NCBI RefSeq assembly: GCF_900638555.1 | Contig: NZ_LR134525.1 | Coordinates: forward strand, 310,001 to 374,000 | DNA length: 64,000 nucleotides | Direction of reading: 5' to 3' | From: Neisseria meningitidis | GTDB lineage: Bacteria; Pseudomonadota; Gammaproteobacteria; Burkholderiales; Neisseriaceae | Shown here: piece by piece, positions 1 through 64,000 of the stretch | Layout: each line of letters begins with the position of its first letter | Numbering within the stretch: position 1 is the first letter of the stretch | Notes under the pieces: model-generated | The model's input: only the letters and a program-made list of their open reading frames with translations | What the model was told of the DNA's origin: nothing | Databases searched by the model: none | Made by a program: the position numbers and the translations under genes

Positions 1-2240
1 AGCTTCGCCGCCTGCTGTTTGGCAAGGCGCACGTCGCGGTATTTGCCTTGGCGGAAGAGGGCGATTTCGCGCGCTTTTTTCTCGTCCGCCAATACCATCG
101 CGTCTTCACCCGCATTCGGTACGTCGGACAAGCCGAGGATTTCGACGGGGATGGACGGGCCGGCTTCGGTAATGGATTTGCCGTTTTCATCGACCATCGC
201 GCGGATTTTGCCGAATGCCGTACCGGCCAGCAGCATGTCGCCTTTTTTCAGCGTACCGCTTTGAACCAGCAATGTGGCAACCGCGCCGCGGCCTTTGTCC
301 AAGCGCGCCTCGACGATGATGCCTTTGGCGGGCGCATCGACAGGTGCGGTCAGTTCCAATACTTCGGCTTCGAGCAAGACTGCTTCGAGCAGCGCGTCGA
401 TGTTTGTTCCTTTTTTCGCGGAAACGTCGATAAACTGTACATCGCCGCCCCATTCGTCAGGCACGACTTCGTGTGCGGTCAGCTCTTGGCGGATACGCTC
501 TGGGTTGGCGGCTTCTTTATCGATTTTGTTGACGGCAACCACCATCGGTACGCCTGCCGCTTTGGCGTGGGCAATCGCTTCGATGGTTTGCGGCATCACG
601 CCGTCGTCGGCGGCGACCATAAGAATCACGATGTCGGTTGCTTTCGCACCGCGTGCGCGCATAGCGGTAAAGGCTTCGTGACCCGGGGTGTCCAAGAAGG
701 TAATCACGCCGCGCGGCGTTTTGACGTGGTACGCGCCGATGTGCTGCGTAATGCCGCCCGCTTCGCCCTGTACCACTTTGGCGCGGCGGATGTAGTCCAG
801 CAGCGAGGTTTTGCCGTGGTCGACGTGTCCCATGACGGTAACAACGGGCGGACGCGGCAATGCTTCGGCTTCCACTGCTTCTGCGCCCTCGTCCAAGAAG
901 GCTTCGGGATCGTCCGCTGCGGCGGGTTTGCCGATGTGTCCGAGTTCTTCGACGACAATCAGGGCGGTGTCTTGGTCGATGGATTGGTTGATGGTAACCA
1001 TCATGCCCATCTTCATCAGGGCTTTGACCACTTCCACGCCTTTGACTGCCATTTTGTGTGCCAAGTCGGCAACGGTAATGGTTTCAGGCACCAAAACTTC
1101 GTGTACGACAGGTTCGGTCGGTGCTTGGAAGGCGTGTTGGTTCGGCTCGAGTTTGAGTTTTTTGCCTTTTTTGCCGCCGCGTACGCGCTCGTCGTCGCCA
1201 TTGCGTGCATTGTTGCGGTCGCGTCCGCCTTTTCCGCCTTTGCCTTTGGCGTTGCGGCCTTGACCTTCGTCATCGCGGTTGCGGCGGTCTTCTTTTTTCG
1301 CTTTTGCCGGATTGACAGGTTTGTTTTCGACGGCCGGCGCGGCTGCCTGCGGTTTCTCGGCAGGTTTGGCGGGACGCTGTCTGCCGTTTTTGGCTTCCTG
1401 TGCGGCTTTTGCCTGTTGTTCTGCCTGTTGTTTCATGGCTTCGCGGCGTGCCTGGCGTTCCTGTTTCTCTTTCAACAGGGCTTCCTGGTGGGCGCGAAGT
1501 GCGGCGGCACGGCGTGCTTCTTCATCGCGTTGCGCCTGTTCTTCCGCGCTGACCACGGGTTGCGGCACGGCAGGTGCGGCAGGTTTCGCCGGTTTTTTGG
1601 CATCTTTGCCTTTGCCGTTTCGCTCGTGTTTCGGCTTGGCGGCTTTTTCTTTGGGCTCGGCGGGTTTTTTAGACGGCATTTTGTCGGCTTGGGCTTTTTC
1701 CGCTTTGCTTTCTTCGGCGGGTTTGGTTTCCGCCGCAACGGGTGCGGTTTCGGCTTTTGCTTCGGTGGGTTTCTGCGCGGCAGGTTTGGCTTTGTTGCCT
1801 GCTTTTGCCGCTTTCAGTTTTGCCGCTTCCGCTTCTGCCTTGGCACGTGCTTCTGCACGTGTGGCAGCTTCGGCTCGGGCTTTTGCCGCGTCTTCTGCCG
1901 TCTGCTCCGGCCGGACAGGTGCGGCTTGGGTTTGGGCGGCTTTTACCTGTGCTGCCAACTCTTCGGCAGAAGGAATGTTGACAGTGCGTCCGCGTTTGCG
2001 TGTTTCGACTTTTACGCCGTCAACGGTGCTGACTTCGGTTTTGGTGCGGCGGATGCTGATGGTGCCGCCGTTGCTGCCGTTTTTCTTGGTCAGGTAGGCG
2101 TTCAGAAGCTGTTTGTCGTCCAGCGTCAGGGAATCGCTGCCGCTGTTTTTGCTGACGCCGGCTTCTTTCAACTGTTTCAACAGGTCTTCGACGGGGCGTT
2201 TCAGCTCGGCGGCAAATTGTTCTACGGTTGTGTTACTCAT
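1..2240 (-). CDS. infB: Translation initiation factor IF-2 (C-terminal part outside the window)
   Basis: GTPase that places initiator fMet-tRNA on the 30S ribosome. The frame is open from an ATG at 2240 to the window edge, about 746 codons of the roughly 960 usual for this family, so the C-terminal domains are missing only because the window ends. The first ~390 residues hold the IF2_N fold and a long Ala/Lys/Glu-rich linker typical of proteobacterial IF-2. The G domain follows: GHVDHGKT near residue 468, DTPGH near 518 and NKID near 571. It is the last visible gene of rimP-nusA-infB and starts 11 bases after the nusA stop. The large plus-strand frame opposite it is a shadow of its alanine/lysine-rich coding. 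Confidence 0.98.
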
Positions 2241-2251
2241 CTGTACCCCCT

Positions 2252-3754
2252 TTATTTGTCTTCGGTAAACCAGTGTTCGCGTGCGGTCAGGATGACGGCT
2301 TTTGCGGTTTCTTCGTTTACACCGGTGATTTCAATCAGTTCGTCCACAGCAAGCTCTGCCAAGTCGTCGCGGGTGGTAATGCCTGCTTCGGCAAGGCTGC
2401 GGAGCATATCGGCATCTATGCCTTCGAGGTTGCGCATATCGTCGGACACTTCGCCCAGTTTTTCTTCGGCGGCAATCGCCATGGTCAGGATGGCATCGCG
2501 GGCGCGGTTGCGGAGCATATCGACGATTTCTTCGTCAAATCCTTCAATGGCAAGCAGTTCGGCGGCAGGAACATAGGCGACTTCTTCCAAGGTTGCAAAA
2601 CCTTCCTGAACCAGTACGTCGGCGGTTTCTTCGTCCACGTTCAAGTGATCCATAAACAGGCGGCGGATGGCGGCATCTTCTGCCGCATTGCGTTCGTCTG
2701 CCTCGGCGGAAGTCATGATGTTGAGCTGCCAGCCGGTCAGGTCGGAAGCAAGGCGCACGTTTTGACCGCCGCGTCCGATGGCGAGCGCGAGCTGGTCTTC
2801 GGCAACGATGACATCGACGGCGTGTTTGTCTTCGTCGATGACGATGCGGCTGACTTCGGCGGGTGAGAGCGCGCTCATGACGAATTGGGCAGGCTCGGGC
2901 GACCAAAGGACAACGTCGATGCGCTCGCCGGACAATTCGTTGCTGACGGCATTGACACGCGAACCGCGAACGCCGATACAGGTGCCTTGCGGATCGATGC
3001 GCTGGTCGTTGGCTTTGACGGCGACTTTGGCACGCTGGCCCGGGTCGCGGGCGACAGCGCGGATTTCAAGCATGCCGTCTGCAATTTCAGGTACTTCATT
3101 GGCGTACAGTTTGACGAGGAAATCGCCGGAAGTACGGCTCAGGATGACTTGTTTGCGGCCGGTGTTGCCGATTTCTTCGACGCGCAGGAAGAGGGCGCGG
3201 ATGCGGTCGCCGCTGCGGAAGTTTTCGCGCGGAATCATTTGGTCGCGCGGAATCAGCGCGTCCAGTTTGCCGGCAACGACTTCGACGATGATGCCGTGGC
3301 GTTCGACGCGTTTGACCGTGCCGGACACGATGTCTTCTTTGACGGCGAGAAACTCGTTCAGATTCTGCTCGCGCTCGGCATCGCGGATGCGTTGCAGGAT
3401 GATTTGTTTGGCGGTTTGCGCGGCTTGGCGGCCGAAGCCTTCGTTGGGCAGCTGCTCTTCGTAGTATTCGCCGATTTGGATGGTAGTGCCGGGAATTTCC
3501 TCTTGGATTTCCTCGATGGTTTTTTCGACATCGGGATAGGTATAGTCTTCATCGGCGACAATCAGCCAGCGGCGGAAGGTTTGGTATTCGCCGGTGTCGC
3601 GGTTGATTTGGACGCGCACGTCCATGTGTTCGCGGTCTGCCTTTTTCTTGGCGGCGGTAGACAGGGCGAATTCCAGTGCTTGGAAGACGACTTCCGCATC
3701 AACGTTTTTTTCGCTTGCCAGTGCTTCTGCCAGCTGTAACATTTCACGACTCAT
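2252..3754 (-). CDS. nusA: Transcription termination/antitermination factor NusA
   Basis: RNA polymerase accessory factor controlling pausing, termination and antitermination. The ATG at 3754 is preferred over the upstream frame extension because GGAG lies about 9 bases before it and the product then begins MSREMLQL, as NusA proteins do; this gives 500 residues. Order: N-terminal polymerase-binding domain, S1 domain (about 135-200), KH1/KH2 RNA-binding domains with the GVRG loop near 270, and two C-terminal acidic helix-hairpin-helix repeats (near 375-425 and 450-500). It sits between rimP and infB in the classical operon order and probably feeds back on the operon's leader terminator (inference). 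Confidence 0.97.
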
Positions 3755-3781
3755 TTTGAACATCTCCAATATTGTTGTGTT

Positions 3782-4213
3782 TTAGAATTTGAATTCGGGG
3801 CGCAGACGGGCTTTGTCGATGTTGCCCAATTCGATTTGTACGGTTTTGCCGTCGAAGGATACGGTAACGGTATCGTTTTCGCAGCCTTCGATTTTACCGA
3901 TAAAGTTTTTCTGACCGTCTATCGGCAGGCGGGTTTTGATTTTGGCATTCTGACCGGCAAAGCGCACGAAGTCGGCGGCTTTTTTCAAGGGGCGGTCGAG
4001 TCCGGGGCTGGAAATTTCCAGGTTTTTGTAGTCGATGTCTTCAACCATGAAGACGCGGCTCAAGTGGTTGCTGACGGTTGCGCAGTCTTCGACGGTAATG
4101 CCGCTTTCTTTGTCGATGAACACGCGCAATGTTCCTTGCGCGGTCAGTTCGAAATCGACCAGTTCGTAGCCCAGGCCGGGCAGGGTTTTTTCGAGGATGG
4201 TTTGGATATCCAT
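3782..4213 (-). CDS. rimP: Ribosome maturation factor RimP
   Basis: RimP helps the 30S subunit mature. The chosen ATG at 4213 gives MDIQTILEK and 143 residues and has GGGAGC just upstream; the six-codon upstream extension is less likely. The N-terminal alpha/beta domain contains the [10 protein letters not shown] and [11 protein letters not shown] stretches, followed by SSPGLDRPL, a family signature, and a C-terminal Sm-like barrel. It is the first gene of rimP-nusA-infB, preceded by a leader that carries an intrinsic terminator. Confidence 0.95.
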
Positions 4214-4234
4214 GCTGCTCCCTATGTACATAAT

Positions 4235-4262
4235 AAAAAAATGGCCCCGTGGCCATTTTTCG
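4235..4262 (-). terminator. Leader terminator/attenuator candidate before rimP
   Basis: Read on the minus strand, a hairpin with arms AAAATGGCC and GGCCATTTT and a short ACGG-type loop is followed by a run of T. It lies only about 25 bases before the rimP start and downstream of a promoter-like TATAAT at 4285-4290, so it falls in the 5' leader and not after a gene. Termination here would regulate the whole rimP-nusA-infB operon. The hairpin is seen directly; its regulatory role is inferred. Confidence 0.7.
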
Positions 4263-4284
4263 TCAAAGTTGAAAAATCGGCGTG

Positions 4285-4290
4285 ATTATA
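4285..4290 (-). promoter_or_regulatory. Candidate -10 element of the rimP-nusA-infB promoter
   Basis: The minus strand reads a perfect TATAAT here, 72 bases before the rimP ATG. The matching -35 position (about 4308-4313) is a poor TTTCAT, and CCGCAAAAGCGG lies between them. Placed here, transcription would start near 4278 and run straight into the leader hairpin. Confidence 0.55.
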
Positions 4291-4577
4291 ACCGCTTTTG
4301 CGGAGAAATGAAAGTGTTGATTTATTTTGTGTTTTTGGGACGGAAAAAAGCGGGTGTAAGGGAGGTTTGTAATGGGAAATCGTGAATATTGTTGACAAAA
4401 CAAATGTATCTATTTGTCGCGTGCATGATTTTTATGTTTGTAAATCAATATATTGATATTATTTTCCGTGTTCGGGCGGCATGGAATCGGGCGGAGGACA
4501 GGTATTTTCCATCCTTGCACAAAGCCTGCTGCAAGCCTAAAATCGGGCGGGTTATTGTTCAGAATCAAGGCTGCATC

Positions 4578-5684
4578 ATGTCTCTTTATCCGATTTACAA
4601 TTTTTCCGCCGGCCCTGCCGTATTGCCCGAAGCCGTGTTGGAAACGGCGCGGCAGGAAATGTTGGACTACAACGGTACGGGTTTTCCTGTGATGGCAATG
4701 AGCCACCGTTCGGAAATGTTTTTGAGCATCCTGCATCATGCGGAACAGGATTTGAGGCAGCTTTTGAAAGTGCCTGACAACTATAAGATATTGTTTCTGC
4801 AGGGCGGAGCAACAACCCAATTTAATATGGCAGCCATGAATCTGGCACACGGTTTCCGCACTGCCGACGCGGTGGTAACGGGCAACTGGAGCCGTATCGC
4901 TTATGAACAGATGAGCCGTTTGACCGATACGGAAATCCGTTTGGCGGCGCATGGCGGCGAGCAGTTCGACTATCTCGACCTGCCGCCTGTGGAAACGTGG
5001 GATGTTGCACCCGATTCGGCGTTTGTCCATTTTGCCGTCAATGAAACGGTCAACGGGCTGCAATACCGTGAAGTGCCGTGCCTTTCAGAAGGCATGCCGC
5101 CGCTGGTGTGCGATATGTCCAGCGAGATTTTGTCGCGCGAGTTTGATGTTGCCGACTACGGACTGATTTACGCAGGCGCACAGAAAAACATCGGGCCGGC
5201 AGGAGTTACGGTGGTGATTGTGCGTGAGGATTTGCTCGAGCGTTGTCCGAACGATATTCCCGATGTGTTCAACTACCGTTCGCATTTGAACCGCGACGGT
5301 ATGTACAACACGCCGTCAACTTACGCGATTTATATGTCGGGGCTGGTGTTCCGCTGGCTACAGGCGCAGGGCGGTGTGAAAAAAATTGAAGCGGTCAATC
5401 GGCTGAAGGCGCAAACCTTGTATGAGACGATAGACGGCAGCGATGGTTTTTATATCAACCGTATCCGTCCGAATGCGCGTTCTAAAATGAATGTCGTGTT
5501 CCAAACGGGGGATGAGGAGCTTGACCGCCGTTTTGTGCTGGAAGCCGAATTGCAGGGCTTGTGCCTGCTTAAGGGCTATAAAACCGTCGGCGGTATGCGT
5601 GCCAGCATTTATAATGCGATGCCGCTTGAAGGCGTGCGGGCTTTGGCAGATTTTATGCGCGATTTCCAACGGCGTTACGGTTGA
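4578..5684 (+). CDS. serC: Phosphoserine aminotransferase
   Basis: PLP enzyme of serine (and pyridoxine) biosynthesis that converts 3-phosphohydroxypyruvate to phosphoserine. The frame is open from 4389, but the family N-terminus YNFSAGPAVLP follows the ATG at 4578, giving 368 residues, the usual size. AGAQKNIGPAG near residue 203 carries the PLP-binding lysine, and the PSTYAIYMSG and GGMRASIYNA stretches are typical. It is transcribed away from rimP and ends in a DNA-uptake-sequence hairpin, so it is probably monocistronic. Confidence 0.96.
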   Translation: MSLYPIYNFSAGPAVLPEAVLETARQEMLDYNGTGFPVMAMSHRSEMFLSILHHAEQDLRQLLKVPDNYKILFLQGGATTQFNMAAMNLAHGFRTADAVVTGNWSRIAYEQMSRLTDTEIRLAAHGGEQFDYLDLPPVETWDVAPDSAFVHFAVNETVNGLQYREVPCLSEGMPPLVCDMSSEILSREFDVADYGLIYAGAQKNIGPAGVTVVIVREDLLERCPNDIPDVFNYRSHLNRDGMYNTPSTYAIYMSGLVFRWLQAQGGVKKIEAVNRLKAQTLYETIDGSDGFYINRIRPNARSKMNVVFQTGDEELDRRFVLEAELQGLCLLKGYKTVGGMRASIYNAMPLEGVRALADFMRDFQRRYG

Positions 5685-5691
5685 TGTCCCG

Positions 5692-5720
5692 ATGTTGTCT
5701 GAAGCGGCTTCAGACGGCAT
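5692..5720 (+). terminator. DUS inverted-pair terminator after serC
   Basis: ATGTTGTCTGAA (one variant base) and TTCAGACGGCAT face each other across five bases. This is the usual neisserial arrangement in which an uptake-sequence pair doubles as a terminator hairpin. Confidence 0.75.
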
Positions 5721-6086
5721 CGGCTGTTTCGGCGTTCTCCGGCGGCGTTTTGGAGGTGGTAAGATTGTGCTGCCGGCGGCTATCCGTCCTTTTCAATCCG
5801 AGCGTGATGCTGTTTGTGCCGGACTGTCCCGTCGGCGGCGCGGCCGGGTTTTTCCAATATGAAATGCTTTGCCCGTTTTTCTGGCAGGGGCGGTTGCAGA
5901 CCGGTTCGAATCTTGCTTACGATGTTTTTATGTCTGCCGGACGTTTGAATGGCGGGCGGAACCCCCCGCACAGCCGCCGTTTTCTTGCCCTGCTTTGCTC
6001 CGTTGCCTTATAATTAAGAATCTTTTTCAATAATCCGGATTCCAAATGCCGGATGCCTTTTCCAACCCTTATCCGACACATTCCAA
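5721..6086 (+). promoter_or_regulatory. Gene-free stretch with a promoter candidate before eptA
   Basis: No convincing gene is visible; the short open frames lack ribosome sites and family features. Near the right end TTGCCC (5985-5990) and a perfect TATAAT (6009-6014), 18 bases apart, could be the eptA promoter. The long leader to the ATG at 6087 contains no obvious structure. Confidence 0.5.
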
Positions 6087-7721
6087 ATGATAAAACCGAA
6101 CCTGAGGCCGAAGCTCGGCTCTTCCGCGCTGATTGCCTTCCTTTCCCTGTATTCCTCGCTGGTATTGAATTACGCCTTTTTTGCCAAAGTTGTCGAGCTT
6201 CATCCTTTTAACGGCACCGGGGCGGATATCTTCCTCTATACGATGCCGGTGGTGCTGTTTTTTTTAAGTAATTTCGTTTTTCACGTCATTGCCCTGCCTT
6301 TCGTGCATAAGGTATTGATTCCGTTGATATTGGTTATCAGTGCGGCGGTGTCTTACCAAGAAATATTTTTCAATATCTATTTCAACAAGTCGATGTTGAA
6401 TAATGTCTTGCAAACTACGGCTGCCGAAAGCGCGCGCCTGATTACGCCGGGCTATGTGCTGTGGATTGTATGTTTGGGCGTATTGCCCGCGCTGGCGTAT
6501 ATCGCCGTCAAGGTTAAATACCGCGTTTGGTATAAGGAGTTTTTGACGCGCCTTGTGCTTGCCGCCGTTTCCTTTTTGTGCGCGTTGGGCATCGCAATGT
6601 TGCAATATCAGGATTACGCCTCGTTTTTCCGCAACAATAAATCAGTAACCCATCTGATTGTGCCGTCTAATTTCATCGGCGCGGGCGTGTCGAAATACAA
6701 AGATTGGAAGCGTTCCAATATTCCTTATACGCAATTGGATATGGCGGTCGTGCAAAACCGGCCGGCCGGCAGCCTGCGCCGTTTCGTGGTGCTGGTCGTG
6801 GGCGAGACCACGCGTGCCGCCAACTGGGGTTTGAACGGTTACAGCCGCCAAACTACGCCGCTGCTTGCCGCGCGCGGCGATGAAATTGTCAATTTCCCGC
6901 AGGTCAGAAGCTGCGGCACATCGACCGCGCACTCCCTGCCGTGTATGTTCTCAACCTTCGACCGCACGGATTATGACGAAATCAAAGCCGAACACCAAGA
7001 CAACCTGCTGGACATCGTGCAGCGCGCCGGCGTGGAAGTTACCTGGTTGGAAAACGATTCCGGCTGCAAGGGCGTGTGCGGCAAAGTGCCGAATACCGAC
7101 GTTACCTCGCTCAACCTGCCCGAATACTGCCGCAACGGCGAGTGTCTCGACAATATCCTGCTGACTAAGTTCGACGAAGTCCTCAACAAAAACGATAAAG
7201 ACGCGGTTTTAATCCTGCATACCATCGGCAGCCACGGGCCGACGTATTACGAACGCTATACCGAAGCCGAACGCAAATTCACGCCGACCTGCGACACCAA
7301 CGAAATCAACAAATGCACCCGCGCCACGCTGGTCAACACTTACGACAATACGGTTTTGTATGTGGACCAGTTTATCGACAAGGTTATCCGCAAACTTGAA
7401 AACCGCGACGATTTGGAAAGCGCGGTGCATTATGTTTCCGACCACGGCGAAAGTTTGGGCGAAAACGGGATGTACCTGCACGCCGCGCCTTACGCCATCG
7501 CGCCTTCCGGGCAGACGCATATCCCGATGGTTATGTGGTTTTCCAAAGCCTTCCGCCAACACGGGGGCATAGATTTCCAATGCCTCAAACAAAAAGCGGC
7601 GGAAAACGAATATTCGCACGACCACTATTTCAGCACGGTATTGGGGCTGATGGACATTTCCAATAGCCAAACCTATCGGAAGGAAATGGATATATTGGCA
7701 GCCTGCCGCCGTCCGCGCTGA
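6087..7721 (+). CDS. eptA: Lipid A phosphoethanolamine transferase (EptA/LptA)
   Basis: Inner-membrane metalloenzyme that transfers phosphoethanolamine from phosphatidylethanolamine to lipid A, lowering surface charge and affecting resistance to cationic peptides. The 544 residues match the meningococcal family length. Five hydrophobic segments fill the first ~210 residues. The periplasmic sulfatase-fold domain has VVGETTRAANWG near 240, the nucleophile threonine in CGTSTAHSLPCM (residue 280 by count), and HTIGSHGP and SDHGESLGE metal/substrate motifs. A T8 tract at 6258-6265 lies inside the codons and could slip; with eight T the gene is in frame. It is followed by a DUS hairpin. Confidence 0.95.
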   Translation: MIKPNLRPKLGSSALIAFLSLYSSLVLNYAFFAKVVELHPFNGTGADIFLYTMPVVLFFLSNFVFHVIALPFVHKVLIPLILVISAAVSYQEIFFNIYFNKSMLNNVLQTTAAESARLITPGYVLWIVCLGVLPALAYIAVKVKYRVWYKEFLTRLVLAAVSFLCALGIAMLQYQDYASFFRNNKSVTHLIVPSNFIGAGVSKYKDWKRSNIPYTQLDMAVVQNRPAGSLRRFVVLVVGETTRAANWGLNGYSRQTTPLLAARGDEIVNFPQVRSCGTSTAHSLPCMFSTFDRTDYDEIKAEHQDNLLDIVQRAGVEVTWLENDSGCKGVCGKVPNTDVTSLNLPEYCRNGECLDNILLTKFDEVLNKNDKDAVLILHTIGSHGPTYYERYTEAERKFTPTCDTNEINKCTRATLVNTYDNTVLYVDQFIDKVIRKLENRDDLESAVHYVSDHGESLGENGMYLHAAPYAIAPSGQTHIPMVMWFSKAFRQHGGIDFQCLKQKAAENEYSHDHYFSTVLGLMDISNSQTYRKEMDILAACRRPR

Positions 7722-7727
7722 TGCCGG

Positions 7728-7758
7728 ATATGCCGTCTGAAGCCTTCGGACGGCATAT
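7728..7758 (+). terminator. DUS inverted-pair terminator after eptA
   Basis: ATATGCCGTCTGAAG is opposed by a copy ending GGACGGCATAT (one base differs inside the uptake word). It forms a stem just after the eptA stop. Confidence 0.75.
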
Positions 7759-7796
7759 GTGTCCGAACACCCGACCGATGACCGGAGTATAACGAT

Positions 7797-8354
7797 ATGG
7801 ATGCTTTAAAATTATTGACGAACCGCCGATCTTCCAAAAAGCTGAAGCACCCCGCCCCCGATGCGGCGGAGTTGGAACAAATATTTCAGGCGGCAACCCA
7901 AGTTCCCGATCACGGCAATATGCGCCCCTTCCGTTTTACCGTGATTCAAGGCGAGGTAGGATTGCAACGTTTTCGCGATGTGTTAAAGCAAACGGTTGCC
8001 GAATTGAATTTCGGCGACGATGCGATGAAAAAGGCGGAAAAAGTGGGCAATATGGCGCCGATGGTTATCGGGGTAACGTTTGCGCCGAACCGCGATGTGC
8101 CTAAGCCGAAACCGGAATGGGAGCAGATGCTGACGGCGGGTTGTGCGGCGTATGCGCTGCAACTGGCGGCAACGGCGCAAGGTTTCGACAATGTCTGGAT
8201 AACGGGGATGTGGGTCAACAGCCCTCTGTTGCGTGAGGCTTTCGGATGTGCGGATAAGGATAAAATCATCGGGCTGATGATGGTCGGCACGCCGACAGAG
8301 GAAGTGCATAAGCCCAAGAATACCGATTTGGAAGCGTTTGTCAGCCATTGGTAA
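7797..8354 (+). CDS. Nitroreductase family protein, YdjA-like
   Basis: Flavin (FMN)-dependent oxidoreductase fold; the physiological substrate is unknown. The 185 residues have the minimal nitroreductase layout: RRSSKKL near residue 10 for FMN phosphate binding, VPDHGNMRPFRF near 40, and GCAAYALQLAATAQG near 120 followed by WITGMW and a C-terminal GLMMVGTP. The length and the VPDHGN variant are like E. coli YdjA. It is bracketed by DUS hairpins, so it is probably a single-gene transcript. Confidence 0.85.
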   Translation: MDALKLLTNRRSSKKLKHPAPDAAELEQIFQAATQVPDHGNMRPFRFTVIQGEVGLQRFRDVLKQTVAELNFGDDAMKKAEKVGNMAPMVIGVTFAPNRDVPKPKPEWEQMLTAGCAAYALQLAATAQGFDNVWITGMWVNSPLLREAFGCADKDKIIGLMMVGTPTEEVHKPKNTDLEAFVSHW

Positions 8355-8370
8355 ACGGAATCTCAAGCGA

Positions 8371-8405
8371 AATGCCGTCTGAAAGGCTTTCAGACGGCAT
8401 TTTTC
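8371..8405 (+). terminator. DUS inverted-pair terminator after the nitroreductase gene
   Basis: AATGCCGTCTGAAAG and CTTTCAGACGGCATT form an uninterrupted stem followed by TTTTT, a good intrinsic terminator that also supplies two uptake words. Confidence 0.85.
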
Positions 8406-8515
8406 CATGCGTTTTAAACCGGATTCATGAAACGCCCGATGCGTTCGGCGGAAATGTCGGGTGTCGCGCCATGTTCGGAGGCGACCAGCGTACCAAGTAC
8501 GCAGGCAAAGGTCTC

Positions 8516-8541
8516 ATGCCGTCTGAAGGTTCAGACGGCAT
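8516..8541 (-). terminator. DUS inverted pair at the 3' end of opa
   Basis: ATGCCGTCTGAA and TTCAGACGGCAT face each other across two bases, directly downstream of the opa stop on the minus strand. Confidence 0.65.
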
Positions 8542-8554
8542 CGGTGTCGGGGAA

Positions 8555-9375
8555 TCAGAAGTGGTAGCGCATGCCCAATGAGACTTCGTGGGTTTTGAAG
8601 CGGGTGTTTTCCAAGCGTCCCCAGTTGTGGTAACGGTATCCGGTGTCCAAGGTCAGCTTGGGCGTGATGTCGAAACCGACACCGGCGATGACACCAAGAC
8701 CCAAGCTGCTGGTGCTGTGGCTTTCGTGATAGGCAGGTTTGGTAACCAAACTTGGGATCTTGCCTGGCTCTGTAGCACCTTTCGATGGTTTAAGGAAAGC
8801 AGTCGTGGTTTCTTTTCTCACTGAATGAACCTGATGTTTAACGTGTCCGTAGGCGACGCGCACACCGATATAGGGTTTGAATTTATCGAATTTATCGTTG
8901 AGTTTGAAATCGTAAATGGCGGATAAGCCGAGAGAAGAAGAGGCGTGGAATGTACCGTTTTCCTGATTTTCCGTCTTCAGTTCTTTCCAGTTGCCACTGG
9001 TATTGTTTCTTTCCACCTCTTTTGTGTTGACGGAATATTTATTGTTGTTCCATTTTCTGTAACTGGCATAATCTGCCGCTATCCTCCAGCCGCCGAAATC
9101 ATAGCCGACCGACACCCGGGGGTGGATGGAATGCGCACGGATGTTTCTGAAATAATCGCTTACTGTGCTTGTGTTGTTTGCACCGGTTGCTTGCGGATAA
9201 TCGTGGGTAATGCGTTCGGCGGCATAAGCTAAATCCGCCTGCACATAATACGGGCTGCGCCCGCTGTCTTCACTTGCCGCCTGCGCTGCGGAAGAGAAGA
9301 GAAGAGAAGAGAAGAGAAGAGAAGAGAAGAGAAGAGAAGAGAAGAGAAGAGAAGGTTTTTTGGGGCTGGATTCAT
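8555..9375 (-). CDS. opa: Opacity protein Opa, phase-OFF in this sequence
   Basis: Outer-membrane beta-barrel adhesin that binds host CEACAM or heparan sulfate receptors. The ATG at 9375 begins MNPAPKN, then the CTCTT repeat tract encodes the hydrophobic core of the signal peptide. The mature part ([29 protein letters not shown]) and the barrel down to GMRYHF at 8555 lie in a different frame from the ATG: the distance 9375 to 9244 is 131 bases, not a multiple of three. Translation would leave the frame after the repeat and stop within about 25 codons. Variable loops and the C-terminal aromatic residue are intact, so this is reversible phase variation and not decay. Confidence 0.93.
9291..9354 (-). 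repeat. opa: CTCTT phase-variation repeat of opa (12 copies)
   Basis: Twelve tandem GAAGA units (9291-9350) plus GAAG on the plus strand are 12 CTCTT units in the coding direction. By codon counting the tract adds 64 bases between the ATG and the mature frame. The barrel is in frame only when the copy number leaves remainder 2 on division by 3 (for example 11 or 14), so 12 copies are OFF. Confidence 0.93.
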
Positions 9376-9474
9376 TTTCGGCTCCGTATTCGGTTTAACT
9401 GATTAAAAAAGAAAGATTTTCAATGATGTTGCAGGAGCGGACTATATCAGGTTTGTGGCGATGTTTCAACACAA

Positions 9475-9598
9475 TATAGCGGATGAACAAAAAAGAGAAC
9501 GATTCTCTAAGGTGCTGAAGCACCGAGTGAATCGGTTCCGTACTATCCGTACTGTCTGCGGCTCGCCGCCTTGTCCTGATTTTTGTTAATCCACTATA
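9475..9598 (+). repeat. Correia repeat enclosed element, internally shortened
   Basis: It begins TATAGCGGAT and ends ATCCACTATA, the Correia terminal inverted repeat, and shares its middle (AGAGAACGATTCTCTAAGG and the CTTGTCCTGATTTTTG end) with the 156-bp copy at 57642. About 30 bases that follow the terminal repeat in that copy are missing here. It lies about 100 bases upstream of the opa start and may affect opa transcription. Confidence 0.85.
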
Positions 9599-9620
9599 AA
9601 GACCGTCGGGCATCTGCAGC

Positions 9621-11000
9621 CGTCATTCCCGCGCAGGCGGGAATCTAGAATTTCAATGCCTCAAGAATTTATCGGAAAAAACCAAAACCCTTCCGCCGTC
9701 ATTCCCACGAAAGTGGGAATCTAGAAATGAAAAGCAGCAGGAATTTATCGGAAATGACCGAAACCGAACGGACTGGATTCCCACTTCCGTAGGAATGACG
9801 GTTCAGTTGCTACGGTTACTGTCAGGTTTCGGTTATGTTGGAATTTCGGGAAACTTATGAATCGTCATTCCCGCGCAGGCGGGAATCTAGAATTTCAATG
9901 CCTCAAGAATTTATCGGAAAAAACCAAAACCCTTCCGCCGTCATTCCCACGAAAGTGGGAATCTAGAAATGAAAAGCAGCAGGAATTTATCGGAAATGAC
10001 CGAAACTGAACGGACTGGATTCCCGCTTTTGCGGGAATGACGGGATGTGGGTTCGTGGGAATGACGTGGTGCAGGTTTCCGTGCGGATGGATTCGTCATT
10101 CCCGCGCAGGCGGGAATCCAGACCTTAGAACAACAGCAATATTCAAAGATTATCTGAAAGTCTGAGATTCTAGATTCCCACTTTCGTGGGAATGACGTTT
10201 CAGTTGCTACGGTTACTGTCAGGTTTCGGTTATGTTGGAATTTCGGGAAACTTATGAATCGTCATTCCCGCGCAGGCGGGAATCCAGACCTTAGAACAAC
10301 AGCAATATTCAAAGATTATCTGAAAGTCTGAGATTCTAGATTCCCGCTTTTGCGGGAATGACGGTTCAGTTGCTACGGTTATTGTCAGGTTTCGGTTATG
10401 TTGGAATTTCGGGAAACTTATGAATCGTCATTCCCGCGCAGGCGGGAATCCGATCCGTTCGGTACGGAAACTTATCGGGAAAAAAGGTTTCTTGAGATTT
10501 TACGTCCTGGATTCCCACTTTCGTGGAAATGACGGGATTTTAGGTTTCTGATTTTGGTTTTCTGTTTTTGTGGGAATGACGGGATGTAGGTTCGTAGGAA
10601 TGACGTGGTGCAGGTTTCCGTGCGGATGGATTCGTCATTCCCGCGCAGGCGGGAATCTAGTCTGTTCGGTTTCAGTTATTTCCGATAAATGCCTGTTGCT
10701 TTTCATTTCTAGATTCCCACTTTCGTGGGAATGACGGGATTTTAGGTTTCTGATTTTGGTTTTCTGTCCTTGTGGGAATGACGGGATGTAGGTTCGTGGG
10801 AATGACGTGGTGCAGGTTTCCGTGCGGATGGATTCGTCATTCCCGCGCAGGCGGGAATCTAGACTTTAGAACAACAGCAATATTCAAAGATTATCTGAAA
10901 GTTTGAGATTCTAGATTCCCACTTTCGTGGGAATGACGAAAAGTTGCGGGAATGACGAAAAGTTGCGGGAATGACGGAAAGTGGCGGGAATGACGGTTCG
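9621..11000. repeat. dRS3/NIME repeat array
   Basis: About 1.4 kb without genes. Around 16 copies of the 20-base dRS3 inverted repeat (ATTCCC, eight variable bases, GGGAAT) separate repeat cassettes typical of neisserial NIME arrays. One cassette of roughly 130 bases recurs at 9654 and 9894; another (the AACAACAGCAATATTCAAAG type) recurs at about 10124, 10287 and 10867; a GGTTTCGGTTATGTTGG cassette occurs three times. Short GTTGCGGGAATGACG units repeat at the right end. Such arrays are recombination substrates next to surface-antigen genes. Confidence 0.92.
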
Positions 11001-11051
11001 GGCATTCCTTAAATCACCCGTGTATCGCTGTAAATCTTAGAGATGGCGGAA

Positions 11052-11122
11052 TATAGCGGATTAACAAAAACCAGTACGGCAAGGCGAGGCAACGCCGTAC
11101 TGGTTTTTGTTAATCCACTATA
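11052..11122 (+). repeat. Minimal 71-bp Correia-type element
   Basis: TATAGCGGATTAACAAAAA and TTTTTGTTAATCCACTATA bracket a short core in which CCAGTACGGC and GCCGTACTGG are also inverted. It is nearly one long hairpin just beyond the stop of the NirV-like gene. It looks like two Correia terminal halves joined with the central part lost. Confidence 0.75.
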
Positions 11123-11132
11123 ATTGAAGGGG

Positions 11133-11888
11133 TTATCGGCTTGTGCAACGGAAGCCCAAGTTGTGCAAGACGTATTTGGATTGCAGGCTGGTGCGGATGC
11201 CGTAGCGGAGGAAGGCGGCATAGTTGGACGAGTCGCTCGACCCGACAGATGCGCCGCTGCAAAACATTTGGGCGTTGGCATTGCCGGAAGAAAGCAGGCT
11301 GCTGTTGAAATCTTCCGTCCATTCCCAAATCAGACCGTGCATATCATAAACGCCCCAGTAGTTCGGGCGACCTTTGCCGACATCGTGCAGGTCTTTCCGT
11401 CCGCCGTCGGCATACCAATCGAGAATAGTGCGGTTGTAGCCGGGTTCGTTTGAGCCGTTTTTCTGCGTGGCGGAAGCAAGTCCAGCAAATTCCCATTCGT
11501 CAATAGTCGGTAGGCGTTTGCCTTGTGCGGCGCAATAGGCGTTGGCAGCAAACCAGGAAACATTGGTTACCGGTTGTTTTAATTCGCCCGCCTTCGGCGC
11601 ATAGCTGCGGCTGCCGTTTTTCATCCAATGCTTCAGGTAAGCGGGTTCTGCCTGTTTGGAACCGATCCTGCCTTTTTGCCATTGGGGGTGGCTGTTGACA
11701 AATTCGGCAAACTCGGCATTGGTAACGGGATATTTATCCAGTTTGAACGGTTTGACTTTAATCAGACCGGTATCTTTTTTCAGATAAAGCGGGCGGTAGC
11801 TGCCGCCTTCGATTTGAACCATTTCGGCAGCTGCCGCTTGAGTGCCGGCGAGTGCCGCACAGAGAAAGAGTAACCGGGTAAACTTCAT
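11133..11888 (-). CDS. Secreted formylglycine-generating-enzyme-fold protein, NirV-like
   Basis: The 251 residues begin with a signal peptide (MKFTRLLFLCAALAGTQAAAA) and then the FGE-sulfatase/SUMF1 fold: MVQIEGGSY near 24, DKYPVTNAEFAEFV near 52, PVTNVSWFAANAYCAAQGKRLPT near 105, LPTIDEWEFA, GVYDMHGLIWEWTED near 180 and a C-terminal LGFRCTSR. Proteins of this fold called NirV accompany copper nitrite reductase genes in other denitrifiers. Here it is directly downstream of aniA on the same strand, so a periplasmic role in AniA maturation is plausible but not shown by sequence. It is not known to be a true formylglycine enzyme. Confidence 0.8.
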   Translation of the reverse strand: MKFTRLLFLCAALAGTQAAAAEMVQIEGGSYRPLYLKKDTGLIKVKPFKLDKYPVTNAEFAEFVNSHPQWQKGRIGSKQAEPAYLKHWMKNGSRSYAPKAGELKQPVTNVSWFAANAYCAAQGKRLPTIDEWEFAGLASATQKNGSNEPGYNRTILDWYADGGRKDLHDVGKGRPNYWGVYDMHGLIWEWTEDFNSSLLSSGNANAQMFCSGASVGSSDSSNYAAFLRYGIRTSLQSKYVLHNLGFRCTSR

Positions 11889-11922
11889 ATCATGCCTCCT
11901 GACAGGCAGTTAAAATTGATTT

Positions 11923-11964
11923 TTCAGACGGCATTTTAAACAAAAAGCCGCGAATGCCGTCTGA
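11923..11964. repeat. Spaced DUS pair between aniA and the NirV-like gene
   Basis: TTCAGACGGCAT and ATGCCGTCTGAA face outward, separated by 18 bases. This is the reverse of the usual hairpin order, but the words still pair. It may be an uptake site without terminator function. Confidence 0.55.
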
Positions 11965-12002
11965 AGAATCAATCTTCCGAAAGGAAAGATTGGTTGTTAA
12001 AA

Positions 12003-12041
12003 AACCACTGCCGTGCGTAATTAAGTACGGCGGCAGTGGTT
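12003..12041 (-). terminator. Intrinsic terminator of aniA
   Basis: AACCACTGCCG and CGGCAGTGGTT form an 11-bp stem. On the minus strand it is followed by a run of T (plus-strand A-run from 11999). It lies 27 bases after the aniA stop, so the NirV-like gene downstream is reached only by readthrough or from its own promoter. Confidence 0.8.
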
Positions 12042-12067
12042 CGTTTGCCTAAAAATGGGTGTTCAAT

Positions 12068-13240
12068 TTAGTAATCGCTTTTTGCAGGAGCAGAGGCTGC
12101 AGGAGCAGAAGCTGCGGGAGCGGAAGCAGCAGGAGCTGCACCGTTACCGGCGTAAGCGGTATCACTCAATTTTTGAGTCATGATTTCAGGGTTTTCTGCA
12201 CCTTCTACTTTCAATTGACCCAGTGCGCCTTTGTTGAATGCGCGGAAGATAGAGTGGTCAACCAAAGTGTAGCTGCCTGGGATGTCGACTTTGAATTCGA
12301 CAATGGCAGAGCCGCCGGCAGGAACGATGGTACTTTGTACGTTTTCGTTAATCAGTTTGCCGCCTTCAACATAAACTTTGTCGAAGATTTCACCGATTAC
12401 GTGGAAGGAAGACACCAAGTTCGGACCGCCGTTACCAACGTACATACGTACAGTTTCGCCTGCTTTGGCTTTCAGGGCGTTGTCGCCGGCGATAGCACCT
12501 ACGTGACCGTTGAATACGACGTATTCAGGCTGTTCGGCAACGGCTTTGTCCATATCGAACGGTTGCAGACCTTGCGCGCCTTTTTTGCCTTTGGTGTAGA
12601 AGTCGCCTTGGACGATGTAGAACTCTTTATCCACTTTCGGCAGGCCTTCTTTAGGCTCGACCAAAATCAGGCCGTACATACCGTTGGCGATGTGCATACC
12701 GACCGGCGCGACGGCGCAGTGGTAGATGTACAGACCCGGTTGCAGGGCTTTGAAGCTGAATGTGGAAGTGCGGCCCGGGGCGGTAAAGGTCGCGGCTGCA
12801 CCGCCGCCCTGACCGGTTGCGGCGTGGAAGTCGACGTTGTGCGGAACGGTAGAAGAAGGATTGTTGGAAAATTCCACTTCAACCGTATCGCCTTCGCGTA
12901 CGCGGATCATGCGACCCGGAACGTCGCCGTCAAATGTCCAGTAGCGGTATTCCACACCGTCGTCCATTTTCATGGTTTTTTCGACGGTTTCCATTTTCAC
13001 GCGTACTTTGGCAGGGTAGTCGCGGTCGATTGCGGGAGGTACTTCAGGAGCGTGGGTGGTAACCGCATCGATAACGGGCAGTTCGCCTGCCGGAGTTTCG
13101 GCGGCAGCTTGCGTAGCGGAGCTTGCAGCTTCAGCGGAAGCGGCAGGGGTTTCGGCAGGGGCTTGAGCAGCTTGTTCGCCACCGCAGGCGGCTAAAGCAA
13201 ACATAGAAGCGATAATTGCAGCTAAGGCTTGGCGTTTCAT
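12068..13240 (-). CDS. aniA: Copper-containing nitrite reductase AniA (lipoprotein)
   Basis: Outer-membrane-anchored enzyme reducing nitrite to nitric oxide during oxygen-limited growth. The 390 residues begin with a lipoprotein signal ending LAACGG and an Ala/Glu-rich linker, then two cupredoxin domains. Copper ligands lie in [10 protein letters not shown], in the Cys-His cluster [17 protein letters not shown] and in [12 protein letters not shown]. The C-terminus carries ASAPA-type tandem repeats, a variable tail known for AniA. No frameshift is seen, so this strain should make active enzyme. The product nitric oxide is the substrate of the divergent norB. Confidence 0.97.
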
Positions 13241-13329
13241 GATGTTTTCCTTTTGTAAGAAAAGTAAATTGTCCTGAAAGGATTGGTTAAGAACTGGTGT
13301 GATTATGCGGTTGCTTACCTATGTATATT

Positions 13330-13343
13330 TTGATTTAGGTCAA
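13330..13343. promoter_or_regulatory. FNR-type site in the aniA-norB control region
   Basis: TTGATTTAGGTCAA matches the FNR half-site pattern TTGAT-N4-ATCAA with one change. It lies 90 bases before the aniA start. FNR activation of aniA under oxygen limitation is established for Neisseria; that this is the site is inferred from position and match. Confidence 0.75.
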
Positions 13344-13477
13344 GTAATTCAATAAATATGAACTTAAAATGACACTTCTAATACTTTATAACTACTAAAA
13401 ATTACAATGAATAGGCTGATTTGCTAGGGGCTTCGGCAGAGCAGGCAAAGGCAGGGCAATTTCCGAGTAAAGAATAA

Positions 13478-13492
13478 TGATAGTTATTATCA
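13478..13492. promoter_or_regulatory. AT-rich palindrome upstream of norB, possible Fur or other operator
   Basis: TGATAGTTATTATCA has perfect five-base arms and lies in a run resembling a Fur box. A TACAAT that could be the norB -10 lies about 60 bases further on (near 13555), and TTCATATTCTGTGAA near 13571 is another imperfect inverted repeat where an NsrR-type repressor could act. Regulator identities are guesses. Confidence 0.4.
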
Positions 13493-13621
13493 TATATGTA
13501 TTTGTTTTATATGTGAGTTTGTTTGAACAAATGTTTATTTGCGCGGTAAACCGTGCTACAATCTTTAACATTCATATTCTGTGAATTTTAAACAACTGCT
13601 TTATTAAAAGGAGCTCTCAAA

Positions 13622-15877
13622 ATGGGACAGTACAAGAAGCTGTGGTACTTGCTGTTTGCCGTTCTGGCGGTATGCTTTACCATTCTTGGCTATATGGGCA
13701 GCGAGGTTTATAAGAAAGCCCCGCCTTACCCCGAACAGGTCGTTTCCGCATCAGGCAAAGTGCTGATGACGAAAGACGATATTTTGGCAGGTCAGTCTGC
13801 GTGGCAGAGTACCGGCGGTATGGAAGTCGGTTCGATTCTGGGTCACGGCGCATATCAGGCTCCGGACTGGACGGCCGACTGGCTACATCGTGAGTTGTCC
13901 GCTTGGTTGGATTTGACCGCGCAACAGACTTACGGCAAAAAATTCGATGAAGTTTCCCCTGAAGAACAAGCCGTTCTGAAAACCCGACTGGCTGACGAAT
14001 ACCGCAACCAAAGCCGTGTGAAGGAAGACGGTTCCGTAGTCATCAGTGATACGCGCGCGAAAGCCATCGAAAGCATCCTGCCTTATTACCACGGTGTTTA
14101 CGGCGACGATCCCGCGCTGCAAACCACCCGCGAACACTTTGCAATGAAAAACAACACATTGCCAAGTCAGGAAGCGCGTGAAAAACTGTTCGACTTCTTC
14201 TTCTGGACTTCTTGGTCTGCTTCGACCAACCGTCCCGGCGAGGTCTTTACCTACACCAACAACTGGCCGCACGAGCCTTTGATTAACAATGTACCGACTA
14301 CTGAAAACTACATGTGGTCGTTTACCAGTGTCGTACTGCTCTTGATGGGCATCGGTTTGTTGATGTGGGGTTATTCCTTCCTGACCAAACACGAGGAAGT
14401 GGAAGTGCCGTCTGAAGACCCGATTTCCAAAATCCAACTGACCCCTTCGCAAAAAGCATTGGGCAAATACGTCTTCCTGACGGTCGCTCTGTTTGTGGTA
14501 CAAGTATTGCTGGGCGGCCTGACCGCGCACTACACCGTCGAAGGTCAGGGTTTCTACGGCATCGATGAGGCGTTGGGCTTTGAAATGTCCGACTGGTTCC
14601 CCTATGCCCTGACCCGTACTTGGCACATCCAATCCGCCATCTTCTGGATTGCAACCGGCTTTTTGACGGCGGGTTTGTTCCTCGCGCCGATTGTCAACGG
14701 CGGCAAAGATCCCAAGTTCCAACGTGCAGGCGTGAACTTCCTCTATATCGCCCTCTTCATCGTGGTCGGCGGTTCTTACGCGGGCAACTTCTTCGCGTTG
14801 ACGCACATCCTTCCCCCCGAATTGAATTTCTGGTTCGGACACCAAGGTTACGAATACCTCGATTTGGGCCGTTTCTGGCAACTCCTGCTGATGGTCGGCC
14901 TGTTGTTGTGGCTGTTCCTGATGTTGCGCTGCACGGTTTCCGCCTTCAAAGAAAAAGGCGTGGACAAAAACCTGCTGGCAATCTTTGTCGCTTCTATGGT
15001 CGGTGTGGGCGTATTCTACGCACCGGGTCTGTTCTATGGCGAAAAATCCCCGATTGCCGTAATGGAATACTGGCGTTGGTGGGTGGTTCACCTGTGGGTG
15101 GAAGGCTTCTTTGAAGTATTTGCCACTGCCGCCTTTGCCTTTGTCTTCTACAATATGGGCTTTGTCCGCCGCAGTACCGCCACTGCCTCTACTCTGGCCG
15201 CTGCCGCCATCTTTATGTTGGGCGGCGTTCCGGGTACGCTGCACCACCTGTACTTCTCCGGCTCTACCTCCGCCTCTATGGCAATCGGCGCCTGCTTCTC
15301 CGCTTTGGAAGTCGTGCCGCTGGTGTTGCTGGGCCGTGAAGCATACGAGCATTGGTCTTACCAACACCTGTCCGACTGGGCGAAACGCCTGCGTTGGCCG
15401 CTGATGTGCTTCGTGGCAGTCGCCTTTTGGAATATGATCGGTGCCGGTGTATTCGGTTTCCTGATTAACCCGCCGATTTCCCTGTTCTATATCCAAGGTT
15501 TGAATACTTCTGCTGTTCATGCGCACGCCGCCTTGTTCGGTGTGTACGGTTTCTTGGCATTGGGCTTCGTATTGCTGGTTGCCCGTTATTTGAAACCGAA
15601 CGCGCAGTTTGACGACAAACTGATGACTTGGGGCTTCTGGCTGCTCAACGGCGGCTTGGTCGGTATGATTGCCATCAGCCTGTTGCCGGTTGGCGTGATT
15701 CAGGCATACGCCTCCATCACGCACGGTCTGTGGTATGCCCGCAGCGAAGAGTTCCTGCAAATGGAAATCCTCGATACCTTGCGTTGGGTACGTACGGCAG
15801 CTGACTTGGTCTTTATCGGCGGTGCAATCTGCGTTGCCATCCAAGCTACTAAAATCGTATTCGGCCGCGACAAATAA
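13622..15877 (+). CDS. norB: Quinol-dependent nitric oxide reductase (qNOR)
   Basis: Single-subunit heme-copper-family enzyme that reduces nitric oxide to nitrous oxide using quinol. The 751 residues are the qNOR length. A first membrane helix is followed by a ~190-residue periplasmic domain (GGMEVGSILGHGAYQAPDW), then about 12 more helices. Metal-ligand histidines lie in THILPPELNFWFGHQG, WWVVHLWVEGFFE, GTLHHLYFSG and VHAHAALFG. The ribosome site AAGGAG lies about 8 bases before the ATG. It is divergent from aniA, and the Mu-like prophage begins just after the stop codon. Confidence 0.97.
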   Translation: MGQYKKLWYLLFAVLAVCFTILGYMGSEVYKKAPPYPEQVVSASGKVLMTKDDILAGQSAWQSTGGMEVGSILGHGAYQAPDWTADWLHRELSAWLDLTAQQTYGKKFDEVSPEEQAVLKTRLADEYRNQSRVKEDGSVVISDTRAKAIESILPYYHGVYGDDPALQTTREHFAMKNNTLPSQEAREKLFDFFFWTSWSASTNRPGEVFTYTNNWPHEPLINNVPTTENYMWSFTSVVLLLMGIGLLMWGYSFLTKHEEVEVPSEDPISKIQLTPSQKALGKYVFLTVALFVVQVLLGGLTAHYTVEGQGFYGIDEALGFEMSDWFPYALTRTWHIQSAIFWIATGFLTAGLFLAPIVNGGKDPKFQRAGVNFLYIALFIVVGGSYAGNFFALTHILPPELNFWFGHQGYEYLDLGRFWQLLLMVGLLLWLFLMLRCTVSAFKEKGVDKNLLAIFVASMVGVGVFYAPGLFYGEKSPIAVMEYWRWWVVHLWVEGFFEVFATAAFAFVFYNMGFVRRSTATASTLAAAAIFMLGGVPGTLHHLYFSGSTSASMAIGACFSALEVVPLVLLGREAYEHWSYQHLSDWAKRLRWPLMCFVAVAFWNMIGAGVFGFLINPPISLFYIQGLNTSAVHAHAALFGVYGFLALGFVLLVARYLKPNAQFDDKLMTWGFWLLNGGLVGMIAISLLPVGVIQAYASITHGLWYARSEEFLQMEILDTLRWVRTAADLVFIGGAICVAIQATKIVFGRDK

Positions 15878-15900
15878 GTTTTGCGGTATGAAATGAGCAA

Positions 15901-15905
15901 CTTAT
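15901..15905 (+). repeat. Candidate 5-bp target duplication, left copy (CTTAT)
   Basis: CTTAT occurs here and at 55206-55210. Both copies lie 10-13 bases outside the outermost transposase-site-like words, the spacing expected for Mu-type ends with 5-bp target duplications. A rival pair is AAGTT at 15876-15880 and 55193-55197, but it overlaps the right terminal site. Neither choice gives TG/CA termini, so the boundary is uncertain. Confidence 0.45.
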
Positions 15906-15917
15906 GGGGTAGGTATT

Positions 15918-16060
15918 ATTTTGACACCTTTAGAAAGAAAGCAAAAGAAGGCGAAAATTTTAAAGGAAACAAAAATTTGAACGGAAATTTAGGAAAAAGC
16001 GGCTTTGACACCTTTAGGTGCAAAGTAGGTAGAAAGTGATATAACTTTGATACCTTTTTT
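15918..16060 (+). promoter_or_regulatory. Left-end transposase-binding-site array
   Basis: Three related words: TTTTGACACCTTTAG near 15919, CTTTGACACCTTTAG near 16003 and ACTTTGATACCTTT near 16044. Spacing is unequal, as for L1-L3 in Mu. Matching inverted words lie at the right end. Between them is AT-rich DNA without a gene. Confidence 0.65.
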
Positions 16061-16108
16061 GCACGGTTTTGATGAGGTTTTGGGTTGATTTTGGTTTTAT
16101 TTGAATTG

Positions 16109-16141
16109 AACGGCGTTTGGAATATCCAAACGCCGTTTTTT
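16109..16141 (+). terminator. Inward-facing terminator at the prophage left edge
   Basis: AACGGCGTTTGG and CCAAACGCCGTT form a 12-bp stem followed by TTTTTT on the plus strand. It would stop readthrough from norB before it becomes antisense to the repressor gene, whose stop codon touches the T-run. On the minus strand no T-run follows. Confidence 0.75.
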
Positions 16142-16845
16142 TAGTTGACGGTACGGCCATACCATTCTACGCGTCCGATGATGGCTACATTTTGGTTGTC
16201 GTCGGTTAAATCTATTTCGAAAGGCTCATAAACCGGATTGGCTGATTTGACGAGCAGCTTGCCGGGTAGTTTTTGGATTTGTTTGACAAACAGGTGATTA
16301 TCGATGCGGATAACGTACAGGCCGTCGCGCGGGGTGGTTTCGGCGTGATTCACTAGGATGTTGTCGCCGTGGTTGAGTACGCCCTCCATCGAATCGCCCT
16401 TTACGGCGATGACGGACAGTTTGTCAAGCTGGCGGGTAACGTAGTTTTCTATCCAATAACGCCTGAATGCCATGCAGAATAAGGGCTTGTCGTCTTCTGC
16501 GGGATAGCCGTGCCCTGCGGCGGCGTAGACGTCGTAACGCGGGATAAAGACGAACTCGTCTAAGTTGATGGGGTTGCCGAGGGTATCGGTAGCCGTACCG
16601 TCGGTATGGGTACGGACTTCGACCGCTTGGCCTTTATTCATGTATGGCGAGCCTTGGCCGGTAAGAAGCCAGTTTAAATCGCAACCGGTTACTTCTTGAA
16701 TTTTAATCAGATAGTCTGCTGTTGGAATGGCACCGTCTTTCCAGACACGGCTAAAACCGGAGGCAGACATATCAATCTTATTGTAGAAGTCGGCGGGTTT
16801 GGCATTGTCCGGCCACAAAGATTTCAAACGCTCTAAAAAGTCCAT
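16141..16845 (-). CDS. Prophage repressor, CI-like with S24 peptidase domain
   Basis: Represses the early lytic promoter. The ATG at 16845 has AAAGGAC just upstream and gives 234 residues; the longer frame from 16890 is less likely. Residues 1-65 form a helix-turn-helix domain (NKIDMSASGFSRVWKDG, CDLNWLLTGQG). The C-terminal half is a LexA/CI-type S24 domain with GDSMEGVL (serine) and, some 40 residues on, GLYVIRIDNHLFVKQI (lysine), implying autocleavage after DNA damage. Phage Mu's own repressor is of another kind, so the switch resembles lambdoid phages. It is divergent from ner across an operator array. Confidence 0.9.
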   Translation of the reverse strand: MDFLERLKSLWPDNAKPADFYNKIDMSASGFSRVWKDGAIPTADYLIKIQEVTGCDLNWLLTGQGSPYMNKGQAVEVRTHTDGTATDTLGNPINLDEFVFIPRYDVYAAAGHGYPAEDDKPLFCMAFRRYWIENYVTRQLDKLSVIAVKGDSMEGVLNHGDNILVNHAETTPRDGLYVIRIDNHLFVKQIQKLPGKLLVKSANPVYEPFEIDLTDDNQNVAIIGRVEWYGRTVN

Positions 16846-16853
16846 GATTGTCC

Positions 16854-16997
16854 TTTTGCTTAGAATTTCGCATTTAAGCAAAAAATACACTTCTTTTGCT
16901 TAAAATTAATTCGTCAAATAATCAAATAGATGGCTAATATTTTGCTTTTTTGCGTTATATTTCTAAGCAAAAGAGTTGCAATAACCTTTTTTGCTTA
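16854..16997. promoter_or_regulatory. Operator array between repressor and ner
   Basis: The 9-mer TTTTGCTTA occurs exactly five times: forward at 16854, 16894 and 16989, reversed at 16875 and 16964; a near copy (TTTTGCTTT) is at 16940. The sites cover both divergent starts, with the first copy within 10 bases of the repressor ATG. This is what an operator region for the CI-like repressor and/or Ner should look like. Confidence 0.85.
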
Positions 16998-17061
16998 GTA
17001 TTATTCACTCACTTAATCAATTAACGAAGTAAATCACATTACTGAATGGAATAAGTCAATT

Positions 17062-17325
17062 ATGCAAAAAAACGCAACGCCGAAAAACTGGCACCGCGCG
17101 GATATTGTTGCTGCTTTGAAAAAGAAAGGCTGGTCGCTTCGAGCACTTTCAATAGAAGCGGGGTTGTCGCCGAATACGCTTAGAAGCGCACTGGCCGCCC
17201 CTTATCTTAAGGGAGAAAGGATTATTGCCGCTGCAATCGGAGTGGAACCGGAAGAGATTTGGCCCGAACGGTATGCAGATCGGAATTTAAAACCTGTTTT
17301 CCCCAAAAGAGTAGTTAATGGATAA
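17062..17325 (+). CDS. ner: Ner-like early regulator
   Basis: The 87-residue helix-turn-helix protein has the Ner/Nlp pattern: NWHRADIVAALKKKGWSLRALSIEAGLSPNTLRSAL, then a C-terminal helix with IAAAIGVEPEEIWPERY. In Mu, Ner turns down both the repressor and the early promoter. It is the first plus-strand gene after the operators and lies 77 bases before the transposase gene. Confidence 0.9.
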   Translation: MQKNATPKNWHRADIVAALKKKGWSLRALSIEAGLSPNTLRSALAAPYLKGERIIAAAIGVEPEEIWPERYADRNLKPVFPKRVVNG

Positions 17326-17402
17326 GTGGTTTTCGATTTAGTTCCTTAAATGCTAAAGGTTATACGCATTTAAGTAAAACACAAAAAGAAAGAAATAGCA
17401 AA

Positions 17403-19448
17403 ATGTTGATTTCAGCGGTTGAGTTGGCGGGCTTGCAACTTCCAAAGCTGCCGAACAGTAGACAAGGCATCGAGTACCACGCCAAAAAGAATAATTGGCC
17501 GTTTGAAGAGGTTGTAGGACAGGCTCGAGGCGGCAAGCTTAAGAAATATTTGGTTTCCGCCCTCCCTTCGGAGATTCAGGCGGCCATACAGGAAAAACAG
17601 GCGGCAACATTGTTGGCCAAGGTGCCGATGTTGCCGGCAGAAGTAAAAAAACCGCTTCGGCAAAATAAAAAGATGCGGCAGTTGGGTTTGATACCGTGCG
17701 AGGAAGGTTTGGCGCGGTTGGACGACAGGCAGACGGAAACGGCCCACGCGCGTTGTGCGATTGTCGCCTATGTATTGCCGCTGCATGAATTGGCGGGTAT
17801 GCCGATTAAGAAGGCGGTGGCGTTTGTGGCAGCTGAAGCGGCAGCAGGCAGGTTGCCGGAGGATGTGGCCAAGCTGATTCCGTTGGCGAATGCGCGGAAC
17901 AACGGCGAACGCAGTTTAAGCGAACCGACTTTATACCGATGGGTGCGGGCTTACCGTGCGGCATCGGACAGTATGAGCCGCCTCTTGGCACTTGCGCCGG
18001 TGAAAACACGGGAAAAGACGCCGCTGCTGGCGATTGACTGGCTGCCTTACTTCTTGATGTTTTATCAGCGGCCGAACAAGCCGACGATGATGGCGGCGGC
18101 GAAGAAACTGGCGCAATGGTATCTGGAACAGGGAAAAATCGAGCAGATGCCGAGCTATGACCAGATTCAAACAGTGATGAAACGGTTGCCGGAACATATG
18201 AAGGAGCGCGGCAGGCGCACGGGGTCGGCTTATAAGGCTTTGCTGCCTTACATTGATAGAGATTGGACGGCGTTGAAACCGAACGATGTCTGGGTGGGCG
18301 ACGGCCACAGCTTTAAAGCAAAAATCCGGCATCCGATGGGCTATCTGTTTACGCCGGAAGTGACAATGATTGTGGACGGTTGCAGCGGTGCGGTCGTGGG
18401 TTGGAGTGTGGCGCTGTCGGAAACGGCGGTAGCGGTGGCGGATGCTTTGCGCCACGGGATGACGCATTTCCCGCCACCTTTGGGTTATTACTCGGATAAC
18501 GGCTCGGGTGAAACGGGCGATATGCTGGATAAGGAAACGACGGGTATTTTGCCGCGTATCGGTATCGAGCATTTTACGGGCATTCCGGGCAATCCGCAGG
18601 GGCGCGGCAAGATTGAACGGCTGTGGCAGACCATTACGATTCCTTTGGCCAAGCAGTATGCGACTTATCAGGGCAAGGATGCGGATGCCGAAACATTGAG
18701 AAAGGTATCGAATGCGCTGGCGAGTGCGCAGAAGGTGCAGAAAAAGGGCAAGGAACTGAGCAAGGCGCAGGAAGCGGCGCTGTCGGCGGCACCGACTTGG
18801 GCGCAGTTTATAGCGGATTTGGAAGAAGCGGTACGCCGATACAACTTTGAACACGAGCACCGCAGCCTGCCGAAAAATCCGGAAGCGGGACGGCATTTTA
18901 CGCCGATGAAATATTACGAATACCGGATGGAAACGGACGGCATGAGGGTGAAAACGGATGTATTAAGCCCGCTGGAGTTGGATTTTATGTACCGTCCGGA
19001 GGAAGAACGCATCCCCGACCGCGGAGCGGTGTCTCTGCACAATAATACTTACTTCCACCAAGAATTGCTGGATTACAGCGGTCAGAAGGTACGGGTGGCT
19101 TACGACATCCACGATGCCGACCATGTGATTGTGAAGGATATGCAGGGCAAGGTGATTTGCAAAGCGGTATTCAACGGCAACAAACGGGCGGCATTTGCGG
19201 AAACGCGGATGGAACAACTGGCCGAACGCCGCCGCAAAGGCCAGGCCAAACGTCTGCAAGACAAGATGGATTTAATCGAGGCACAACGCCAATCGGCCGC
19301 GCCGATTATCGAGCAGCAGCCTGATTTCGGCGAATTTTTGAAGCTGGAAACGGAAAGCGGCGGGTTGGTAGAGGTGGAAAACAGGCCGTCTGAAAGCGGC
19401 AGGGGCAAGAAGAAGTTACGCGATTTTTTATGGGAAGACGCCGGTTAG
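17403..19448 (+). CDS. Mu-type DDE transposase (A protein)
   Basis: Catalyses integration and replicative transposition of the phage. The 681 residues (Mu A has 663) begin with a winged-helix domain (LPNSRQGIEYHAKKNNWPFE). The RNase-H-like core has candidate catalytic residues D300 (VWVGDGHSFK), D365 (YYSDNGSG) and E405 (GRGKIERLW). A positively charged C-terminal region (MEQLAERRRKGQAKRLQ) is where Mu A meets B and ClpX. No strong ribosome site is visible. B follows after 41 bases. Confidence 0.95.
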   Translation: MLISAVELAGLQLPKLPNSRQGIEYHAKKNNWPFEEVVGQARGGKLKKYLVSALPSEIQAAIQEKQAATLLAKVPMLPAEVKKPLRQNKKMRQLGLIPCEEGLARLDDRQTETAHARCAIVAYVLPLHELAGMPIKKAVAFVAAEAAAGRLPEDVAKLIPLANARNNGERSLSEPTLYRWVRAYRAASDSMSRLLALAPVKTREKTPLLAIDWLPYFLMFYQRPNKPTMMAAAKKLAQWYLEQGKIEQMPSYDQIQTVMKRLPEHMKERGRRTGSAYKALLPYIDRDWTALKPNDVWVGDGHSFKAKIRHPMGYLFTPEVTMIVDGCSGAVVGWSVALSETAVAVADALRHGMTHFPPPLGYYSDNGSGETGDMLDKETTGILPRIGIEHFTGIPGNPQGRGKIERLWQTITIPLAKQYATYQGKDADAETLRKVSNALASAQKVQKKGKELSKAQEAALSAAPTWAQFIADLEEAVRRYNFEHEHRSLPKNPEAGRHFTPMKYYEYRMETDGMRVKTDVLSPLELDFMYRPEEERIPDRGAVSLHNNTYFHQELLDYSGQKVRVAYDIHDADHVIVKDMQGKVICKAVFNGNKRAAFAETRMEQLAERRRKGQAKRLQDKMDLIEAQRQSAAPIIEQQPDFGEFLKLETESGGLVEVENRPSESGRGKKKLRDFLWEDAG

Positions 19449-19489
19449 TAAAACGGCACATCTTTGACACTTTTTAAGGAAAACGAAAA

Positions 19490-20404
19490 ATGATTGAGAA
19501 ATTAAGACAATTTCTGGAAACCAGCGGCATGAGCCAAAACAAGGCGGCCGACCGCATGGGCGTATCGAGAAGTGCATTGTCGGGCTATTTGAACGGCAAA
19601 TACGACGGCGATATTGCGGGGATGGATAAGAAAGCCGCGCTGTTTCTTGAACAGGAAGGCGACCGGGCGGAATTGAAAAAGCTGGATATTCCCTATGTTG
19701 AAACGGGCACGGCCAAGAAGATGAAAGGTTGGCTGGGTTTGGCGGCATGGCTGGGGCAGCTCGGTATTGTGTATGGCGGTGCGGGCTTGGGTAAAACCAC
19801 GGTATTGAAACAATATGCGGCCACTAACCCGCTGGCTTTGTTGATTGAGCCGGATACAGGCTATACGGCAAAGGTGTTGTTGCAGGAAATCTGCCATGCA
19901 CTGGATTTAAGCGAGAGAGGCAATATCCATGAGCTGACGGAGCGGATTATCAACTGCCTGAAGCGTGATAAGAAGAGCCGCAGCCCGCGTGATGCACACC
20001 GTATTTTGCTGATTGACGAGGCGGAACAGTTACCGACACGCGCACTGGAGAGCCTGCGGCGGATACATGATAAATCGGGCGTGGCGGTGGCGTTGGTGGG
20101 TATGCCAAAGCTGCTGCTGAATCTGAAGGGGCCGAACAGTGAATTCAAGCAGTTGTTTTCAAGGGTATCGGTCAAGATGGAATTGGGCGAGATGCTGCCG
20201 GAAACGGATTTAAAACAGATTGCGGCGGCAGTGTTGAAGACGAACGATGAGGCGGTATTGCAGAAGGTGGTGAAAACGGCCAAAGGCAATGCGCGGAAAC
20301 TGTCGAAGCTGCTGCTGATTGTGGACTATTTGTTGCAGGTTAACCCTGATGTTGATTTGGATGATGATGTAATCGAACACGCGGAAACCTATTTAATCCA
20401 CTAA
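19490..20404 (+). CDS. Mu B-like transposition ATPase
   Basis: AAA+ ATPase that binds target DNA and delivers it to the transposase, giving target immunity in Mu. The 304 residues open with a helix-turn-helix (MSQNKAADRMGVSRSALSGYLNG, in which an HTH of this kind is also seen in Mu B). The ATPase core has Walker A GGAGLGKTT near 96-104 and Walker B ILLIDEAEQ near 172-180, then a C-terminal helical domain. It is co-directional with A. Confidence 0.94.
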   Translation: MIEKLRQFLETSGMSQNKAADRMGVSRSALSGYLNGKYDGDIAGMDKKAALFLEQEGDRAELKKLDIPYVETGTAKKMKGWLGLAAWLGQLGIVYGGAGLGKTTVLKQYAATNPLALLIEPDTGYTAKVLLQEICHALDLSERGNIHELTERIINCLKRDKKSRSPRDAHRILLIDEAEQLPTRALESLRRIHDKSGVAVALVGMPKLLLNLKGPNSEFKQLFSRVSVKMELGEMLPETDLKQIAAAVLKTNDEAVLQKVVKTAKGNARKLSKLLLIVDYLLQVNPDVDLDDDVIEHAETYLIH

Positions 20405-20479
20405 ACCTTTGACAGATAAGGCAATAATTTTTTTACCTTGTTATTTTGTTAAGTTATTGAAATTAAAGGAAAACTAAAA

Positions 20480-20722
20480 ATGGAAAATTTGAAAATGCGG
20501 CATCTGCTCGCCATACCGGCGATTGTGATTGCGGTAACGGCGTGTGCGAACCGCTGCACCGAGCCGGTGCCGGCGTGGAGCCTGTATCAGAACGAGACCA
20601 GTCAGCAGCGGCTGATGCGGGAAAAACAGAATGCGGCTGACTTTGCGGTATTGCAGGCAGAAAAAGCCTATGAACGGATGAGCGATAAAGAGCGGATGAA
20701 AGGGGTGGTTTATGAAAACTGA
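20480..20722 (+). CDS. Small lipoprotein-like early protein
   Basis: 80 residues with a hydrophobic N-terminus ending AVTACANRC, which could be a lipobox, then a charged helical tail. An internal ATG at 20495 would give a cleaner signal peptide. AAAGGA precedes the first ATG. No family is recognised. It overlaps the next gene by 11 bases. Confidence 0.65.
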   Translation: MENLKMRHLLAIPAIVIAVTACANRCTEPVPAWSLYQNETSQQRLMREKQNAADFAVLQAEKAYERMSDKERMKGVVYEN

Positions 20723-21011
20723 GACGAAAATCTGCAAAAAATGCGGAGAAGAGAGGCCGTTGTTCCGTTTCAAAAAAGACGATGCGTATGCGGGCGGGTA
20801 TAGGCCTGTATGTTACGAGTGTTTAAACGCCAGAGCAAAGGAACTGAAGGCAGTCCGAGACAGTATGGCGGAAAGAAAGATTATCTCTAAAGGCATCAGC
20901 ATAAATGGAGGGAAAACGCATATGGAATTTCCTGAAGAACCTGAATTTATGAAAAACAAATACTGGACCGTTACAAAAACGGATTATAGAAGACCATTAA
21001 AAGGACTTTAA
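20712..21011 (+). CDS. Small zinc-ribbon protein
   Basis: 99 residues. Two Cys pairs, CKKCGEE near 10 and CYECLNAR near 36, form a treble-clef or zinc-ribbon-like site; the rest is basic. AAAGGGG lies upstream. The function is unknown; such proteins in early phage operons often bind nucleic acid (inference). Confidence 0.75.
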   Translation: MKTETKICKKCGEERPLFRFKKDDAYAGGYRPVCYECLNARAKELKAVRDSMAERKIISKGISINGGKTHMEFPEEPEFMKNKYWTVTKTDYRRPLKGL

Positions 21012-21013
21012 CC

Positions 21014-21166
21014 ATGAGTAAACGGTTGGCACGACGGAAGATGCCGAAACACGAATTGAAACGGGTTAAAGCGTTCGCCCTGAAACAGGCGGTCGAGAAG
21101 ATTCGGGCACGGTGGGGCGAGAAAGCGATACGGCTTGCCTCAACAGACAACAAACAGACTGATTAA
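21014..21166 (+). CDS. Small basic early protein (50 residues)
   Basis: Starts two bases after the previous stop with ATG and ends TAA at 21166. The peptide (MSKRLARRKMPKHELK...) is Lys/Arg-rich and predicted helical. Not recognised. Tight packing with its neighbours supports that it is real. Confidence 0.6.
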   Translation: MSKRLARRKMPKHELKRVKAFALKQAVEKIRARWGEKAIRLASTDNKQTD

Positions 21167-21181
21167 ACAAGGAATAAGAAA

Positions 21182-21346
21182 ATGATGAATGAAATGAATG
21201 CGGTAGCGGCTTTGTTGGTTATTGCCATATTGCTGGCGGCGGTAATGACTGTGTTGGTCGAGATATTGGTCGAGCAACGGGTTAAGGAACGGCTGGGGAA
21301 ACTGCTGGATAAGGCGTGCCGACCGGATGACGGGTGGCAGGAATGA
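21182..21346 (+). CDS. Small membrane protein (54 residues)
   Basis: MMNEMNAVAA is followed by a single hydrophobic segment (LLVIAILLAAVMTVLVEILV) and a charged tail. AAGGAATAAG precedes the ATG. Not recognised. Confidence 0.6.
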   Translation: MMNEMNAVAALLVIAILLAAVMTVLVEILVEQRVKERLGKLLDKACRPDDGWQE

Positions 21347-21362
21347 TAAGGAAGGAAATGTG

Positions 21363-21542
21363 ATGAATATGGTACTGACAATTTATTTTTGGTTGGTGGG
21401 GCTGGTCTGTTTTGCCCGTTCCGCCAAAGAGACTTATTACGCGGAATCTTTATACGGTCTGCTGACTGGGCTGTTGGGGGTGATGTGTTCGGCTTTTGTG
21501 GTGTCAGTGTCGGTGGCAAGGGTGATGGGGTGGTTGAAATGA
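21363..21542 (+). CDS. Small membrane protein (59 residues)
   Basis: The ATG at 21363, with AAGGAAATG upstream, gives MNMVLTIYFWLVGLVCFARS and a second hydrophobic segment LLTGLLGVMCSAFVVSVSVA, so probably two membrane helices. Its stop overlaps the next start (ATGA). Not recognised. Confidence 0.6.
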   Translation: MNMVLTIYFWLVGLVCFARSAKETYYAESLYGLLTGLLGVMCSAFVVSVSVARVMGWLK

Positions 21543-21853
21543 ATCAATTGAAAATGACGATCGCCAAACCTGAGACGGAAGATTTTGAAGATGCCTGGGC
21601 ATTTATCAGAATGCTTAATTTGGTGACTTATGATTTGAACCCTCTGAAAACTGATACCGACGGCGAATACGAATATTTGGCGGATGAAGACAAATCTGAT
21701 GTATTAGATGCCGTTGTCGAAAAATTTAACGAATGTAGTCTTGAGTGGATGTTGTCGGCGCTGCAAGCACTGATGTCGCCGGAGATGGGGATTATCAACC
21801 AAGATTCGGATACGTTGGAGTTGCATCCCAAACTGAAAGGCGGTACGGAATGA
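21539..21853 (+). CDS. Acidic early protein of unknown function (104 residues)
   Basis: The ATG overlaps the previous stop as ATGA, showing translational coupling; the longer frame upstream belongs to the previous gene's region. The product (MNQLKMTIAKPETEDFEDAW...) is acidic and helical with no recognised family. Its stop in turn overlaps the next start. Confidence 0.7.
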   Translation: MNQLKMTIAKPETEDFEDAWAFIRMLNLVTYDLNPLKTDTDGEYEYLADEDKSDVLDAVVEKFNECSLEWMLSALQALMSPEMGIINQDSDTLELHPKLKGGTE

Positions 21854-22349
21854 AAGTGCGCTGCCCTACCTGCGGTGCGGTGATGAGCTTAGATGTATTA
21901 ATCGCCCATGATGATGCAGCGAAGCTCTGATTGCCCTGACAGGCATTTCAGACGACCTTTTTAAGGCGGTATTGCGGTATCTGACGCTGTTTCGCCCCGC
22001 CGAAAAGGATTTAAGTTTTAACCGAGTTTCAAAGCTCGTCGGCGAGATTGCGCCGATGATACGGGACGGAAAGATTGTCCGCAACCGCAAAACTTATCCG
22101 GCCCCGCGCGAGGCTTGGATTTGGGCGGCAACGCGATGCCTTGAGGCACGGGACGCGGGAAAACTGACACCGCCACTGACCAGCCACGGTTATTTGTTGG
22201 AAAACATTACGTTTTGGTCGCCTGAAAAGACGGCGGGAACGGCGGTTTTGCCCTCTCCCCAACCATCTCACACGAGAGAGGTGGCAAGCACCAAATTGAG
22301 GAGCGGGTTGGGCGGCTTGATGGAGTGGTCAAATGGAGGAAAACAATAG
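21850..22349 (+). pseudogene. Zinc-finger-containing early gene broken by a one-base deletion
   Basis: An ATG at 21850 (ATGA overlap with the previous stop) starts MKVRCPTCGAVMSLDVLIAHDDA and meets a stop at 21928. One base inserted near 21917-21920 would join it smoothly to the next frame, giving HDDAREALIALTGISDDLFKAVLRYL and then RYLTLFRPAEKDLSF..., so the original protein was about 165 residues. The second half has its own ATG at 21972 but no good ribosome site. The intact protein begins with a CPTC motif; its role is unknown. Confidence 0.75.
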
Positions 22350-22788
22350 CTGGCTGAAAAAAGCAATCGCGCAGGGTTTCATGATGCTCGCCGCCCTAAA
22401 CCTCAAAGGCCGCCCTGCCTCGGCGGATTTGACGGCAGTCGCCGAACTTTGGTTGGTCATACTAAGCGGCCGGTCGTGGCAGCCGGAGCATGACGGGATC
22501 AGGATACAGGCAGCCTTTAGGGCTATCGCGGCGTCCTCGTCAGAGTGGCCAAACCCTGCCGACCTTATCAAGCACCTGCCACCGGGCGAAGTCAGGATGG
22601 TGCCGAGGCTGGAAAAGAAGCACTGCCCGACGGAATACGGCAAAGAGCAGGCCGCCGAACTGAAAAAGATTGTCGGCAGATTGAAAAACGCACCCTGCAT
22701 GAATAGAGATTGGATACACGGGCAACGCCACCGGTCGGTGGACGAATGTAAAAGGATTTATGCCGAAAGGCAGAAGGGAAATAAATAG
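22333..22788 (+). CDS. Early protein of unknown function (151 residues)
   Basis: The ATG is followed by MEENNSWLKKAIAQGFMMLAALNLKGRPA; the middle has WQPEHDGIRIQAAFRAIAASSSEWPNPADLIKHLP, resembling short Mu-like early proteins, and the tail is basic. It overlaps the end of the preceding frame by 17 bases. The family is not recognised. Confidence 0.75.
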   Translation: MEENNSWLKKAIAQGFMMLAALNLKGRPASADLTAVAELWLVILSGRSWQPEHDGIRIQAAFRAIAASSSEWPNPADLIKHLPPGEVRMVPRLEKKHCPTEYGKEQAAELKKIVGRLKNAPCMNRDWIHGQRHRSVDECKRIYAERQKGNK

Positions 22789-22792
22789 CCAA

Positions 22793-22954
22793 ATGAGTAC
22801 GTTTTTTGACAATCAGGAATCCGACTTAATAAACGAATTTCTGACGGAATACTGGGAAGAGTTTGAAAAATTCTCCGCCAACAACGGATTTGATGACGAT
22901 TTATTGAAGCAAATATCAATGGAATTGGAAGGACATAGGAACCATTATGAGTAA
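22793..22954 (+). CDS. Small acidic early protein (53 residues)
   Basis: ATG at 22793 after AAATAGCCAA, giving MSTFFDNQESDLINEFLTEYW. It is very acidic, with no recognised family. Its stop overlaps the start of the DUF3164 gene by 8 bases. Confidence 0.6.
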   Translation: MSTFFDNQESDLINEFLTEYWEEFEKFSANNGFDDDLLKQISMELEGHRNHYE

Positions 22955-23558
22955 CTTAGACATGAAACAATACAAACAGGATGCCAAAGGCAATCTCGTG
23001 CCGCTGGCCAATATTAAAGAAATCGACCTGCTGCGCGACGAGCTGGTGCAGGAAATTGCCGCCAAAGCCCGCGCGGTACAGGATAACTTGATGGCGTTCA
23101 AACGCGAGGCGATGGACGATATCGCAGCGTTTGTACAGTTGAGTGCCGACCGCTATGACGTATCTGTCGGCGGTAAGAAAGGCAATATCAGCCTGCACAG
23201 CTTTGATGGAGCGTACCGCGTCAACCTTGCCATACAGGACACGTTGGTATTTGACGAAGGTTTGATTGCCGCCAAAGCCCTGATTGACGAGTGTATCAAC
23301 GAATGGACGGAAGGCAGTCGCACGGAATTGAAAACACTGATTAACGCGGCCTTCCAAGTGGACAAAGAAGGCAATATCAGCACTGCCCGCGTCCTCGGTC
23401 TGCGCCGCCTGCAAATCACGGATGAAAAATGGCAACGGGCGATGGATGCGCTCTCCGACAGTTTGCAGGTGCATATCAGCAAACCGTTTGTGCGGGTATA
23501 TCAGCGCGGCGAGGATGGGGAGTATCAGTTAATGAATTTGGATGTGGCGAAGGTGTAG
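22947..23558 (+). CDS. DUF3164 family protein
   Basis: 203 residues with the DUF3164 layout seen in Mu-like phages: N-terminal MKQYKQDAKGNLVPLANIKEID, central GKKGNISLHSFDGAYRV and C-terminal RRLQITDEKWQRAMDALSDSLQV...SKPFVRVY. A ribosome site (AGGACATAGGA) precedes the ATG. It is commonly found between B and GemA; its biochemical role is unknown. Confidence 0.85.
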   Translation: MSNLDMKQYKQDAKGNLVPLANIKEIDLLRDELVQEIAAKARAVQDNLMAFKREAMDDIAAFVQLSADRYDVSVGGKKGNISLHSFDGAYRVNLAIQDTLVFDEGLIAAKALIDECINEWTEGSRTELKTLINAAFQVDKEGNISTARVLGLRRLQITDEKWQRAMDALSDSLQVHISKPFVRVYQRGEDGEYQLMNLDVAKV

Positions 23559-23563
23559 GAAAA

Positions 23564-24214
23564 ATGAACGCAAATATAATGATTTATTTGATTGAAGTTA
23601 ATGATGGGCCGGTTGCAAAAGCACTGCGAAGTTTTCAGCAGGACAAGGCCGCAATGCGGCAGGCGTGGCTTGATTGGGCGCGAGAACACTTGCCGTCAGA
23701 CGCGCTAATGCGGGAATGGAGCGATGGGCAAGTGGCAGGGTTTGCGTTCCCTTCAGGCATACCCGATGGATGGAAAAAGCCCAATAAGAACGGAATTTGT
23801 TGGCCACGGCAAAACAACCCAATCCTCAAAACCATGCCACTTAACAAAAGATTTAAACGCCCCGAAGAGTATTTGGAAGAAGTTGGCATCACCGCACCAA
23901 CAATGATTTTTGAAAAGAATAGCGACGGAGAGACTTGGGCATCTTGGGGTATCGGTAATTTCTTTAATCCTGTTCAGTTCGTTTGGGCGGGATTGGAGGA
24001 GGACGCGCCAAAGGGCGTGGTAACTCCTGATTATGCCTACGAGCTTAGAGAAGGGGCTAAGAGAATCAGAAACGGCTGTACGATGCAGCCGCCCGAAGAT
24101 TTTGATTGGCAGAATCTGTTACCGGGCTGCCGTGTCATTCCTCGGTATGAGTGGGATTACTTGGTTGGGAAATGGCAGGAAACACGGAATGATGCCGAAG
24201 AACAGGAGGCTTAA
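23564..24214 (+). CDS. Early protein of unknown function (216 residues)
   Basis: The ATG at 23564 follows the DUF3164 stop by five bases. The product (MNANIMIYLIEVNDGPVAKALRSFQ...) is rich in Trp and Pro with WREHLPSDALMREWSD-like and GIPDGWKKPNKNG segments. No family is recognised. The next start is immediately after its stop. Confidence 0.7.
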   Translation: MNANIMIYLIEVNDGPVAKALRSFQQDKAAMRQAWLDWAREHLPSDALMREWSDGQVAGFAFPSGIPDGWKKPNKNGICWPRQNNPILKTMPLNKRFKRPEEYLEEVGITAPTMIFEKNSDGETWASWGIGNFFNPVQFVWAGLEEDAPKGVVTPDYAYELREGAKRIRNGCTMQPPEDFDWQNLLPGCRVIPRYEWDYLVGKWQETRNDAEEQEA

Positions 24215-24415
24215 ATGGCAAAAATCATTATTGAAATCGAAGACCTGCCCGAGGGCACCGACATTAATTTTAAGGGCGACCTTCCGGCGGCGGATGCAAA
24301 AGACAAAACAGGTGCGCAGCAAACGGCTGTGTTAATCAGCAAGATGATTCAGGCGGCGCAGATGATGGCATCCCCATCCGTAAACATTAGGCCGTCTGAG
24401 ACTGCAAATCCATAA
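24215..24415 (+). CDS. Small early protein (66 residues)
   Basis: Starts at ATG 24215, directly after the previous stop, with AGGAGG upstream. MAKIIIEIEDLPEGTDINF begins a short beta-rich peptide that ends in a hydrophobic helix. A uptake word (GCCGTCTGA) lies near its 3' end. Not recognised. Confidence 0.6.
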   Translation: MAKIIIEIEDLPEGTDINFKGDLPAADAKDKTGAQQTAVLISKMIQAAQMMASPSVNIRPSETANP

Positions 24416-24463
24416 CCCGCGCGGCACGGTCTGCCGCATTTAAATCTAAATAGGAGTCAAAAA

Positions 24464-24739
24464 GTGAATAAATCCGAATTAATCCAAGCCATCGCCGACG
24501 AGGCGGAATTGAGCAAACGCGCTGCGGCGGAGTTTGTCAATGCGTTTGTCAGCGTGGTAACGCAAGAACTGAAAGACGGAAACGACGTTACGCTGGTCGG
24601 CTTCGGCACGTTCCACGCCGCCCAATCCGCCGAGCGTCAGGGACGCAATCCGAAAACGGGCGAACCGCTGACCATCGCGGCGCGCAAAACACCCAAGTTC
24701 CGCTCGGGCAAGGCGTTAAAAGATGCGGTAAACGGTTAA
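24464..24739 (+). CDS. HU-family DNA-binding protein
   Basis: 91 residues starting with GTG (AGGAG upstream). It shows the HU/IHF pattern: NKSELIQAIADEAELSKRAAAEFVNAFVSVV, the beta-arm region GFGTFHAAQSAERQGRNPKTGEPL and AARKTPKFRSGKALKDAVN. Bending of phage ends or enhancer DNA by HU-like proteins is needed for Mu transposition, so a phage-encoded copy in the early operon makes sense. Confidence 0.93.
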   Translation: MNKSELIQAIADEAELSKRAAAEFVNAFVSVVTQELKDGNDVTLVGFGTFHAAQSAERQGRNPKTGEPLTIAARKTPKFRSGKALKDAVNG

Positions 24740-24814
24740 ACGTCTGAAACCCCAAATCCAAGCGGATTTTTGAAAAGTCCGCTTCAGTTTGAAGTTTTAG
24801 CGACGAGGAAAACC

Positions 24815-25249
24815 ATGATGAACACAAACGAACAGTACAAACGCAAGGGGCTGATTGCGAAAATCAAAATCGCGCAAAGCCAGCTTGGGATGGAAGACGA
24901 TGTTTACCGTGCGATGCTGGCGCGTGTGTGCGGCAAAACATCCTGCACGCAGATGAATCTAGCCGAATTGCAGGCGGTGGCGGCGGAAATGAAGCGGATG
25001 GGCTTTAAGCAGACCGCACCGAAGGGCAAAGGTATCCGCCCGCATTTGACACAGGACCGTGCCGCGCTGTTGAACAAGCTGGAAGCGCTGTTGACGGTGG
25101 GCGATAAAAGCTGGCAGTACGCCGACGGGATGGCCAAAAGGATGTTCGGCAAGGATTTGGTACGATTTTTGACACCCGAGCAGCTATACAAACTGGTGCA
25201 GGCGCTGCAAATCCATATCAACAAAGCGAAAAAGGCGGCAGAGCAATGA
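24815..25249 (+). CDS. gemA: GemA/gp16-like early regulator (DUF1018)
   Basis: The ATG at 24815 follows CGAGGAAAACC; the TTG-started longer frame is less likely. The 144 residues have KRKGLIAKIKIAQSQLGMEDDVYRAML near the N-terminus and the basic middle LAELQAVAAEMKRMGF of the GemA family, named in Mu for effects on host gene expression. It overlaps mor by 4 bases, the same order as in Mu. Confidence 0.88.
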   Translation: MMNTNEQYKRKGLIAKIKIAQSQLGMEDDVYRAMLARVCGKTSCTQMNLAELQAVAAEMKRMGFKQTAPKGKGIRPHLTQDRAALLNKLEALLTVGDKSWQYADGMAKRMFGKDLVRFLTPEQLYKLVQALQIHINKAKKAAEQ

Positions 25250-25692
25250 TCAGGGTGGATGAAGAAGATTTTGAGGCGGTGCGCCACCTGCTGCCCGAAA
25301 GTGTGCTGGCACTGATTACGATCATCGGGCTGACAGAAACGGTGGAGCTGGTGAAAAACTTAGGCGGCACGACCTACCCGTTGCGGCAGGGATGCACCAA
25401 AGGCAGCGAATCGCGGCTGGCTTATTTGGAGGAAATCGTCGGCGGTGCGGCGATGGAAAAAATGGTGGAAGCACTGGCCCCCTGCGATTTGTTTATTCCG
25501 AAATGCGAGCAGGCTTTGCTGGAATTGCGTGACCGCCATATCCGCCGCCGCTTCGATGCGCAGACGGGTAAAGGCGTACCGGCTTATGAGGCGGTGAACG
25601 ATTTGGCTTTGGCGCACGCGCTGACCGACCGCCATATCTGGCGGATTCTGAAGAAGCCGGATAATGAGTGTGAGCAAGGCGGGTTGTTTTAA
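25246..25692 (+). CDS. mor: Mor-like activator of middle transcription
   Basis: 148 residues resembling Mor/C of Mu: a helical dimerisation half (ALITIIGLTETVELVKNLGGTTYPL) and a C-terminal helix-turn-helix (VNDLALAHALTDRHIWRILKK). In Mu, Mor switches on the gene for C, which activates late promoters. It ends the early operon, followed at once by a terminator. Confidence 0.9.
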   Translation: MIRVDEEDFEAVRHLLPESVLALITIIGLTETVELVKNLGGTTYPLRQGCTKGSESRLAYLEEIVGGAAMEKMVEALAPCDLFIPKCEQALLELRDRHIRRRFDAQTGKGVPAYEAVNDLALAHALTDRHIWRILKKPDNECEQGGLF

Positions 25693-25698
25693 ATTATA

Positions 25699-25727
25699 AT
25701 GCCGTGGGGATAACACGGCATTTTTTA
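25699..25727 (+). terminator. Terminator of the early operon after mor
   Basis: ATGCCGTG and CACGGCAT form a stem over seven bases, followed by TTTTTT. It separates the early genes from the lipoprotein gene starting at 25740. Confidence 0.85.
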
Positions 25728-25739
25728 TGGGAAATCAAG

Positions 25740-26381
25740 ATGAAGACGTTTTATGTTCTGATGTTGGCCGCAATGCTTGCGGCTTGCGGCGGACAAGAAA
25801 ACAAGCCTGCTGCCGGCGAAAGTCAAACCGATAATCGGGCGCAGCAATATCAGAATCAGCAAAAACAGATTGCCGCACGTTTGGCTGATGAAGAATATTT
25901 CATCGGTGAAAACAATTTGGAACAAATCCGTCTGCACGCCAATTTGAAAGAGCGCGCTCAAAAGCTGTTGTCTTTATTGGCGCAGGCCGACAAGGAAAGC
26001 CGTGTGTGGGTTTTGCCCGGCGATGCAGCCAAAATCAAAGAATTCAATGCGGCTTTCGCGGCGGTGGCAAAATCTGCCGAGGAATCTTTCGGCGGCCCTT
26101 TTCTTGCGGATAAGGCGGGGCTTTATCAATGTACCGCTGCGGCCAATGCGGCTTACGATTATTTTTTCGCCCGGCAGAGAAAGGATGCGCTGACCGAAAA
26201 TTACCGTCAACAATACACGGACAACATAGCTGCCTGCCAAGGGCAAATCCGCACCCCGCCAGCCGCCCAAGCGACAGTGTATGCGCGTAAAGGTATCAGG
26301 CTGCCGTTGAATAATTGTTTGCCGGTATTGGCCGGAGATGAAGAATTTGATACCTACACCTGCCCGATGGAAGTAAAATAG
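25740..26381 (+). CDS. Prophage-encoded lipoprotein (probable cargo gene)
   Basis: The ATG at 25740 gives 213 residues beginning MKTFYVLMLAAMLAACGGQENK, a textbook lipoprotein signal with LAAC lipobox, then a helical charged domain and a C-terminal Cys-containing part. It is flanked by terminators at 25699-25727 and 26397-26426, so it is its own transcription unit with a start only 13 bases beyond the first T-run. No Mu counterpart is known to me. A surface or superinfection role is possible but not shown. Confidence 0.8.
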   Translation: MKTFYVLMLAAMLAACGGQENKPAAGESQTDNRAQQYQNQQKQIAARLADEEYFIGENNLEQIRLHANLKERAQKLLSLLAQADKESRVWVLPGDAAKIKEFNAAFAAVAKSAEESFGGPFLADKAGLYQCTAAANAAYDYFFARQRKDALTENYRQQYTDNIAACQGQIRTPPAAQATVYARKGIRLPLNNCLPVLAGDEEFDTYTCPMEVK

Positions 26382-26396
26382 GCCGTCTGAAACCCA

Positions 26397-26426
26397 GCCC
26401 GAGAGCAAAAGCCCTCGGGCTTTTTG
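26397..26426 (+). terminator. Terminator after the prophage lipoprotein gene
   Basis: AGCCCGAG and CTCGGGCT form an eight-base stem over a ten-base loop, followed by TTTT. It closes the lipoprotein unit. Confidence 0.85.
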
Positions 26427-26512
26427 CTGCCTGTCTGACATGGGGCAGGCGCGGTGCCAAATAAGCGGACAGGATAATCAAGGCTCGATAACAGACTAAG
26501 CAGGACGAATCT

Positions 26513-27058
26513 ATGAGCAAGATTATTGTGCTGACCGCAGGCCACAGCAACACCGACCCGGGTGCGGTCAACGGAAGCGACCGTGAGGCGGACTTGGCGC
26601 AGGATATGCGCAATATCGTGGCTGCTATTTTGCGCGATGACTACGGTTTGACTGTTAAAACCGACGGCACGGGCAAAGGCAATATGCCGCTGCGCGAAGC
26701 GGTCAAGCTGATTCGCGGCTCGGATGTGGCGATTGAGTTTCACACCAACGCTGCCGTCAGCAAAGCGGCGACAGGCATCGAAGCCTTGAGTACCGTTAAA
26801 AACAAACGCTGGTGTCAGGTGTTGAGCAAAGCCGTTGCCAAGAAAACCGGCTGGAAACTGCGCGGCGAAGACGGCTTTAAACCCGACAATGCGGGCCAGC
26901 ATTCGCGCCTGGCTTATGCACAAGCCGGCGGCATTGTGTTTGAGCCTTTTTTCATCAGCAACGACACTGATTTGGCCTTGTTTAAGACGACTAAATGGGG
27001 CATCTGCCGCGCGATTGCGGACGCGATTGCGATGGAATTGGGGGCGGCAAGAGTATGA
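26513..27058 (+). CDS. Endolysin, N-acetylmuramoyl-L-alanine amidase
   Basis: 181 residues in the zinc amidase_3 fold: IVLTAGHSNTDPGAVNG at the start carries the first zinc histidine, a conserved Glu follows in NMPLREAVKLI, and FHTNAA holds the second histidine, with a late Glu in IVFEPFFISN. It would cut peptidoglycan at lysis. It has no signal peptide and so needs a holin; it leads the lysis cluster and its stop overlaps the next start. Confidence 0.9.
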   Translation: MSKIIVLTAGHSNTDPGAVNGSDREADLAQDMRNIVAAILRDDYGLTVKTDGTGKGNMPLREAVKLIRGSDVAIEFHTNAAVSKAATGIEALSTVKNKRWCQVLSKAVAKKTGWKLRGEDGFKPDNAGQHSRLAYAQAGGIVFEPFFISNDTDLALFKTTKWGICRAIADAIAMELGAARV

Positions 27059-27261
27059 ATATTATTGGTAAATTGAAAGAAGCTGCTTCCTATTTTCTTA
27101 CAAAATTGATTGGAGAAAATCCTAGTAATGAGCAGGTAAACCGCGCACTTATACAGATGCCAAATGTTCGTCCGATACACACCTATCCACGCCCAAATTT
27201 AAGAAACTCAGGCGTGGCAGCCGCGAAACGCGCGGCGCGCAAACGCAAGAATCGTCGTTAA
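27055..27261 (+). CDS. Small basic lysis-cluster protein (68 residues)
   Basis: The ATG at 27055 overlaps the amidase stop (ATGA). MNIIGKLKEAASYFLTKLIG is an amphipathic start; the C-terminus is strongly basic (AAAKRAARKRKNRR). It is not recognised; a holin-associated role is only suggested by position. Confidence 0.6.
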   Translation: MNIIGKLKEAASYFLTKLIGENPSNEQVNRALIQMPNVRPIHTYPRPNLRNSGVAAAKRAARKRKNRR

Positions 27262-27263
27262 TC

Positions 27264-27428
27264 ATGGGACAGGTTGCGTTTTACGAAAAGATGATTGGGC
27301 TGTGGTCGGCCAAAAGCCGTGAGGCAAGCGAACAGGCAGACTTGGCGGCGTTTGAATTTGCGGAGGGCGAACTGGCCAATTATCAGGAAATGCTGAAACG
27401 GCACCTGCAAACCAAAAGTGTGGAATAG
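27264..27428 (+). CDS. Small helical protein (54 residues)
   Basis: ATG at 27264, two bases after the previous stop. MGQVAFYEKMIGLWSAKSRE is followed by an acidic helix. No family is recognised; operon packing supports it. Confidence 0.55.
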   Translation: MGQVAFYEKMIGLWSAKSREASEQADLAAFEFAEGELANYQEMLKRHLQTKSVE

Positions 27429-27430
27429 CA

Positions 27431-27667
27431 ATGCGTATTTTGGATATTTTTAAAAACCCAGCGACAGGCAATGTGTCGCACTCGAAACTGTGGGCAAACG
27501 TTGCCTGCGCGGCGGGGACGGTTAAGTTTGTGATGCTGCCCGACCCGTCGGCGGAGATTTGGGCGGTGTATTTGGGCATTGTCGGCGGCTATGCGGTGGC
27601 GCGTTCGTTGGTCAGCGTCAAACGTCAGGAGGTCGAGAATGAATCTCGTGAAACTGCTGGCGAATAA
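27431..27667 (+). CDS. Small membrane protein, DUF2644-like, possible holin
   Basis: 78 residues: DIFKNPATGNVSHSKLWANVACAAGTVKFVML and then a second hydrophobic stretch IWAVYLGIVGGYAVARSLVSV, so probably two membrane segments. It sits between the endolysin and the spanin genes, the usual place for a holin. The DUF2644 resemblance is by pattern only. Confidence 0.65.
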   Translation: MRILDIFKNPATGNVSHSKLWANVACAAGTVKFVMLPDPSAEIWAVYLGIVGGYAVARSLVSVKRQEVENESRETAGE

Positions 27668-28058
27668 CTGGCAACCGATTGCCATCATCGCGCTTGTCGG
27701 CACGGGTTTGGCGGTGTCGCACCATCAAGGCTACAAGTCGGCTTTTGCGAAGCAGCAGGCGGTCATTGAGAAAATGAAGCGCGACAAGGCGCAAGCCCTG
27801 CTGTTGTCGGCTCAAAACTACGCCCGCGAACTGGAACAGGCGCGTGCGGAAGCTAAAAAATATGAAGTCAAGGCGCACGCCGTCGGCATGGCTTTGGCGA
27901 AAAAACAGGCGGAAGTCAGCCGTCTGAAAACGGAAAATAAAAAGGAAATCGAAAATGTCCTTACTCAAGACCGTAAAAATGCAGGCGGCGGTTGTATTGA
28001 CGGCTTTGGCCATCACGGCTTGCAGCTCTACAAGCGCGCCCTCGGCTACGGAAATTAA
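27639..28058 (+). CDS. Rz-like inner-membrane spanin
   Basis: The ATG at 27639 has GGAGG upstream; 139 residues. One N-terminal membrane anchor (WQPIAIIALVGTGLAVS) is followed by a long coiled coil (ALLLSAQNYARELEQARAEAKKYEVKAHAV) projecting into the periplasm, the i-spanin plan. The outer-membrane partner gene begins inside its 3' end in another frame, as in lambda and Mu. Confidence 0.85.
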   Translation: MNLVKLLANNWQPIAIIALVGTGLAVSHHQGYKSAFAKQQAVIEKMKRDKAQALLLSAQNYARELEQARAEAKKYEVKAHAVGMALAKKQAEVSRLKTENKKEIENVLTQDRKNAGGGCIDGFGHHGLQLYKRALGYGN

Positions 28059-28260
28059 GGTTGTCGAAAAGGCGGTCATGCCGACACCGCCTGCCGCATT
28101 GATGGTCGCGCCGGTACGCCCAAATCCGCCGAAAGACGGCAAGACAGTAACGCTGTTGGAACACGCCGCCGAGTTTGGCGGCTATGTTGCCGAACTTGAA
28201 AACCAAAATCAGGCTTGGCGCGACTGGGCGGGCAATCACTCCCGCAAAGTCGGAAACTGA
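27955..28260 (+). CDS. Rz1-like outer-membrane spanin lipoprotein
   Basis: 101 residues beginning MSLLKTVKMQAAVVLTALAITACSS with a clear lipobox, then Pro-rich MPTPPAALMVAPVRPNPPKD and a short helix. Its first 104 bases overlap the i-spanin in a different frame, an embedded Rz/Rz1-type arrangement. Together they would disrupt the outer membrane at lysis. Confidence 0.87.
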   Translation: MSLLKTVKMQAAVVLTALAITACSSTSAPSATEIKVVEKAVMPTPPAALMVAPVRPNPPKDGKTVTLLEHAAEFGGYVAELENQNQAWRDWAGNHSRKVGN

Positions 28261-28261
28261 C

Positions 28262-28286
28262 AAAAAAGCCCGCGTAGGGCGCGGGC
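28262..28286 (-). terminator. Terminator of the minus-strand DUF1508 gene
   Basis: GCCCGCG and CGCGGGC pair across five bases; on the minus strand a T6 run follows. It lies 19 bases after the stop of the DUF1508 gene and faces the end of the lysis operon. Confidence 0.82.
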
Positions 28287-28304
28287 TGAGGGTGAAAGCG
28301 GATT

Positions 28305-28475
28305 TTATACCTCTTTTACAGGGGTAGCGGCGGTAGTGCTTTTCAGCAAATCGACTGCGTGCTGGCAGTTTTGCTTGCTGGTGTAGCCTTCGCCCTGAGC
28401 GATGATTTCATGGTTGGCTGCTTTCAAACGCCAACGGTATTCGCCTTTTGCGTCTTTATAGATTTCAAAATACAT
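28305..28475 (-). CDS. DUF1508/YegP-like small protein on the minus strand
   Basis: 56 residues (MYFEIYKDAKGEYRWRLKAA...), encoded opposite to the late operon. The sequence YFEIYKD-x4-YRWRLKAANHEIIAQGEGYTSKQNCQ is the DUF1508 (YegP) repeat with its usual alternating beta strands. AGGAGA precedes the ATG at the right spacing, and an intrinsic terminator follows, so it is an independent unit. YegP-type proteins are of unknown biochemical function. It is a likely cargo gene. Confidence 0.88.
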   Translation of the reverse strand: MYFEIYKDAKGEYRWRLKAANHEIIAQGEGYTSKQNCQHAVDLLKSTTAATPVKEV

Positions 28476-28487
28476 AAGGTTTCTCCT

Positions 28488-28706
28488 ATGAATGAGTACA
28501 CGTTTTCTTACCGCTTTAACGGCAAGTCCTGGTCATTGAGCATTTGGGCGGACAACCCTGAAGAAGCCAGGGCGAAATTTCGGGCTGCACGAGAAAATGC
28601 GCACTATGACGGCGAAGTTGTAGCAAAGGTTTATACATTTGTAAATATTTCGTGGGTTAAGAAATTGTACAAGCGGACAAAATATTTAATGGGTATCAAA
28701 GAATGA
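28488..28706 (+). CDS. Small prophage protein (72 residues)
   Basis: ATG at 28488 (MNEYTFSYRFNGKSWSLSIWADNPEEARAKF), beginning 12 bases from the divergent DUF1508 start. It has an alpha/beta pattern and a basic C-terminus; not recognised. The upstream frame extension crosses the DUF1508 gene and is a shadow. Its stop overlaps the next start. Confidence 0.65.
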   Translation: MNEYTFSYRFNGKSWSLSIWADNPEEARAKFRAARENAHYDGEVVAKVYTFVNISWVKKLYKRTKYLMGIKE

Positions 28707-29044
28707 CCTACCGTGAATTAGTTGAACGTCAGTTGGCTGTGCGCCAAGCGGGTTTGCAAATCGGGCTGCAAAAGGCCAACGAGCAAGAGCCGTTCATCGC
28801 GGCGGTGGCCGAAACTTTAAGCCGCACGATGTGGGGCTATGTGATGCGGATGGATGCGCGGTTTGAAGTAACGTTTATCGTAGATTTGGGCCATGTGGCC
28901 TTCGAGCATCAATTCACTGCGGTCAAACAGGCGCTGAAGGAAAAATTCGAGGTTGAAGCCGATGGGGATGCGCTGACTGTGGAATCCGACCGCCTGCCCT
29001 ATGGTATTGCGGCCTGCCGGGTGGTGTTCGGAGATGTGTTATGA
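28703..29044 (+). CDS. Late-operon protein of unknown function (113 residues)
   Basis: Begins MTYRELVERQLAVRQAGLQIGLQ and has a soluble alpha/beta look with VESDRLPYGIAACRVVFGDVL at the end. It overlaps both neighbours by four bases (ATGA type). Not recognised. Confidence 0.7.
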   Translation: MTYRELVERQLAVRQAGLQIGLQKANEQEPFIAAVAETLSRTMWGYVMRMDARFEVTFIVDLGHVAFEHQFTAVKQALKEKFEVEADGDALTVESDRLPYGIAACRVVFGDVL

Positions 29045-29322
29045 GCGGAGATACACCGATTACCGTGGAATATGTGTTCGGCACGTTGGTGTCGTTTCTG
29101 ATTGCTTTATTGTGGTATTGGGTAAAAAGCATTTCAGACGGCCTGAAAGAAGCCCGCAAAGATCGTGATGAACTGCTCGGCAGGTTGCACAGCGTAGAAA
29201 CATCTTATCAGACGAAAGCGGAAGCAAAAGACAACAGGAACGAAATCTTAAACTTGTTGCGTGAAATCAAGGCTGATTTGAAAGAAGTCGGCCAGAAAAT
29301 CGAACGGAAGGCAGACAAATAA
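29041..29322 (+). CDS. Membrane-anchored coiled-coil protein (93 residues)
   Basis: One N-terminal membrane helix (VEYVFGTLVSFLIALLWYWV) followed by a charged coiled coil to the end. Proteins of this shape occur at the Mu gp24-26 position before the terminase genes; function unknown. Confidence 0.72.
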   Translation: MSGDTPITVEYVFGTLVSFLIALLWYWVKSISDGLKEARKDRDELLGRLHSVETSYQTKAEAKDNRNEILNLLREIKADLKEVGQKIERKADK

Positions 29323-29537
29323 TGCAAAACCAAGACCCTATTTTAAGAGCGTTGGCAGAAATCAACGGCAAGCAGGACAAATTGTTACAAAATCAGGAAC
29401 GCATGGATGCGGAAATCAAGAAAATCCATGCCGATTGCCGCCGCACGTCGGCAACCACCGGCGCGGCCGCGGGCGCGATTTCGGGCGGTATTGTGGCTAC
29501 GGGCATCGCATTTGCCCGCGCCAAGTTGGGGCTGTAA
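29322..29537 (+). CDS. Small protein with C-terminal hydrophobic segment (71 residues)
   Basis: A charged helix (LAEINGKQDKLLQNQERMDAEIKK) is followed by TGAAAGAISGGIVATGIAFARAKLGL, a Gly/Ala-rich membrane segment. The start overlaps the previous stop by one base. Not recognised. Confidence 0.65.
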   Translation: MQNQDPILRALAEINGKQDKLLQNQERMDAEIKKIHADCRRTSATTGAAAGAISGGIVATGIAFARAKLGL

Positions 29538-29539
29538 CG

Positions 29540-30046
29540 ATGGCGCATCCGAAGGCGACCCGCGACAAGCTGCGGGCACTCTACTGCAACGGCGAGCAGA
29601 GCCTTGAGACGGCGGCGGCTTTATGCGGCGTATCGCTCGGCACCGCCCGCCGCTGGCGCGATGAGGCCAAGGCGCAGGGCGACGACTGGAACAAGCTGCG
29701 CGCGGCCCATACGCTGGCCGGCGGCAGCATAGACGAAATCGCGCGGGCGATGATGACGTCGTTTCTGGTGCAGTATCAGGCGACGATGACGATGTTGCAG
29801 GATGCGGAAGTGGAAGATTTGCCGCCGAGCAAACGGGTGCAGCTGCTGGCGAGTTTGGCCGATGCGTTTACCAAAACGGTGGCGGCGAACAAGCGGGTGT
29901 TGCCGGAAACCTCGCAACTGGCGACGGCTTTGGAGTTGTTGCAGTTTTTGATGGTATTCGTGCAAGAAAAACACCCCAAACATTTGGCTGCCTTTGTGGA
30001 AGTGCTGGAGCCGTTCGGGGCGGAGGTGGAGAGGAAGTTTGGTTAG
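29540..30046 (+). CDS. DUF1804 protein, probable small terminase subunit (Mu gp27-like)
   Basis: ATG at 29540 gives 168 residues. An N-terminal helix-turn-helix (ATRDKLRALYCNGEQSLETAAALCGVSLGTARRWRDEAK) and a helical rest match the DUF1804 family found just before the Mu-like large terminase. It would recognise phage ends for packaging. Confidence 0.83.
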   Translation: MAHPKATRDKLRALYCNGEQSLETAAALCGVSLGTARRWRDEAKAQGDDWNKLRAAHTLAGGSIDEIARAMMTSFLVQYQATMTMLQDAEVEDLPPSKRVQLLASLADAFTKTVAANKRVLPETSQLATALELLQFLMVFVQEKHPKHLAAFVEVLEPFGAEVERKFG

Positions 30047-30237
30047 TTTAATCGTGAAGTAAACGTGTCATCAGAATGTTTACCGGCAACACCAATTGCA
30101 ACCAATAGATCTAGATGATCGGCTAATTTTTTCAGTGAAATTTTAAAGCCTTGCTCCTCCAATAAATCTTGTATTTCAGACGGCGTGTATTTGCCCGCAT
30201 CTAACAGTTTGGATATTTCTAAATCAATCGATTTCAT
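30043..30237 (-). CDS. Minus-strand 64-residue protein inside the packaging operon
   Basis: An AT-rich frame opposite to the operon: MKSIDLEISKLLDAGKYTPSEIQDLLEEQGFKISLKKLADHLD, predicted helical, winged-helix-like. AAGGGC lies 6 bases before its ATG. It exactly fills the gap between the small and large terminase genes. No family is recognised; it might be a small regulator or cargo. An alternative is that the gap is non-coding. Confidence 0.55.
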   Translation of the reverse strand: MKSIDLEISKLLDAGKYTPSEIQDLLEEQGFKISLKKLADHLDLLVAIGVAGKHSDDTFTSRLN

Positions 30238-30248
30238 TTTTTGCCCTT

Positions 30249-31868
30249 ATGAAAAATAAAGATTTCCTCAAATCCCTGTCCGCCCTCGCCGCCAATCTGC
30301 GCCAAGTCATCGAGGCCGAAGTAGACGGTTTCGATGCTTCGCCGACGGCGGTGGCCGAGCGGCGGGCGAAGGTATTTGACCCGGTAGGCGGTTACGAGTA
30401 TTTCGTCAACACCTACTTCCCGCATTATATCCGTTCGCCTGAAAAATCCGACCTGCACCGCTTCTTATTCAGGCGTTTACCGGAAATCGTCGAATCCCCG
30501 GAAGGCGAGAACGAAGCGGTTGGCGCGCCGCGCGGCGAGGGTAAGTCGACGCAGGTGACGCAGTTGTTTACTTTGTGGTGCATTGTAACGGGACGCAAGC
30601 ATTACTGCGTGATTGTGATGGACAGCATAGACCAGGCATACCCGATGCTTGAGGCCATCAAAGCGGAATTGGAGTTTAATCCCCGCCTGAAAACCGATTT
30701 TGCGGATGTCTGCGGCCAAGGCCGCGTGTGGCAGGCAGGTACCATCGTAACGGCCAACGACATCAAGGTGCAGGTAGCGGGCAGCGGCAAAAAGCTGCGC
30801 GGATTGCGCCACGGCCCTTACCGCCCCGACCTGACGATTTTGGACGATATTGAAAACGACGAACAAGTCCGAAATCCCGAACAGCGCGACAAGCTCAATG
30901 CGTGGCTGACGAAAACCGTGCTGCCGCTCGGTGGTGTGGGGCAAAAATACGATGTGATTTATATCGGCACGATTTTGCATTACGACAGTGTGTTGAACCG
31001 AACGCTCAATAATCCGTTTTGGAAAGGCATCAAGTTTAAAGCCATGTTGAAATGGCCCGACCGCATGGATTTGTGGGACAGATGGGAAGAGTTGTACCGC
31101 AATGAAGGTGAGTTGGTGGCCGATGCGTTCTATCAAACGAACAAAGCGGAAATGGAACGCGGGGCGGAAACTTCTTGGGCAGCGCGCGGCGTGCTGGCTT
31201 TGATGAAAATCCGCGCCCGCGACGGACACGCGGCTTTCGATTCGGAATATCAGAATGATCCGGTGAGCGGTGAAGATGCACCGTTTGCCCAAGCCATGCA
31301 GTTTTGGGCGGAACTGCCCGCCGATTTGGTGTATTTCGGCGCGCTCGACCCTTCGCTCGGCAAAGCGGGGGCCAGCCGCGACCCGAGTGCGATTATCGTG
31401 GGCGGGTATCAAAGAAGCAGCGGCAAGCTGTTTATCGTGGAAGCGCAAATTAAGAAGCGTTTGCCCGATTTGATTATTGAAGACGTTATCCGCTTGCATG
31501 CGCAATATAAGTGCAAGCTGTGGTTTGTGGAAACGGTGCAGTTTCAGGAGTTCCTGAAAGACGAGCTGGTAAAACGAAGTGCGGCAAAAGGCATTCCCGT
31601 GCCGGCGCGGGCGGTCAAACCGATTGCCGACAAGCTGCTGCGGATTGAGACTTTGCAGCCGCACATGGCCAACGGGTTGATTTTACTTCATGCCAATCAG
31701 CAAACCTTAATCCAACAGTTTCGCCATTTTCCCAAGGCAGACCATGACGACGGCCCCGATGCGGTGCATATGTTGTGGTCGGGGGCAACGGCCAACAGTG
31801 CGCCGGTGGAATATATGGCGGTGACGAAACATGGGACGGACGGCGGTTTCGGCAGCGGCGCATGGTGA
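30249..31868 (+). CDS. Terminase large subunit (Mu gp28-like)
   Basis: Packaging motor and nuclease. 539 residues with Walker A GAPRGEGKST near 91-100, Walker B LTILDDIEND near 194, and a C-terminal RNase-H-like nuclease starting at GALDPSLGKAGASRDPSA near 363, with a late acidic residue in DHDDGPDAVH. In Mu it packages headfuls from near the left end. Confidence 0.94.
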   Translation: MKNKDFLKSLSALAANLRQVIEAEVDGFDASPTAVAERRAKVFDPVGGYEYFVNTYFPHYIRSPEKSDLHRFLFRRLPEIVESPEGENEAVGAPRGEGKSTQVTQLFTLWCIVTGRKHYCVIVMDSIDQAYPMLEAIKAELEFNPRLKTDFADVCGQGRVWQAGTIVTANDIKVQVAGSGKKLRGLRHGPYRPDLTILDDIENDEQVRNPEQRDKLNAWLTKTVLPLGGVGQKYDVIYIGTILHYDSVLNRTLNNPFWKGIKFKAMLKWPDRMDLWDRWEELYRNEGELVADAFYQTNKAEMERGAETSWAARGVLALMKIRARDGHAAFDSEYQNDPVSGEDAPFAQAMQFWAELPADLVYFGALDPSLGKAGASRDPSAIIVGGYQRSSGKLFIVEAQIKKRLPDLIIEDVIRLHAQYKCKLWFVETVQFQEFLKDELVKRSAAKGIPVPARAVKPIADKLLRIETLQPHMANGLILLHANQQTLIQQFRHFPKADHDDGPDAVHMLWSGATANSAPVEYMAVTKHGTDGGFGSGAW

Positions 31869-31946
31869 AACTGACACCGGGCAGGGCTTACGATTAATGC
31901 AGGCAGCAGAGAATTGGGGCAAGTTTAACTTGCCCTTTTTTTATTT

Positions 31947-33506
31947 ATGAAAAACATTTTCAGCAGTGCATTGAGCAAAATTCTGCCGGGCCGCTATACA
32001 CCGAAATCTACCCCGCAAACGGCGGAAATTACCCAAAACACCCAGACTCACGAACACCCGAGCAAAGGTTTGACACCGCAGAAGCTGCACGGCATTTTGG
32101 AAGCTGCCGAGCGCGGCGATATGAAGGCGCAGTCGGAACTCTTTGCCGACATCGAGGAGAAAGACGGCCATATCTTTTCCGAGATGAGCAAGCGCAAGCG
32201 GGCGGTCATCGGGCTGGATTGGCGCGTGATGCCGCCGCCGAACAGCACCGACGCCGAACGGCGGCTGGCCGAAGAAGTCAAGGGATGGATTGAGCGTCTG
32301 CCCGATTTCGAAGACATGATGTTCGACCTTTTAGATGCGGTCGGGCACGGCTTTGCCTGTGTGGAAATCGAATGGCAGCAAATAGGCGGCCTGTGGCTGC
32401 CGAAAAACTTTATCCACCGTCCGCAAGGCTGGTTTAAGGTGGACGGTGCCGATAATGTGCGGTTGGCCAAACAGGATAATCCGGATGGGGAAGAGCTGTG
32501 GGCGTTCGGCTGGCTGGTACACAAACACCGCAGCCGTTCGGGTTTGCTGGTACGCGGCGGGCTGATGCGCACGCTGGTTTGGCCGTATCTGTTTAAGAAT
32601 TATTCGGTGCGCGATTTGGCCGAGTTTCTGGAAATCTACGGCCTGCCGACGCGTTTGGGCAAATATGCGGTGGGGGCGGACGAAACCGATAAAACCACGC
32701 TGCTGCGGGCGGTAAAGGAAATCGGACACAACGCCGCGGGCATTATCCCCGAAACCATGAATATCGAATTGCTTAATGCCGCCAACGGCAGCAGCGAGCC
32801 GTTTATGGCGATGATCGACTGGGCGGATAAAACATCGTCGAAAGCGATTCTGGGCGGTACGCTTACCAGCATGGCCGACGGTAAAACCAGTACCAACGCG
32901 CTGGGTCAGGTGCATAACGAGGTGCGCCATGATTTGTTGGTGTCGGATGCCAAGCAGCTTGCCGGTACGATAACGCAGCAACTGATTCTGCCCCTGCTGC
33001 GGCTGAATAAAGGCAACGTGGATGAAACCTGCCTGCCGCGTTTCCAGTTTGATACGCAGCTACCCGAAGATATGGCGGTTTACGCCGAATCTTTGCCTAG
33101 GCTGGTAGAGATGGGCATGAAGATTCCGCTGGCGTGGGCGCAGGAAAAACTGGCGATTCCGCTGGCTTCGGACGACGAGCCGGTATTGGCTTTGCAGACG
33201 GCTGAAAGCGAAGGTGTCAAAGTTGCGCCGTTAAGTTACCGCCGCGTGGCCTTGAGCAGGCAGGGCGAAATCTTGGATATGGGGCAGGCGGCCATCGATA
33301 ACGCAGGTTTGGGCAAAATCGCCCTGCCCGAGCATATTGAGCCGTTTTTGCGCGGGTTGGGTCAGGCTTTGGCCGAGGGCGACAGCTATGAAGAGGTGCA
33401 GGAGCGGCTGTTGCGTGCTTATCCGCATTTAGACAGCGCCGAATTTCAGACGGCCTTGGCGCGGGTGATTTTCATCTCCGACCTGTGGGGGCGGCTCAAT
33501 GGCTGA
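31947..33506 (+). CDS. Portal protein, DUF935 (Mu gp29-like)
   Basis: 519 residues. DUF935 signatures: RKRAVIGLDWRVMPP near 88, GHGFACVEIEWQQIGG near 133, the RSGLLVRGGLMRTLVWPYLFKNY stretch near 205 and a C-terminal helical region. It forms the dodecameric channel. The stop overlaps the gp30 start by eight bases. TTTTTTTATTT lies just before its start. Confidence 0.92.
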   Translation: MKNIFSSALSKILPGRYTPKSTPQTAEITQNTQTHEHPSKGLTPQKLHGILEAAERGDMKAQSELFADIEEKDGHIFSEMSKRKRAVIGLDWRVMPPPNSTDAERRLAEEVKGWIERLPDFEDMMFDLLDAVGHGFACVEIEWQQIGGLWLPKNFIHRPQGWFKVDGADNVRLAKQDNPDGEELWAFGWLVHKHRSRSGLLVRGGLMRTLVWPYLFKNYSVRDLAEFLEIYGLPTRLGKYAVGADETDKTTLLRAVKEIGHNAAGIIPETMNIELLNAANGSSEPFMAMIDWADKTSSKAILGGTLTSMADGKTSTNALGQVHNEVRHDLLVSDAKQLAGTITQQLILPLLRLNKGNVDETCLPRFQFDTQLPEDMAVYAESLPRLVEMGMKIPLAWAQEKLAIPLASDDEPVLALQTAESEGVKVAPLSYRRVALSRQGEILDMGQAAIDNAGLGKIALPEHIEPFLRGLGQALAEGDSYEEVQERLLRAYPHLDSAEFQTALARVIFISDLWGRLNG

Positions 33507-34845
33507 TTTGGGTTTTGCCTTCGGTTTGGAGCCGGAAGCGGCGGTCAAATATTTTGAAGGTTTGGGCTACCATATCCCGCCCGACTGGGATGTGAAATGG
33601 AATGAGGCGCAGACCAAGGCGCGGACGATTGCAGGCATACACAGGCAGGATATTGTCGGCGAGTTTCACGCGGCAATGTATGAGGCGGCGAAATCGGGCA
33701 AATCGTTTGAGGCTTGGCGCGATGAAGTGCAAGGCCGTCTGAAAGCGCATGACTGGCATCTGCTCAAAGACGGCGATATTGTGGACGGAGACACCGGCGA
33801 AGTCCTCGGACGCGGTATTACCAAACACCGCATGGAAACGATTTTCCGCACTCAGATGCAATCGGCTTACATGGCCGGTCATTGGCAGGCGTTTGAAGAA
33901 GGTCGGGATGATGCGCCGTGGCTGCAATATTCGGCCATTTTGGACAGCCGCACCCGCCAAAGCCATGCGGCGGCGCATGGTGCGGTGTATCACATCGACG
34001 ACCCGTTTTGGGATTACTTCTACCCGCCCAACGGCTTCAATTGCCGCTGTACCGTGCGGGCGCTTTCAGACAGTGATTTGAAACGGCGCAATCTGCTGCC
34101 GCAAAAAGCGCAGCTTGAAGATACGGAAGTGGTGGTCAACCGCAAGGGCGATACCCGCCCCGCCAAAGCGGTAAAGCTGCCGGACGGCCGCCGCTTTTAT
34201 ACCGATGCGGGCTTTCAGCACAATGTCGGTAAAAGCCATTTGGCCAACTTGGGGCAGTTGCAGATGCAGCGTGCAGTGGAACTGCCGCCGAAACTGGCGA
34301 GCGTATCGATTCAGACGGCCTTAAAACAGCCTGATTTGATGCGGGCGGTATCGCAACAGGCGGCGCAAATGGTACGGCGGGTGGATGCGGAAAAAGTAGC
34401 GCGCGGGAAAACGCTGTATGTGGGCGCATTGGCCCTGCCCGTGTTGGACGCATTGGCGGCAAGGAAAATTTACCCGCAATCCGCCGTGATTGCCATAAGC
34501 GACGAGCGGGTATTGCACGCTTTGCGCGACAAGAAGGTCAAGCCGCTGCCGGTATCGTTTTGGGAGAAGATACCCGAACTACTGCAAGAGCCGGAGCAGA
34601 TTTTATTGGGCAAGGCGGGACGAAATGACGATGCCAAACAGTTTTTGGCATTTGTGTATCCGCTGTCGGCAGGCAAGGGGAAGCTGGTGGTAACGCTGGA
34701 CTATGATGTGAAAACCCGACATCCGTTGACAGGTAAGAAAGAACATCTGACCTTGAATATGGTCAACACCGGCATGATTGCAGAAACGGATAAACAGGTG
34801 GATAGCTTACTGTACGGGTATGAAACAATATGGAAAAAGCCATAA
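33499..34845 (+). CDS. Mu gp30/F-like head morphogenesis protein with C-terminal extra domain
   Basis: 448 residues. The N-terminal ~260 are the SPP1 gp7/Mu F fold, including KHRMETIFRTQMQSAYMAGHW, AILDSRTRQSHAAAHG and the zinc-like DYFYPPNGFNCRCTVRALS. The last ~150 residues (from about VARGKTLYVGALALPVLDAL) form a separate alpha/beta domain ending with DYDVKTRHPLTGKKEHLTLNM. Its place and pattern resemble the Barnase/EndoU/colicin/RelE-like nuclease domains reported fused to phage head proteins; this is an inference. The stop codon lies inside a 12-bp inverted repeat. Confidence 0.88.
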   Translation: MADLGFAFGLEPEAAVKYFEGLGYHIPPDWDVKWNEAQTKARTIAGIHRQDIVGEFHAAMYEAAKSGKSFEAWRDEVQGRLKAHDWHLLKDGDIVDGDTGEVLGRGITKHRMETIFRTQMQSAYMAGHWQAFEEGRDDAPWLQYSAILDSRTRQSHAAAHGAVYHIDDPFWDYFYPPNGFNCRCTVRALSDSDLKRRNLLPQKAQLEDTEVVVNRKGDTRPAKAVKLPDGRRFYTDAGFQHNVGKSHLANLGQLQMQRAVELPPKLASVSIQTALKQPDLMRAVSQQAAQMVRRVDAEKVARGKTLYVGALALPVLDALAARKIYPQSAVIAISDERVLHALRDKKVKPLPVSFWEKIPELLQEPEQILLGKAGRNDDAKQFLAFVYPLSAGKGKLVVTLDYDVKTRHPLTGKKEHLTLNMVNTGMIAETDKQVDSLLYGYETIWKKP

Positions 34846-34931
34846 AACTCTTTGCCTGATTCGAACAGGATAATACGCGACACGGTAACGTGGCCGTAAC
34901 CTTTCCAGTAGGAAACCCGAGTTTTATGGCT
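34838..34931. ncRNA. Candidate structured RNA between gp30 and gp31 genes
   Basis: GCCATAAAACTC (34839-34850) and GAGTTTTATGGC (34919-34930) are perfect complements, closing a 68-base loop that itself folds into three hairpins. They are CCTG/CAGG with an ATTCGAA loop (34855-34869), CACG/CGTG with a GTAA tetraloop extended by TACG/CGTA (34874-34898), and TTTCC/GGAAA with an AGTA loop (34902-34915). The sum is a compact four-way junction. On the minus strand one loop reads TTCGAAT, like a tRNA T-loop. No known RNA class is recognised; strand is undecided. Confidence 0.6.
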
Positions 34932-34948
34932 GTTGGAACCAATATACC

Positions 34949-35446
34949 ATGATTGAGATAAAAATCAACACAGACACCCTGCAAAACAGCTTAAACGCTG
35001 CGGCGCGGCATACCTCCCACACCAAGCCTTTGATGACGCGGCTTGCCCGCATCATGCGCAACGCCGTACTGGAGAATTTCGCCGCCGGAGGCCGTCCCGC
35101 TTGGGCGCCGCGCAAATATCCGACTGCGCGTGAAGGTTCGGGGCTGTTGCAAGCCAGCGGCCGCCTGCGCAATTCGATTACGCCGAGCAGTACCAACGAT
35201 ACGGCGGTGGTCGGCACCAATGTGGAATATGCGGCTATCCATAACTTCGGTGGGAAAACCTCGCCACACTTGATTAGACCGAAAAAAGGCAAAGCGTTGA
35301 AATTCGGCGGCCGCTTTGCCAAGCAGGTTAACCACCCCGGCAGCAATATTCCCGCACGCCCGTTTATGACCCTGCAACCGGAGGACGAAAAGGCCCTATC
35401 CGATGCGGTGGCGGAATATCTGGCACAGGCCATTCAGGGGCGGTAA
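34949..35446 (+). CDS. Virion morphogenesis protein (Mu gp31/G-like)
   Basis: 165 residues of the phage virion morphogenesis family: NSLNAAARHTSHTKPLMTRLARIMRNAVLENF, WAPRKYPTAREGSGLLQASGRLRNSI, AAIHNFGGKT and a C-terminal IPARPFMTLQPEDEKAL. In Mu, G affects head-tail joining. It follows the folded RNA by about 20 bases. Confidence 0.9.
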   Translation: MIEIKINTDTLQNSLNAAARHTSHTKPLMTRLARIMRNAVLENFAAGGRPAWAPRKYPTAREGSGLLQASGRLRNSITPSSTNDTAVVGTNVEYAAIHNFGGKTSPHLIRPKKGKALKFGGRFAKQVNHPGSNIPARPFMTLQPEDEKALSDAVAEYLAQAIQGR

Positions 35447-35654
35447 TCATGCCTGCCTGAAAAATGCCGAAAAACAGCCCGAAAACGCCCTAACCCATAC
35501 TTACCCCTACCCATCGCCTGAAAATCAATCCTGCGCGCGTTTGAACACCTTTTGAACACTATCCCACGCGTATCTCTGCAAGTACATTTCCCTTCCCTAG
35601 AAATTCATCTGTCTGACATAGGCCAAGCTTTGACGAGGGCGCGGCTGCCGCACA
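35447..35654 (+). promoter_or_regulatory. Gap before the protease gene, possible late promoter region
   Basis: No gene is visible on either strand. A direct repeat TTTGAACACC / TTTTGAACAC occurs near 35538-35557. In Mu, the late promoter PI lies exactly here, between G and I, so this is the best place to look for it. No clear -10 is recognised; C-activated promoters often have poor hexamers. Confidence 0.4.
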
Positions 35655-36719
35655 ATGCGGGCTATGGACACCAAAACCCTTCTTGCCGCCTTATCCGCCG
35701 CCCATGTCGGCGGTTCGGACGGCTTAATCAAAATCGTACCCAAAGGCCAATTCGCACCGGTTGACGGCCGCACCGATACGGGTGTGCCGCACTGGACGAT
35801 GTCTGCCGATTTGGCACAGCAAATCATTGCCGCCTTTGACGCCGCGCAAACCGACCTTGTGGTCGACTACGAACACGCCACGCTGAAAGCCGCCGAAACG
35901 GGGCAGCAAAACCCTGCCGCCGGCTGGATCAGCAAATATGTATGGGATGACGAGCGCGGCCTGATGGGCGAAGTGAAATGGACGCAACGCGCCAAAGACA
36001 TGATAGACAGCGGCGAATACCGCTATCTGTCGCCGGTACTCGAATACGACACGCTGGGCAATGTACGCGGGCTGCACAGTGTGGCGTTGACCAATTCGCC
36101 CGCACTGGACGGCATGGCTCTGGCTGCATTGAGCCGCCAAAACTCTATCAACCCCAAACAGGAAACAAGTATGAACAAGGAAGCTTTAATCAAGCTCTTG
36201 GGCTTGGCGGCGGATGCCGACGACAAAGCCATCGAAGCGGCTTTGGCCGAAGCACAGGAAAAGCTGGGCGGTAAAACGCTTGCCGAAGCACTGGCCGCAC
36301 CCAAAGAAGAACCGCAAGGTAGCGAAGGCGATAAAGGCGATGCCGGCAAACCCGAAGACAAGCCGCAAGGCGGCAATGCCGACGACGGCGAGGTAGCCGA
36401 ACTCAAAGCGCAAGTGGCCGCGTTGAGCAAAAAAGTGATTGCAATGGAAGTGGGCGGTACTTCAGACGGCCTGATCCGTGCCGCGCTTTCAGACGGCCGC
36501 CTGTTGCCGCATCAAGAAGCATCGGCGCGCCAACTGGCCGCCAAAGACCCTGAAGCGTTTAAAGCCCTGATTGACGGCAGCTTGGCACTGGCCGCTTTGA
36601 GCAAAACGCAGACCGGCGGCAAAGGCGGCGCAGACGGTACGTCCGCGCTGACCGCCGAAGAAGCAGCCGTCGCCGCGCAATTGGGCATCTCTGCCGAAGA
36701 TTATGCGAAGGCCAAGTAA
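35655..36719 (+). CDS. Head maturation protease with fused scaffold (Mu I-like)
   Basis: 354 residues; ATG at 35655 or 35664. The N-terminal ~165 residues are the Mu I protease: DLVVDYEHATLKAAETGQQNPAAGWI, GEYRYLSPVLEYD and GLHSVALTNSPALDGM. The rest is an acidic Ala/Glu/Lys-rich scaffold, also made separately from an internal start at 36171. The protease would trim the scaffold during prohead maturation. Confidence 0.92.
   Translation: MRAMDTKTLLAALSAAHVGGSDGLIKIVPKGQFAPVDGRTDTGVPHWTMSADLAQQIIAAFDAAQTDLVVDYEHATLKAAETGQQNPAAGWISKYVWDDERGLMGEVKWTQRAKDMIDSGEYRYLSPVLEYDTLGNVRGLHSVALTNSPALDGMALAALSRQNSINPKQETSMNKEALIKLLGLAADADDKAIEAALAEAQEKLGGKTLAEALAAPKEEPQGSEGDKGDAGKPEDKPQGGNADDGEVAELKAQVAALSKKVIAMEVGGTSDGLIRAALSDGRLLPHQEASARQLAAKDPEAFKALIDGSLALAALSKTQTGGKGGADGTSALTAEEAAVAAQLGISAEDYAKAK
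36171..36719 (+). CDS. Scaffold protein from an internal in-frame start (Mu Z-like)
   Basis: An ATG at codon 173 of the protease gene follows CAGGAAACAAGT, a good ribosome site. It would give a 182-residue product (MNKEALIKLLGLAADADDKAI...), acidic and helical, ending TAEEAAVAAQLGISAEDYAKAK. Nested protease/scaffold genes are established for Mu and lambda; this internal start is inferred from sequence. Confidence 0.75.
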   Translation: MNKEALIKLLGLAADADDKAIEAALAEAQEKLGGKTLAEALAAPKEEPQGSEGDKGDAGKPEDKPQGGNADDGEVAELKAQVAALSKKVIAMEVGGTSDGLIRAALSDGRLLPHQEASARQLAAKDPEAFKALIDGSLALAALSKTQTGGKGGADGTSALTAEEAAVAAQLGISAEDYAKAK

Positions 36720-36740
36720 TCCGATAAAGGAAAAGACAAC

Positions 36741-37643
36741 ATGATTATCACACCAGACACCTTAAAAGCCCTGTTCACCGGCTTTAAAAAGAATTTCCAA
36801 GACGGCCTGAAAATGGCGGAAAGCCAATACAAGGAAATCGCCACCGTCATTCCGTCTTCCACTGCGTCCAATACTTACGGCTGGCTCGGCCAATGGCCCG
36901 CTTTCCGCGAATGGGTGGGCGACCGCGTATTCCAAGATATGAAGGCGCACGGCTATGCCATCACCAACAAGCATTTTGAAAGCTCGGTCAAGGTCAACCG
37001 CAACGACATCGAAGACGACAACGTCGGCATTTACGCGCCGATGATGACCGAGATGGGCCGTGCTTCGGCGGTGCATCCCGACGAATTGGTGTTTGCCTTG
37101 CTGAAAAACGCACACGCCACGTTGTGTTACGACGGTCAGAACTTCTTTGATACCGACCATCCCGTGTATGAAAAAGTGGACGGCACCGGTCAAGCCAGTA
37201 CCGTATCCAATATTTTCGCCGGCAGCGAAGCGGCCTGGTATCTGCTGGACACTACCCGCGCCCTGAAACCGTTGATTTACCAAGAGCGTAAAGCGAAGCA
37301 GTTTACCGCCATGACCGCCGATACCGACGAAGGCGTATTCATGCGCAACGAATACCGCTACGGCGTGGACGGCCGTTGCAACGTGGGCTTGGGCTTCTGG
37401 CAGATGGCGGCGAAATCGCAAGAGAAACTGGACGCTGCCGGTTTCGAGAAAGCCTACAACGCGATGGTGAGCCTGAAAGGCGACGGCGGCAGACCGCTGG
37501 CCATCCGCCCGAATGTGCTGCTGGTACCGCCTGCTTTGGAAAATGCGGCCAAAGAGCTGGTGGAAGGCGACCGCCTGGCCAACGGCGCGTACAACCCGAA
37601 CAAAGGCAAGGCGAAAGTCATCGTATCGCCTTGGTTGCTGTAA
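36741..37643 (+). CDS. Major head subunit (Mu T-like)
   Basis: 300 residues: LKALFTGFKKNFQDGLKMAESQYKEIATVIPSST, WLGQWPAFREWVGDRVFQDMK and HVYEKVDGTG-type stretches are those of the Mu gpT capsid family. A ribosome site (AAAGGAAAAG) precedes the ATG. A GGCGG-ACA-CCGCC hairpin lies just after the stop (37650-37662). Confidence 0.94.
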   Translation: MIITPDTLKALFTGFKKNFQDGLKMAESQYKEIATVIPSSTASNTYGWLGQWPAFREWVGDRVFQDMKAHGYAITNKHFESSVKVNRNDIEDDNVGIYAPMMTEMGRASAVHPDELVFALLKNAHATLCYDGQNFFDTDHPVYEKVDGTGQASTVSNIFAGSEAAWYLLDTTRALKPLIYQERKAKQFTAMTADTDEGVFMRNEYRYGVDGRCNVGLGFWQMAAKSQEKLDAAGFEKAYNAMVSLKGDGGRPLAIRPNVLLVPPALENAAKELVEGDRLANGAYNPNKGKAKVIVSPWLL

Positions 37644-37680
37644 CGAACAGGCGGACACCGCCCGCCGGAAGGGATAGAAA

Positions 37681-38154
37681 ATGGCAAAAGAAAAAAACGG
37701 ACAGGAAGTTGGCGCGACCGTCGATGTCCAACCGGAAGAGGTAACCGTAACCGCTGCCTTACAGGCCGAGATTGAAGCCTTGAGAGCCGAATTAGACAAA
37801 GCCAATGCCGAAATTCAGGTAGCGCAGGCAGAGTTGGCCGCCGCGCAAGAGCGCAATGCCAAATTGGAAAGACTGCTTGAAGCCGGCCTTGCACCCGGCG
37901 GCATTTCAGACGGCGAAACTTTGACACCTGAAGCGGAAGCCGCCTTTTACACCGGCAGCGGAGCACCCGCCGCAGATGCCGAAGTGGTGGCGATTAAGAG
38001 CAAACACGGCCATGCGTTTTTCCGCGCCGGCTACCATGTACAGCCGAACTGGACGTTTGTGCGCCGTGCCGACTTCGAACCCGCCGACTTTGAGCGCCTG
38101 ATTGGCGACCGTATGGTTGAAGCGCGCGAAGCCCTGCCGACGGACGCATCATGA
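37681..38154 (+). CDS. Mu gp35-like head protein
   Basis: 157 residues: an N-terminal coiled coil (LQAEIEALRAELDKANAEIQVAQAELAAAQ, about 25-65) and a C-terminal small domain KSKHGHAFFRAGYHVQPNWTFVRRADF. It lies between the major head protein and the DUF1320 gene, the gp35 position. The exact role is unknown. Confidence 0.75.
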   Translation: MAKEKNGQEVGATVDVQPEEVTVTAALQAEIEALRAELDKANAEIQVAQAELAAAQERNAKLERLLEAGLAPGGISDGETLTPEAEAAFYTGSGAPAADAEVVAIKSKHGHAFFRAGYHVQPNWTFVRRADFEPADFERLIGDRMVEAREALPTDAS

Positions 38155-38576
38155 GCTACGCCGCCGTTGCCGATTTGGTGGCGCGTTTCGGCGAAGCCAC
38201 CATCACCGGCCTGACCGACTTGTCCCGCAAGGGCGCGGTGGACGAAACCGTCGCACAGCAGGCTTTGGATGATGCCGCCGCCGAAATCGACGGCTATCTG
38301 ATGAACCGCTATACCCTGCCTCTGCCCAAGCCGCTGCGCATCTTAACCGTGTATTGCTGCGATATTGCGGTGTACCGCCTGTGTACCGGCAAACGGCAGC
38401 TTACCGAAGACATTGTGCACCGCTATGAAGCGGCAGTGAAATTCCTGCAACTGGTGGCGGCGGGGAAAGTCGGCTTGGGCGTTACCGAACCCGCAGGCGA
38501 AAAGCCCGCCGTACAAGGCAACGGCGTGATGTTTACCACACAGGAAAAGGTGTTCGGTCGTGATAGCGTCTATTGA
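38151..38576 (+). CDS. DUF1320 protein (Mu gp36-like connector)
   Basis: 141 residues with the DUF1320 features: YAAVADLVARFGEATI, ALDDAAAEIDGYLMNRYTLPLP, LTVYCCDIAVYRL. This family forms part of the head-tail connector. Both ends overlap neighbours (ATGA at the start; 17 bases at the end). Confidence 0.88.
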   Translation: MSYAAVADLVARFGEATITGLTDLSRKGAVDETVAQQALDDAAAEIDGYLMNRYTLPLPKPLRILTVYCCDIAVYRLCTGKRQLTEDIVHRYEAAVKFLQLVAAGKVGLGVTEPAGEKPAVQGNGVMFTTQEKVFGRDSVY

Positions 38577-39228
38577 ACAAGCCATCAGGCAGCGGCTTTC
38601 AGACGGCCTCGGCCAAATGGTAACGGGTGTCTTTACTTACGGCGGCGAGTTCGACGGCGAAGGTTTGGCGCAGGTGGTCAACCAGTTCCCCGCCGTGTGG
38701 GTCATGTTTGCCGGCATCAAAGACACCATCCGCCACGATACGCGCGGCAGCCGTTTTAAAGCGATTGGCCAATTCACGGTATTGGTGGGAGACCGTGCCA
38801 GCGGCAGCGAAGCAGACAGCCGTTTCGGCGGCCTGCACCGCCATGATGTCGGCACCTACCGCCTGATGCAGACCTGCCGCCACCTGCTGACCAATCAATC
38901 GCTGGGCTTACAGATAGACCGTCTGCAACCGGGGGCGGCCAAAAGCCTGTTCAGCCGCCAAATGGAGCAAGACGCCGTTAGTGTGTTTGCGCTGGAATTT
39001 GAAACGTATTGGTTTGAAGACGCGCTGCAAGACGGCGATTGGCCGCGGCCTGCGGTTTCAGACGGCCAACAGGCGAAAGTATATGCCGACGTATCCGAAT
39101 ACCAAGGCCGCACCGAACCCGAACATCCCGACTTTAAAGGCGTGAACCTTGAATTGCGTATCCCGCCGAAAACCCCCGACCAACCCGCCGATATGGCGGC
39201 CACCGTTGAAACCAAGGTGAAACCATGA
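38560..39228 (+). CDS. DUF1834 protein (Mu gp37-like)
   Basis: 222 residues: IASIEQAIRQRLSDGLGQMV, FPAVWVMFAGIKD, FTVLVGDRASGSEADSRFGG; the C-terminal ~60 residues are Pro-rich. Family of head-tail joining/tail terminator proteins next to the sheath in Mu-like phages. Confidence 0.86.
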   Translation: MIASIEQAIRQRLSDGLGQMVTGVFTYGGEFDGEGLAQVVNQFPAVWVMFAGIKDTIRHDTRGSRFKAIGQFTVLVGDRASGSEADSRFGGLHRHDVGTYRLMQTCRHLLTNQSLGLQIDRLQPGAAKSLFSRQMEQDAVSVFALEFETYWFEDALQDGDWPRPAVSDGQQAKVYADVSEYQGRTEPEHPDFKGVNLELRIPPKTPDQPADMAATVETKVKP

Positions 39229-39413
39229 ACGAAACCATTAAAGTACGCGCCGCCGACGGCCTGCAAGTGCCGCTGGCCGGTAAACCACATGAATACATTA
39301 CCGACCAAGAAACCGTTACCGTACCCGATGCCGCCTATTACCGCCGCTGTATCGAATACGGCGACCTTGTGGTCGTAACCGAAGACACCCAACCCGCGAA
39401 AGGCAGCAAATAA
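39225..39413 (+). CDS. DUF2635 small protein (Mu gp38-like)
   Basis: 62 residues: KVRAADGLQVPLAGKPHEYITDQETVTVPDAAYYRRCIEYGDLV is the DUF2635 pattern. It overlaps the preceding gene by four bases and touches the sheath start by one. The function is unknown. Confidence 0.86.
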   Translation: MNETIKVRAADGLQVPLAGKPHEYITDQETVTVPDAAYYRRCIEYGDLVVVTEDTQPAKGSK

Positions 39414-40840
39414 TGGCATCCGCAAACATCAATTTCGAAAAAATCCCCGCCAGCACCCGCAAGCCGGGCGTGTACGCCGAGTGGAACACCAAGCTGGCCG
39501 TGCGCAACCTGCCCACCAACAAACAGCGCGTGTTGATTGTGGCGCAGCACAACAATCCCGCTTTGGGTGAGCTTACCGAGCTGGAAAACGTGTTTTCCGC
39601 CGCCGATGCGGCCGCCAAATACGGCGCAGGCAGCATGGCGCACCTAATGGTTACCGCCGCGATTAAAGCCTATGCCTATGCCGATTTAAGCCTGATTACC
39701 GTAGCCGACAACAAGGCCGGAGTGGCCGCCGGCGGTAAAATCACCTTAAGCGGTACTGCCAATACCCAAGGCGTGTTGCGTGTGAGCATTGCCAATGCTG
39801 ACACTTTAACCATCGGCATCGGCGCCGAAGACACCGCAGCCACCGTTGCCGCCGCCGTCAAAGCCGCCATCGATGCCGTGCCCGATTTGCCGGTTACCGC
39901 CACCGTTGCCGAAGCAGTGGTGACGCTTACCGCCAAAAACAAAGGTACGGCCGGCAACGCCATCCGCATCAAAACCAGCAATACCGCCGAAGGCATTACC
40001 GCCGCCGTTACCGCCATGACGGGCGGCGATGCCAACCCCGATATTGCCGCCGCGCTCAATGCCGTAGTCGCCGAAGGCCACCACATCATCGCCTGCGGTA
40101 TCAACGACGAAACCAACCTGCTGAAACTGCGTGCCCATTTGGATACCGTAGCCAGCCCGATGGAAAAACGCTGGGCAATATGCGTATACGGCCAAACCGG
40201 TACGCTGGCGCAAGCCACCACCTTGGCAGGCCGTCTGAACCACGGCCATATCGTCAGCGCGTGGTATCGCGGCACCCCCAGCCTGCCTTGCGAGCTGGCC
40301 GCCGCCTTTGCCGCTGTGATGGCGAGCGAAGAAGACCCCGCCCGCCCGTTGAACACGCTGGCATTAAACAGCATCGGCGTGTGCGAAAGCAAAGACAAAA
40401 CCATGCGCACCGAGCAGGAAAACGCCCTTTATAACGGTGTTACCCCGATTGAAACCAGTCCGGCCGGTACGCAGGCGCAAATCGTGCGCGCCATCACCAC
40501 CTACACCAAAACCGCCAACGGCACGGCAGACGAAAGCCTGCTGGACGTAACCACCGTGCGCACCCTGATTTATGTAAGCCGCGCCTGCGTCGACCGCATC
40601 GCCCTAAGATTCCCGCGCGACAAATTGAGCGACCGCACCCCGCCGCGCGTGCGCAGCGAACTGATTGACGTATTGATGTGCTGCGAAGAGCTGGAAATTT
40701 TGGAGCGCGTGGAAGAAAACCTGCCGAAACTGATTGTGGAACGCGACCTGCAAAACACCGGCATGTTGAACTGCCGCATTCCCAGCGATGTCGTCAACGG
40801 CCTGCATGTAGTAGGTATGGTTGTAGATTTATATTTGTAA
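39413..40840 (+). CDS. Contractile tail sheath protein (Mu L-like)
   Basis: 475 residues. N-terminal INFEKIPASTRKPGVYAEWNTKLA and NLPTNKQRVLIVAQHN are typical of sheath starts; a variable middle domain (about 100-210) and a C-terminal domain with TVRTLIYVSRACVDRIALRFPRDKL and GLHVVGMVVDLYL follow. It marks this phage as a myovirus-type tail. Confidence 0.95.
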   Translation: MASANINFEKIPASTRKPGVYAEWNTKLAVRNLPTNKQRVLIVAQHNNPALGELTELENVFSAADAAAKYGAGSMAHLMVTAAIKAYAYADLSLITVADNKAGVAAGGKITLSGTANTQGVLRVSIANADTLTIGIGAEDTAATVAAAVKAAIDAVPDLPVTATVAEAVVTLTAKNKGTAGNAIRIKTSNTAEGITAAVTAMTGGDANPDIAAALNAVVAEGHHIIACGINDETNLLKLRAHLDTVASPMEKRWAICVYGQTGTLAQATTLAGRLNHGHIVSAWYRGTPSLPCELAAAFAAVMASEEDPARPLNTLALNSIGVCESKDKTMRTEQENALYNGVTPIETSPAGTQAQIVRAITTYTKTANGTADESLLDVTTVRTLIYVSRACVDRIALRFPRDKLSDRTPPRVRSELIDVLMCCEELEILERVEENLPKLIVERDLQNTGMLNCRIPSDVVNGLHVVGMVVDLYL

Positions 40841-40853
40841 GAAAGGCTGAAAC

Positions 40854-41228
40854 ATGAGTACCGAATACGTTGGCAGCGTCATCCTCTATCTGGGCGCGAA
40901 CGAAGTCCAAGTAACCAAAATCGACGTGAAAGACAACACCGGCAAAAAGCCCGTAAAAACCATGAACCGCACCCGCCGCGTCAAAGGCTTTACCCGCGGC
41001 GTCGGCCAATACGACATTACCTTTACCGCCGTGGTGCCGACCGACGGCACGGCGGTGGACTGGGCAAAGATCGACGACGCCAAAATCAGCCTAGTTCCCG
41101 ACGTGGAAGGCGCGCGCCCGACATCGTACCTCGGCTTCTGCGCCACCGAAGCGGGTGACAGCTATACCGTAGATAATGAGCTGGTGGTGGATGTGACCGG
41201 TTTTGCGATTCGGAAGGTGTTGGAGTAA
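40854..41228 (+). CDS. Tail tube protein (Mu M-like)
   Basis: 124 residues, beta-rich: STEYVGSVILYLGANEVQVTKIDVKDN, MNRTRRVKGFTRGVGQYDITFTAVVP. Its position right after the sheath and the KGFTRG loop fit the Mu tube family. A strong terminator follows, ahead of the XRE/ImmA cassette. Confidence 0.92.
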   Translation: MSTEYVGSVILYLGANEVQVTKIDVKDNTGKKPVKTMNRTRRVKGFTRGVGQYDITFTAVVPTDGTAVDWAKIDDAKISLVPDVEGARPTSYLGFCATEAGDSYTVDNELVVDVTGFAIRKVLE

Positions 41229-41242
41229 AGATTTTCTTGTTA

Positions 41243-41275
41243 ACAGAAGCCGCTGAAGCGGCTTCTGTTGTTTTT
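41243..41275 (+). terminator. Strong terminator after the tail tube gene
   Basis: AACAGAAGCCGC and GCGGCTTCTGTT pair perfectly (12 bp) over TGAA, then GTTTTT. It should block late transcription just before the inserted cassette. Confidence 0.88.
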
Positions 41276-41304
41276 ATTACACTGTTTTTAATAAAATTCA
41301 ATTT

Positions 41305-41323
41305 TTCAAGTAAAATACTTGAA
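41305..41323. promoter_or_regulatory. Palindromic operator candidate of the XRE/ImmA cassette
   Basis: TTCAAGTA-AAA-TACTTGAA is a perfect eight-base inverted repeat. It overlaps a promoter-like region (TTGAAT near 41319; GATATTATT near 41340) 80 bases before the XRE/ImmA start. The half-site ACTTGA recurs twice near 42365-42382, before the small downstream gene, so one regulator may bind both. Confidence 0.65.
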
Positions 41324-41403
41324 TTTTAAAAAAGCCTTTGATATTATTTAGCCACGTTGAATGTGGCAGTAATGCTGCAAACACATGAAAAGGAGCTTGA
41401 ACA

Positions 41404-42240
41404 ATGGGACTGACTAAATTCGGCGCAGCCGTTCGTGAGGCTCGTCGTCAAACTAAACAAACTCTGCAAACGATGGCTGCTACATTAGGTACTTCTCCTG
41501 CTTTTTTGAGTGCTATTGAAACTGGTCGTAGTAAAGTGCCAATGGATTTTGTTAAAAAGGTTGAAGATTTTTTTGAAAACTTAGGCCAACCAATAGACGG
41601 TTTAAAGCAAAAAGCGATGGTTTCTAATGAGAATGTATCGTTAAGCGGCTTAAGCCTGCAACAACAAATGCTGGTGGCTGGTTTTGCCAGTTCAGACTTC
41701 AGCAAAGAGCAATTGGACAAATTTGCTGAATTATTAAGAACCATTCATCATAAAGATTCACAGAAAGAAGGGATGATGCAGCAAACTAATTATTCAATGC
41801 GTGGTGTGCGTGTGGGAATGTTAAGCGAAGAAACGATTCAGTTTTTTGCAAACGAAGCTGCCAAATTTTTGGTAGTAGATAAGCGTACTCGTAAAAAAAT
41901 GGATGCATTTATGGAAATGCTGGAAGAGTATGGCATTGTAATTGATGTTGTTGCTGATTCTGAATGGCTAGTCATTACCAACGCAATGTGCCATAACGGA
42001 ACGATTCTGATGCCTAATAGCCTCTATACTCGCATTTGCAATGGCGAGGACGAGGCTATCTTTATTTTCTTTCATGAATTGGGGCATTTGCTTTTAGGGC
42101 ATAAAGCCATGTTGCATTATAGTGAAGTTCTTCCCACGAAACAGGAAGATTCAGAATGGCAAGCTGATGAGTTTGCAAAATGTATTTTAAGAAACATGGG
42201 AATTAAATATGTACCAGAACAGTTAAGCTTACGATTTTAA
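41404..42240 (+). CDS. XRE helix-turn-helix / ImmA-IrrE-type metallopeptidase fusion
   Basis: 278 residues inserted among tail genes. Residues 1-75 are an XRE domain (FGAAVREARRQTKQTLQTMAATLGTSPAFLSAIETGRSKVP). Residues ~135-265 resemble the ImmA/IrrE metallopeptidase fold, with FFHELGHLLLGH (HExxH zinc site) and the later Glu in EWQADEFAKCIL. Such proteins cleave or control repressors, often as the regulator/antitoxin half of a pair. Codons are AT-rich, unlike neighbouring tail genes. AAGGAG precedes the ATG. It has its own promoter region and is bounded by terminators. The target is unknown. Confidence 0.88.
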   Translation: MGLTKFGAAVREARRQTKQTLQTMAATLGTSPAFLSAIETGRSKVPMDFVKKVEDFFENLGQPIDGLKQKAMVSNENVSLSGLSLQQQMLVAGFASSDFSKEQLDKFAELLRTIHHKDSQKEGMMQQTNYSMRGVRVGMLSEETIQFFANEAAKFLVVDKRTRKKMDAFMEMLEEYGIVIDVVADSEWLVITNAMCHNGTILMPNSLYTRICNGEDEAIFIFFHELGHLLLGHKAMLHYSEVLPTKQEDSEWQADEFAKCILRNMGIKYVPEQLSLRF

Positions 42241-42252
42241 AAAGAGAAATGA

Positions 42253-42317
42253 CTTGGAATGTTGGCGCATCCCAAGCCATTATTGTGGTGTACTAGCATA
42301 CTTCCAATATGCTGTAC
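42253..42317 (+). ncRNA. Two-hairpin leader/ncRNA candidate in the XRE/ImmA cassette
   Basis: The 217 bases between the XRE/ImmA stop and the 47-residue gene encode nothing convincing but hold two hairpins. The first pairs CTTGG-ATG with CAT-CCAAG (42253-42276). The second pairs GTAC-AGCATA with TATGCT-GTAC (42290-42317), with one bulged base. They could be a processed leader, a small RNA or a terminator-free attenuator. Confidence 0.45.
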
Positions 42318-42457
42318 AAGTGTAGTTCTCCATCCGCTAACTGCAAACAGATTTCAAAGAGAAATACTTGAAAGGGACTTGAGTATATATTTTTCAGATT
42401 TGTTTGTCCACGAAAAGCGAAGTGATGGCCACCATTTTTACAATTGGAGGTGCCATT

Positions 42458-42601
42458 ATGGCTATGACTAAGGCTCCCGTTACCCCCGACTTGGTGGACG
42501 ATACAGGTGCATACATTTTTAGAAAGTCTTTTACCACCAAAAGTGGTAAGAAAATTGTTTCTAAAAATGGGAAGCCATTTAAAATTCCTGTGAAAGTTTA
42601 G
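42458..42601 (+). CDS. 47-residue basic protein of the XRE/ImmA cassette
   Basis: The ATG at 42458 has a strong TTGGAGGTGCC ribosome site. MAMTKAPVTPDLVDDTGAYIF is followed by a Lys-rich beta-hairpin-like tail with a KxGKKI/KNGKPF duplication. It is AT-rich and directly followed by a terminator. It is not recognised; co-residence with an XRE/ImmA regulator suggests a partner, effector or target. Confidence 0.7.
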   Translation: MAMTKAPVTPDLVDDTGAYIFRKSFTTKSGKKIVSKNGKPFKIPVKV

Positions 42602-42612
42602 GAATATATAAG

Positions 42613-42633
42613 CCCCGCTAAGCGGGGTTTTTT
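42613..42633 (+). terminator. Terminator closing the XRE/ImmA cassette
   Basis: CCCCGC-TAA-GCGGGG followed by TTTTTT, 11 bases after the small gene's stop. With the terminator at 41243-41275 it isolates the cassette from the tail operon. Confidence 0.88.
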
Positions 42634-42729
42634 CATTACTGACGCGTGTTTAGTCGCCCATCTCATCTCCTTAAGTGACAATTAAGCCTTGATTTATACA
42701 AGGTTTAACCAACGTTTAAGGGCTTTTTT

Positions 42730-43119
42730 ATGTCTGAATTTTCCCCCGAACTCACCCGCGCTATCGAAGATTACGAATTACGCGTTTCTCCCGACCTGAA
42801 AACCGTTGCCGGCCGTCTGAAATACGGCATCGGTGTGATTGATGGCGAAATGCACCATGATTTTTCCATGCACCTTTTAACCGTGCGCGAGGACATGGCG
42901 ATTGATCCGCAACTTGAAGGCCAGCCGCGGCTGGTTGCCGCCTATGCCGCGTCACTGGATAAATTGGGTGGTTTAACAGCCGAATCTTTGACACCTGATT
43001 TGCTGCTTGATGAGATGGCTGCTGCTGACTTTGACGCGCTGTACTGGGCGCAAGAGCTGCTGCAAAAAAAGCGGCTTTGCCCGCACCCCGCGCCGACCGT
43101 TACCGATACGCCGTCTTAA
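42730..43119 (+). CDS. Tail assembly chaperone, short form (Mu gp41-like)
   Basis: 129 residues: FSPELTRAIEDYELRVSPDLKTVAGRLKYG... DALYWAQELLQKKRLCP. Its position between tube and tape measure, plus a frameshift-linked partner frame, is the conserved chaperone plan of tailed phages. The slippery site lies at codons 112-114. GCTTTTTT precedes the ATG without a strong ribosome site. Confidence 0.82.
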   Translation: MSEFSPELTRAIEDYELRVSPDLKTVAGRLKYGIGVIDGEMHHDFSMHLLTVREDMAIDPQLEGQPRLVAAYAASLDKLGGLTAESLTPDLLLDEMAAADFDALYWAQELLQKKRLCPHPAPTVTDTPS

Positions 43120-43325
43120 AACTCGGCCGATACGGCATCACGCCCGCCCAAATCGACGGCATGACCCAACCCGAACTGGAAGGCTGGTTAAAACAGGCCG
43201 ACTTAATCGAGCGCGGCCGTGCCGCGCCGGTAGTGATGCCGTGGTTTATTCCTGCGAACGTCAAACCATCTGCCGCCACGGGCGGTCAGACCCAAACCTT
43301 TATCAGCAAGCGTAAGAAAAAATGA
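42730..43325 (+). CDS. Tail assembly chaperone, -1 frameshift fusion (198 residues)
   Basis: The heptamer A-AAA-AAG at 43065-43071 is in the correct frame (codons CAA AAA AAG). Slipping back one base joins ...ELLQKK to AALPAPRADRYRYAVLKLGRYGITPAQIDGMTQPELEG and reads to the stop at 43325, overlapping the tape measure start. Fused forms of this kind are established for lambda G/GT and reported for Mu gp41/42. The signal and both frames are seen here; the product is inferred. Confidence 0.75.
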
Positions 43326-45371
43326 GCCAGCATAGTGTAGAACTGGTTGCTAAGTTTAAGGACAACGCCACGCCCGGCCTCCGCCGTTTGGCGGCGGAAG
43401 CGGAAAAAACAGGCAGCCGGCAGTTGCAGAAAGCCGCAGCAGTCAAGCTGAAACATCAAGAGATGTACAGCGCTACCGCCCGTTTGGGCATCCGTACTGA
43501 ACACCAAATCCGCCGTGAAATCCAACAAACGCAGGCGGCTTACAACCGTTTGGCCAAAAGCGGCATGGCTTCGCAACGCGAACTGGCGAGGGCTGCACAG
43601 ATAACGCGCAGCCGTGTACGCGAGCTGACTGCCGAAATCAACGGCGGTGCAAGCCGTTTGCAACGTATCGGTTCGGGAGTCCGGACAATCGGGCGCGGTG
43701 TGGCCGGCGTGGCGGCGGGTGCGGCGGCAGGAGCTTATGTATTGGCGCAGCCGGTCAACCGGACGATGGACTTTGACACATCATTGCGTCATGCCGCCAA
43801 TACCATGTATGCAGGCAAGAGCATGGCCGAGAAGCGCGCAGGTATGGAGGAAATCAAGAAATCGGTCATGGATGCCGCCTATGTCGGCGGAACGACGCGT
43901 GATGCCGCTTTGGAAGCCATGAATACAATGGTGGCCAGCGGAGCGATGAGCGACGAAGCCGTGAAAAAACTGCTGCCGACCGTTATGAAAACCGCCACCG
44001 CCGCCAATACGGAAGGAAACGATATTGCCAACATCGTAACCAAGGCGTTGCAGGCGGGGTTTAAAGAGGCGGATATTCCGTCGCTGCTTGACCGTGCGTT
44101 GCAATCGGGCGCGGACGGCGGTTTTGAATTGAAAGACATGTCGCGCTGGCTGCCGCAGCAGTTGGCTGCAATGAAAAACGCCGGTATGGGCGCGACGCTG
44201 GATAATTTTTCCAGCCTGCTCAATGCCAACCAATTGTCGTTTATGACGGCGGGCAGTACCGACGAAGCCGGCAACAACTTAGTCAACCTGCTGGCAAAAA
44301 TCAACAGTCAGGATATTGTGACCAAAGCCAAAAAAATTACCATCAACGGCAAAGAAGGTTTCGATTTCACCGCTAGCATGAACAAACGGCAGGCAGCAGG
44401 CATGAACTCGCTTGATGCGCTGGTGGACATTGTCGGAGAAATCACGGCCAAGGATAAGAAGTCCGCCGCTCTGATGAAACAGATTAATGCCGCGCAAGGC
44501 GATGAAGCCAAGCTGGCTTTGCTGGAAAACCAAAAGGCCTTGGTAGACGGCACTGCCATCGGGAAGCTGGTTTCCGACCGTCAGGCATTGATGGCATTGC
44601 TGGCATTGGTCAACAACAAACAGGAACTCACCCGCCTGCAAGCAGGCCAGACAAATGCGGCGGGTGCGGTGGACGGTGCATACGGATTCGTCGCCGAAGG
44701 TTCGGGGTTTAAAAAATCCCAATTCTCCCTCGCCAAATCAGAAGCCGAATACGGCGCATTTGAAAAATTCAGCGACCGCATCGGCGGCGGCCGGTACAAG
44801 CTCTATGTTTGGGGGCGGCGGCCTGCTTTCCAAACTGTTCGGCGGAAGCAGCAGAACCTTACAGGCGGGCCGTCTGATGCCCTCGGCCTCCTCGCTAGGC
44901 CCCGTCGCGCTCGGTGCGACACCGTTGGCCGTAATGGGCGGGGCAACCCATTTGGCGGGGCAGCGCGACAAATATGCGGAATGGTCAAAACCGTTTGCTA
45001 AATTATCGTCTTGGCTGGAAAGTATCCTGCCTGATTTTTCAGCGGGGGCGAAAGCCGAATATCTGCGCAAACGTGAAGAACTGGGCGGCAATAATGCCCC
45101 GCTCGATAGTCCTGTTTTAAAAGAGAGTATGGCGCAGCTTAACCAATCGGCACAAACCAACCAGCAGGCAAGCCAGCAGTATGTGCAGGCGGCGGCGGAG
45201 AATCAGGCGGCAACGGCGCAGATTACCGGCGCGGCGGCACAGATGACGGCTGCTGCCGCACAAATGCAGGCGGCGGCAGGCAAGCCGATTCCGATTACCG
45301 TTACTGTGCAAAACGGCAACATTATGGCCTATGTGAATCAGGCAGTAGAACGCAACAGTAGGAAAAATTAA
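43322..45371 (+). pseudogene. Tape measure protein gene, broken by a one-base insertion
   Basis: The first frame (43322-45001) encodes MSQHSVELVAKFKDNATPGLRRLAAEAEK, a membrane-like segment GVAGVAAGAAAGAYVLAQPV near 140 and the phage tail tape measure core (MDFDTSLRHAANTMYAGKSM). After IGGG near codon 490 it reads nonsense. The natural continuation (GTSSMFGGGGLLSKLFGGS ... YVNQAVERNSRKN) is in the +1 frame, ending 45371. An extra C at 44791-44792, in a GGCGGCGGCCGG run, explains the break. The intact protein would be about 682 residues and sets tail length. Confidence 0.85.
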
Positions 45372-46738
45372 TGGCTTGGAAAGACACTTTACTGGATGCG
45401 GGCTTCAAGGGCGTTACCTTTGACGTCATCGACGACACGCTGCGCGGCACCCACGCGCTGGCGGAACACGAATACCCGTTCGTACAGGGCGCGGACATCG
45501 AAGATACGGGTGTATCTGCGATGGATATGGCCTTGACCGCCGTATTGTGGGGTGAAGATTACGAAGGCCGCCTGCAAAACCTGCTGAACGTATTGTGCGA
45601 AACGGGCGCGGGCGAATTGATCCACCCGATTTACGGCAGCGTGCCAGATTGCGTAGTGGCGGATTTCGAGGTCGCGCACAACGAAGAAAACCCCGACTAC
45701 TGCACCGTGCGGATGACCTTTAAGCAAAGTGTCAAAGCCGCGCCGTTTTTCGACCGCGACTTGCCGATAGCCTTGGCCGACGAAGTGGATTTCCTTGCCG
45801 ACTTGGCCGCATGGCAGGGCTTCGAGGTGTTTCAGACGGCCTTAAACAAAATTCAGAAAGCGCAAAGCCGCTGGAATGCTTTTCATGCCACGGTATTAAT
45901 GGTGGTGGGCGTATTGTATGGGCAGGTAAACGGCATCTTCACCGGCGGCCTGAACCTGCTGAACAGCCCGCGCGTATTGGTGGCGGAGCTGAAATCTGTG
46001 TTTGGTGCGCTGGCCAATATGCACAATGTCGGTAAAAGCGGGCTGGACGGCTGGCGCGACATGGTGGGCGGCGTATCTAAAGCGGCCGCTACGCCGTGGC
46101 AGGTCAGCCGCGGAACCGAAGGCAGTGTGGCGGCGGTAGATTTAATCCAACGCGCCAAGCCCGAAGATGTGGCTGCCTTTACCGCGCTTACCGCCACCGT
46201 TGGCGCGTGTGCGCTGGCCGAACAAGCCGCCGATATTTTGGCCGTACAACTGAACGAGCCGACTTTGACGCCTGTGGAAATCTCGCGTCTGCTGGCCGAT
46301 ACCCGTGCCGCCTTGCAGCGTGCTTTGGCCGCCCAGCGCATCTTGGCCATGATGCTGGCGGATGAAACCAAAGCCGACAAGCTGGCCTATTGCCTGCTGC
46401 GGCTGTATCAAACACCGGTAGACAGTGCCGATGATGTGTACCAACGCATCGAAGTGGCCGGGCTGCTGCCGCAAGCCCCTTATCTGGAAACTGCCGCCGC
46501 GCTTACCGAAAGTCTGCGCAATACGGCGCATAAACTGCAAAAACAGGCGTTTACAGTCATCAATATGAAGCCGCCGCTGGTACAGAAAACCGTCACCTGC
46601 GATATCGGCCTGCACCTGCTGGCCTTTGAGTGGTACGGCGACTACAGCCGCTTTGGCGAACTCTTGCGCCTGAATCCGCAAATCCGCCACCCGAATTTTA
46701 TTGAGAAAGGCACGGTACTGAATGCCTACGCCAGATAA
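45371..46738 (+). CDS. DNA circularisation/baseplate protein (Mu N, gp43-like)
   Basis: 455 residues beginning WKDTLLDAGFKGVTFDVIDDTLRGTHALAEHEYPFVQGADIEDTG, the DNA circularisation protein N-terminal family. LysM-like MIRHPNFIEKGTVL ends the protein (RLNPQIRHPNFIEKGTVLN), common in tail hub proteins. The start touches the tape measure stop; the end overlaps the P gene by 17 bases. Confidence 0.9.
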   Translation: MAWKDTLLDAGFKGVTFDVIDDTLRGTHALAEHEYPFVQGADIEDTGVSAMDMALTAVLWGEDYEGRLQNLLNVLCETGAGELIHPIYGSVPDCVVADFEVAHNEENPDYCTVRMTFKQSVKAAPFFDRDLPIALADEVDFLADLAAWQGFEVFQTALNKIQKAQSRWNAFHATVLMVVGVLYGQVNGIFTGGLNLLNSPRVLVAELKSVFGALANMHNVGKSGLDGWRDMVGGVSKAAATPWQVSRGTEGSVAAVDLIQRAKPEDVAAFTALTATVGACALAEQAADILAVQLNEPTLTPVEISRLLADTRAALQRALAAQRILAMMLADETKADKLAYCLLRLYQTPVDSADDVYQRIEVAGLLPQAPYLETAAALTESLRNTAHKLQKQAFTVINMKPPLVQKTVTCDIGLHLLAFEWYGDYSRFGELLRLNPQIRHPNFIEKGTVLNAYAR

Positions 46739-47861
46739 CACCGTTACGCTGCTGATTAACGGTAAAACACACGGCCAATGGACGAATTACGACATTGTTT
46801 CCGACCTGCTCACCCCCGCCGATGACTTTTCAGTCATGCTCGGCCGCCCCGTCGATGCCAAACCCGATGCGGTGCGGGCGGGCGACAAGGTGGAAGTGCG
46901 TGTGGGCGGCGATACGGTATTGAGCGGCCGCATAGACCGCGTGCAGACCGTTACCGAAAAAGGCGGCAAAACCTTAACCATACAAGGCCGCGACGATGCG
47001 GGCGTGCTATTGGACTGCTCCGCCCCGCTGTTTAACGCGCAAGATATGGATTTAAACCAAATCATCGAAAAAATCGTCAAGCCTTTGGGTTTGGCCAAAA
47101 TCCGCATTGATGCCGCCAAAACCGACAAAACCCACAAAGTGCAGATCGAGCCGGGCAGCCGCGCGTGGGACGCCCTGCTGGAATATGCCGAGGCAAACGG
47201 TTTGTGGCCGTGGCTGGAGCCGGACGGCACGCTGGTAGTCGGCGGTCCCGATTACACCGCCGCACCGGTGGCCGAACTGGTTTTACGGACCAACGGCCAA
47301 AACAACAACATCAAGCGTCTGGAAGTAAACCGCGATATGGCGGCACGGTACAGCGAAGTTACCGTATTGGCGCAAAGCCACAGCGGCAAAAACAACATCA
47401 AAGCCACCGCCAAAGACGAATCCGTCAAACTGCACCGCCCCCTAATCGTCACCGAGCCGGACATCGACAGTCAGGCTCAAGCGCAGCGCAAGGCGAAAAA
47501 GCGGCTGGCCGACAGCAGGCTGGAAGGCTTAACAATTACCGCCACCGTACAAGGCCACCGCACTGACGACGGTACCTTGTGGCAGCCCGGTCAGCGCATC
47601 AACGTATTGAGCGAACCGGACGGCATCGACGCGGTGTATTTCCTGATGGCGAGAACCTTCATCGGCGGTCGCGGCCAACCCACCGAAACCGTGCTGACAC
47701 TGAAAGAGGACGGCGCATGGGTATTGGATGCCGACCCGCCGAAGAAATCGGGCAAAACCAAAAGGCCGTCTGAAAGCCGCAAAGCCAACGGCCACGCAGC
47801 CGCCAAACCGAAAAAACGCCGCCAAGCCAAGCAGGCCGGACAGGAATTGCAGGTGATTTAA
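46722..47861 (+). CDS. Baseplate hub protein (Mu P, gp44-like)
   Basis: 379 residues: VTLLINGKTHGQWTNYDIVSDLLTPADDFSVMLGRP, TLTIQGRDDAGVLLDCSAPLF and SRAWDALLEYAEANGLWPWLEPDGTLVVGGP are the phage late control/gpD hub family. The C-terminus is Lys-rich with a uptake word in its codons (GGCCGTCTGAAAG near 47762). Confidence 0.91.
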   Translation: MPTPDNTVTLLINGKTHGQWTNYDIVSDLLTPADDFSVMLGRPVDAKPDAVRAGDKVEVRVGGDTVLSGRIDRVQTVTEKGGKTLTIQGRDDAGVLLDCSAPLFNAQDMDLNQIIEKIVKPLGLAKIRIDAAKTDKTHKVQIEPGSRAWDALLEYAEANGLWPWLEPDGTLVVGGPDYTAAPVAELVLRTNGQNNNIKRLEVNRDMAARYSEVTVLAQSHSGKNNIKATAKDESVKLHRPLIVTEPDIDSQAQAQRKAKKRLADSRLEGLTITATVQGHRTDDGTLWQPGQRINVLSEPDGIDAVYFLMARTFIGGRGQPTETVLTLKEDGAWVLDADPPKKSGKTKRPSESRKANGHAAAKPKKRRQAKQAGQELQVI

Positions 47862-48491
47862 ATGGATGCAAAAACCATAGACAACCGTATCCGACGGGCA
47901 TTTAACGGCATCCGCCAAGCCTTCCGCGGCAAAATCGCCCGCGTCAAAGCAGCCGGCGGCGTGCAGCAAATCCAAGTGGAAGGTTTGGAAGGCGAAACCG
48001 TGCAGGACTTGGAACACGCCGAAAACTTCGGTTTTACGTCGAACCCGCCCGCAGGCAGCGATTGCGTCGTCGTACCGTTGGGCGGCAAAACCAGCCACGG
48101 CATCATCGTCACCACCACCAACGGCGCATACCGCATTACCGGCCTTGCCGAAGGCGAAACGGCGGTTTACAACGCCGACGGTGCCAAGATGGTGTTAAAG
48201 AAAGGCCGGATTATCGAAATTGACTGCGAAACGCTGAATATCAAAGCACCGGGCGGCGTGAATATTGACGCGCCCAATGTAGGCTGCACCGCGCAGATTA
48301 CCGCCGAGGGTCAAATCAACGGCAACGGCGGCATGGCAGTGAAAGGCGGCAGCGGCACATCATTTACCGGCAATGTGCAGATGGTCGGCGATTTGGACAC
48401 TACCGGCAAACTGACCAACAACGGCAAAAATGTCGGCTCCGACCACAAACACAACGGCGACAGCGGCGGCACGACATCCGACCCGCTGTAA
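47862..48491 (+). CDS. Baseplate spike protein (Mu gp45-like)
   Basis: 209 residues. Mu gp45 features: RIRRAFNGIRQAFRGKIARVKAAGGVQQIQVEGL, LEHAENFGFTSNPPAGSDCVVVPLGG, then a C-terminal beta-helix repeat region (IEIDCETLNIKAPGGVNIDAPN...) and a HKHNGDSGG tip, which could hold the spike's metal ion. It starts directly after P. Confidence 0.92.
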   Translation: MDAKTIDNRIRRAFNGIRQAFRGKIARVKAAGGVQQIQVEGLEGETVQDLEHAENFGFTSNPPAGSDCVVVPLGGKTSHGIIVTTTNGAYRITGLAEGETAVYNADGAKMVLKKGRIIEIDCETLNIKAPGGVNIDAPNVGCTAQITAEGQINGNGGMAVKGGSGTSFTGNVQMVGDLDTTGKLTNNGKNVGSDHKHNGDSGGTTSDPL

Positions 48492-48551
48492 TTCAGACGG
48501 CCTGACATCCATCAAACCAAACTCCAAGCGTCCTTACCTGAAAATAAAGGT

Positions 48552-48905
48552 ATGGACGCTTTACTTAATCCCCAAACGGGCGGCTATGTGGTCAACCAAT
48601 CCGCCCAATCCATCGAAAACGAGTTGTATATCCGCTTGGTCACGCCCTTGGGCAGTTACTGGGCAGACCGCACGCTCGGCAGCCGCCTGCACGAATTGCG
48701 CCGCCAAAAGCATTTAAAGCGCATCGAAGTACTGGCCAAACAGTACGCCGAGCAAGCCTTGCAGCCCGTGATTCAGTCCAAACGCGCCCAATCCATCCAA
48801 GTAACCGCATCCGCCCCGCAGCACGGCTGGCTGAAGCTGCATATTGAAGCCGTCGATGCCGCGGGCGATACAGTAACCCTGAACCACAAGGTAGCCGTGA
48901 TATGA
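48552..48905 (+). CDS. Baseplate wedge protein (Mu gp46, gp25-like)
   Basis: 117 residues: MDALLNPQTGGYVVNQSAQSIENELYIRLVTPLGSYWADRTLGSRLHEL is the GP46 family; it shares the T4 gp25 wedge role. It overlaps gp47 by four bases. Confidence 0.9.
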   Translation: MDALLNPQTGGYVVNQSAQSIENELYIRLVTPLGSYWADRTLGSRLHELRRQKHLKRIEVLAKQYAEQALQPVIQSKRAQSIQVTASAPQHGWLKLHIEAVDAAGDTVTLNHKVAVI

Positions 48906-49965
48906 CGCAGGCACTGAATTTAGAACAAATCCGCGCCAACTATCTGCGCGACCTGCAAAACCAAAACCCTGCCGCCCATGTACACGCGGGCAGCGACAAC
49001 CATGTACGCGCCACCGCCATTGCCGCAGTGGGCGAAGGCCAATACCAGCATCAGGAGTGGATTTTGCGCCAAGCCTTTGCCGATACCGCAGACAGCGCCT
49101 ACCTAGAAAAACATGCCGCTAAATACGGCATCTACCGAAAAACCGCCACCTTCGCGGGCGGCAAGGTGCGTGTTCGCGGCGCGGTCGGCGCAACGGTGCC
49201 GGTTGGCCAACAGATCAATGTGGGCGATAAGGTGTATTTAACCGCCGAATCCGCCGTTATCAGTGCGCTTGGAAGTGCCGAAATAGCCGTTATCGCCACT
49301 GTTGCGGGTAGTGCTCAAAATCAAACCGCCGAAACCGCGGCTACGCTGCAAAGCGTACCTGCGGGGATTGACAGTTCCGCCGTCTAACGATGGTCGGCGG
49401 TACAGATGCCGAAAGCGATGAGAGCCTGTTGGCACGATATGAAGAACGTCTGCGCCGACCCGCTGCGGGCGGTAATCAATACGACTTCCGCAATTGGTGC
49501 TTGGAAGTACCGGGTGTGGTTGATGCCTTTATCTACCCTTTGCGTCGCGGCAACGGCTTTGTCGATGCCGTCATTTTGGGTGAAAACGGTATCCCCAGCG
49601 CAGAAACACTGGCCGCCGTACAAGCTCATGTCGATGCGGTGCGACCTGTTACCCGTAAAAACGGCTTTCTAGCCCTTGCGCCCAGTATCCAGACCGTGAA
49701 TGTGGCCGTCACCATTACCTTAAGCAGCGGCACGGATACCGATACGGCCACCGCTGCCATCAAATCAGCTGTAAACGCCTATTTTGATGCCTTAAAGCCC
49801 GGAGACCCCCTAATTAAAAGCCAGTTGGAAACCTTAATCAGCGAAGTGTACGGCGTGCGTGACCGTGTCTTAACCACCCCTGTGGGCAATATCAAGCCTC
49901 AGGAGAGTGCCGAAGACATTTACTGGCTGCGCCCGGGCAGTATTAACGTGGAGTACACCACGTGA
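48902..49965 (+). pseudogene. Baseplate J-like protein gene (Mu gp47), broken by a one-base deletion
   Basis: The first part (48902-49387) reads TQALNLEQIRANYLRDLQNQNP ... LEKHAAKYGIYRKTATFAGGKVRVRG ... SVPAGIDSSAV then stops. The remainder in the -1/+2 frame begins MVGGTDAESDESLLARYEERLRRPAAGGNQYDF and runs to 49965, the conserved second half of baseplate J. Adding one base near 49384 joins SSAV to LTMVGGTDAES. The intact protein would be about 354 residues. The second half has a near-start ATG at 49390 but no ribosome site. Confidence 0.86.
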
Positions 49966-50528
49966 TCCATCAAACCTTACTCGCCGCCATGCGTCCGCCC
50001 GTCAGCTACGACACCGTAGGAGAAACGGCAGAAATCAAAGCCGAAGCGGGTGTGTTTGATATTGTGGCCGACCATGCGGAAGGAGTGAAAAATGCGCCGT
50101 TCCCTGATGCGGAAAACGATTACCTGTACCGCTGGGAAGAGCTGCTCGCCATCACCCCGCCCGCAGGAGCCAATACCCAACAACGTACTGATGCCGTGCT
50201 GGCCAAACTCAATGCCTTGGGCGGTTTGAGTATTGCCTACTTTACCGCCATCGCCGAATCGGCAGGCTACACCGTCACCATTTACGAAGAAGACCAATTC
50301 CGCGCAGGTGAAAGCTGTGCGGGTGATTGTTTGAATACCGAAGACGCCATCTGGCGTTGGTGCGTCGACATCGCCGACGGCAAAGCCACCGCCTATATTT
50401 TCCGAGCCGGTCAAAGCCGTGCGGGCGACCGCATCAGTGTGTACACCGACCCGATTATCGAAACGATGTTTGAAGAATTAAAACCGGCATGGACGTATTG
50501 CCGCTTTGAATATGAAGAAGAGGTATAA
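49962..50528 (+). CDS. DUF2313/YmfQ-like baseplate protein (Mu gp48)
   Basis: 188 residues: AEAGVFDIVADHAEGVKNAPFPDAENDYLYRWEELLAITPPAGANTQQRTDAVLAKLNALGGLSIAYF is the YmfQ family. The C-terminal ...ETMFEELKPAWTYCRFEYE is typical. It overlaps gp47 by four bases. Confidence 0.9.
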   Translation: MIHQTLLAAMRPPVSYDTVGETAEIKAEAGVFDIVADHAEGVKNAPFPDAENDYLYRWEELLAITPPAGANTQQRTDAVLAKLNALGGLSIAYFTAIAESAGYTVTIYEEDQFRAGESCAGDCLNTEDAIWRWCVDIADGKATAYIFRAGQSRAGDRISVYTDPIIETMFEELKPAWTYCRFEYEEEV

Positions 50529-50530
50529 AA

Positions 50531-52813
50531 ATGGACTTAATCCAAACCCCGAATAAGCAATTTGTCGACGGCGACCGCCGCACGCCCGGTACTCCCGTAC
50601 CCGCATGGTGGCTGAACCAGTTACAAGGCGAGTTGTACAGCATTTTAAACGCGGTTGGCATTGAGCCTAACAAAGCCGACCATGCCCAAGTCTTATCGGC
50701 CATTAAAACGTTGGCCGCCGATGCTTCGCAGGTTGCCAGTATCGATGCTCTGCGTAAATACAGCGGCACAGGCTATGTGAACGTCAACGCCTATCACGCC
50801 AATACAACAGTGGGCGGCGGCGTGTTTGTGGCGGATAAAGCCGATAAATCTACCGCTGATAACGGCTGTACCGTTATTGTTTCTACCGACGGCACGCGCT
50901 GGAAGCGTGTGTTTTCAGGGATGCTTAACCTGCATGATTTTGGATATGTGGCCAGCAAAAACAATGCACTATCCACTTTGAATGCCGCTGAATCTGCCGC
51001 GCTTGACGTAGTTGTTGATTGCTTGGGTTTGTCAATTGATACGGGTAATACCTACCCGCAAAAAAACAAATACACAAACGGCAAGTTTGTGATTAACGGC
51101 AAAACTGTCGATGTTCAATACCAGCCTATCAGAAGCGGTATCGGTCGATTCATCTCCGGAACTGGTGCAGCAGCCAACCTCAAATCGAATGAATGGACTG
51201 GCGCGGGTTTAATCGTTATTGGCGAAGGCGCAATGGAGCAGATGGAGAAATGTGTTTCCTCAATCGCTATTGGCGACCGTGCGCAGGGCTTTTCTAAAGT
51301 AAGCAGGGACAACATCGCCATTGGGGCCGACAGCCTGATTAATGTGCAGGCCGCTACTGAATGGTACGACCAGTCACGCATGGAAGGCACGCGCAACATC
51401 GGTATTGGTGGTAATGCAGGACGCGGCATCACCAGCGGTTACTCTAATGTGTCAATCGGGCGCAATGCCGGACAGGGATTGGGTGAAGGCTCGTCAAATA
51501 TTGCACTTGGCGCAGGCGCGATGGCTGGTACTGCTCCAGTCGGTTTTAGTGGCGACATTGAAGTTTTTTGGCCGTCTTCGACCTCAAGAACAATCGCAAT
51601 CGGCGAGGCTGTCTTGCAAACATATCAGGGCCGCGCCGCTCAAACCGCAATTGGTGCCAATGCGGCGCGAAATACAAAAAAGGCCGAAAAAGTTACCGCA
51701 ATCGGTTCTGCCGCGATGGAGAATCTTGAGCGAAACCGCGCCCCAAATGGCGGAGATGTTGTCTGGACGGGAACGGAAGCAGGTACCTACGCCCAATCTG
51801 GAAAAAACATCACGCTTACATTTCCCAACATTCGCGGTGCGCAAGCGACTTATTGGGTGGGCATCCGCCTTACATCAGGCACGGCGCAAACCTTACAAAA
51901 CGACGTCGTACCGGCTCAGGTCGTATCAGTGAATGGCAATACATTAATCATCCAAAGCTCAAAAGAGCTGACCGCCACCGGCGCGGCCGAACTGAAATAC
52001 GTTTATTCTGTAAATTCAACCGCTACTAAAAACGAAGAGTTGACCATCATCGGCGCGAACGCCATGAATAAGGCATTGACCGCAGGATACTCAACTATCA
52101 TCGGCGTAGATGCCGCGTTGTTGGGAGACAATTATCAAAAAACAACCGCAATCGGCGCATCATCTTTACGAACAGGTAGTCATATTTCCACAACTGCTAT
52201 TGGGTATTGGGTAATCCCTTTGGCAAGTAGTGAGAAATGTGTTGCCATTGGAGATAGTGCGGGCTATCGGAACGTTCAAGGCGACTTTTTGACTGGGAAA
52301 ATAACAAACTCCATCGCCATCGGATATGGCGCAAGAATAAACGGCGATAACGAAATCCAAATCGGTACGACAGGGCAAACTTTATATGCTCCAACCGCGG
52401 TGAACATCCGTTCTGACGGCCGCGACAAAGCAGATGTTAAGCCGTTGACGAACGGTTTAGATTTTGTAATGAAGCTCAAGCCGATGACTGGCTACTACGA
52501 CCGCCGGGATTCCTACGTTGACGAATTATTCAAAGACTTGCCGGCAGATGAACGAGCGGACAAAGTCCGCGAATGGTGGGCGAATCCAATCAAGGACGGC
52601 AGTCATAAAGAAGATCGGTTGCGGCATTGGTTTATTGCCCAGGACATTGCTGCGCTGGAAGATGAATATGGTCGATTGCCGATGGTAAATAAAACAAACG
52701 ATACCTACACCGTCGAATACGAAACGTTCATCCCCGTTTTGACTAAAGCCATTCAGGAAATGGCCGCAAGAATTGAAACATTAGAAACCGAAATGAAGGA
52801 ATCGAAAAAATGA
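50531..52813 (+). CDS. Tail fibre protein with C-terminal S74 chaperone domain
   Basis: 760 residues. The first ~70 attach to the baseplate (QTPNKQFVDGDRRTPGTPVPAWWLNQLQGEL). Residues ~230-350 and 500-620 hold repeats of the S-I-A-I-G type (NIAIGADSL, NIGIGGNAG, NVSIGRNAG, NIALGAGAM, TAIGSAAM, SIAIGYGAR), the YadA-head style left-handed roll. The last ~125 (SDGRDKADVKPLTNGLDFVMKLKPMTGYYDRR) are a peptidase S74 intramolecular chaperone that would trim itself after trimer folding. No invertible alternative fibre or Gin gene is present. Confidence 0.9.
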   Translation: MDLIQTPNKQFVDGDRRTPGTPVPAWWLNQLQGELYSILNAVGIEPNKADHAQVLSAIKTLAADASQVASIDALRKYSGTGYVNVNAYHANTTVGGGVFVADKADKSTADNGCTVIVSTDGTRWKRVFSGMLNLHDFGYVASKNNALSTLNAAESAALDVVVDCLGLSIDTGNTYPQKNKYTNGKFVINGKTVDVQYQPIRSGIGRFISGTGAAANLKSNEWTGAGLIVIGEGAMEQMEKCVSSIAIGDRAQGFSKVSRDNIAIGADSLINVQAATEWYDQSRMEGTRNIGIGGNAGRGITSGYSNVSIGRNAGQGLGEGSSNIALGAGAMAGTAPVGFSGDIEVFWPSSTSRTIAIGEAVLQTYQGRAAQTAIGANAARNTKKAEKVTAIGSAAMENLERNRAPNGGDVVWTGTEAGTYAQSGKNITLTFPNIRGAQATYWVGIRLTSGTAQTLQNDVVPAQVVSVNGNTLIIQSSKELTATGAAELKYVYSVNSTATKNEELTIIGANAMNKALTAGYSTIIGVDAALLGDNYQKTTAIGASSLRTGSHISTTAIGYWVIPLASSEKCVAIGDSAGYRNVQGDFLTGKITNSIAIGYGARINGDNEIQIGTTGQTLYAPTAVNIRSDGRDKADVKPLTNGLDFVMKLKPMTGYYDRRDSYVDELFKDLPADERADKVREWWANPIKDGSHKEDRLRHWFIAQDIAALEDEYGRLPMVNKTNDTYTVEYETFIPVLTKAIQEMAARIETLETEMKESKK

Positions 52814-53433
52814 CAAGATGTGTGATTGATCAAGACGGCTTGTTCGTAGAGGAACAGTATTTTGATGACGGCCGCCAAAGCATCGAAGCTGAAATGCCTG
52901 ATCTCGCACAATATCAGGCCGCCCAGTGGGATGGACAAGGTTGGAAGATAATTCCCGACTATCGCGGATGCGTAGTTTTTGCCGGTGGGCAAGAGCAGGT
53001 GTGGGATAAGTTAGGTGATTTGCCCGATGGCGTCAGCCTGACCCCGCCTGAATCGGTAAATATTGACGGCTTAAAATCCGTAAAACTCGTCGCATTAAAT
53101 GCTGCCGCTCAGGCTTTTATTAACAAGCACGCCGGTATCGACAGCGTACCTGAATTTGAGTTTGCAAGCTGGGCAATTCAAGCCGCTGAAGCGAAGGCTT
53201 GGCAGGAAGATAAAGCCGCGCCAACGCCAGTGCTTGACGGCATTGCCACCGCCCGCGGTATGTCAGCAGACACGCTTAAAGCAGCGGCTTTGCGTAAAAC
53301 GCTGGCTTACGAACAACTCGCCGCACATGTGGCAGGTCAACGACAAGCGCTGCAAAGCAAAATCGAAGCAGCGAAAACGCAGGCCGCGCTTGATAAGATT
53401 GCAGTCGTATTCACACTGCCGGAGGCCGTCTGA
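52810..53433 (+). CDS. Fibre-associated protein with DUF4376-like C-terminus
   Basis: 207 residues, start overlapping the fibre stop. N-terminal MTRCVIDQDGLFVEEQYFDD; C-terminal TPVLDGIATARGMSADTLKAAALRKTLAYEQLAAHVAGQRQAL has the DUF4376 pattern seen after many phage fibre genes, thought to be fibre assembly or tip proteins. Confidence 0.8.
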   Translation: MTRCVIDQDGLFVEEQYFDDGRQSIEAEMPDLAQYQAAQWDGQGWKIIPDYRGCVVFAGGQEQVWDKLGDLPDGVSLTPPESVNIDGLKSVKLVALNAAAQAFINKHAGIDSVPEFEFASWAIQAAEAKAWQEDKAAPTPVLDGIATARGMSADTLKAAALRKTLAYEQLAAHVAGQRQALQSKIEAAKTQAALDKIAVVFTLPEAV

Positions 53434-53922
53434 ATGGTTCAAGTCTATTTGGCACTCTATAAAGGCAAAGCCGCAATCAACACCCCGCGCGATGTGGTTA
53501 AACGCATTGCCGACAGCGTTGTACGATTGGCAACATGCAGCCCGTACAGCCATTGTGAAATCGCTGTTAAGCACCCACGCGACGGCCTGTTTGATTGTTA
53601 TTCGTCTAGCGCGAGAGACGGCGGGGTGCGCATTAAAACCATGCCGCTGCCTGCTGATAAATGGGACTTAATCCCGCTGCCGCAATCTGTTGCCATATCG
53701 GCCAGCCGCTTGTTCCACCGTACACACGGTGCAGGTTACGACTGGCTAGGTGCGATTGGCGTGGTACTCAAATCACCACACAGCAAAAGCCGCTGGTTTT
53801 GCAGCGAATGGTGCGCATATGTAATAGGCTACACTAACCCGTGCCGATACAGCCCGCAAACCCTGTATGCCGCGGTATCAACTAAAGATAGGCCGTCTGA
53901 GAAAATGGAGGAAACAAAGTAA
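53434..53922 (+). CDS. Permuted papain-fold (YiiX/NlpC-like) protein
   Basis: 162 residues: SPYSHCEIAVKHPRDGLFDCYSSSARDGGVRIK, GAGYDWLGAIGVVLK and SRWFCSEWCAYVIG. The His (SHCE) comes before the Cys (FCSEW), the permuted order of YiiX/C92-type peptidases. It starts right after the previous stop. It may act in cell-wall penetration or fibre processing; not known. A uptake word (GCCGTCTGA) is inside its last codons. Confidence 0.82.
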   Translation: MVQVYLALYKGKAAINTPRDVVKRIADSVVRLATCSPYSHCEIAVKHPRDGLFDCYSSSARDGGVRIKTMPLPADKWDLIPLPQSVAISASRLFHRTHGAGYDWLGAIGVVLKSPHSKSRWFCSEWCAYVIGYTNPCRYSPQTLYAAVSTKDRPSEKMEETK

Positions 53923-53955
53923 TTTAGAAAGTTTTAAATAAAGAGGAGCGGCGAC

Positions 53956-54009
53956 GTGTCTGTGTTGCGAGCACCGGCACGCCAGCCAAGCAGATGTACC
54001 CTGCATTGA
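53956..54009 (+). CDS. Possible 17-residue leader peptide before com
   Basis: GTG at 53956 follows GAGGAG by seven bases and reads MSVLRAPARQPSRCTLH to a stop at 54007. It lies in the 150-base gap before com, which also has the palindrome GCCTAGCTAGGC at 54025-54036. Good ribosome site, but too short to judge coding. Confidence 0.3.
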   Translation: MSVLRAPARQPSRCTLH

Positions 54010-54071
54010 CTTCAAGGCCGCTTTGCCTAGCTAGGCGGCGGTAATTCTAACCTAAACGGAGTTAATGCGAC

Positions 54072-54186
54072 ATGGTTTATTATCGTGAATTACGTTGTGT
54101 CTACTGCAAAAAAACTATTGGCCAAAGGCAGCGGTAACGTACAAATCAAGTGTAACCGTTGTAAAACGGTTAATACTTTCAGCTAG
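54072..54186 (+). pseudogene. com: Com-like zinc-finger translational regulator, frameshifted at A7
   Basis: ATG at 54072 reads MVYYRELRCVYCKK and then leaves frame at an A7 run (54108-54114), stopping after about 21 codons. With six A it continues LLAKGSGNVQIKCNRCKTVNTFS to a TAG at 54184-54186, giving the Com pattern of two Cys pairs (CVYC and CNRC) and about 37 residues. In Mu, Com unmasks the mom ribosome site. Here the next gene is an adenine methyltransferase. The A7 run could slip back in transcription or replication. Confidence 0.78.
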
Positions 54187-54269
54187 ACAACCATTACTAA
54201 GAATGCCGTCGAGCATCATTTTAAAACTGATTTCAGAACACCAGCGAGAGTGTCGGAGAGTAAGTAAAA

Positions 54270-55109
54270 ATGATGCAAAAATACCACTCAACGGCCCCGC
54301 TGCCATTCGTCGGACAGAAGCGATATTTCATTAAACACTTCACTAAAGTATTGTCGCAAATTCCCGCTGACGGCAAACATTGGACAATTGTAGACGTATT
54401 CGGCGGCAGCGGCCTGTTGGCGCACGTTGCAAAACGTATCAAACCGCAGGCGCGGGTAATTTACAACGACTATGACAACTACTCAGACCGCCTGCGGCAC
54501 ATCCCAGATTACAACCGTTTGCGTGAACAAATCGCGCAGATAGTTGGCGGCATCCCCAAAGGCTCAAGGCTAGACCCTGAACGTACCCGATCAGTGCAAC
54601 AAACAATCACTAATTTCCAAGGCCACATTGATGTGCGCGTACTTTCATCATGGCTTTTATTTAGTGCCAAACAGGCAAATTCGCTTGAACAATTGCTGGG
54701 GTTTGAGTTCTACAATAAGGTACGCCAATCCCCATACTCCATCGCTGCCGACTATTTAGACGGCCTCGAAATCACCCAGCAAGACTATAATCTTTTGATG
54801 GCTGAGCATCAGCATAACCCCAATACTCTGCTGGTATTAGACCCGCCTTATGTGTCCACTGCTCAGGGTGCGTATGCCGCTGATAAATACTTTAATATGG
54901 TTAGCTTCCTGCGTATGATTCAGTATATGCGCCCACCGTTTATCCTATTTAGCTCCACCCGTAGCGAGGCGCTGGACTACTTCCAATTTTTGCAAGAGTG
55001 CGAACCGGACAAATACCGGCGCTTCAGCGGCTACAATATCGTTTCACTAGATGCCAAGATGGGCAAAGGAATCGAGTATCAGGACAATATGATTTATAAA
55101 ATAGATTAA
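54270..55109 (+). CDS. D12-class DNA adenine-N6 methyltransferase in the mom position
   Basis: 279 residues of the Dam/D12 family: PLPFVGQKRYFIKHFTKVL N-terminal motif, AdoMet-binding DVFGGSGLLAHV near 45, catalytic LVLDPPYVST near 193, and FILFSSTRSEALDYF. It could protect phage DNA from restriction as Mom does in Mu, by another chemistry. It follows com by about 80 bases and ends the late region. The recognition sequence cannot be read from the gene. Confidence 0.92.
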   Translation: MMQKYHSTAPLPFVGQKRYFIKHFTKVLSQIPADGKHWTIVDVFGGSGLLAHVAKRIKPQARVIYNDYDNYSDRLRHIPDYNRLREQIAQIVGGIPKGSRLDPERTRSVQQTITNFQGHIDVRVLSSWLLFSAKQANSLEQLLGFEFYNKVRQSPYSIAADYLDGLEITQQDYNLLMAEHQHNPNTLLVLDPPYVSTAQGAYAADKYFNMVSFLRMIQYMRPPFILFSSTRSEALDYFQFLQECEPDKYRRFSGYNIVSLDAKMGKGIEYQDNMIYKID

Positions 55110-55127
55110 CCCGCCTAAACGGCGGGC

Positions 55128-55198
55128 GGTATCAAAGTTCCACCTTATAGCGCGGCCTAACTAGGTGTCAAAGATTTTCCGAAAAGGTGCTAAAGTTC
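55128..55198 (-). promoter_or_regulatory. Right-end transposase-binding-site array
   Basis: GGTATCAAAGTTC (55128-55140), AGGTGTCAAAG (55163-55173) and AGGTGCTAAAG (55185-55195) are the reverse complements of the left-end words TTTGATACC, TTTGACACCT and a variant CTTTAGCACCT. These are the expected R1-R3 sites. Confidence 0.65.
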
Positions 55199-55205
55199 GC
55201 GCCGC

Positions 55206-55210
55206 CTTAT
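55206..55210 (+). repeat. Candidate 5-bp target duplication, right copy (CTTAT)
   Basis: Matches CTTAT at 15901-15905; see the left copy for the alternative AAGTT pair. Host sequence, beginning with the CTGCACCC hairpin, resumes after it. Confidence 0.45.
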
Positions 55211-55215
55211 AAACT

Positions 55216-55243
55216 GCACCCGTTTTCGGGTGCAGTTTTTTAT
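55216..55243 (+). terminator. Terminator left of gpxA, probably originally serving norB
   Basis: CTGCACCCG-TTTT-CGGGTGCAG followed by TTTTTTA. It now lies outside the prophage right end, so norB has been separated from it by 39 kb; the prophage supplies its own inward terminator at 16109-16141. Confidence 0.8.
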
Positions 55244-55315
55244 TGCGGATTGGGACGGGAATGGAAAAGGATGTGGATTTTTTATTTTAATCGGCTATAC
55301 AATTGCTGCTTTCAT

Positions 55316-55342
55316 GCCGTCTGAAGCACGTTTCAGATGGCA
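55316..55342 (+). repeat. Variant DUS pair upstream of gpxA
   Basis: ATGCCGTCTGAA and TTTCAGATGGCAT (one base off the uptake word) face each other across four bases, 27 bases before gpxA. It would be a weak hairpin in the gpxA leader. Confidence 0.55.
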
Positions 55343-55368
55343 TCGGTTTACATCAGATAAGGATAAAA

Positions 55369-55902
55369 ATGGGTATTTACGATTTTCAAATGAAAGATGC
55401 AGAAGGCAATGCGGTTGATTTGTCAGGCTATCGCGGCAAGGTTCTGCTGATTGTCAACACGGCAACGCGTTGCGGTCTGACCCCGCAATACGAGGCTTTG
55501 CAGAAGCTGTATGCACAATATACCGCAGAAGGCTTGGAGATTTTGGATTTTCCGTGCAACCAGTTCCGCGAACAGGCTCCCGAAAGCAGCGGAGAAATTG
55601 CCCAAGTGTGTATGATGAAGTTTGGCACGAAGTTTAAGATTTTCGACAAAATCGAAGTCAATGGAGCAAATACCGCGCCCTTGTATGCCTACCTGAAATC
55701 CGTCAAACCGCAAGATAAAGGCAATCATCTGTTTAAAGATTTCGTGTTGAAGCTCGCAGCTTTGGGAGAGAAGCGCGACGAAGGCGACATCAAATGGAAC
55801 TTTACCAAATTCCTCGTCAACCGCGACGGCGAAGTGGTCGAGCGTTTTGCGCCTAGTGTTACGCCCGAAGAAATCGAAGCCGATATTCGGGCATTGCTGT
55901 AA
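55369..55902 (+). CDS. gpxA: Glutathione peroxidase family protein
   Basis: 177 residues of the thioredoxin-fold Gpx family: VNTATRCGLTPQYEALQKLY with the peroxidatic Cys (in place of selenocysteine) near 35, LDFPCNQFREQAP near 65 and IKWNFTKFLVNRDGEVVERFAP near 140, which complete the Cys-Gln-Trp triad. Reduces peroxides in the cytoplasm, probably via thioredoxin. ATG at 55369 has AAGGATAAAA before it; the longer frame is unlikely. A DUS terminator follows. Confidence 0.95.
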   Translation: MGIYDFQMKDAEGNAVDLSGYRGKVLLIVNTATRCGLTPQYEALQKLYAQYTAEGLEILDFPCNQFREQAPESSGEIAQVCMMKFGTKFKIFDKIEVNGANTAPLYAYLKSVKPQDKGNHLFKDFVLKLAALGEKRDEGDIKWNFTKFLVNRDGEVVERFAPSVTPEEIEADIRALL

Positions 55903-55919
55903 TCTGCCGCCGTCTTGGG

Positions 55920-55950
55920 AAATGCCGTCTGAAGGCTTCAGACGGCATTT
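55920..55950. terminator. DUS inverted-pair terminator between gpxA and the S66 gene
   Basis: AAATGCCGTCTGAAG and CTTCAGACGGCATTT form a perfect stem with A/T tails on both sides, serving the two convergent genes. Confidence 0.82.
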
Positions 55951-55964
55951 GTCCGTTTGCGGGT

Positions 55965-57149
55965 TTATTCCGAAATATCGGCAACACCGCTTTCGGGGAA
56001 GATGGGCAAATCCGGCGGTGGGAGCAGGGTATCCAAAGTCAGGGCGGACGCATCGAGTGTGGGGTAGCCTTCAAACGCGACCGAATAACCGCTGTTTCCG
56101 TTCATACGGATTCGGGCGTGCGCGCCCAGAGGGAAAGTGATTTTGTCGGCAATGTGCCCGAAGGGAAAGCCCGTCAGCACGGGGATTTTCGCCGTGCGCG
56201 AAACATGGTTGGCAACGGCGGAAAAATCATAAGACGGATCATAGACATCTCGAATTTTTTCCATACGGAAATTGCCGAACACGATGGCGCGCTGTTTCTT
56301 CAAAATACCCGAAAGATACAGCGTATTGAGCATACGTTCGATGCGGTAGGGCTGTTCGCCGACATCTTCGAGGAACAAAATGCCGCCGTCGATGTCGGGC
56401 ATATAAGGCGTGCCGGCGAGCGAGGCGAGGACGCTTAAGTTGCCGCCCCACAATATGCCTTCGGTTTCGACATCGGCGCGTTGGATATAAGGAACATCAA
56501 CGGTCAGGCGGTTTTGGGTTGCACCCTTGATAAAGGCATCCATCGTAAACGCACCGGGGGCGGGTTTGCCAAAATCGCTATAAGCCATCGGGCCGGCAAA
56601 ACTCATCATATTGCCTTTTGCCAACAATGCCAGCTGGACGGCGCATACGTCGCTGAATCCGAAAAACAGCGTGCCGTGTTCGCGCATCCTTGCGCCGAGC
56701 GAAGCAAAATCGATATGCGGCAGAATGCGTGCCGCACCATAACCGCCGCGCAAGCCCATCAGCACTTTAGGTGTGGCAACGCGACCGGAAGCGACATCTT
56801 GGAAATCGGCGGCACGTTGTGAGTCCGTGCCGGCAAACCGTTGGAAACGGCGGCTGCCCGCCTGTTGGTTGGTTACGGTAAAACCGGCATTGTAAAGGCG
56901 GGTTAAGGCTGTGTTGACGCGGTTGGTGTCTTCGGCAAAGCCTGACGAAGCGACAACGCGCAGAAGGTTGCCGTCCGAACTTTGACGGCGTGGCGTTTGG
57001 AGAGGCACGGTTCGGGCTTTCACAACGGAATGGAAAGAGGGAAGGGGCGAAACGGATGTGGCGGATGTGCCGCAAGCCTGAAGCAGTCCCGCGCCGATGG
57101 CGGCGGTGCAGGTTTTCAGGAAACGGCGGCGGGAGGTCGGTTCGGTCAT
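55965..57149 (-). CDS. S66 family LD-carboxypeptidase-like protein with Tat signal
   Basis: 394 residues. N-terminal TSRRRFLKTCTAAIGAGLLQACG combines a twin-arginine motif with a lipobox-like LQACG, so it is likely exported folded and possibly lipidated. S66 features: GLRGGYGAARILPHIDF near 140, the nucleophile Ser in LFFGFSDVCAVQLALL near 170, Glu in GGILFLEDVGEQPYRIERML near 285 and His in PFGHIADKITFPLG near 345. Cytosolic LdcA trims murein tetrapeptides; an exported homologue may act on peptidoglycan outside. The uptake word lies just before its start on the minus strand. Confidence 0.87.
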   Translation of the reverse strand: MTEPTSRRRFLKTCTAAIGAGLLQACGTSATSVSPLPSFHSVVKARTVPLQTPRRQSSDGNLLRVVASSGFAEDTNRVNTALTRLYNAGFTVTNQQAGSRRFQRFAGTDSQRAADFQDVASGRVATPKVLMGLRGGYGAARILPHIDFASLGARMREHGTLFFGFSDVCAVQLALLAKGNMMSFAGPMAYSDFGKPAPGAFTMDAFIKGATQNRLTVDVPYIQRADVETEGILWGGNLSVLASLAGTPYMPDIDGGILFLEDVGEQPYRIERMLNTLYLSGILKKQRAIVFGNFRMEKIRDVYDPSYDFSAVANHVSRTAKIPVLTGFPFGHIADKITFPLGAHARIRMNGNSGYSVAFEGYPTLDASALTLDTLLPPPDLPIFPESGVADISE

Positions 57150-57188
57150 AATTTCCCTTTCATACGGTTTCAGACGGCATCGGCGGGC

Positions 57189-57593
57189 TTAAAGCAGCTT
57201 TTTAAGCTGTTCCGTCCAATCTTGCGGCAGGGTCATACCGTGTTTCCGGACGGGGTTTGCCCAAATCGGTGCAGGGAAAGACGCATCGTTTTCAAAGCGG
57301 GCGATAATATGCCAATGCAGGTGCGGCACGACATTGCCCAAGCTGGCGAGGTTAATCTTGGCAGGTTGAAACACTTGGCGCATAGCGGCTTCGACTTTGT
57401 ACACCATTTCCATCAATTCGCCGCGTTCCGCTGCCGAAAGGTCGGTCATTTCGGCAATATGCTTACGCCAAATGACGCGGCAGAATGCAGGCGAACCGCT
57501 ATCATTATGGACGGCGATGACGCGCAGCTTGGGGGTTTGCAGCAAAACGTCTTCATTTTGCGCCGTGCAGATGGGGCAGGGTTGGGCGGTCAT
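57189..57593 (-). CDS. HIT family protein
   Basis: 134 residues: CPICTAQNEDVLLQTPKL with a zinc-like CxxC start, and the histidine triad LHWHIIARF (HxHxH type) near 90. Nucleotide hydrolase/transferase superfamily (Hint/Fhit-like); substrate unknown. AAGGAA precedes the ATG. It lies 39 bases upstream of the S66 gene, so they may share a transcript. Confidence 0.88.
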   Translation of the reverse strand: MTAQPCPICTAQNEDVLLQTPKLRVIAVHNDSGSPAFCRVIWRKHIAEMTDLSAAERGELMEMVYKVEAAMRQVFQPAKINLASLGNVVPHLHWHIIARFENDASFPAPIWANPVRKHGMTLPQDWTEQLKKLL

Positions 57594-57641
57594 TTTTCCT
57601 TATTCCTGAAAGTGTTTAAAAAACGGTAGGGTAATTTCTGA

Positions 57642-57797
57642 TATAGCGGATTAACAAAAATCAGGACAAGGCAACGAAGCCGCAGACAGTACAAATAGTA
57701 CAGAACCGATTCACTTGGTGCTTCAGCACCTTAGAGAATCGTTCTCTTTGAGCTAAGGCGAGGCAACGCCGTACTGGTTTAAATTTAATCCACTATA
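57642..57797 (+). repeat. Full-length (156-bp) Correia repeat enclosed element
   Basis: Begins TATAGCGGATTAACAAAAA, ends TTTAATCCACTATA. The central AGAATCGTTCTCT and the CAGTACGG halves are typical. The 155-157 bp class carries an IHF site. It lies just upstream of the HIT gene start and could supply promoter sequence. Confidence 0.93.
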
Positions 57798-58020
57798 GTT
57801 TAATTTGTCTGTCCGCATTGCCGCTAATTGTACCACTTCATCGTATTTCCTTTTCGGTTGAAACCCCGCCCTTTAGGGCGGCAGGATCAGACTTTATTTG
57901 GGAGGGGGTGTAACCCCTTCCAAATCAGGACGACACATAGGGAGGTGCTTTATGTGTCGTCCTGTGTGTTGAAACATATCGGACGCGTTTGAACAGTTGT
58001 GCGGCAAACTGTTTTAGCGG
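57798..58020. other. Three-hairpin segment, possible remnant of an IS200/IS605-type element
   Basis: No gene is seen. Three hairpins follow each other: CCGCCC-TTTA-GGGCGG (57866-57881), GGAGGGGG-TGTAA-CCCCTTCC (about 57901-57920) and GGACGACACATA/TATGTGTCGTCC (57928-57962). The first resembles the imperfect palindromes at IS200/IS605 ends. Alternatively it is a Neisseria small repeat of unknown type. Confidence 0.4.
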
Positions 58021-58029
58021 CAGGCAAGA

Positions 58030-58835
58030 GATGCCGTCTGAAGCCCATTGTCCGTCATTCCCACACAGGCAGTTGCTACGGTTGCTGAAGCCCCTTAGCC
58101 GTCGCGCAGGCGGTTGCTACGGTTACTAAAATCCCGTCATTCCCGCGCAGGCGGGAATCCAGTCCGTTCGGTTTCAGTTGTTTCTGATAAATCTTGCAGC
58201 GTTGGGTTTTTAGATTCCCGCTTTCGCGGGAATGACGGGGCGGTCGGATGCCGCCTGAAACTCCGTCATTCTTGCAACTTTTCGTCATTCCCGTGAAAAC
58301 GGGAATCTAGAACTTCAAACTTTCAGATAATCTTTGAATATTGCCGTTGCCCGACGGTTTGGATTCCCGCTTGCGCGGGAATGACGGTAGAGCGGTTTCA
58401 GTTGCTCCCGATAAATGCCGCAATCTCAAATCCCGTCATTCCCTCAAAAACAGAAAAACAAAATCAGAAACCTAAAATCCCGTCATTCCCGCAGCTCTTC
58501 GTCATTCCCGTGAAAGCGGGAATCTAGACCTTTTAAATTTTCACACGGCTTTTGAATATTGCCGTTACCCGAAGGTCTGGATTCCCGCCTGCACGGGAAT
58601 GACGGCAGAGCGGTTTCAGTTGTTTCTAAATAAATTTTTGCAGCGTTGGATTTTTAGATTCCCGCTTTCGCGGGAATGACGGGGCGGTCGGATGCCGCCT
58701 GAAACTCCGTCATTCTTGCAACTTTTCGTCATTCCCGTGAAAACGGGAATCTAGAACTTCAAACTTTCAGATAATCTTTGAATATTGCCGTTGCCCGACG
58801 TTCTGGATTCCCGCCTGCGCGGGAATGACGGTGGA
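58030..58835. repeat. dRS3/NIME array before rnhA
   Basis: About 800 gene-free bases with around ten dRS3 inverted repeats. A stretch of about 163 bases (58196-58359) recurs almost exactly at 58639-58800, including GGGGCGGTCGGATGCCGCC and AACTTCAAACTTTCAGAT. Short AGGCGGTTGCTACGGTTAC units occur near 58070-58125. Confidence 0.88.
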
Positions 58836-58840
58836 GGACG

Positions 58841-58881
58841 ATGCCGTCTGAAGCCCATTAGCGGTTTCAGACGGTATTTTT
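58841..58881. terminator. DUS inverted pair at the 3' end of rnhA
   Basis: ATGCCGTCTGAA and TTTCAGACGGTAT (one variant base) lie across ten bases, with TTTTT on the plus side. Confidence 0.65.
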
Positions 58882-58894
58882 GTCGGTGCGGCAG

Positions 58895-59332
58895 TCAGGA
58901 AAACTGCGCCGCGCCACGGTTTGCCAAATCGTCGGCGCGTTCGTTTTCCGCGTGTCCCGCGTGTCCTTTCACCCAAGTCCAGCTGACTTGGTGCCGTCCG
59001 ACCAGCGCGTCGAGTTCTTTCCACAAGTCGTCGTTTTTGACGGGCTGTTTGGCGGCGGTTTTCCAGCCGTTGCGCTTCCAACCGTGTATCCAGTTTTCCA
59101 TGCCGTTTTTGACGTATTGCGAGTCGGTGCAGATGATGACGGTGCAGCGGCGTTTGAGCGATTTCAGTCCTTCGATGACGGCGGTCAGTTCCATACGGTT
59201 GTTGGTGGTTTGCGCTTCGCCGCCGAAAAGTTCTTTTTCGTGGCTGCCGTAGCGCATTAATACGCCCCAGCCGCCCGCGCCGGGATTGCCTTTGCACGCG
59301 CCGTCGGTGTAAAGGTAAACGGTTTGGTCCAT
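58895..59332 (-). CDS. rnhA: Ribonuclease HI
   Basis: Removes RNA from RNA-DNA hybrids. 145 residues with the acidic catalytic set: [16 protein letters not shown] (Asp near 9), [12 protein letters not shown] (Glu near 47), [10 protein letters not shown] (Asp near 69) and [14 protein letters not shown] (Asp near 132), plus the basic protrusion with W-rich [12 protein letters not shown]. It is divergent from tehB. Confidence 0.96.
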
Positions 59333-59417
59333 TATTGTGCCTTTGTGTGGTGTCCGGCGTGATTATAAGCGGTTTGTGCGCCGTGCCGTCTGAAAGATTG
59401 CGGCGGATTAAAATAGG

Positions 59418-59424
59418 CATATAA
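59418..59424 (+). promoter_or_regulatory. Candidate -10 for tehB
   Basis: TATAATG lies about 40 bases before the tehB start in the 130-base divergent gap with rnhA. A matching ATTATA near 59361 could serve the other strand. A single uptake word lies between. Confidence 0.45.
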
Positions 59425-59460
59425 TGTGCAACTTTATTTTTGAATATGAAGGAGTGGATA

Positions 59461-60315
59461 GTGGGTCAAAGCGGCGAGTTGTTTTGTTTCGGACAGATGC
59501 CCGTATGGAAGGCGGAAAACCTGCCGGAAGTTTTGTTGTCGGGCTATTCGTCTGAGGAAGGGGAGTGGGTCTGCCTGAATGTGTTGCAGGGCGATGTCGA
59601 AGTCCGCACGCAGGACGGGGCGGCGGAGGTTTGGTCGGCAGAAAGCGGCGATTGCGTGTTTGCGCCGCAGCAGGTGTTTTCGGTCAAACCGAAAACGGAC
59701 GATGCCGAAATCCGTTTGTCGCTGTATTGCGCGGCGGCAGACTATTTTCACAAAAAATACGGGATGAGTGCCACGCATTCTGCGGTCGCGGCGGCACAGG
59801 ATACCGTACCGGCGGGCAGGGCGTTGGATATGGGCTGCGGACAGGGGCGCAACGCGCTGTTTCTCGGTTTGAAGGGGTTTGAAGTTACTGCAGTCGATCA
59901 CAATCCCGCCGCCTTGGCAAACGTGGCGGAGCTGGCAGAGGCGGAGAGTTTGAACGTCCGCACGCTGGAATATGATTTGAACGCCGCCGCCTTGCAGGGC
60001 GAGTTTGATTATATTGTGGCAACAGTGGTGCTGATGTTCCTGATGCCGCAGCGCGTGCCTGAAGTGATTGCCGATATGCAGGCGCATACGGCGGTGGGCG
60101 GGTACAACTTAATCGTATCGGCAATGGATACGGCGGATTTCCCCTGCCCGATGCCGTTCCCCTTCAAATTTAAAGAGGGCGAGCTGAAGGATTATTATCG
60201 GGATTGGGAGCTGGTCGAATATAAAGAAGAATTGGGCGCGATGCACGCCAAAGACGAAAACGGCAATCCGATACGGTTTAAATTTGTAACCATGCTGGCG
60301 AAAAAGCCTGAATAA
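59461..60315 (+). CDS. tehB: TehB-like SAM-dependent methyltransferase with N-terminal cupin-like domain
   Basis: The GTG at 59461 is preferred: AAGGAG lies six bases before it, and the product begins MGQSGELFCFGQMPVWKAENLP. An in-frame upstream TTG/ATG would overlap the ribosome site. 284 residues: a ~90-residue beta-rich domain (VLQGDVEVRTQDGAAEVW), then a class I methyltransferase with DMGCGQGRNALFLGLKG near 122 and VTAVDHNPAAL. TehB proteins are linked to tellurite resistance; the natural substrate is uncertain. Confidence 0.9.
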   Translation: MGQSGELFCFGQMPVWKAENLPEVLLSGYSSEEGEWVCLNVLQGDVEVRTQDGAAEVWSAESGDCVFAPQQVFSVKPKTDDAEIRLSLYCAAADYFHKKYGMSATHSAVAAAQDTVPAGRALDMGCGQGRNALFLGLKGFEVTAVDHNPAALANVAELAEAESLNVRTLEYDLNAAALQGEFDYIVATVVLMFLMPQRVPEVIADMQAHTAVGGYNLIVSAMDTADFPCPMPFPFKFKEGELKDYYRDWELVEYKEELGAMHAKDENGNPIRFKFVTMLAKKPE

Positions 60316-60320
60316 TCCTC

Positions 60321-60360
60321 AAAAATGCCGTCTGAACATTTTGTTTCAGACGGCATTTTT
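60321..60360. terminator. DUS bidirectional terminator between tehB and thiD
   Basis: AAAAATGCCGTCTGAA and TTTCAGACGGCATTTTT form a stem with A/T runs on both sides between convergent genes. Confidence 0.88.
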
Positions 60361-60364
60361 ACGG

Positions 60365-61171
60365 TTAGTCCCGATAGGCCCAATGATTGACCGGGCCGTG
60401 TCCCGCGCCGATTTCCAAAGGGCTTGAGATTGCCGCCGTGATGTAGGCCTTGGCAGTCTGTACGGCTTCGCAAACGTCTAAGCCTTTTGCCAACTCGGCG
60501 GTAATGCAGGCGGAAAACGTGCAGCCCGTGCCGTGCGTGTGGGCGGTCGGAAAGCGCGGGCTGTCCAATTCCAGCGTTTCGTTTTGCGTAAACAGCCAAT
60601 CCGTGCAGCGTCCGCTGCTGCTGCCATTCAAATGTCCGCCTTTGATGACGACATTTTTGACACCGTAATCAAGCAGGATTTTTGCCGCACGTTCCGCATC
60701 TTTACGGTTTTCGATATGCACGCCGGTCAGGGCTTCCGCCTCGGGCAGGTTGGGGGTCAATACATCCGTATCGGGAAGCAGCAGGCGCGTCAGTGCCGCA
60801 ACGGCGGAATCCTGCAACAGCGGCGCACCGCCTTTGGCAATCATCACAGGGTCGAGTACGCGCCTGCCGAAGTCGCAGTGTTTCAGCTTGTCGGCAACGC
60901 ATTCGATGATTTCCGCCGTGCCGAGCATTCCTATTTTGTAGGCGCGGATGTCAAAGTCTTCCCTGATTGCTTGGATTTGTGCGGTGATGGTTTCGGTCGG
61001 GACGAGATGAACCGCCGACACGCCCAAGGTATTTTGTGCGGTAACGGCGGTGATGACGCACGTTCCGAACACGCCGCGCATCTGAAACGTTTTCAAATCC
61101 GCCTGAATGCCCGCACCGCCGCCCGAATCCGAACCGGCGATGGTAAGCGTTTGCACAAAAGAGCTTTTCAT
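60365..61171 (-). CDS. thiD: Hydroxymethylpyrimidine/phosphomethylpyrimidine kinase
   Basis: Thiamine pathway kinase that phosphorylates HMP and then HMP-P. 268 residues: TIAGSDSGGGAGIQADLKTF at the start binds substrate; TPNLPEAEALTG near 138, NVVIKGGHLNG near 175 and HGTGCTFSACITAELAKG near 205 hold the ribokinase-fold phosphate site. GGAGGAAC precedes the ATG. Confidence 0.95.
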   Translation of the reverse strand: MKSSFVQTLTIAGSDSGGGAGIQADLKTFQMRGVFGTCVITAVTAQNTLGVSAVHLVPTETITAQIQAIREDFDIRAYKIGMLGTAEIIECVADKLKHCDFGRRVLDPVMIAKGGAPLLQDSAVAALTRLLLPDTDVLTPNLPEAEALTGVHIENRKDAERAAKILLDYGVKNVVIKGGHLNGSSSGRCTDWLFTQNETLELDSPRFPTAHTHGTGCTFSACITAELAKGLDVCEAVQTAKAYITAAISSPLEIGAGHGPVNHWAYRD

Positions 61172-61321
61172 TTGTTCCTCCTTAATATTGTGTCCGATAA
61201 AAAGGGCTAATGCCTGTAAAAAAGCACGGCGATGCCGTCTGAAAACCGCAGCGCGGGGGTTTGTGGTGCATTATATGCCGTATTGCAGGACAAGGCACAG
61301 GGCAGGGCGGCGGGGTGCATC

Positions 61322-61368
61322 GTAGCAACTGTATTTTTGCCCGACGGGGTGAAAAATACAGTTGCTAC
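61322..61368. repeat. Perfect 17-bp inverted repeat
   Basis: GTAGCAACTGTATTTTT and AAAAATACAGTTGCTAC flank a 13-base loop (GCCCGACGGGGTG). It lies 150 bases upstream of thiD in a gene-free region. It is unlike dRS3 or Correia ends. The T-runs are inside the stem, so it is a poor terminator. Origin unknown. Confidence 0.7.
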
Positions 61369-61439
61369 ACCCACTGATAATGAAAAAAGAGAGCAATGCC
61401 GTCTGAACCGCGTGTTGCGGCGAGCATAAACCGGCACGC

Positions 61440-62150
61440 TTTATTCGTCATTTCCACAAAAACAGAAACCTAAAATTCCGTCATTCCTACGAAAGCGGGA
61501 ATCCAGTGTGTTCGGTTTCAGTTGTTTTTGGGTTTCGGGTGATTTCCAAATCATCATTCCCGCGCAGGCGGGAATCTAGCCCTTGGGGCAGCGGCAATAT
61601 TTATAAAGCCGTCTGAAAATTCAGAAGTTCTAGATTCCCGTTTTCACGGGAATGACGAAGGGTTGTGGGAATGACGAAGTTTCAGACGGCATCGCCCCGC
61701 CCCGTCATTCCCGCATAAGCGGGAATCCAAACCATTGGGCAGAGCAGCCTTAAAGGTTATAAAAGACTCGTCATTCCCACGAAAGTGGGAATCCAGACCT
61801 GTCGGCACGGAAACTTATCGGATAAAACGGTTTCTTCAACCCTACGCTCTAGATTCCCGCTTTTGCGGGAATGACGAAGTTTCAGACGGCATCAAATGCT
61901 TTGTCAGGCTTCAGACAGCATCGTCCACCCTCTGCCGTCCTTCCCGCGCAGGCGGGAATCCAATGTGTTCGGTTTCGGTTGTTTTTGGGTTTCGGGTAAT
62001 TTCCAAATCGTCATTCCCACGAAAGTGGGAATCCAGACCATTGGGCGGCGGAAATATTCAAAAGTCGTCTGAAAATTCAGAGGTTCTAGATTCCCGTTTT
62101 CACGGGAATGACGAAGGGTTGTGGGAATGACGAAGTTTTAGACGGCATTG
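61440..62150. repeat. dRS3/NIME array between thiD and tRNA-Glu
   Basis: Around eleven dRS3 copies with the cassettes TTCGGTTTCAGTTGTTTTTGGG (61509 and 61970), GGCACGGAAACTTATCGG (61805 and again at 62338) and TTCTAGATTCCCG types. No gene is seen in 61172-62472. Confidence 0.85.
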
Positions 62151-62166
62151 AATACTTTGATGCTTT

Positions 62167-62279
62167 GGTGGGCTGAAGCCCACCCTACAATATAGAGAAA
62201 ATGCCGCCAAACGGTATGGAAGCGGAAACAATGGTGGGGCTGGCTTCAGAAACAATGGTAGGGTGGGCTTCAGCCCACC
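62167..62279. repeat. 113-bp element with 22-bp terminal inverted repeats
   Basis: GGTGGGCTGAAGCCCACC, extended by CTAC, at 62167-62188 is matched by GTAG plus GGTGGGCTTCAGCCCACC at 62258-62279. Each end is itself a hairpin (GGTGGGCT/AGCCCACC). The middle has ACAATGGTGGGGCTGG and ACAATGGTAGGGTGGG direct repeats. It looks like a small non-autonomous (MITE/REP) element. Confidence 0.65.
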
Positions 62280-62436
62280 GCTTTAGACGGCATCCGCGCA
62301 CCGTCATTCCCGCGCAGGCGGGAATCCAGCCTTGTCGGCACGGAAACTTATCGGATAAAACGGTTTCTTCAACCCTACGCTCTAGATTCCCGTTTTCACG
62401 GGAATGACGAAGAGTGTGAGAATGACGGTTCATAAA

Positions 62437-62468
62437 TAAAAAAACCTGCTTAAAACAAGCAGGTTTTT
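62437..62468 (-). terminator. Terminator of tRNA-Glu
   Basis: AAAACCTGCTT and AAGCAGGTTTT pair across a short AAAAC loop with T-runs on the minus-strand exit side (plus-strand A7). It lies five bases past the tRNA 3' end. Confidence 0.85.
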
Positions 62469-62472
62469 GAAT

Positions 62473-62548
62473 TGGCACGCCCACGGGGATTCGAACCCCG
62501 GTTGCCGCCGTGAAAGGGCAGTGTCCTAGGCCTCTAGACGATGGGCGC
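62473..62548 (-). tRNA. tRNA-Glu (anticodon TTC)
   Basis: On the minus strand it reads GCGCCCATCGTCTAGAGG..., with anticodon loop CTTTCAC (TTC), T-arm CCGGGGTTCGAATCCCCG minus one edge, acceptor 3' strand TGGGCGT and an encoded CCA. The G1-U72 wobble in the acceptor is unusual but the rest matches bacterial tRNA-Glu closely. 76 bases including CCA. Confidence 0.95.
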
Positions 62549-62661
62549 GTGGGAATGGGCATTATACATACTTCTAGAAATTTAGCAATACGATGCCGTC
62601 TGAAACTTCGTCATTCCCGCGAAAGCGGGAATCTAGAATCTCCAAGTTTTCAGACAACCTT

Positions 62662-63739
62662 GGATTCGGATTTCAAGTGCAACACTAGTGTATTAGTGGT
62701 TGGAACAGATTCAAGAATAAAACACTTGGCGTTTCGTAGCCAAGTGTTTTTCTTGGTCGGTGGTTCAACTCATCTTGAACCCTGCGTATCTCCCGATCAC
62801 TGATGTTACGGAAATCGGTTTGTTTGGGGAAGTATTGCCGGATGAGTCCGTTGGTGTTCTCATTCAGCCCTTTCTCCCAAGAATGGTAAGGGCGACAAAA
62901 ATAAGTCTCCGCTTTCAATGCTTTGGTTATTTTGGTGTGTTGGTAGAACTCTTTGCCGTTATCCATGGTGATGGTGTGCACCCTGTCTTTATGTGCCTTT
63001 AATGTCCTAACAGCTGCCCGGGCAGTGTCTTCGGCTTTGAGGCTATCCAATTTGCAGATGATGGTGTAGCGGGTAACGCGTTCGACCAAGGTCAATAATG
63101 CGCTTTTCTGTCCTTTGCCGACAATGGTGTCGGCTTCCCAATCGCCGATACGGGATTTTTGGTCGACGATAGCGGGTCGGTTTTCTATGCCGACACGGTT
63201 GGGTACTTTGCCTCTGGTCCATGTGCTGCCGTAGCGTTTGCGGTAGGGTTTGCTGCATATTCTGAGATGTTGCCACAACGTGCTGCCGTTGCTTTTGTCT
63301 TGGCGAAGGTAGCGGTAAATGGTGCTGTGGTGGAGCGTGATCTGGTGGTGTTTGCGCAGGTAGGCGCATACTTGTTCGGGACTGAGTTTGCGGCGGATAA
63401 GGGTGTCGATGTGCTGAATCAGCTGCGAATCGAGCTTATAGGGTTGTCGCTTACGCTGTTTGATAGTCCGGCTTTGCCGCTGGGCTTTTTCGGCGCTGTA
63501 TTGCTGCCCTTGGGTGCGGTGCCGTCTGATTTCGCGGCTGATGGTGCTTTTGTGGCGGTTAAGCTGTTTGGCGATTTCGGTGACGGTGCAGTGGCGGAAC
63601 AGGTATTGGATGTGGTATCGTTCGCCTTGGGTCAGTTGCGTGTAGCTCATGGCAATCTTTCTTGCAGGAAAGGCCGTATGCTACCGCATACTGGCCTTTT
63701 TCTGTTAGGGAAAGTTGCACTTCAAATGCGAATCCGCCG
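62662..63739 (-). mobile_element. IS30-family insertion sequence (IS1655-like)
   Basis: About 1078 bp. The ends GGATTCGGATTTCAAGTGC (left) and the complement GGATTCGCATTTGAAGTGC (right) match except two bases. ACCTT at 62657-62661 and 63740-63744 may be the target duplication, because removing the element restores the NIME sequence CAACCTTTGAATATTGCC. One intact transposase gene is inside. Confidence 0.85.
62685..63650 (-). CDS. IS30-family transposase
   Basis: 321 residues. N-terminal helix-turn-helix (GERYHIQYLFRHCTVTEIAKQLNRHKSTISREIRRH), then a DDE core: GDWEADTIVG (Asp near 172), HTITMDNGKEFYQH (Asp near 233) and PYHSWEKGLNENTNGLIRQYFPK (Glu near 268), the IS30 spacing. Full length, so the element may be active. 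ATG is at 63650 with AAAGATTGCC before it. Confidence 0.95.
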   Translation of the reverse strand: MSYTQLTQGERYHIQYLFRHCTVTEIAKQLNRHKSTISREIRRHRTQGQQYSAEKAQRQSRTIKQRKRQPYKLDSQLIQHIDTLIRRKLSPEQVCAYLRKHHQITLHHSTIYRYLRQDKSNGSTLWQHLRICSKPYRKRYGSTWTRGKVPNRVGIENRPAIVDQKSRIGDWEADTIVGKGQKSALLTLVERVTRYTIICKLDSLKAEDTARAAVRTLKAHKDRVHTITMDNGKEFYQHTKITKALKAETYFCRPYHSWEKGLNENTNGLIRQYFPKQTDFRNISDREIRRVQDELNHRPRKTLGYETPSVLFLNLFQPLIH

Positions 63740-63744
63740 ACCTT

Positions 63745-63953
63745 TGAATATTGCCGCTGTCCAATGGTTTGGATTCCCGCCTGTGCGGGAATGACGATTT
63801 GGAAATTACCCGAAACCCAAAAACAACTGAAACCGAACAGACCGGATTCCCGCCTGCGCGGGAATAACGGTGGGGGACGATGCCGTCTGAAGCCCACCTA
63901 CCATTATTCCGCTTCCATACCGCTTGGCGGCAATGTGTCCGGAATGGGGCGGT
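63745..63953. repeat. NIME remainder and a DUS between IS1655 and the last gene
   Basis: TTTGAATATTGCCGCTG with two dRS3 copies (63772 and 63844), then ATGCCGTCTGAAGCCC. Part of the GGTGGGC/GCCCACC element (AGCCCACCTACCATTATTCC) is also seen near 63892, without its partner. No gene is visible. Confidence 0.65.
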
Positions 63954-64000
63954 TTATCCGAAAAAGCCCATTTTGACTTGGATGAGTTTTTCCAGTTCGT
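63954..64000 (-). CDS. C-terminus of an unidentified protein
   Basis: On the minus strand the frame reads ELEKLIQVKMGFFG and a TAA stop at 63954. Only 15 codons are in the window; too little to name the product. A DUS lies just after the stop. Confidence 0.5.
   Translation of the reverse strand, partial: ELEKLIQVKMGFFG

Follow-up and report, generated by a model that had tools for sequence, protein, structure and literature searches.

In type III toxin-antitoxin systems (ToxIN family), a pseudoknotted RNA lies immediately 5' of a protein gene, and the encoded toxins are endoribonucleases. In CapH and CapP, which regulate CBASS and other immune operons, an XRE-type repressor and an M78 metallopeptidase are encoded together, a repressor/protease precedent given in the available part of PMC13373217. 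A repressor and an antirepressor protease also occur on a mobile element as ImmR/ImmA of a Bacillus subtilis conjugative element, and RosmerTA (RmrA/RmrT) combines an HTH with an ImmA domain, varied partners and a phage-borne example; both accounts come from the accessible portion of PMC10440598. Here, we describe a locus of Neisseria meningitidis that shares features with each of these systems. It lies in a stretch of 64,000 nt (contig NZ_LR134525.1, positions 310,001 to 374,000), hereafter the window.

The cassette is inserted in a tail operon, as an earlier note made from the DNA letters had proposed, and its flanks encode the tail sheath, the tail tube (phrog_185) and a tail-assembly chaperone (phrog_508). 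The terminators reported on both sides were recovered as intrinsic-terminator-like hairpins on the + strand. The left one (41241..41270; 13-pair stem, then a T run) stands directly 3' of the tail tube gene, and the right one spans 42610..42630 (9-pair stem, then a T run). By eye, the enclosed block is AT-rich. The same tail-gene junction is empty or holds other genes in some relatives, and the empty junctions L357 and L358 are without the left terminator-like hairpin. The insert is self-contained, and no description of it was found, in keeping with the earlier proposal of an undescribed system. Within the window, no terminator-like site was found on the + strand between immA and the small gene downstream (gene 3); thus, the two may share one transcript.

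A single ORF at 41404-42240 carries XRE and M78/HELGH domains in the window. Relatives encode the XRE helix-turn-helix part (41404..41772, + strand; Pfam HTH_31 above cut-off) as a gene of its own, about 125-130 aa long. The ImmA/M78 zinc metallopeptidase part follows in frame (41773..42240, + strand; Pfam PF06114 above cut-off; phrog_87) and is likewise separate in relatives, at about 155 aa. The fusion noted previously therefore exists as one ORF, but it is peculiar to this copy. In L003 and L004, XRE and ImmA are two overlapping ORFs while the rest of the aligned cassette is identical to the window; the same two-ORF arrangement is found in L005-L010, and the protein cluster led by a separate 155-aa ImmA represents 219 contigs. 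The window junction, which differs from that of the aligned relatives, may change regulation. XRE lies immediately upstream of ImmA in 75 of the 79 ImmA loci; three of the remaining four are ended by the contig start, and L051 has an XRE that escaped the pattern. L102, a real but distant XRE-ImmA pair with gene 3 absent among the ORFs listed, was left out of the counts. The AF2 model of ImmA reached a pLDDT of 89. Its best matches in a fold search were zinc metallopeptidases, none at E <= 0.001; its profile found no solved homologue among PDB sequences at E 0.01, and plasmids gave no match at E 1e-5.

Upstream of this ORF, the perfect palindrome described before is present on the + strand at 41305-41323 (TTCAAGTA-AAA-TACTTGAA) as a putative operator. 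It overlaps a -35-like TTGAAT at 41319, which is followed by a -10-like TATTAT at 41342-41347. The TTCAA/TTGAA arms are alike in eight aligned relatives, with some arms altered. The earlier note also placed an operator half-site before the small gene and proposed one regulator for both. This site is a single 11-nt match within an RNA stem, and only AAATACTT of it is kept in L008, which among relatives sharing this small gene is the nearest; for both reasons, the half-site was rejected as proof of co-regulation, and shared control through it finds no support.

ImmA ends in QLSLRF (42220..42237, + strand), a sliding-clamp-binding-type motif on a disordered tail whose residues 151-154 have pLDDT below 50 in the AF2 model. 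With a QL[S/D]LF-type motif, the consensus given in the part of PMC3716654 available, at a flexible terminus, ImmA is a putative clamp binder. The motif recurs in 67 of 73 distinct ImmA tails, against a mean of 2.1 in shuffled tails, and in none of 1497 other windows. It could serve a different partner. The clamp-type tail points to a testable mechanism through which proteases of this kind might detect disturbed replication.

The stretch between immA and gene 3 measures mostly 165-240 nt. The two non-coding hairpins first seen there are present, but that description was incomplete, as the whole forms a covarying pseudoknotted RNA (about 42253-42434). Its structure was judged on two separate alignments, class A (n=20) and class B (n=29). 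On the + strand of the window, sequence and fold give hairpin 1 (42253..42276), whose class B counterpart is an 8-bp stem with 98.7% pairing, and hairpin 2 (42290..42316). Hairpin 3 (42323..42339, 11-nt loop) is 95.0% paired across 20 sequences, with two-sided changes in 5/6 pairs; in the window itself, only its inner three pairs form unbroken. Bases of its loop (42330-42334) make up the 5' side of the pseudoknot, and the 3' side is GATGG at 42424..42428 (99.0% paired, 4/5 pairs with two-sided changes, 20 sequences). The long stem P4 spans 42343..42407 (5' side about 42343-42353, 3' side about 42397-42407) and terminates at a conserved TTGTCC. It is 90.4% paired, shows two-sided changes in 5/8 pairs, and is predicted independently by RNAalifold.

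Across class A, 94.2% of cells were paired, compared with 35.5-54.9% when the structure was slid, and covariation was 0.625 versus 0.076-0.174. Class B gave 93.1% paired versus 31.4-53.2% slid, with the pseudoknot at 95.9%. Among the five measures, the count of further pair types was unexceptional in class A (92/500 shuffles as high). Hairpins 1 and 2 have a common loop in 24/29 class B loci, a count taken from alignment columns in that class only, and the loop varies between loci. An automatic hairpin finder, which gave a common loop of at least 5 in 11/59 loci, was too crude for this purpose. A likeness of some 7-nt loops to anticodon loops was dropped, many loops being 6 nt. Rfam 15 gave no family at the gathering threshold for the window and 12 loci, and only sub-threshold matches (8 + 2) at a relaxed E-value for window positions 41000-43000 and six further loci. 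Tandem repeats numbered zero at 42200-42660. Among 398 genomes of the phylum, the RNA model matched only its own copy and L351 (E 7e-4). L351 was rejected as an RNA copy: it overlaps a 348-aa reading frame, with no gene 3 adjoining. Seven other RNA-model matches, from a separate search, were weak (E 0.003-0.009). L006 and L007 have other sequence 3' of hairpin 1 and a different small ORF.

Gene 3 corresponds to the 47-residue ORF highlighted at the outset, and its ribosome site is indeed good (42458..42601, + strand; Shine-Dalgarno TTGGAGG at 42444-42450). The protein is basic. Since phrog_4533 (PHROG) matches residues 8-65 of a longer reading at 42404-42601, an upstream start is possible. Members of this unnamed family are about 36-51 aa long, and the AF2 model shows four strands (pLDDT 74). 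Searches with gene 3 returned no Pfam, PDB-sequence or fold match; ribosomal L35 and L36 appeared among PDB matches but were insignificant (E 0.34 and 0.48) and were discarded. A defence-library scan of gene 3 and one Cys-rich ORF gave no match. In the 398 genomes of the phylum, gene 3 was found as its own copy and at L353, where, by eye, two hairpins with a common loop accompany it; the upstream ORFs listed for L353 include no XRE-ImmA. In E. coli, gene 3 is unannotated in the region read.

Gene content, linkage, RNA structure, motif conservation, cargo exchange and insertion site were all read by comparing loci, which come from phages as well as genomes belonging to Neisseria, Pseudomonas, relatives of Halomonas, and enterobacteria (E. 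coli among them). In the forward direction, the refuting condition set by the earlier note did not hold: the small gene accompanies XRE-ImmA in 70 of 79 ImmA loci and is absent in nine. The search from the small gene shows that it is no specific XRE/ImmA partner, with ImmA upstream in 64/84 loci and missing in 20/84, two of these ended by the contig. At 10 of these 20, genes of HicAB, HigBA or MqsA type precede the RNA and small gene; this alternative cargo was assigned from one representative of each group, and at the remaining loci by visual inspection. Using the RNA-only pattern, gene 3 was present in 37/40 loci, and in the other three (L428, L431 and L437) only 20-74 nt remain past the RNA match. 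In L378, the small ORF accompanying the RNA is an unrelated one. Class A loci encode a Cys-less protein in 19/20 cases (not found in one) and class B loci a Cys-rich one in 29/29, a match that holds across differing cargo but is not independent evidence, because RNA class and protein type both also track host lineage. The RNA is a tighter partner of the small gene than XRE/ImmA. As judged from locus comparison, the constant part is the RNA plus the small protein, and XRE-ImmA is one cargo. Many phages carry this RNA and small gene together, in some cases downstream of common toxin-antitoxin genes, so the two may make up a companion unit that has been overlooked and not be a one-off.

We give an about even chance to the reading that the cassette is a prophage moron with two exchangeable halves, an XRE/clamp-docked ImmA switch and an RNA/small-protein unit. 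XRE, bound to the palindrome over the -35 box, would hold cassette expression low, while the clamp-type motif would keep ImmA at replication or repair sites. Upon DNA damage, or when an incoming phage disturbs replication, ImmA would cleave XRE, as we infer from CapH/CapP, and cassette transcription would rise; any part played in phage defence is putative. In the 3' half, the RNA and the protein of about 36-51 residues would work as a single unit, most simply through binding of the small protein to its RNA. The same half behind unrelated toxin-antitoxin genes would make it a general companion of such cassettes. A broader version is offered tentatively and with less confidence: the pseudoknotted RNA and its cognate micro-protein might form a small RNP, a mobile companion unit of a new kind shared by numerous unrelated toxin-antitoxin or stress cassettes of phages, with cargo swapped in front and XRE/clamp-docked ImmA as the commonest switch. 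The comparison adds an Rfam-unmatched structured RNA and a nameless small protein family to these phages and genomes. Found behind several toxin-antitoxin pairs, the unit could offer a common handle on the control or deployment of phage-borne cassettes.

Other explanations assign the 3' half a different role. It is possible, though rather unlikely, that the RNA is a cis-acting leader controlling gene 3 translation, riboswitch-like or autogenous as in ribosomal-protein leaders, with gene 3 as the sole effector. The position of gene 3 after the RNA (19/20 class A and 29/29 class B loci) agrees with this, as do the end of the class A pseudoknot strand some 20-30 nt 5' of the start codon and, in the window, the lack of a + strand terminator-like site separating immA and gene 3. 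However, pairing of the Shine-Dalgarno with the adjacent segment was no better than shuffled (10/19 above the mean), and a start-codon hairpin was marginal in the 18 class A sequences (84/2000 shuffles as good) and absent from the 15 of class B (1881/2000). Neither pairing test supports simple translational control through a blocked ribosome site or start codon.

A minimal type III-like system, in which the pseudoknotted RNA neutralises a basic micro-toxin beside another toxin-antitoxin pair, is improbable. The pseudoknot, the order of RNA and small basic protein, and the type II neighbours of some loci fit such a system, but the window RNA is devoid of tandem repeats and gene 3, at 36-51 aa with no family, PDB-sequence or fold match, appears unlike type III endoribonucleases. 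More improbable still is a selfish or structural hitch-hiker devoid of defence or stress role, such as an insulating terminator or a recombination target for cassette exchange; it is opposed by a protein reading frame that has been conserved and by an RNA with an intricate fold, despite the modular exchange of cargo and the loop common to hairpins 1 and 2 (24/29 class B loci, though varying by locus). Least probable is a RosmerTA-like system with gene 3 as the toxin of XRE-ImmA. In RosmerTA, according to the portion of PMC10440598 consulted, the ImmA-domain protein RmrA acts as antitoxin to toxins of diverse kinds, and PADLOC RmrA models match the fused window protein (6.4e-5). These matches are weak, several covering the peptidase only; the relatives have XRE and ImmA as two genes, and gene 3 occurs without ImmA in 20/84 loci (two ended by contig). 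Moreover, the RmrT tested there was membrane-depolarising, whereas gene 3 is small and basic with modelled beta strands.

Returning to the two-half moron, its switch resembles CapH/CapP in that the gene for an XRE-family repressor adjoins that for an M78 zinc peptidase, and by analogy derepression on DNA damage would be expected in both. Regulators of the CapH/CapP type control a neighbouring immune operon, and their protease cuts the repressor once ssDNA has activated it. PADLOC matches were partial and weak (capH E 2.6e-5, capP E 6.2e-5), with XRE better matched by HTH_VI (2e-7). The cassette differs in that an RNA and a small gene come next; in the loci read, their place is not taken by an immune operon of a recognised kind, and the defence scan of gene 3 and one Cys-rich ORF gave no match. 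A clamp-type tail like that of the cassette ImmA is not mentioned for CapP in the part of PMC13373217 available. Unlike ImmR/ImmA, the pair here precedes an RNA and a small gene. RosmerTA differs through the two-gene relatives, the weak model scores and a small gene that is not specific to ImmA (20/84 without it). Type III systems share the pseudoknotted RNA immediately 5' of a protein gene, but the window RNA lacks their tandem repeats and the protein has only 36-51 aa. To our knowledge, from a search that was not exhaustive, usual descriptions of the type II systems HicAB, HigBA and MqsRA do not include such an RNA and small gene; in the loci compared here, genes of these types are alternative cargo 5' of the same RNA and small gene.

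A structured RNA (about 42253-42434 of the window) and the small gene behind it, gene 3 (42458-42601, forward strand), which encodes a 47-aa basic protein, are the constant unit of the cassettes compared here. Searches with gene 3 (alignments A8 and A9) yielded 84 loci (30 + 54), with ImmA upstream in 64 and XRE upstream in 61. The 20 loci without ImmA include L270 and L345, which have just 423 and 19 nt upstream. Other cargo before gene 3 comprises HicA-HicB plus a third gene at six loci (L314, L315, L317, L323, L324, L325), a Gp49/HigB-type gene with HTH_37 (L308), a gene of unknown kind with an MqsA-type HTH gene (L273, L277, L280), a protein of about 300 aa some 1.1 kb before gene 3 (L310, L312, L313, L326, L330, L332), and unrecognised genes (L289, L291). 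Families were computed on one representative per group (eight proteins), and the rest were assigned by eye. Among representatives, HicA, HicB, Gp49, and HTH_37 scored above Pfam cut-offs, and the MqsA match (E 5e-11) fell below its cut-off. Neither the third gene of the HicAB set nor the first gene of the MqsA group matched a family, and the ~300-aa protein matched neither Pfam nor NCBIfam (one representative each). In an annotated Escherichia coli chromosome, the order is tRNA-Ser, HicA, HicB, a hypothetical gene, the RNA and gene 3 match, and an integrase.

Searches from the RNA side used two classes. Class A comprises Neisseria, a Halomonas relative, Pseudomonas phage H66 (putative identity), and others; class B comprises enterobacterial types. 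A class B pattern built on RNA only found 40 loci, 37 with gene 3 and three with only 20-74 nt after the match. ImmA was absent from 14 of the 40, and 13 of these carried gene 3, the one without it being a short-ended locus. The class A pattern found 61 stretches, and the RNA model R1 was run on 54, the other seven being contigs already in the set. Eighteen of these reached E <= 0.01, including 11 at <= 2e-12, and the remaining 36 had no hit. In one of the 11 (L378), XRE-ImmA precedes the RNA, and the small ORF that comes next is an unrelated one. By pattern search, gene 3 was Cys-less in 19 of 20 class A sequences (not found in one) and Cys-rich in all 29 of class B. RNA class and gene 3 type agree, but this agreement also follows host lineage. 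Another genome (L353, reverse complement, ~1330-1640) has a gene 3 homologue after two hairpins that share a loop, as judged by eye, with no XRE-ImmA among the upstream ORFs listed. At L407, two short ORFs 3' of gene 3 resemble by eye a RelE/HigB-type toxin and an HTH antitoxin.

The distance from the immA stop to the gene 3 start is mostly 165-240 nt, and covariation in this interval was tested for classes A and B; further types (e.g., L030, L034, L063) were folded singly. In class A (A10, 20 sequences aligned with MAFFT without fitting to structure), 94.2% of cells were paired with a covariation of 0.625, against 35.5-54.9% and 0.076-0.174 in slid controls. Changes on both sides occurred in 14 of 19 pairs. 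No shuffle of 500 reached the score, and 92 of 500 matched the number of further pair types. The 5-bp pseudoknot was 99.0% paired, with double changes at four of five pairs. Since this pseudoknot was first spotted by eye on the same sequences, weight is placed on the slid and shuffled controls. RNAalifold recovered the same hairpin 3 and long stem P4 from the alignment alone, and the earlier A7 alignment (17 sequences) was concordant (89.3% paired, covariation 0.617). Hairpin 3 of the window has just three unbroken inner pairs.

In class B (A12, 29 sequences), 93.1% of cells were paired versus 31.4-53.2% when slid, and covariation was 0.203 versus 0.038-0.070. Its pseudoknot was 95.9% paired, with four of five pairs doubly changed; compared with class A, the pseudoknot partners occur in reverse order around P4. 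In 24 of 29 loci, hairpins 1 and 2 have identical loops, though the loop varies between loci. Counted by loop type, sharing holds for 9 of 14 (shuffled mean 0.99; 0 of 2000 shuffles as high). The phage contig L094 carries two hammerhead ribozymes of type II (2178-2242 and 2548-2612), both scoring above the Rfam threshold.

A family search with 27 gene 3 sequences returned 206 proteins. Among the 120 of these that were listed, none had a Pfam domain, and named relatives were hypothetical or uncharacterised, once "ribosomal L36" according to a source. The window protein matches phrog_4533, a PHROG family of unknown function. Its predicted model has four strands (pLDDT 74), and a fold search with it gave no significant match.

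The XRE-ImmA cargo of the window is a single ORF (41404-42240; 278 aa). An earlier note had described an XRE domain fused to a metallopeptidase, which holds for this ORF and fails for L003-L010, where XRE (~125-130 aa from a conserved ATG) and ImmA (155-160 aa) are two overlapping ORFs. L003 and L004 are identical to the window over the aligned cassette apart from this separation, and the protein cluster headed by a 155-aa ImmA represents 219 contigs. The fusion is local to the window copy. It need not be inactive, because fused XRE-ImmA proteins of 281-365 aa with ~30% identity occur elsewhere (P0057-P0078).

Viral contigs were scanned with ImmA alignments (best 80 of 155, of 160, and of 157 relatives; mostly the same contigs). 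Together with genomes, 99 loci with 81 distinct immA sequences were examined. Counts refer to 79 of these sequences, many from closely related contigs and so not independent events; L028, in which a broken ImmA of 62 aa remains, and L102, a distant XRE-ImmA pair with no gene 3 among the ORFs listed, were left out. HExGH is present in 76 of 79. A pattern search placed XRE next to ImmA in 75; of the other four, three start at a contig edge and L051 has an XRE outside the pattern used. Gene 3 follows ImmA in 70. The nine loci without it are L009, L010, L023, L024, L025, L031, L033, L038, and L081; in L009, L024, and L025, a different small Cys-rich ORF takes its place, and L009, L005, and L023 are the same prophage region by sequence. 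Four loci (L034, L036, L040, L064) have two tandem small Cys-rich genes 3' of immA, not one.

The C-terminus of the ImmA family is Q[LIM]x[LF] and then F or L, immediately or with one residue between. Of 73 distinct proteins, 67 have the strict motif within their final 18 residues, compared with a mean of 2.1 (maximum 6) for shuffled tails and 0 of 1497 other windows. An AlphaFold model of the window's ImmA part has a mean pLDDT of 89, with residues 151-154 below 50. Excerpts of PMC3716654 give the bacterial sliding-clamp consensus as QL[S/D]LF, usually C-terminal in translesion polymerases. Motif and position suggest that ImmA may bind the sliding clamp, a link that none of the papers listed made in its title or abstract opening.

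The cassette (~41241-42630) lies in a prophage, on a single contig of a Neisseria genome of 2.19 Mb; from gene order, we take this prophage to be Mu-like. Tail tube (phrog_185) and tail assembly chaperone (phrog_508) genes flank the block, and the sheath gene (phrog_165) lies upstream. Inserts at the tube-chaperone junction differ between genomes. The tube protein matched 11 of 46 Neisseria genomes at 13 places; the junction was attempted at seven, and the tube end was matched at four. L357 and L358 have no cassette, and their chaperone comes ~93 nt after the tube (by eye). L355 and L356 hold other DNA, with the chaperone 388 nt past the tube stop in the former and not found within the locus in the latter. 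XRE-ImmA-RNA-gene 3 occupies the junction in the window and L003; in L006 and L007, XRE-ImmA precedes a different small Cys-rich ORF. Because the junction is empty or differently filled in some relatives, the cassette is an insert in the tail operon, as had been proposed.

L355 and L356 come from two Neisseria genomes with a 99% identical tube protein and other DNA at the junction. The tape-measure gene (43322-45371) is split in the window and L003 into 559 aa and an overlapping 238-aa ORF, compared with single ORFs of 710 and 674 aa in L006 and L007; given this split, the prophage may be unable to make particles. A second tail-tube homologue (38% identical; G000:C1:900232-900591) in the window's own genome suggests another prophage there.

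Cassette components are rare across wide genome samples. Within Neisseria, own genome included, ImmA occurs in 4 of 46 genomes and gene 3 and the RNA in 2 each. The ImmA profile matched 2 of 369 genomes class-wide, and gene 3 and the RNA each matched 2 of 398 phylum-wide, the second RNA hit being rejected. Of 5426 E. coli genomes, 49 contain 80% or more of the L039 module; the single region read has the module next to hokD and ahead of DUF968, RusA, and an antitermination gene, with gene 3 unannotated. The L308 RNA and gene 3 match 56 of the 5426, and an ImmA gene is overlapped in 39 of the 40 matches listed. Phage records contain ImmA in 6 of 50,697 (two being the same phage) and RNA plus gene 3 DNA in one; plasmids contain ImmA in 0 of 72,556.

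Two simple translational models for the RNA and gene 3 were each tested, and neither held. The readings that therefore remain are an RNA-protein particle, a leader that works in some way outside those models, and a type III-like pair. That both elements travel together across cargo favours the RNA and small protein acting together. Listings and abstract openings of open-licence papers gave no description of the cassette's RNA, nor of an RNA and small protein that different TA pairs have in common downstream.

The cassette would belong to the phage-borne regulator and TA cassettes, a known kind. PADLOC scores were weak for capH (2.6e-5), capP (6.2e-5), HTH_VI (2e-7 for XRE), and RmrA (6.4e-5 with the fused protein; ImmA alone scored no better than 2.7e-4). 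Because of these scores, we propose a likeness of XRE-ImmA to CapH/CapP and ImmR/ImmA and claim no membership. With its XRE next to an M78 protease, the cassette resembles both systems as described in excerpts of the respective sources (CapH/CapP, PMC13373217; ImmR/ImmA, PMC10440598). In the former, CapP is activated by ssDNA and cleaves CapH, which derepresses the adjacent pathway (PMC13373217).
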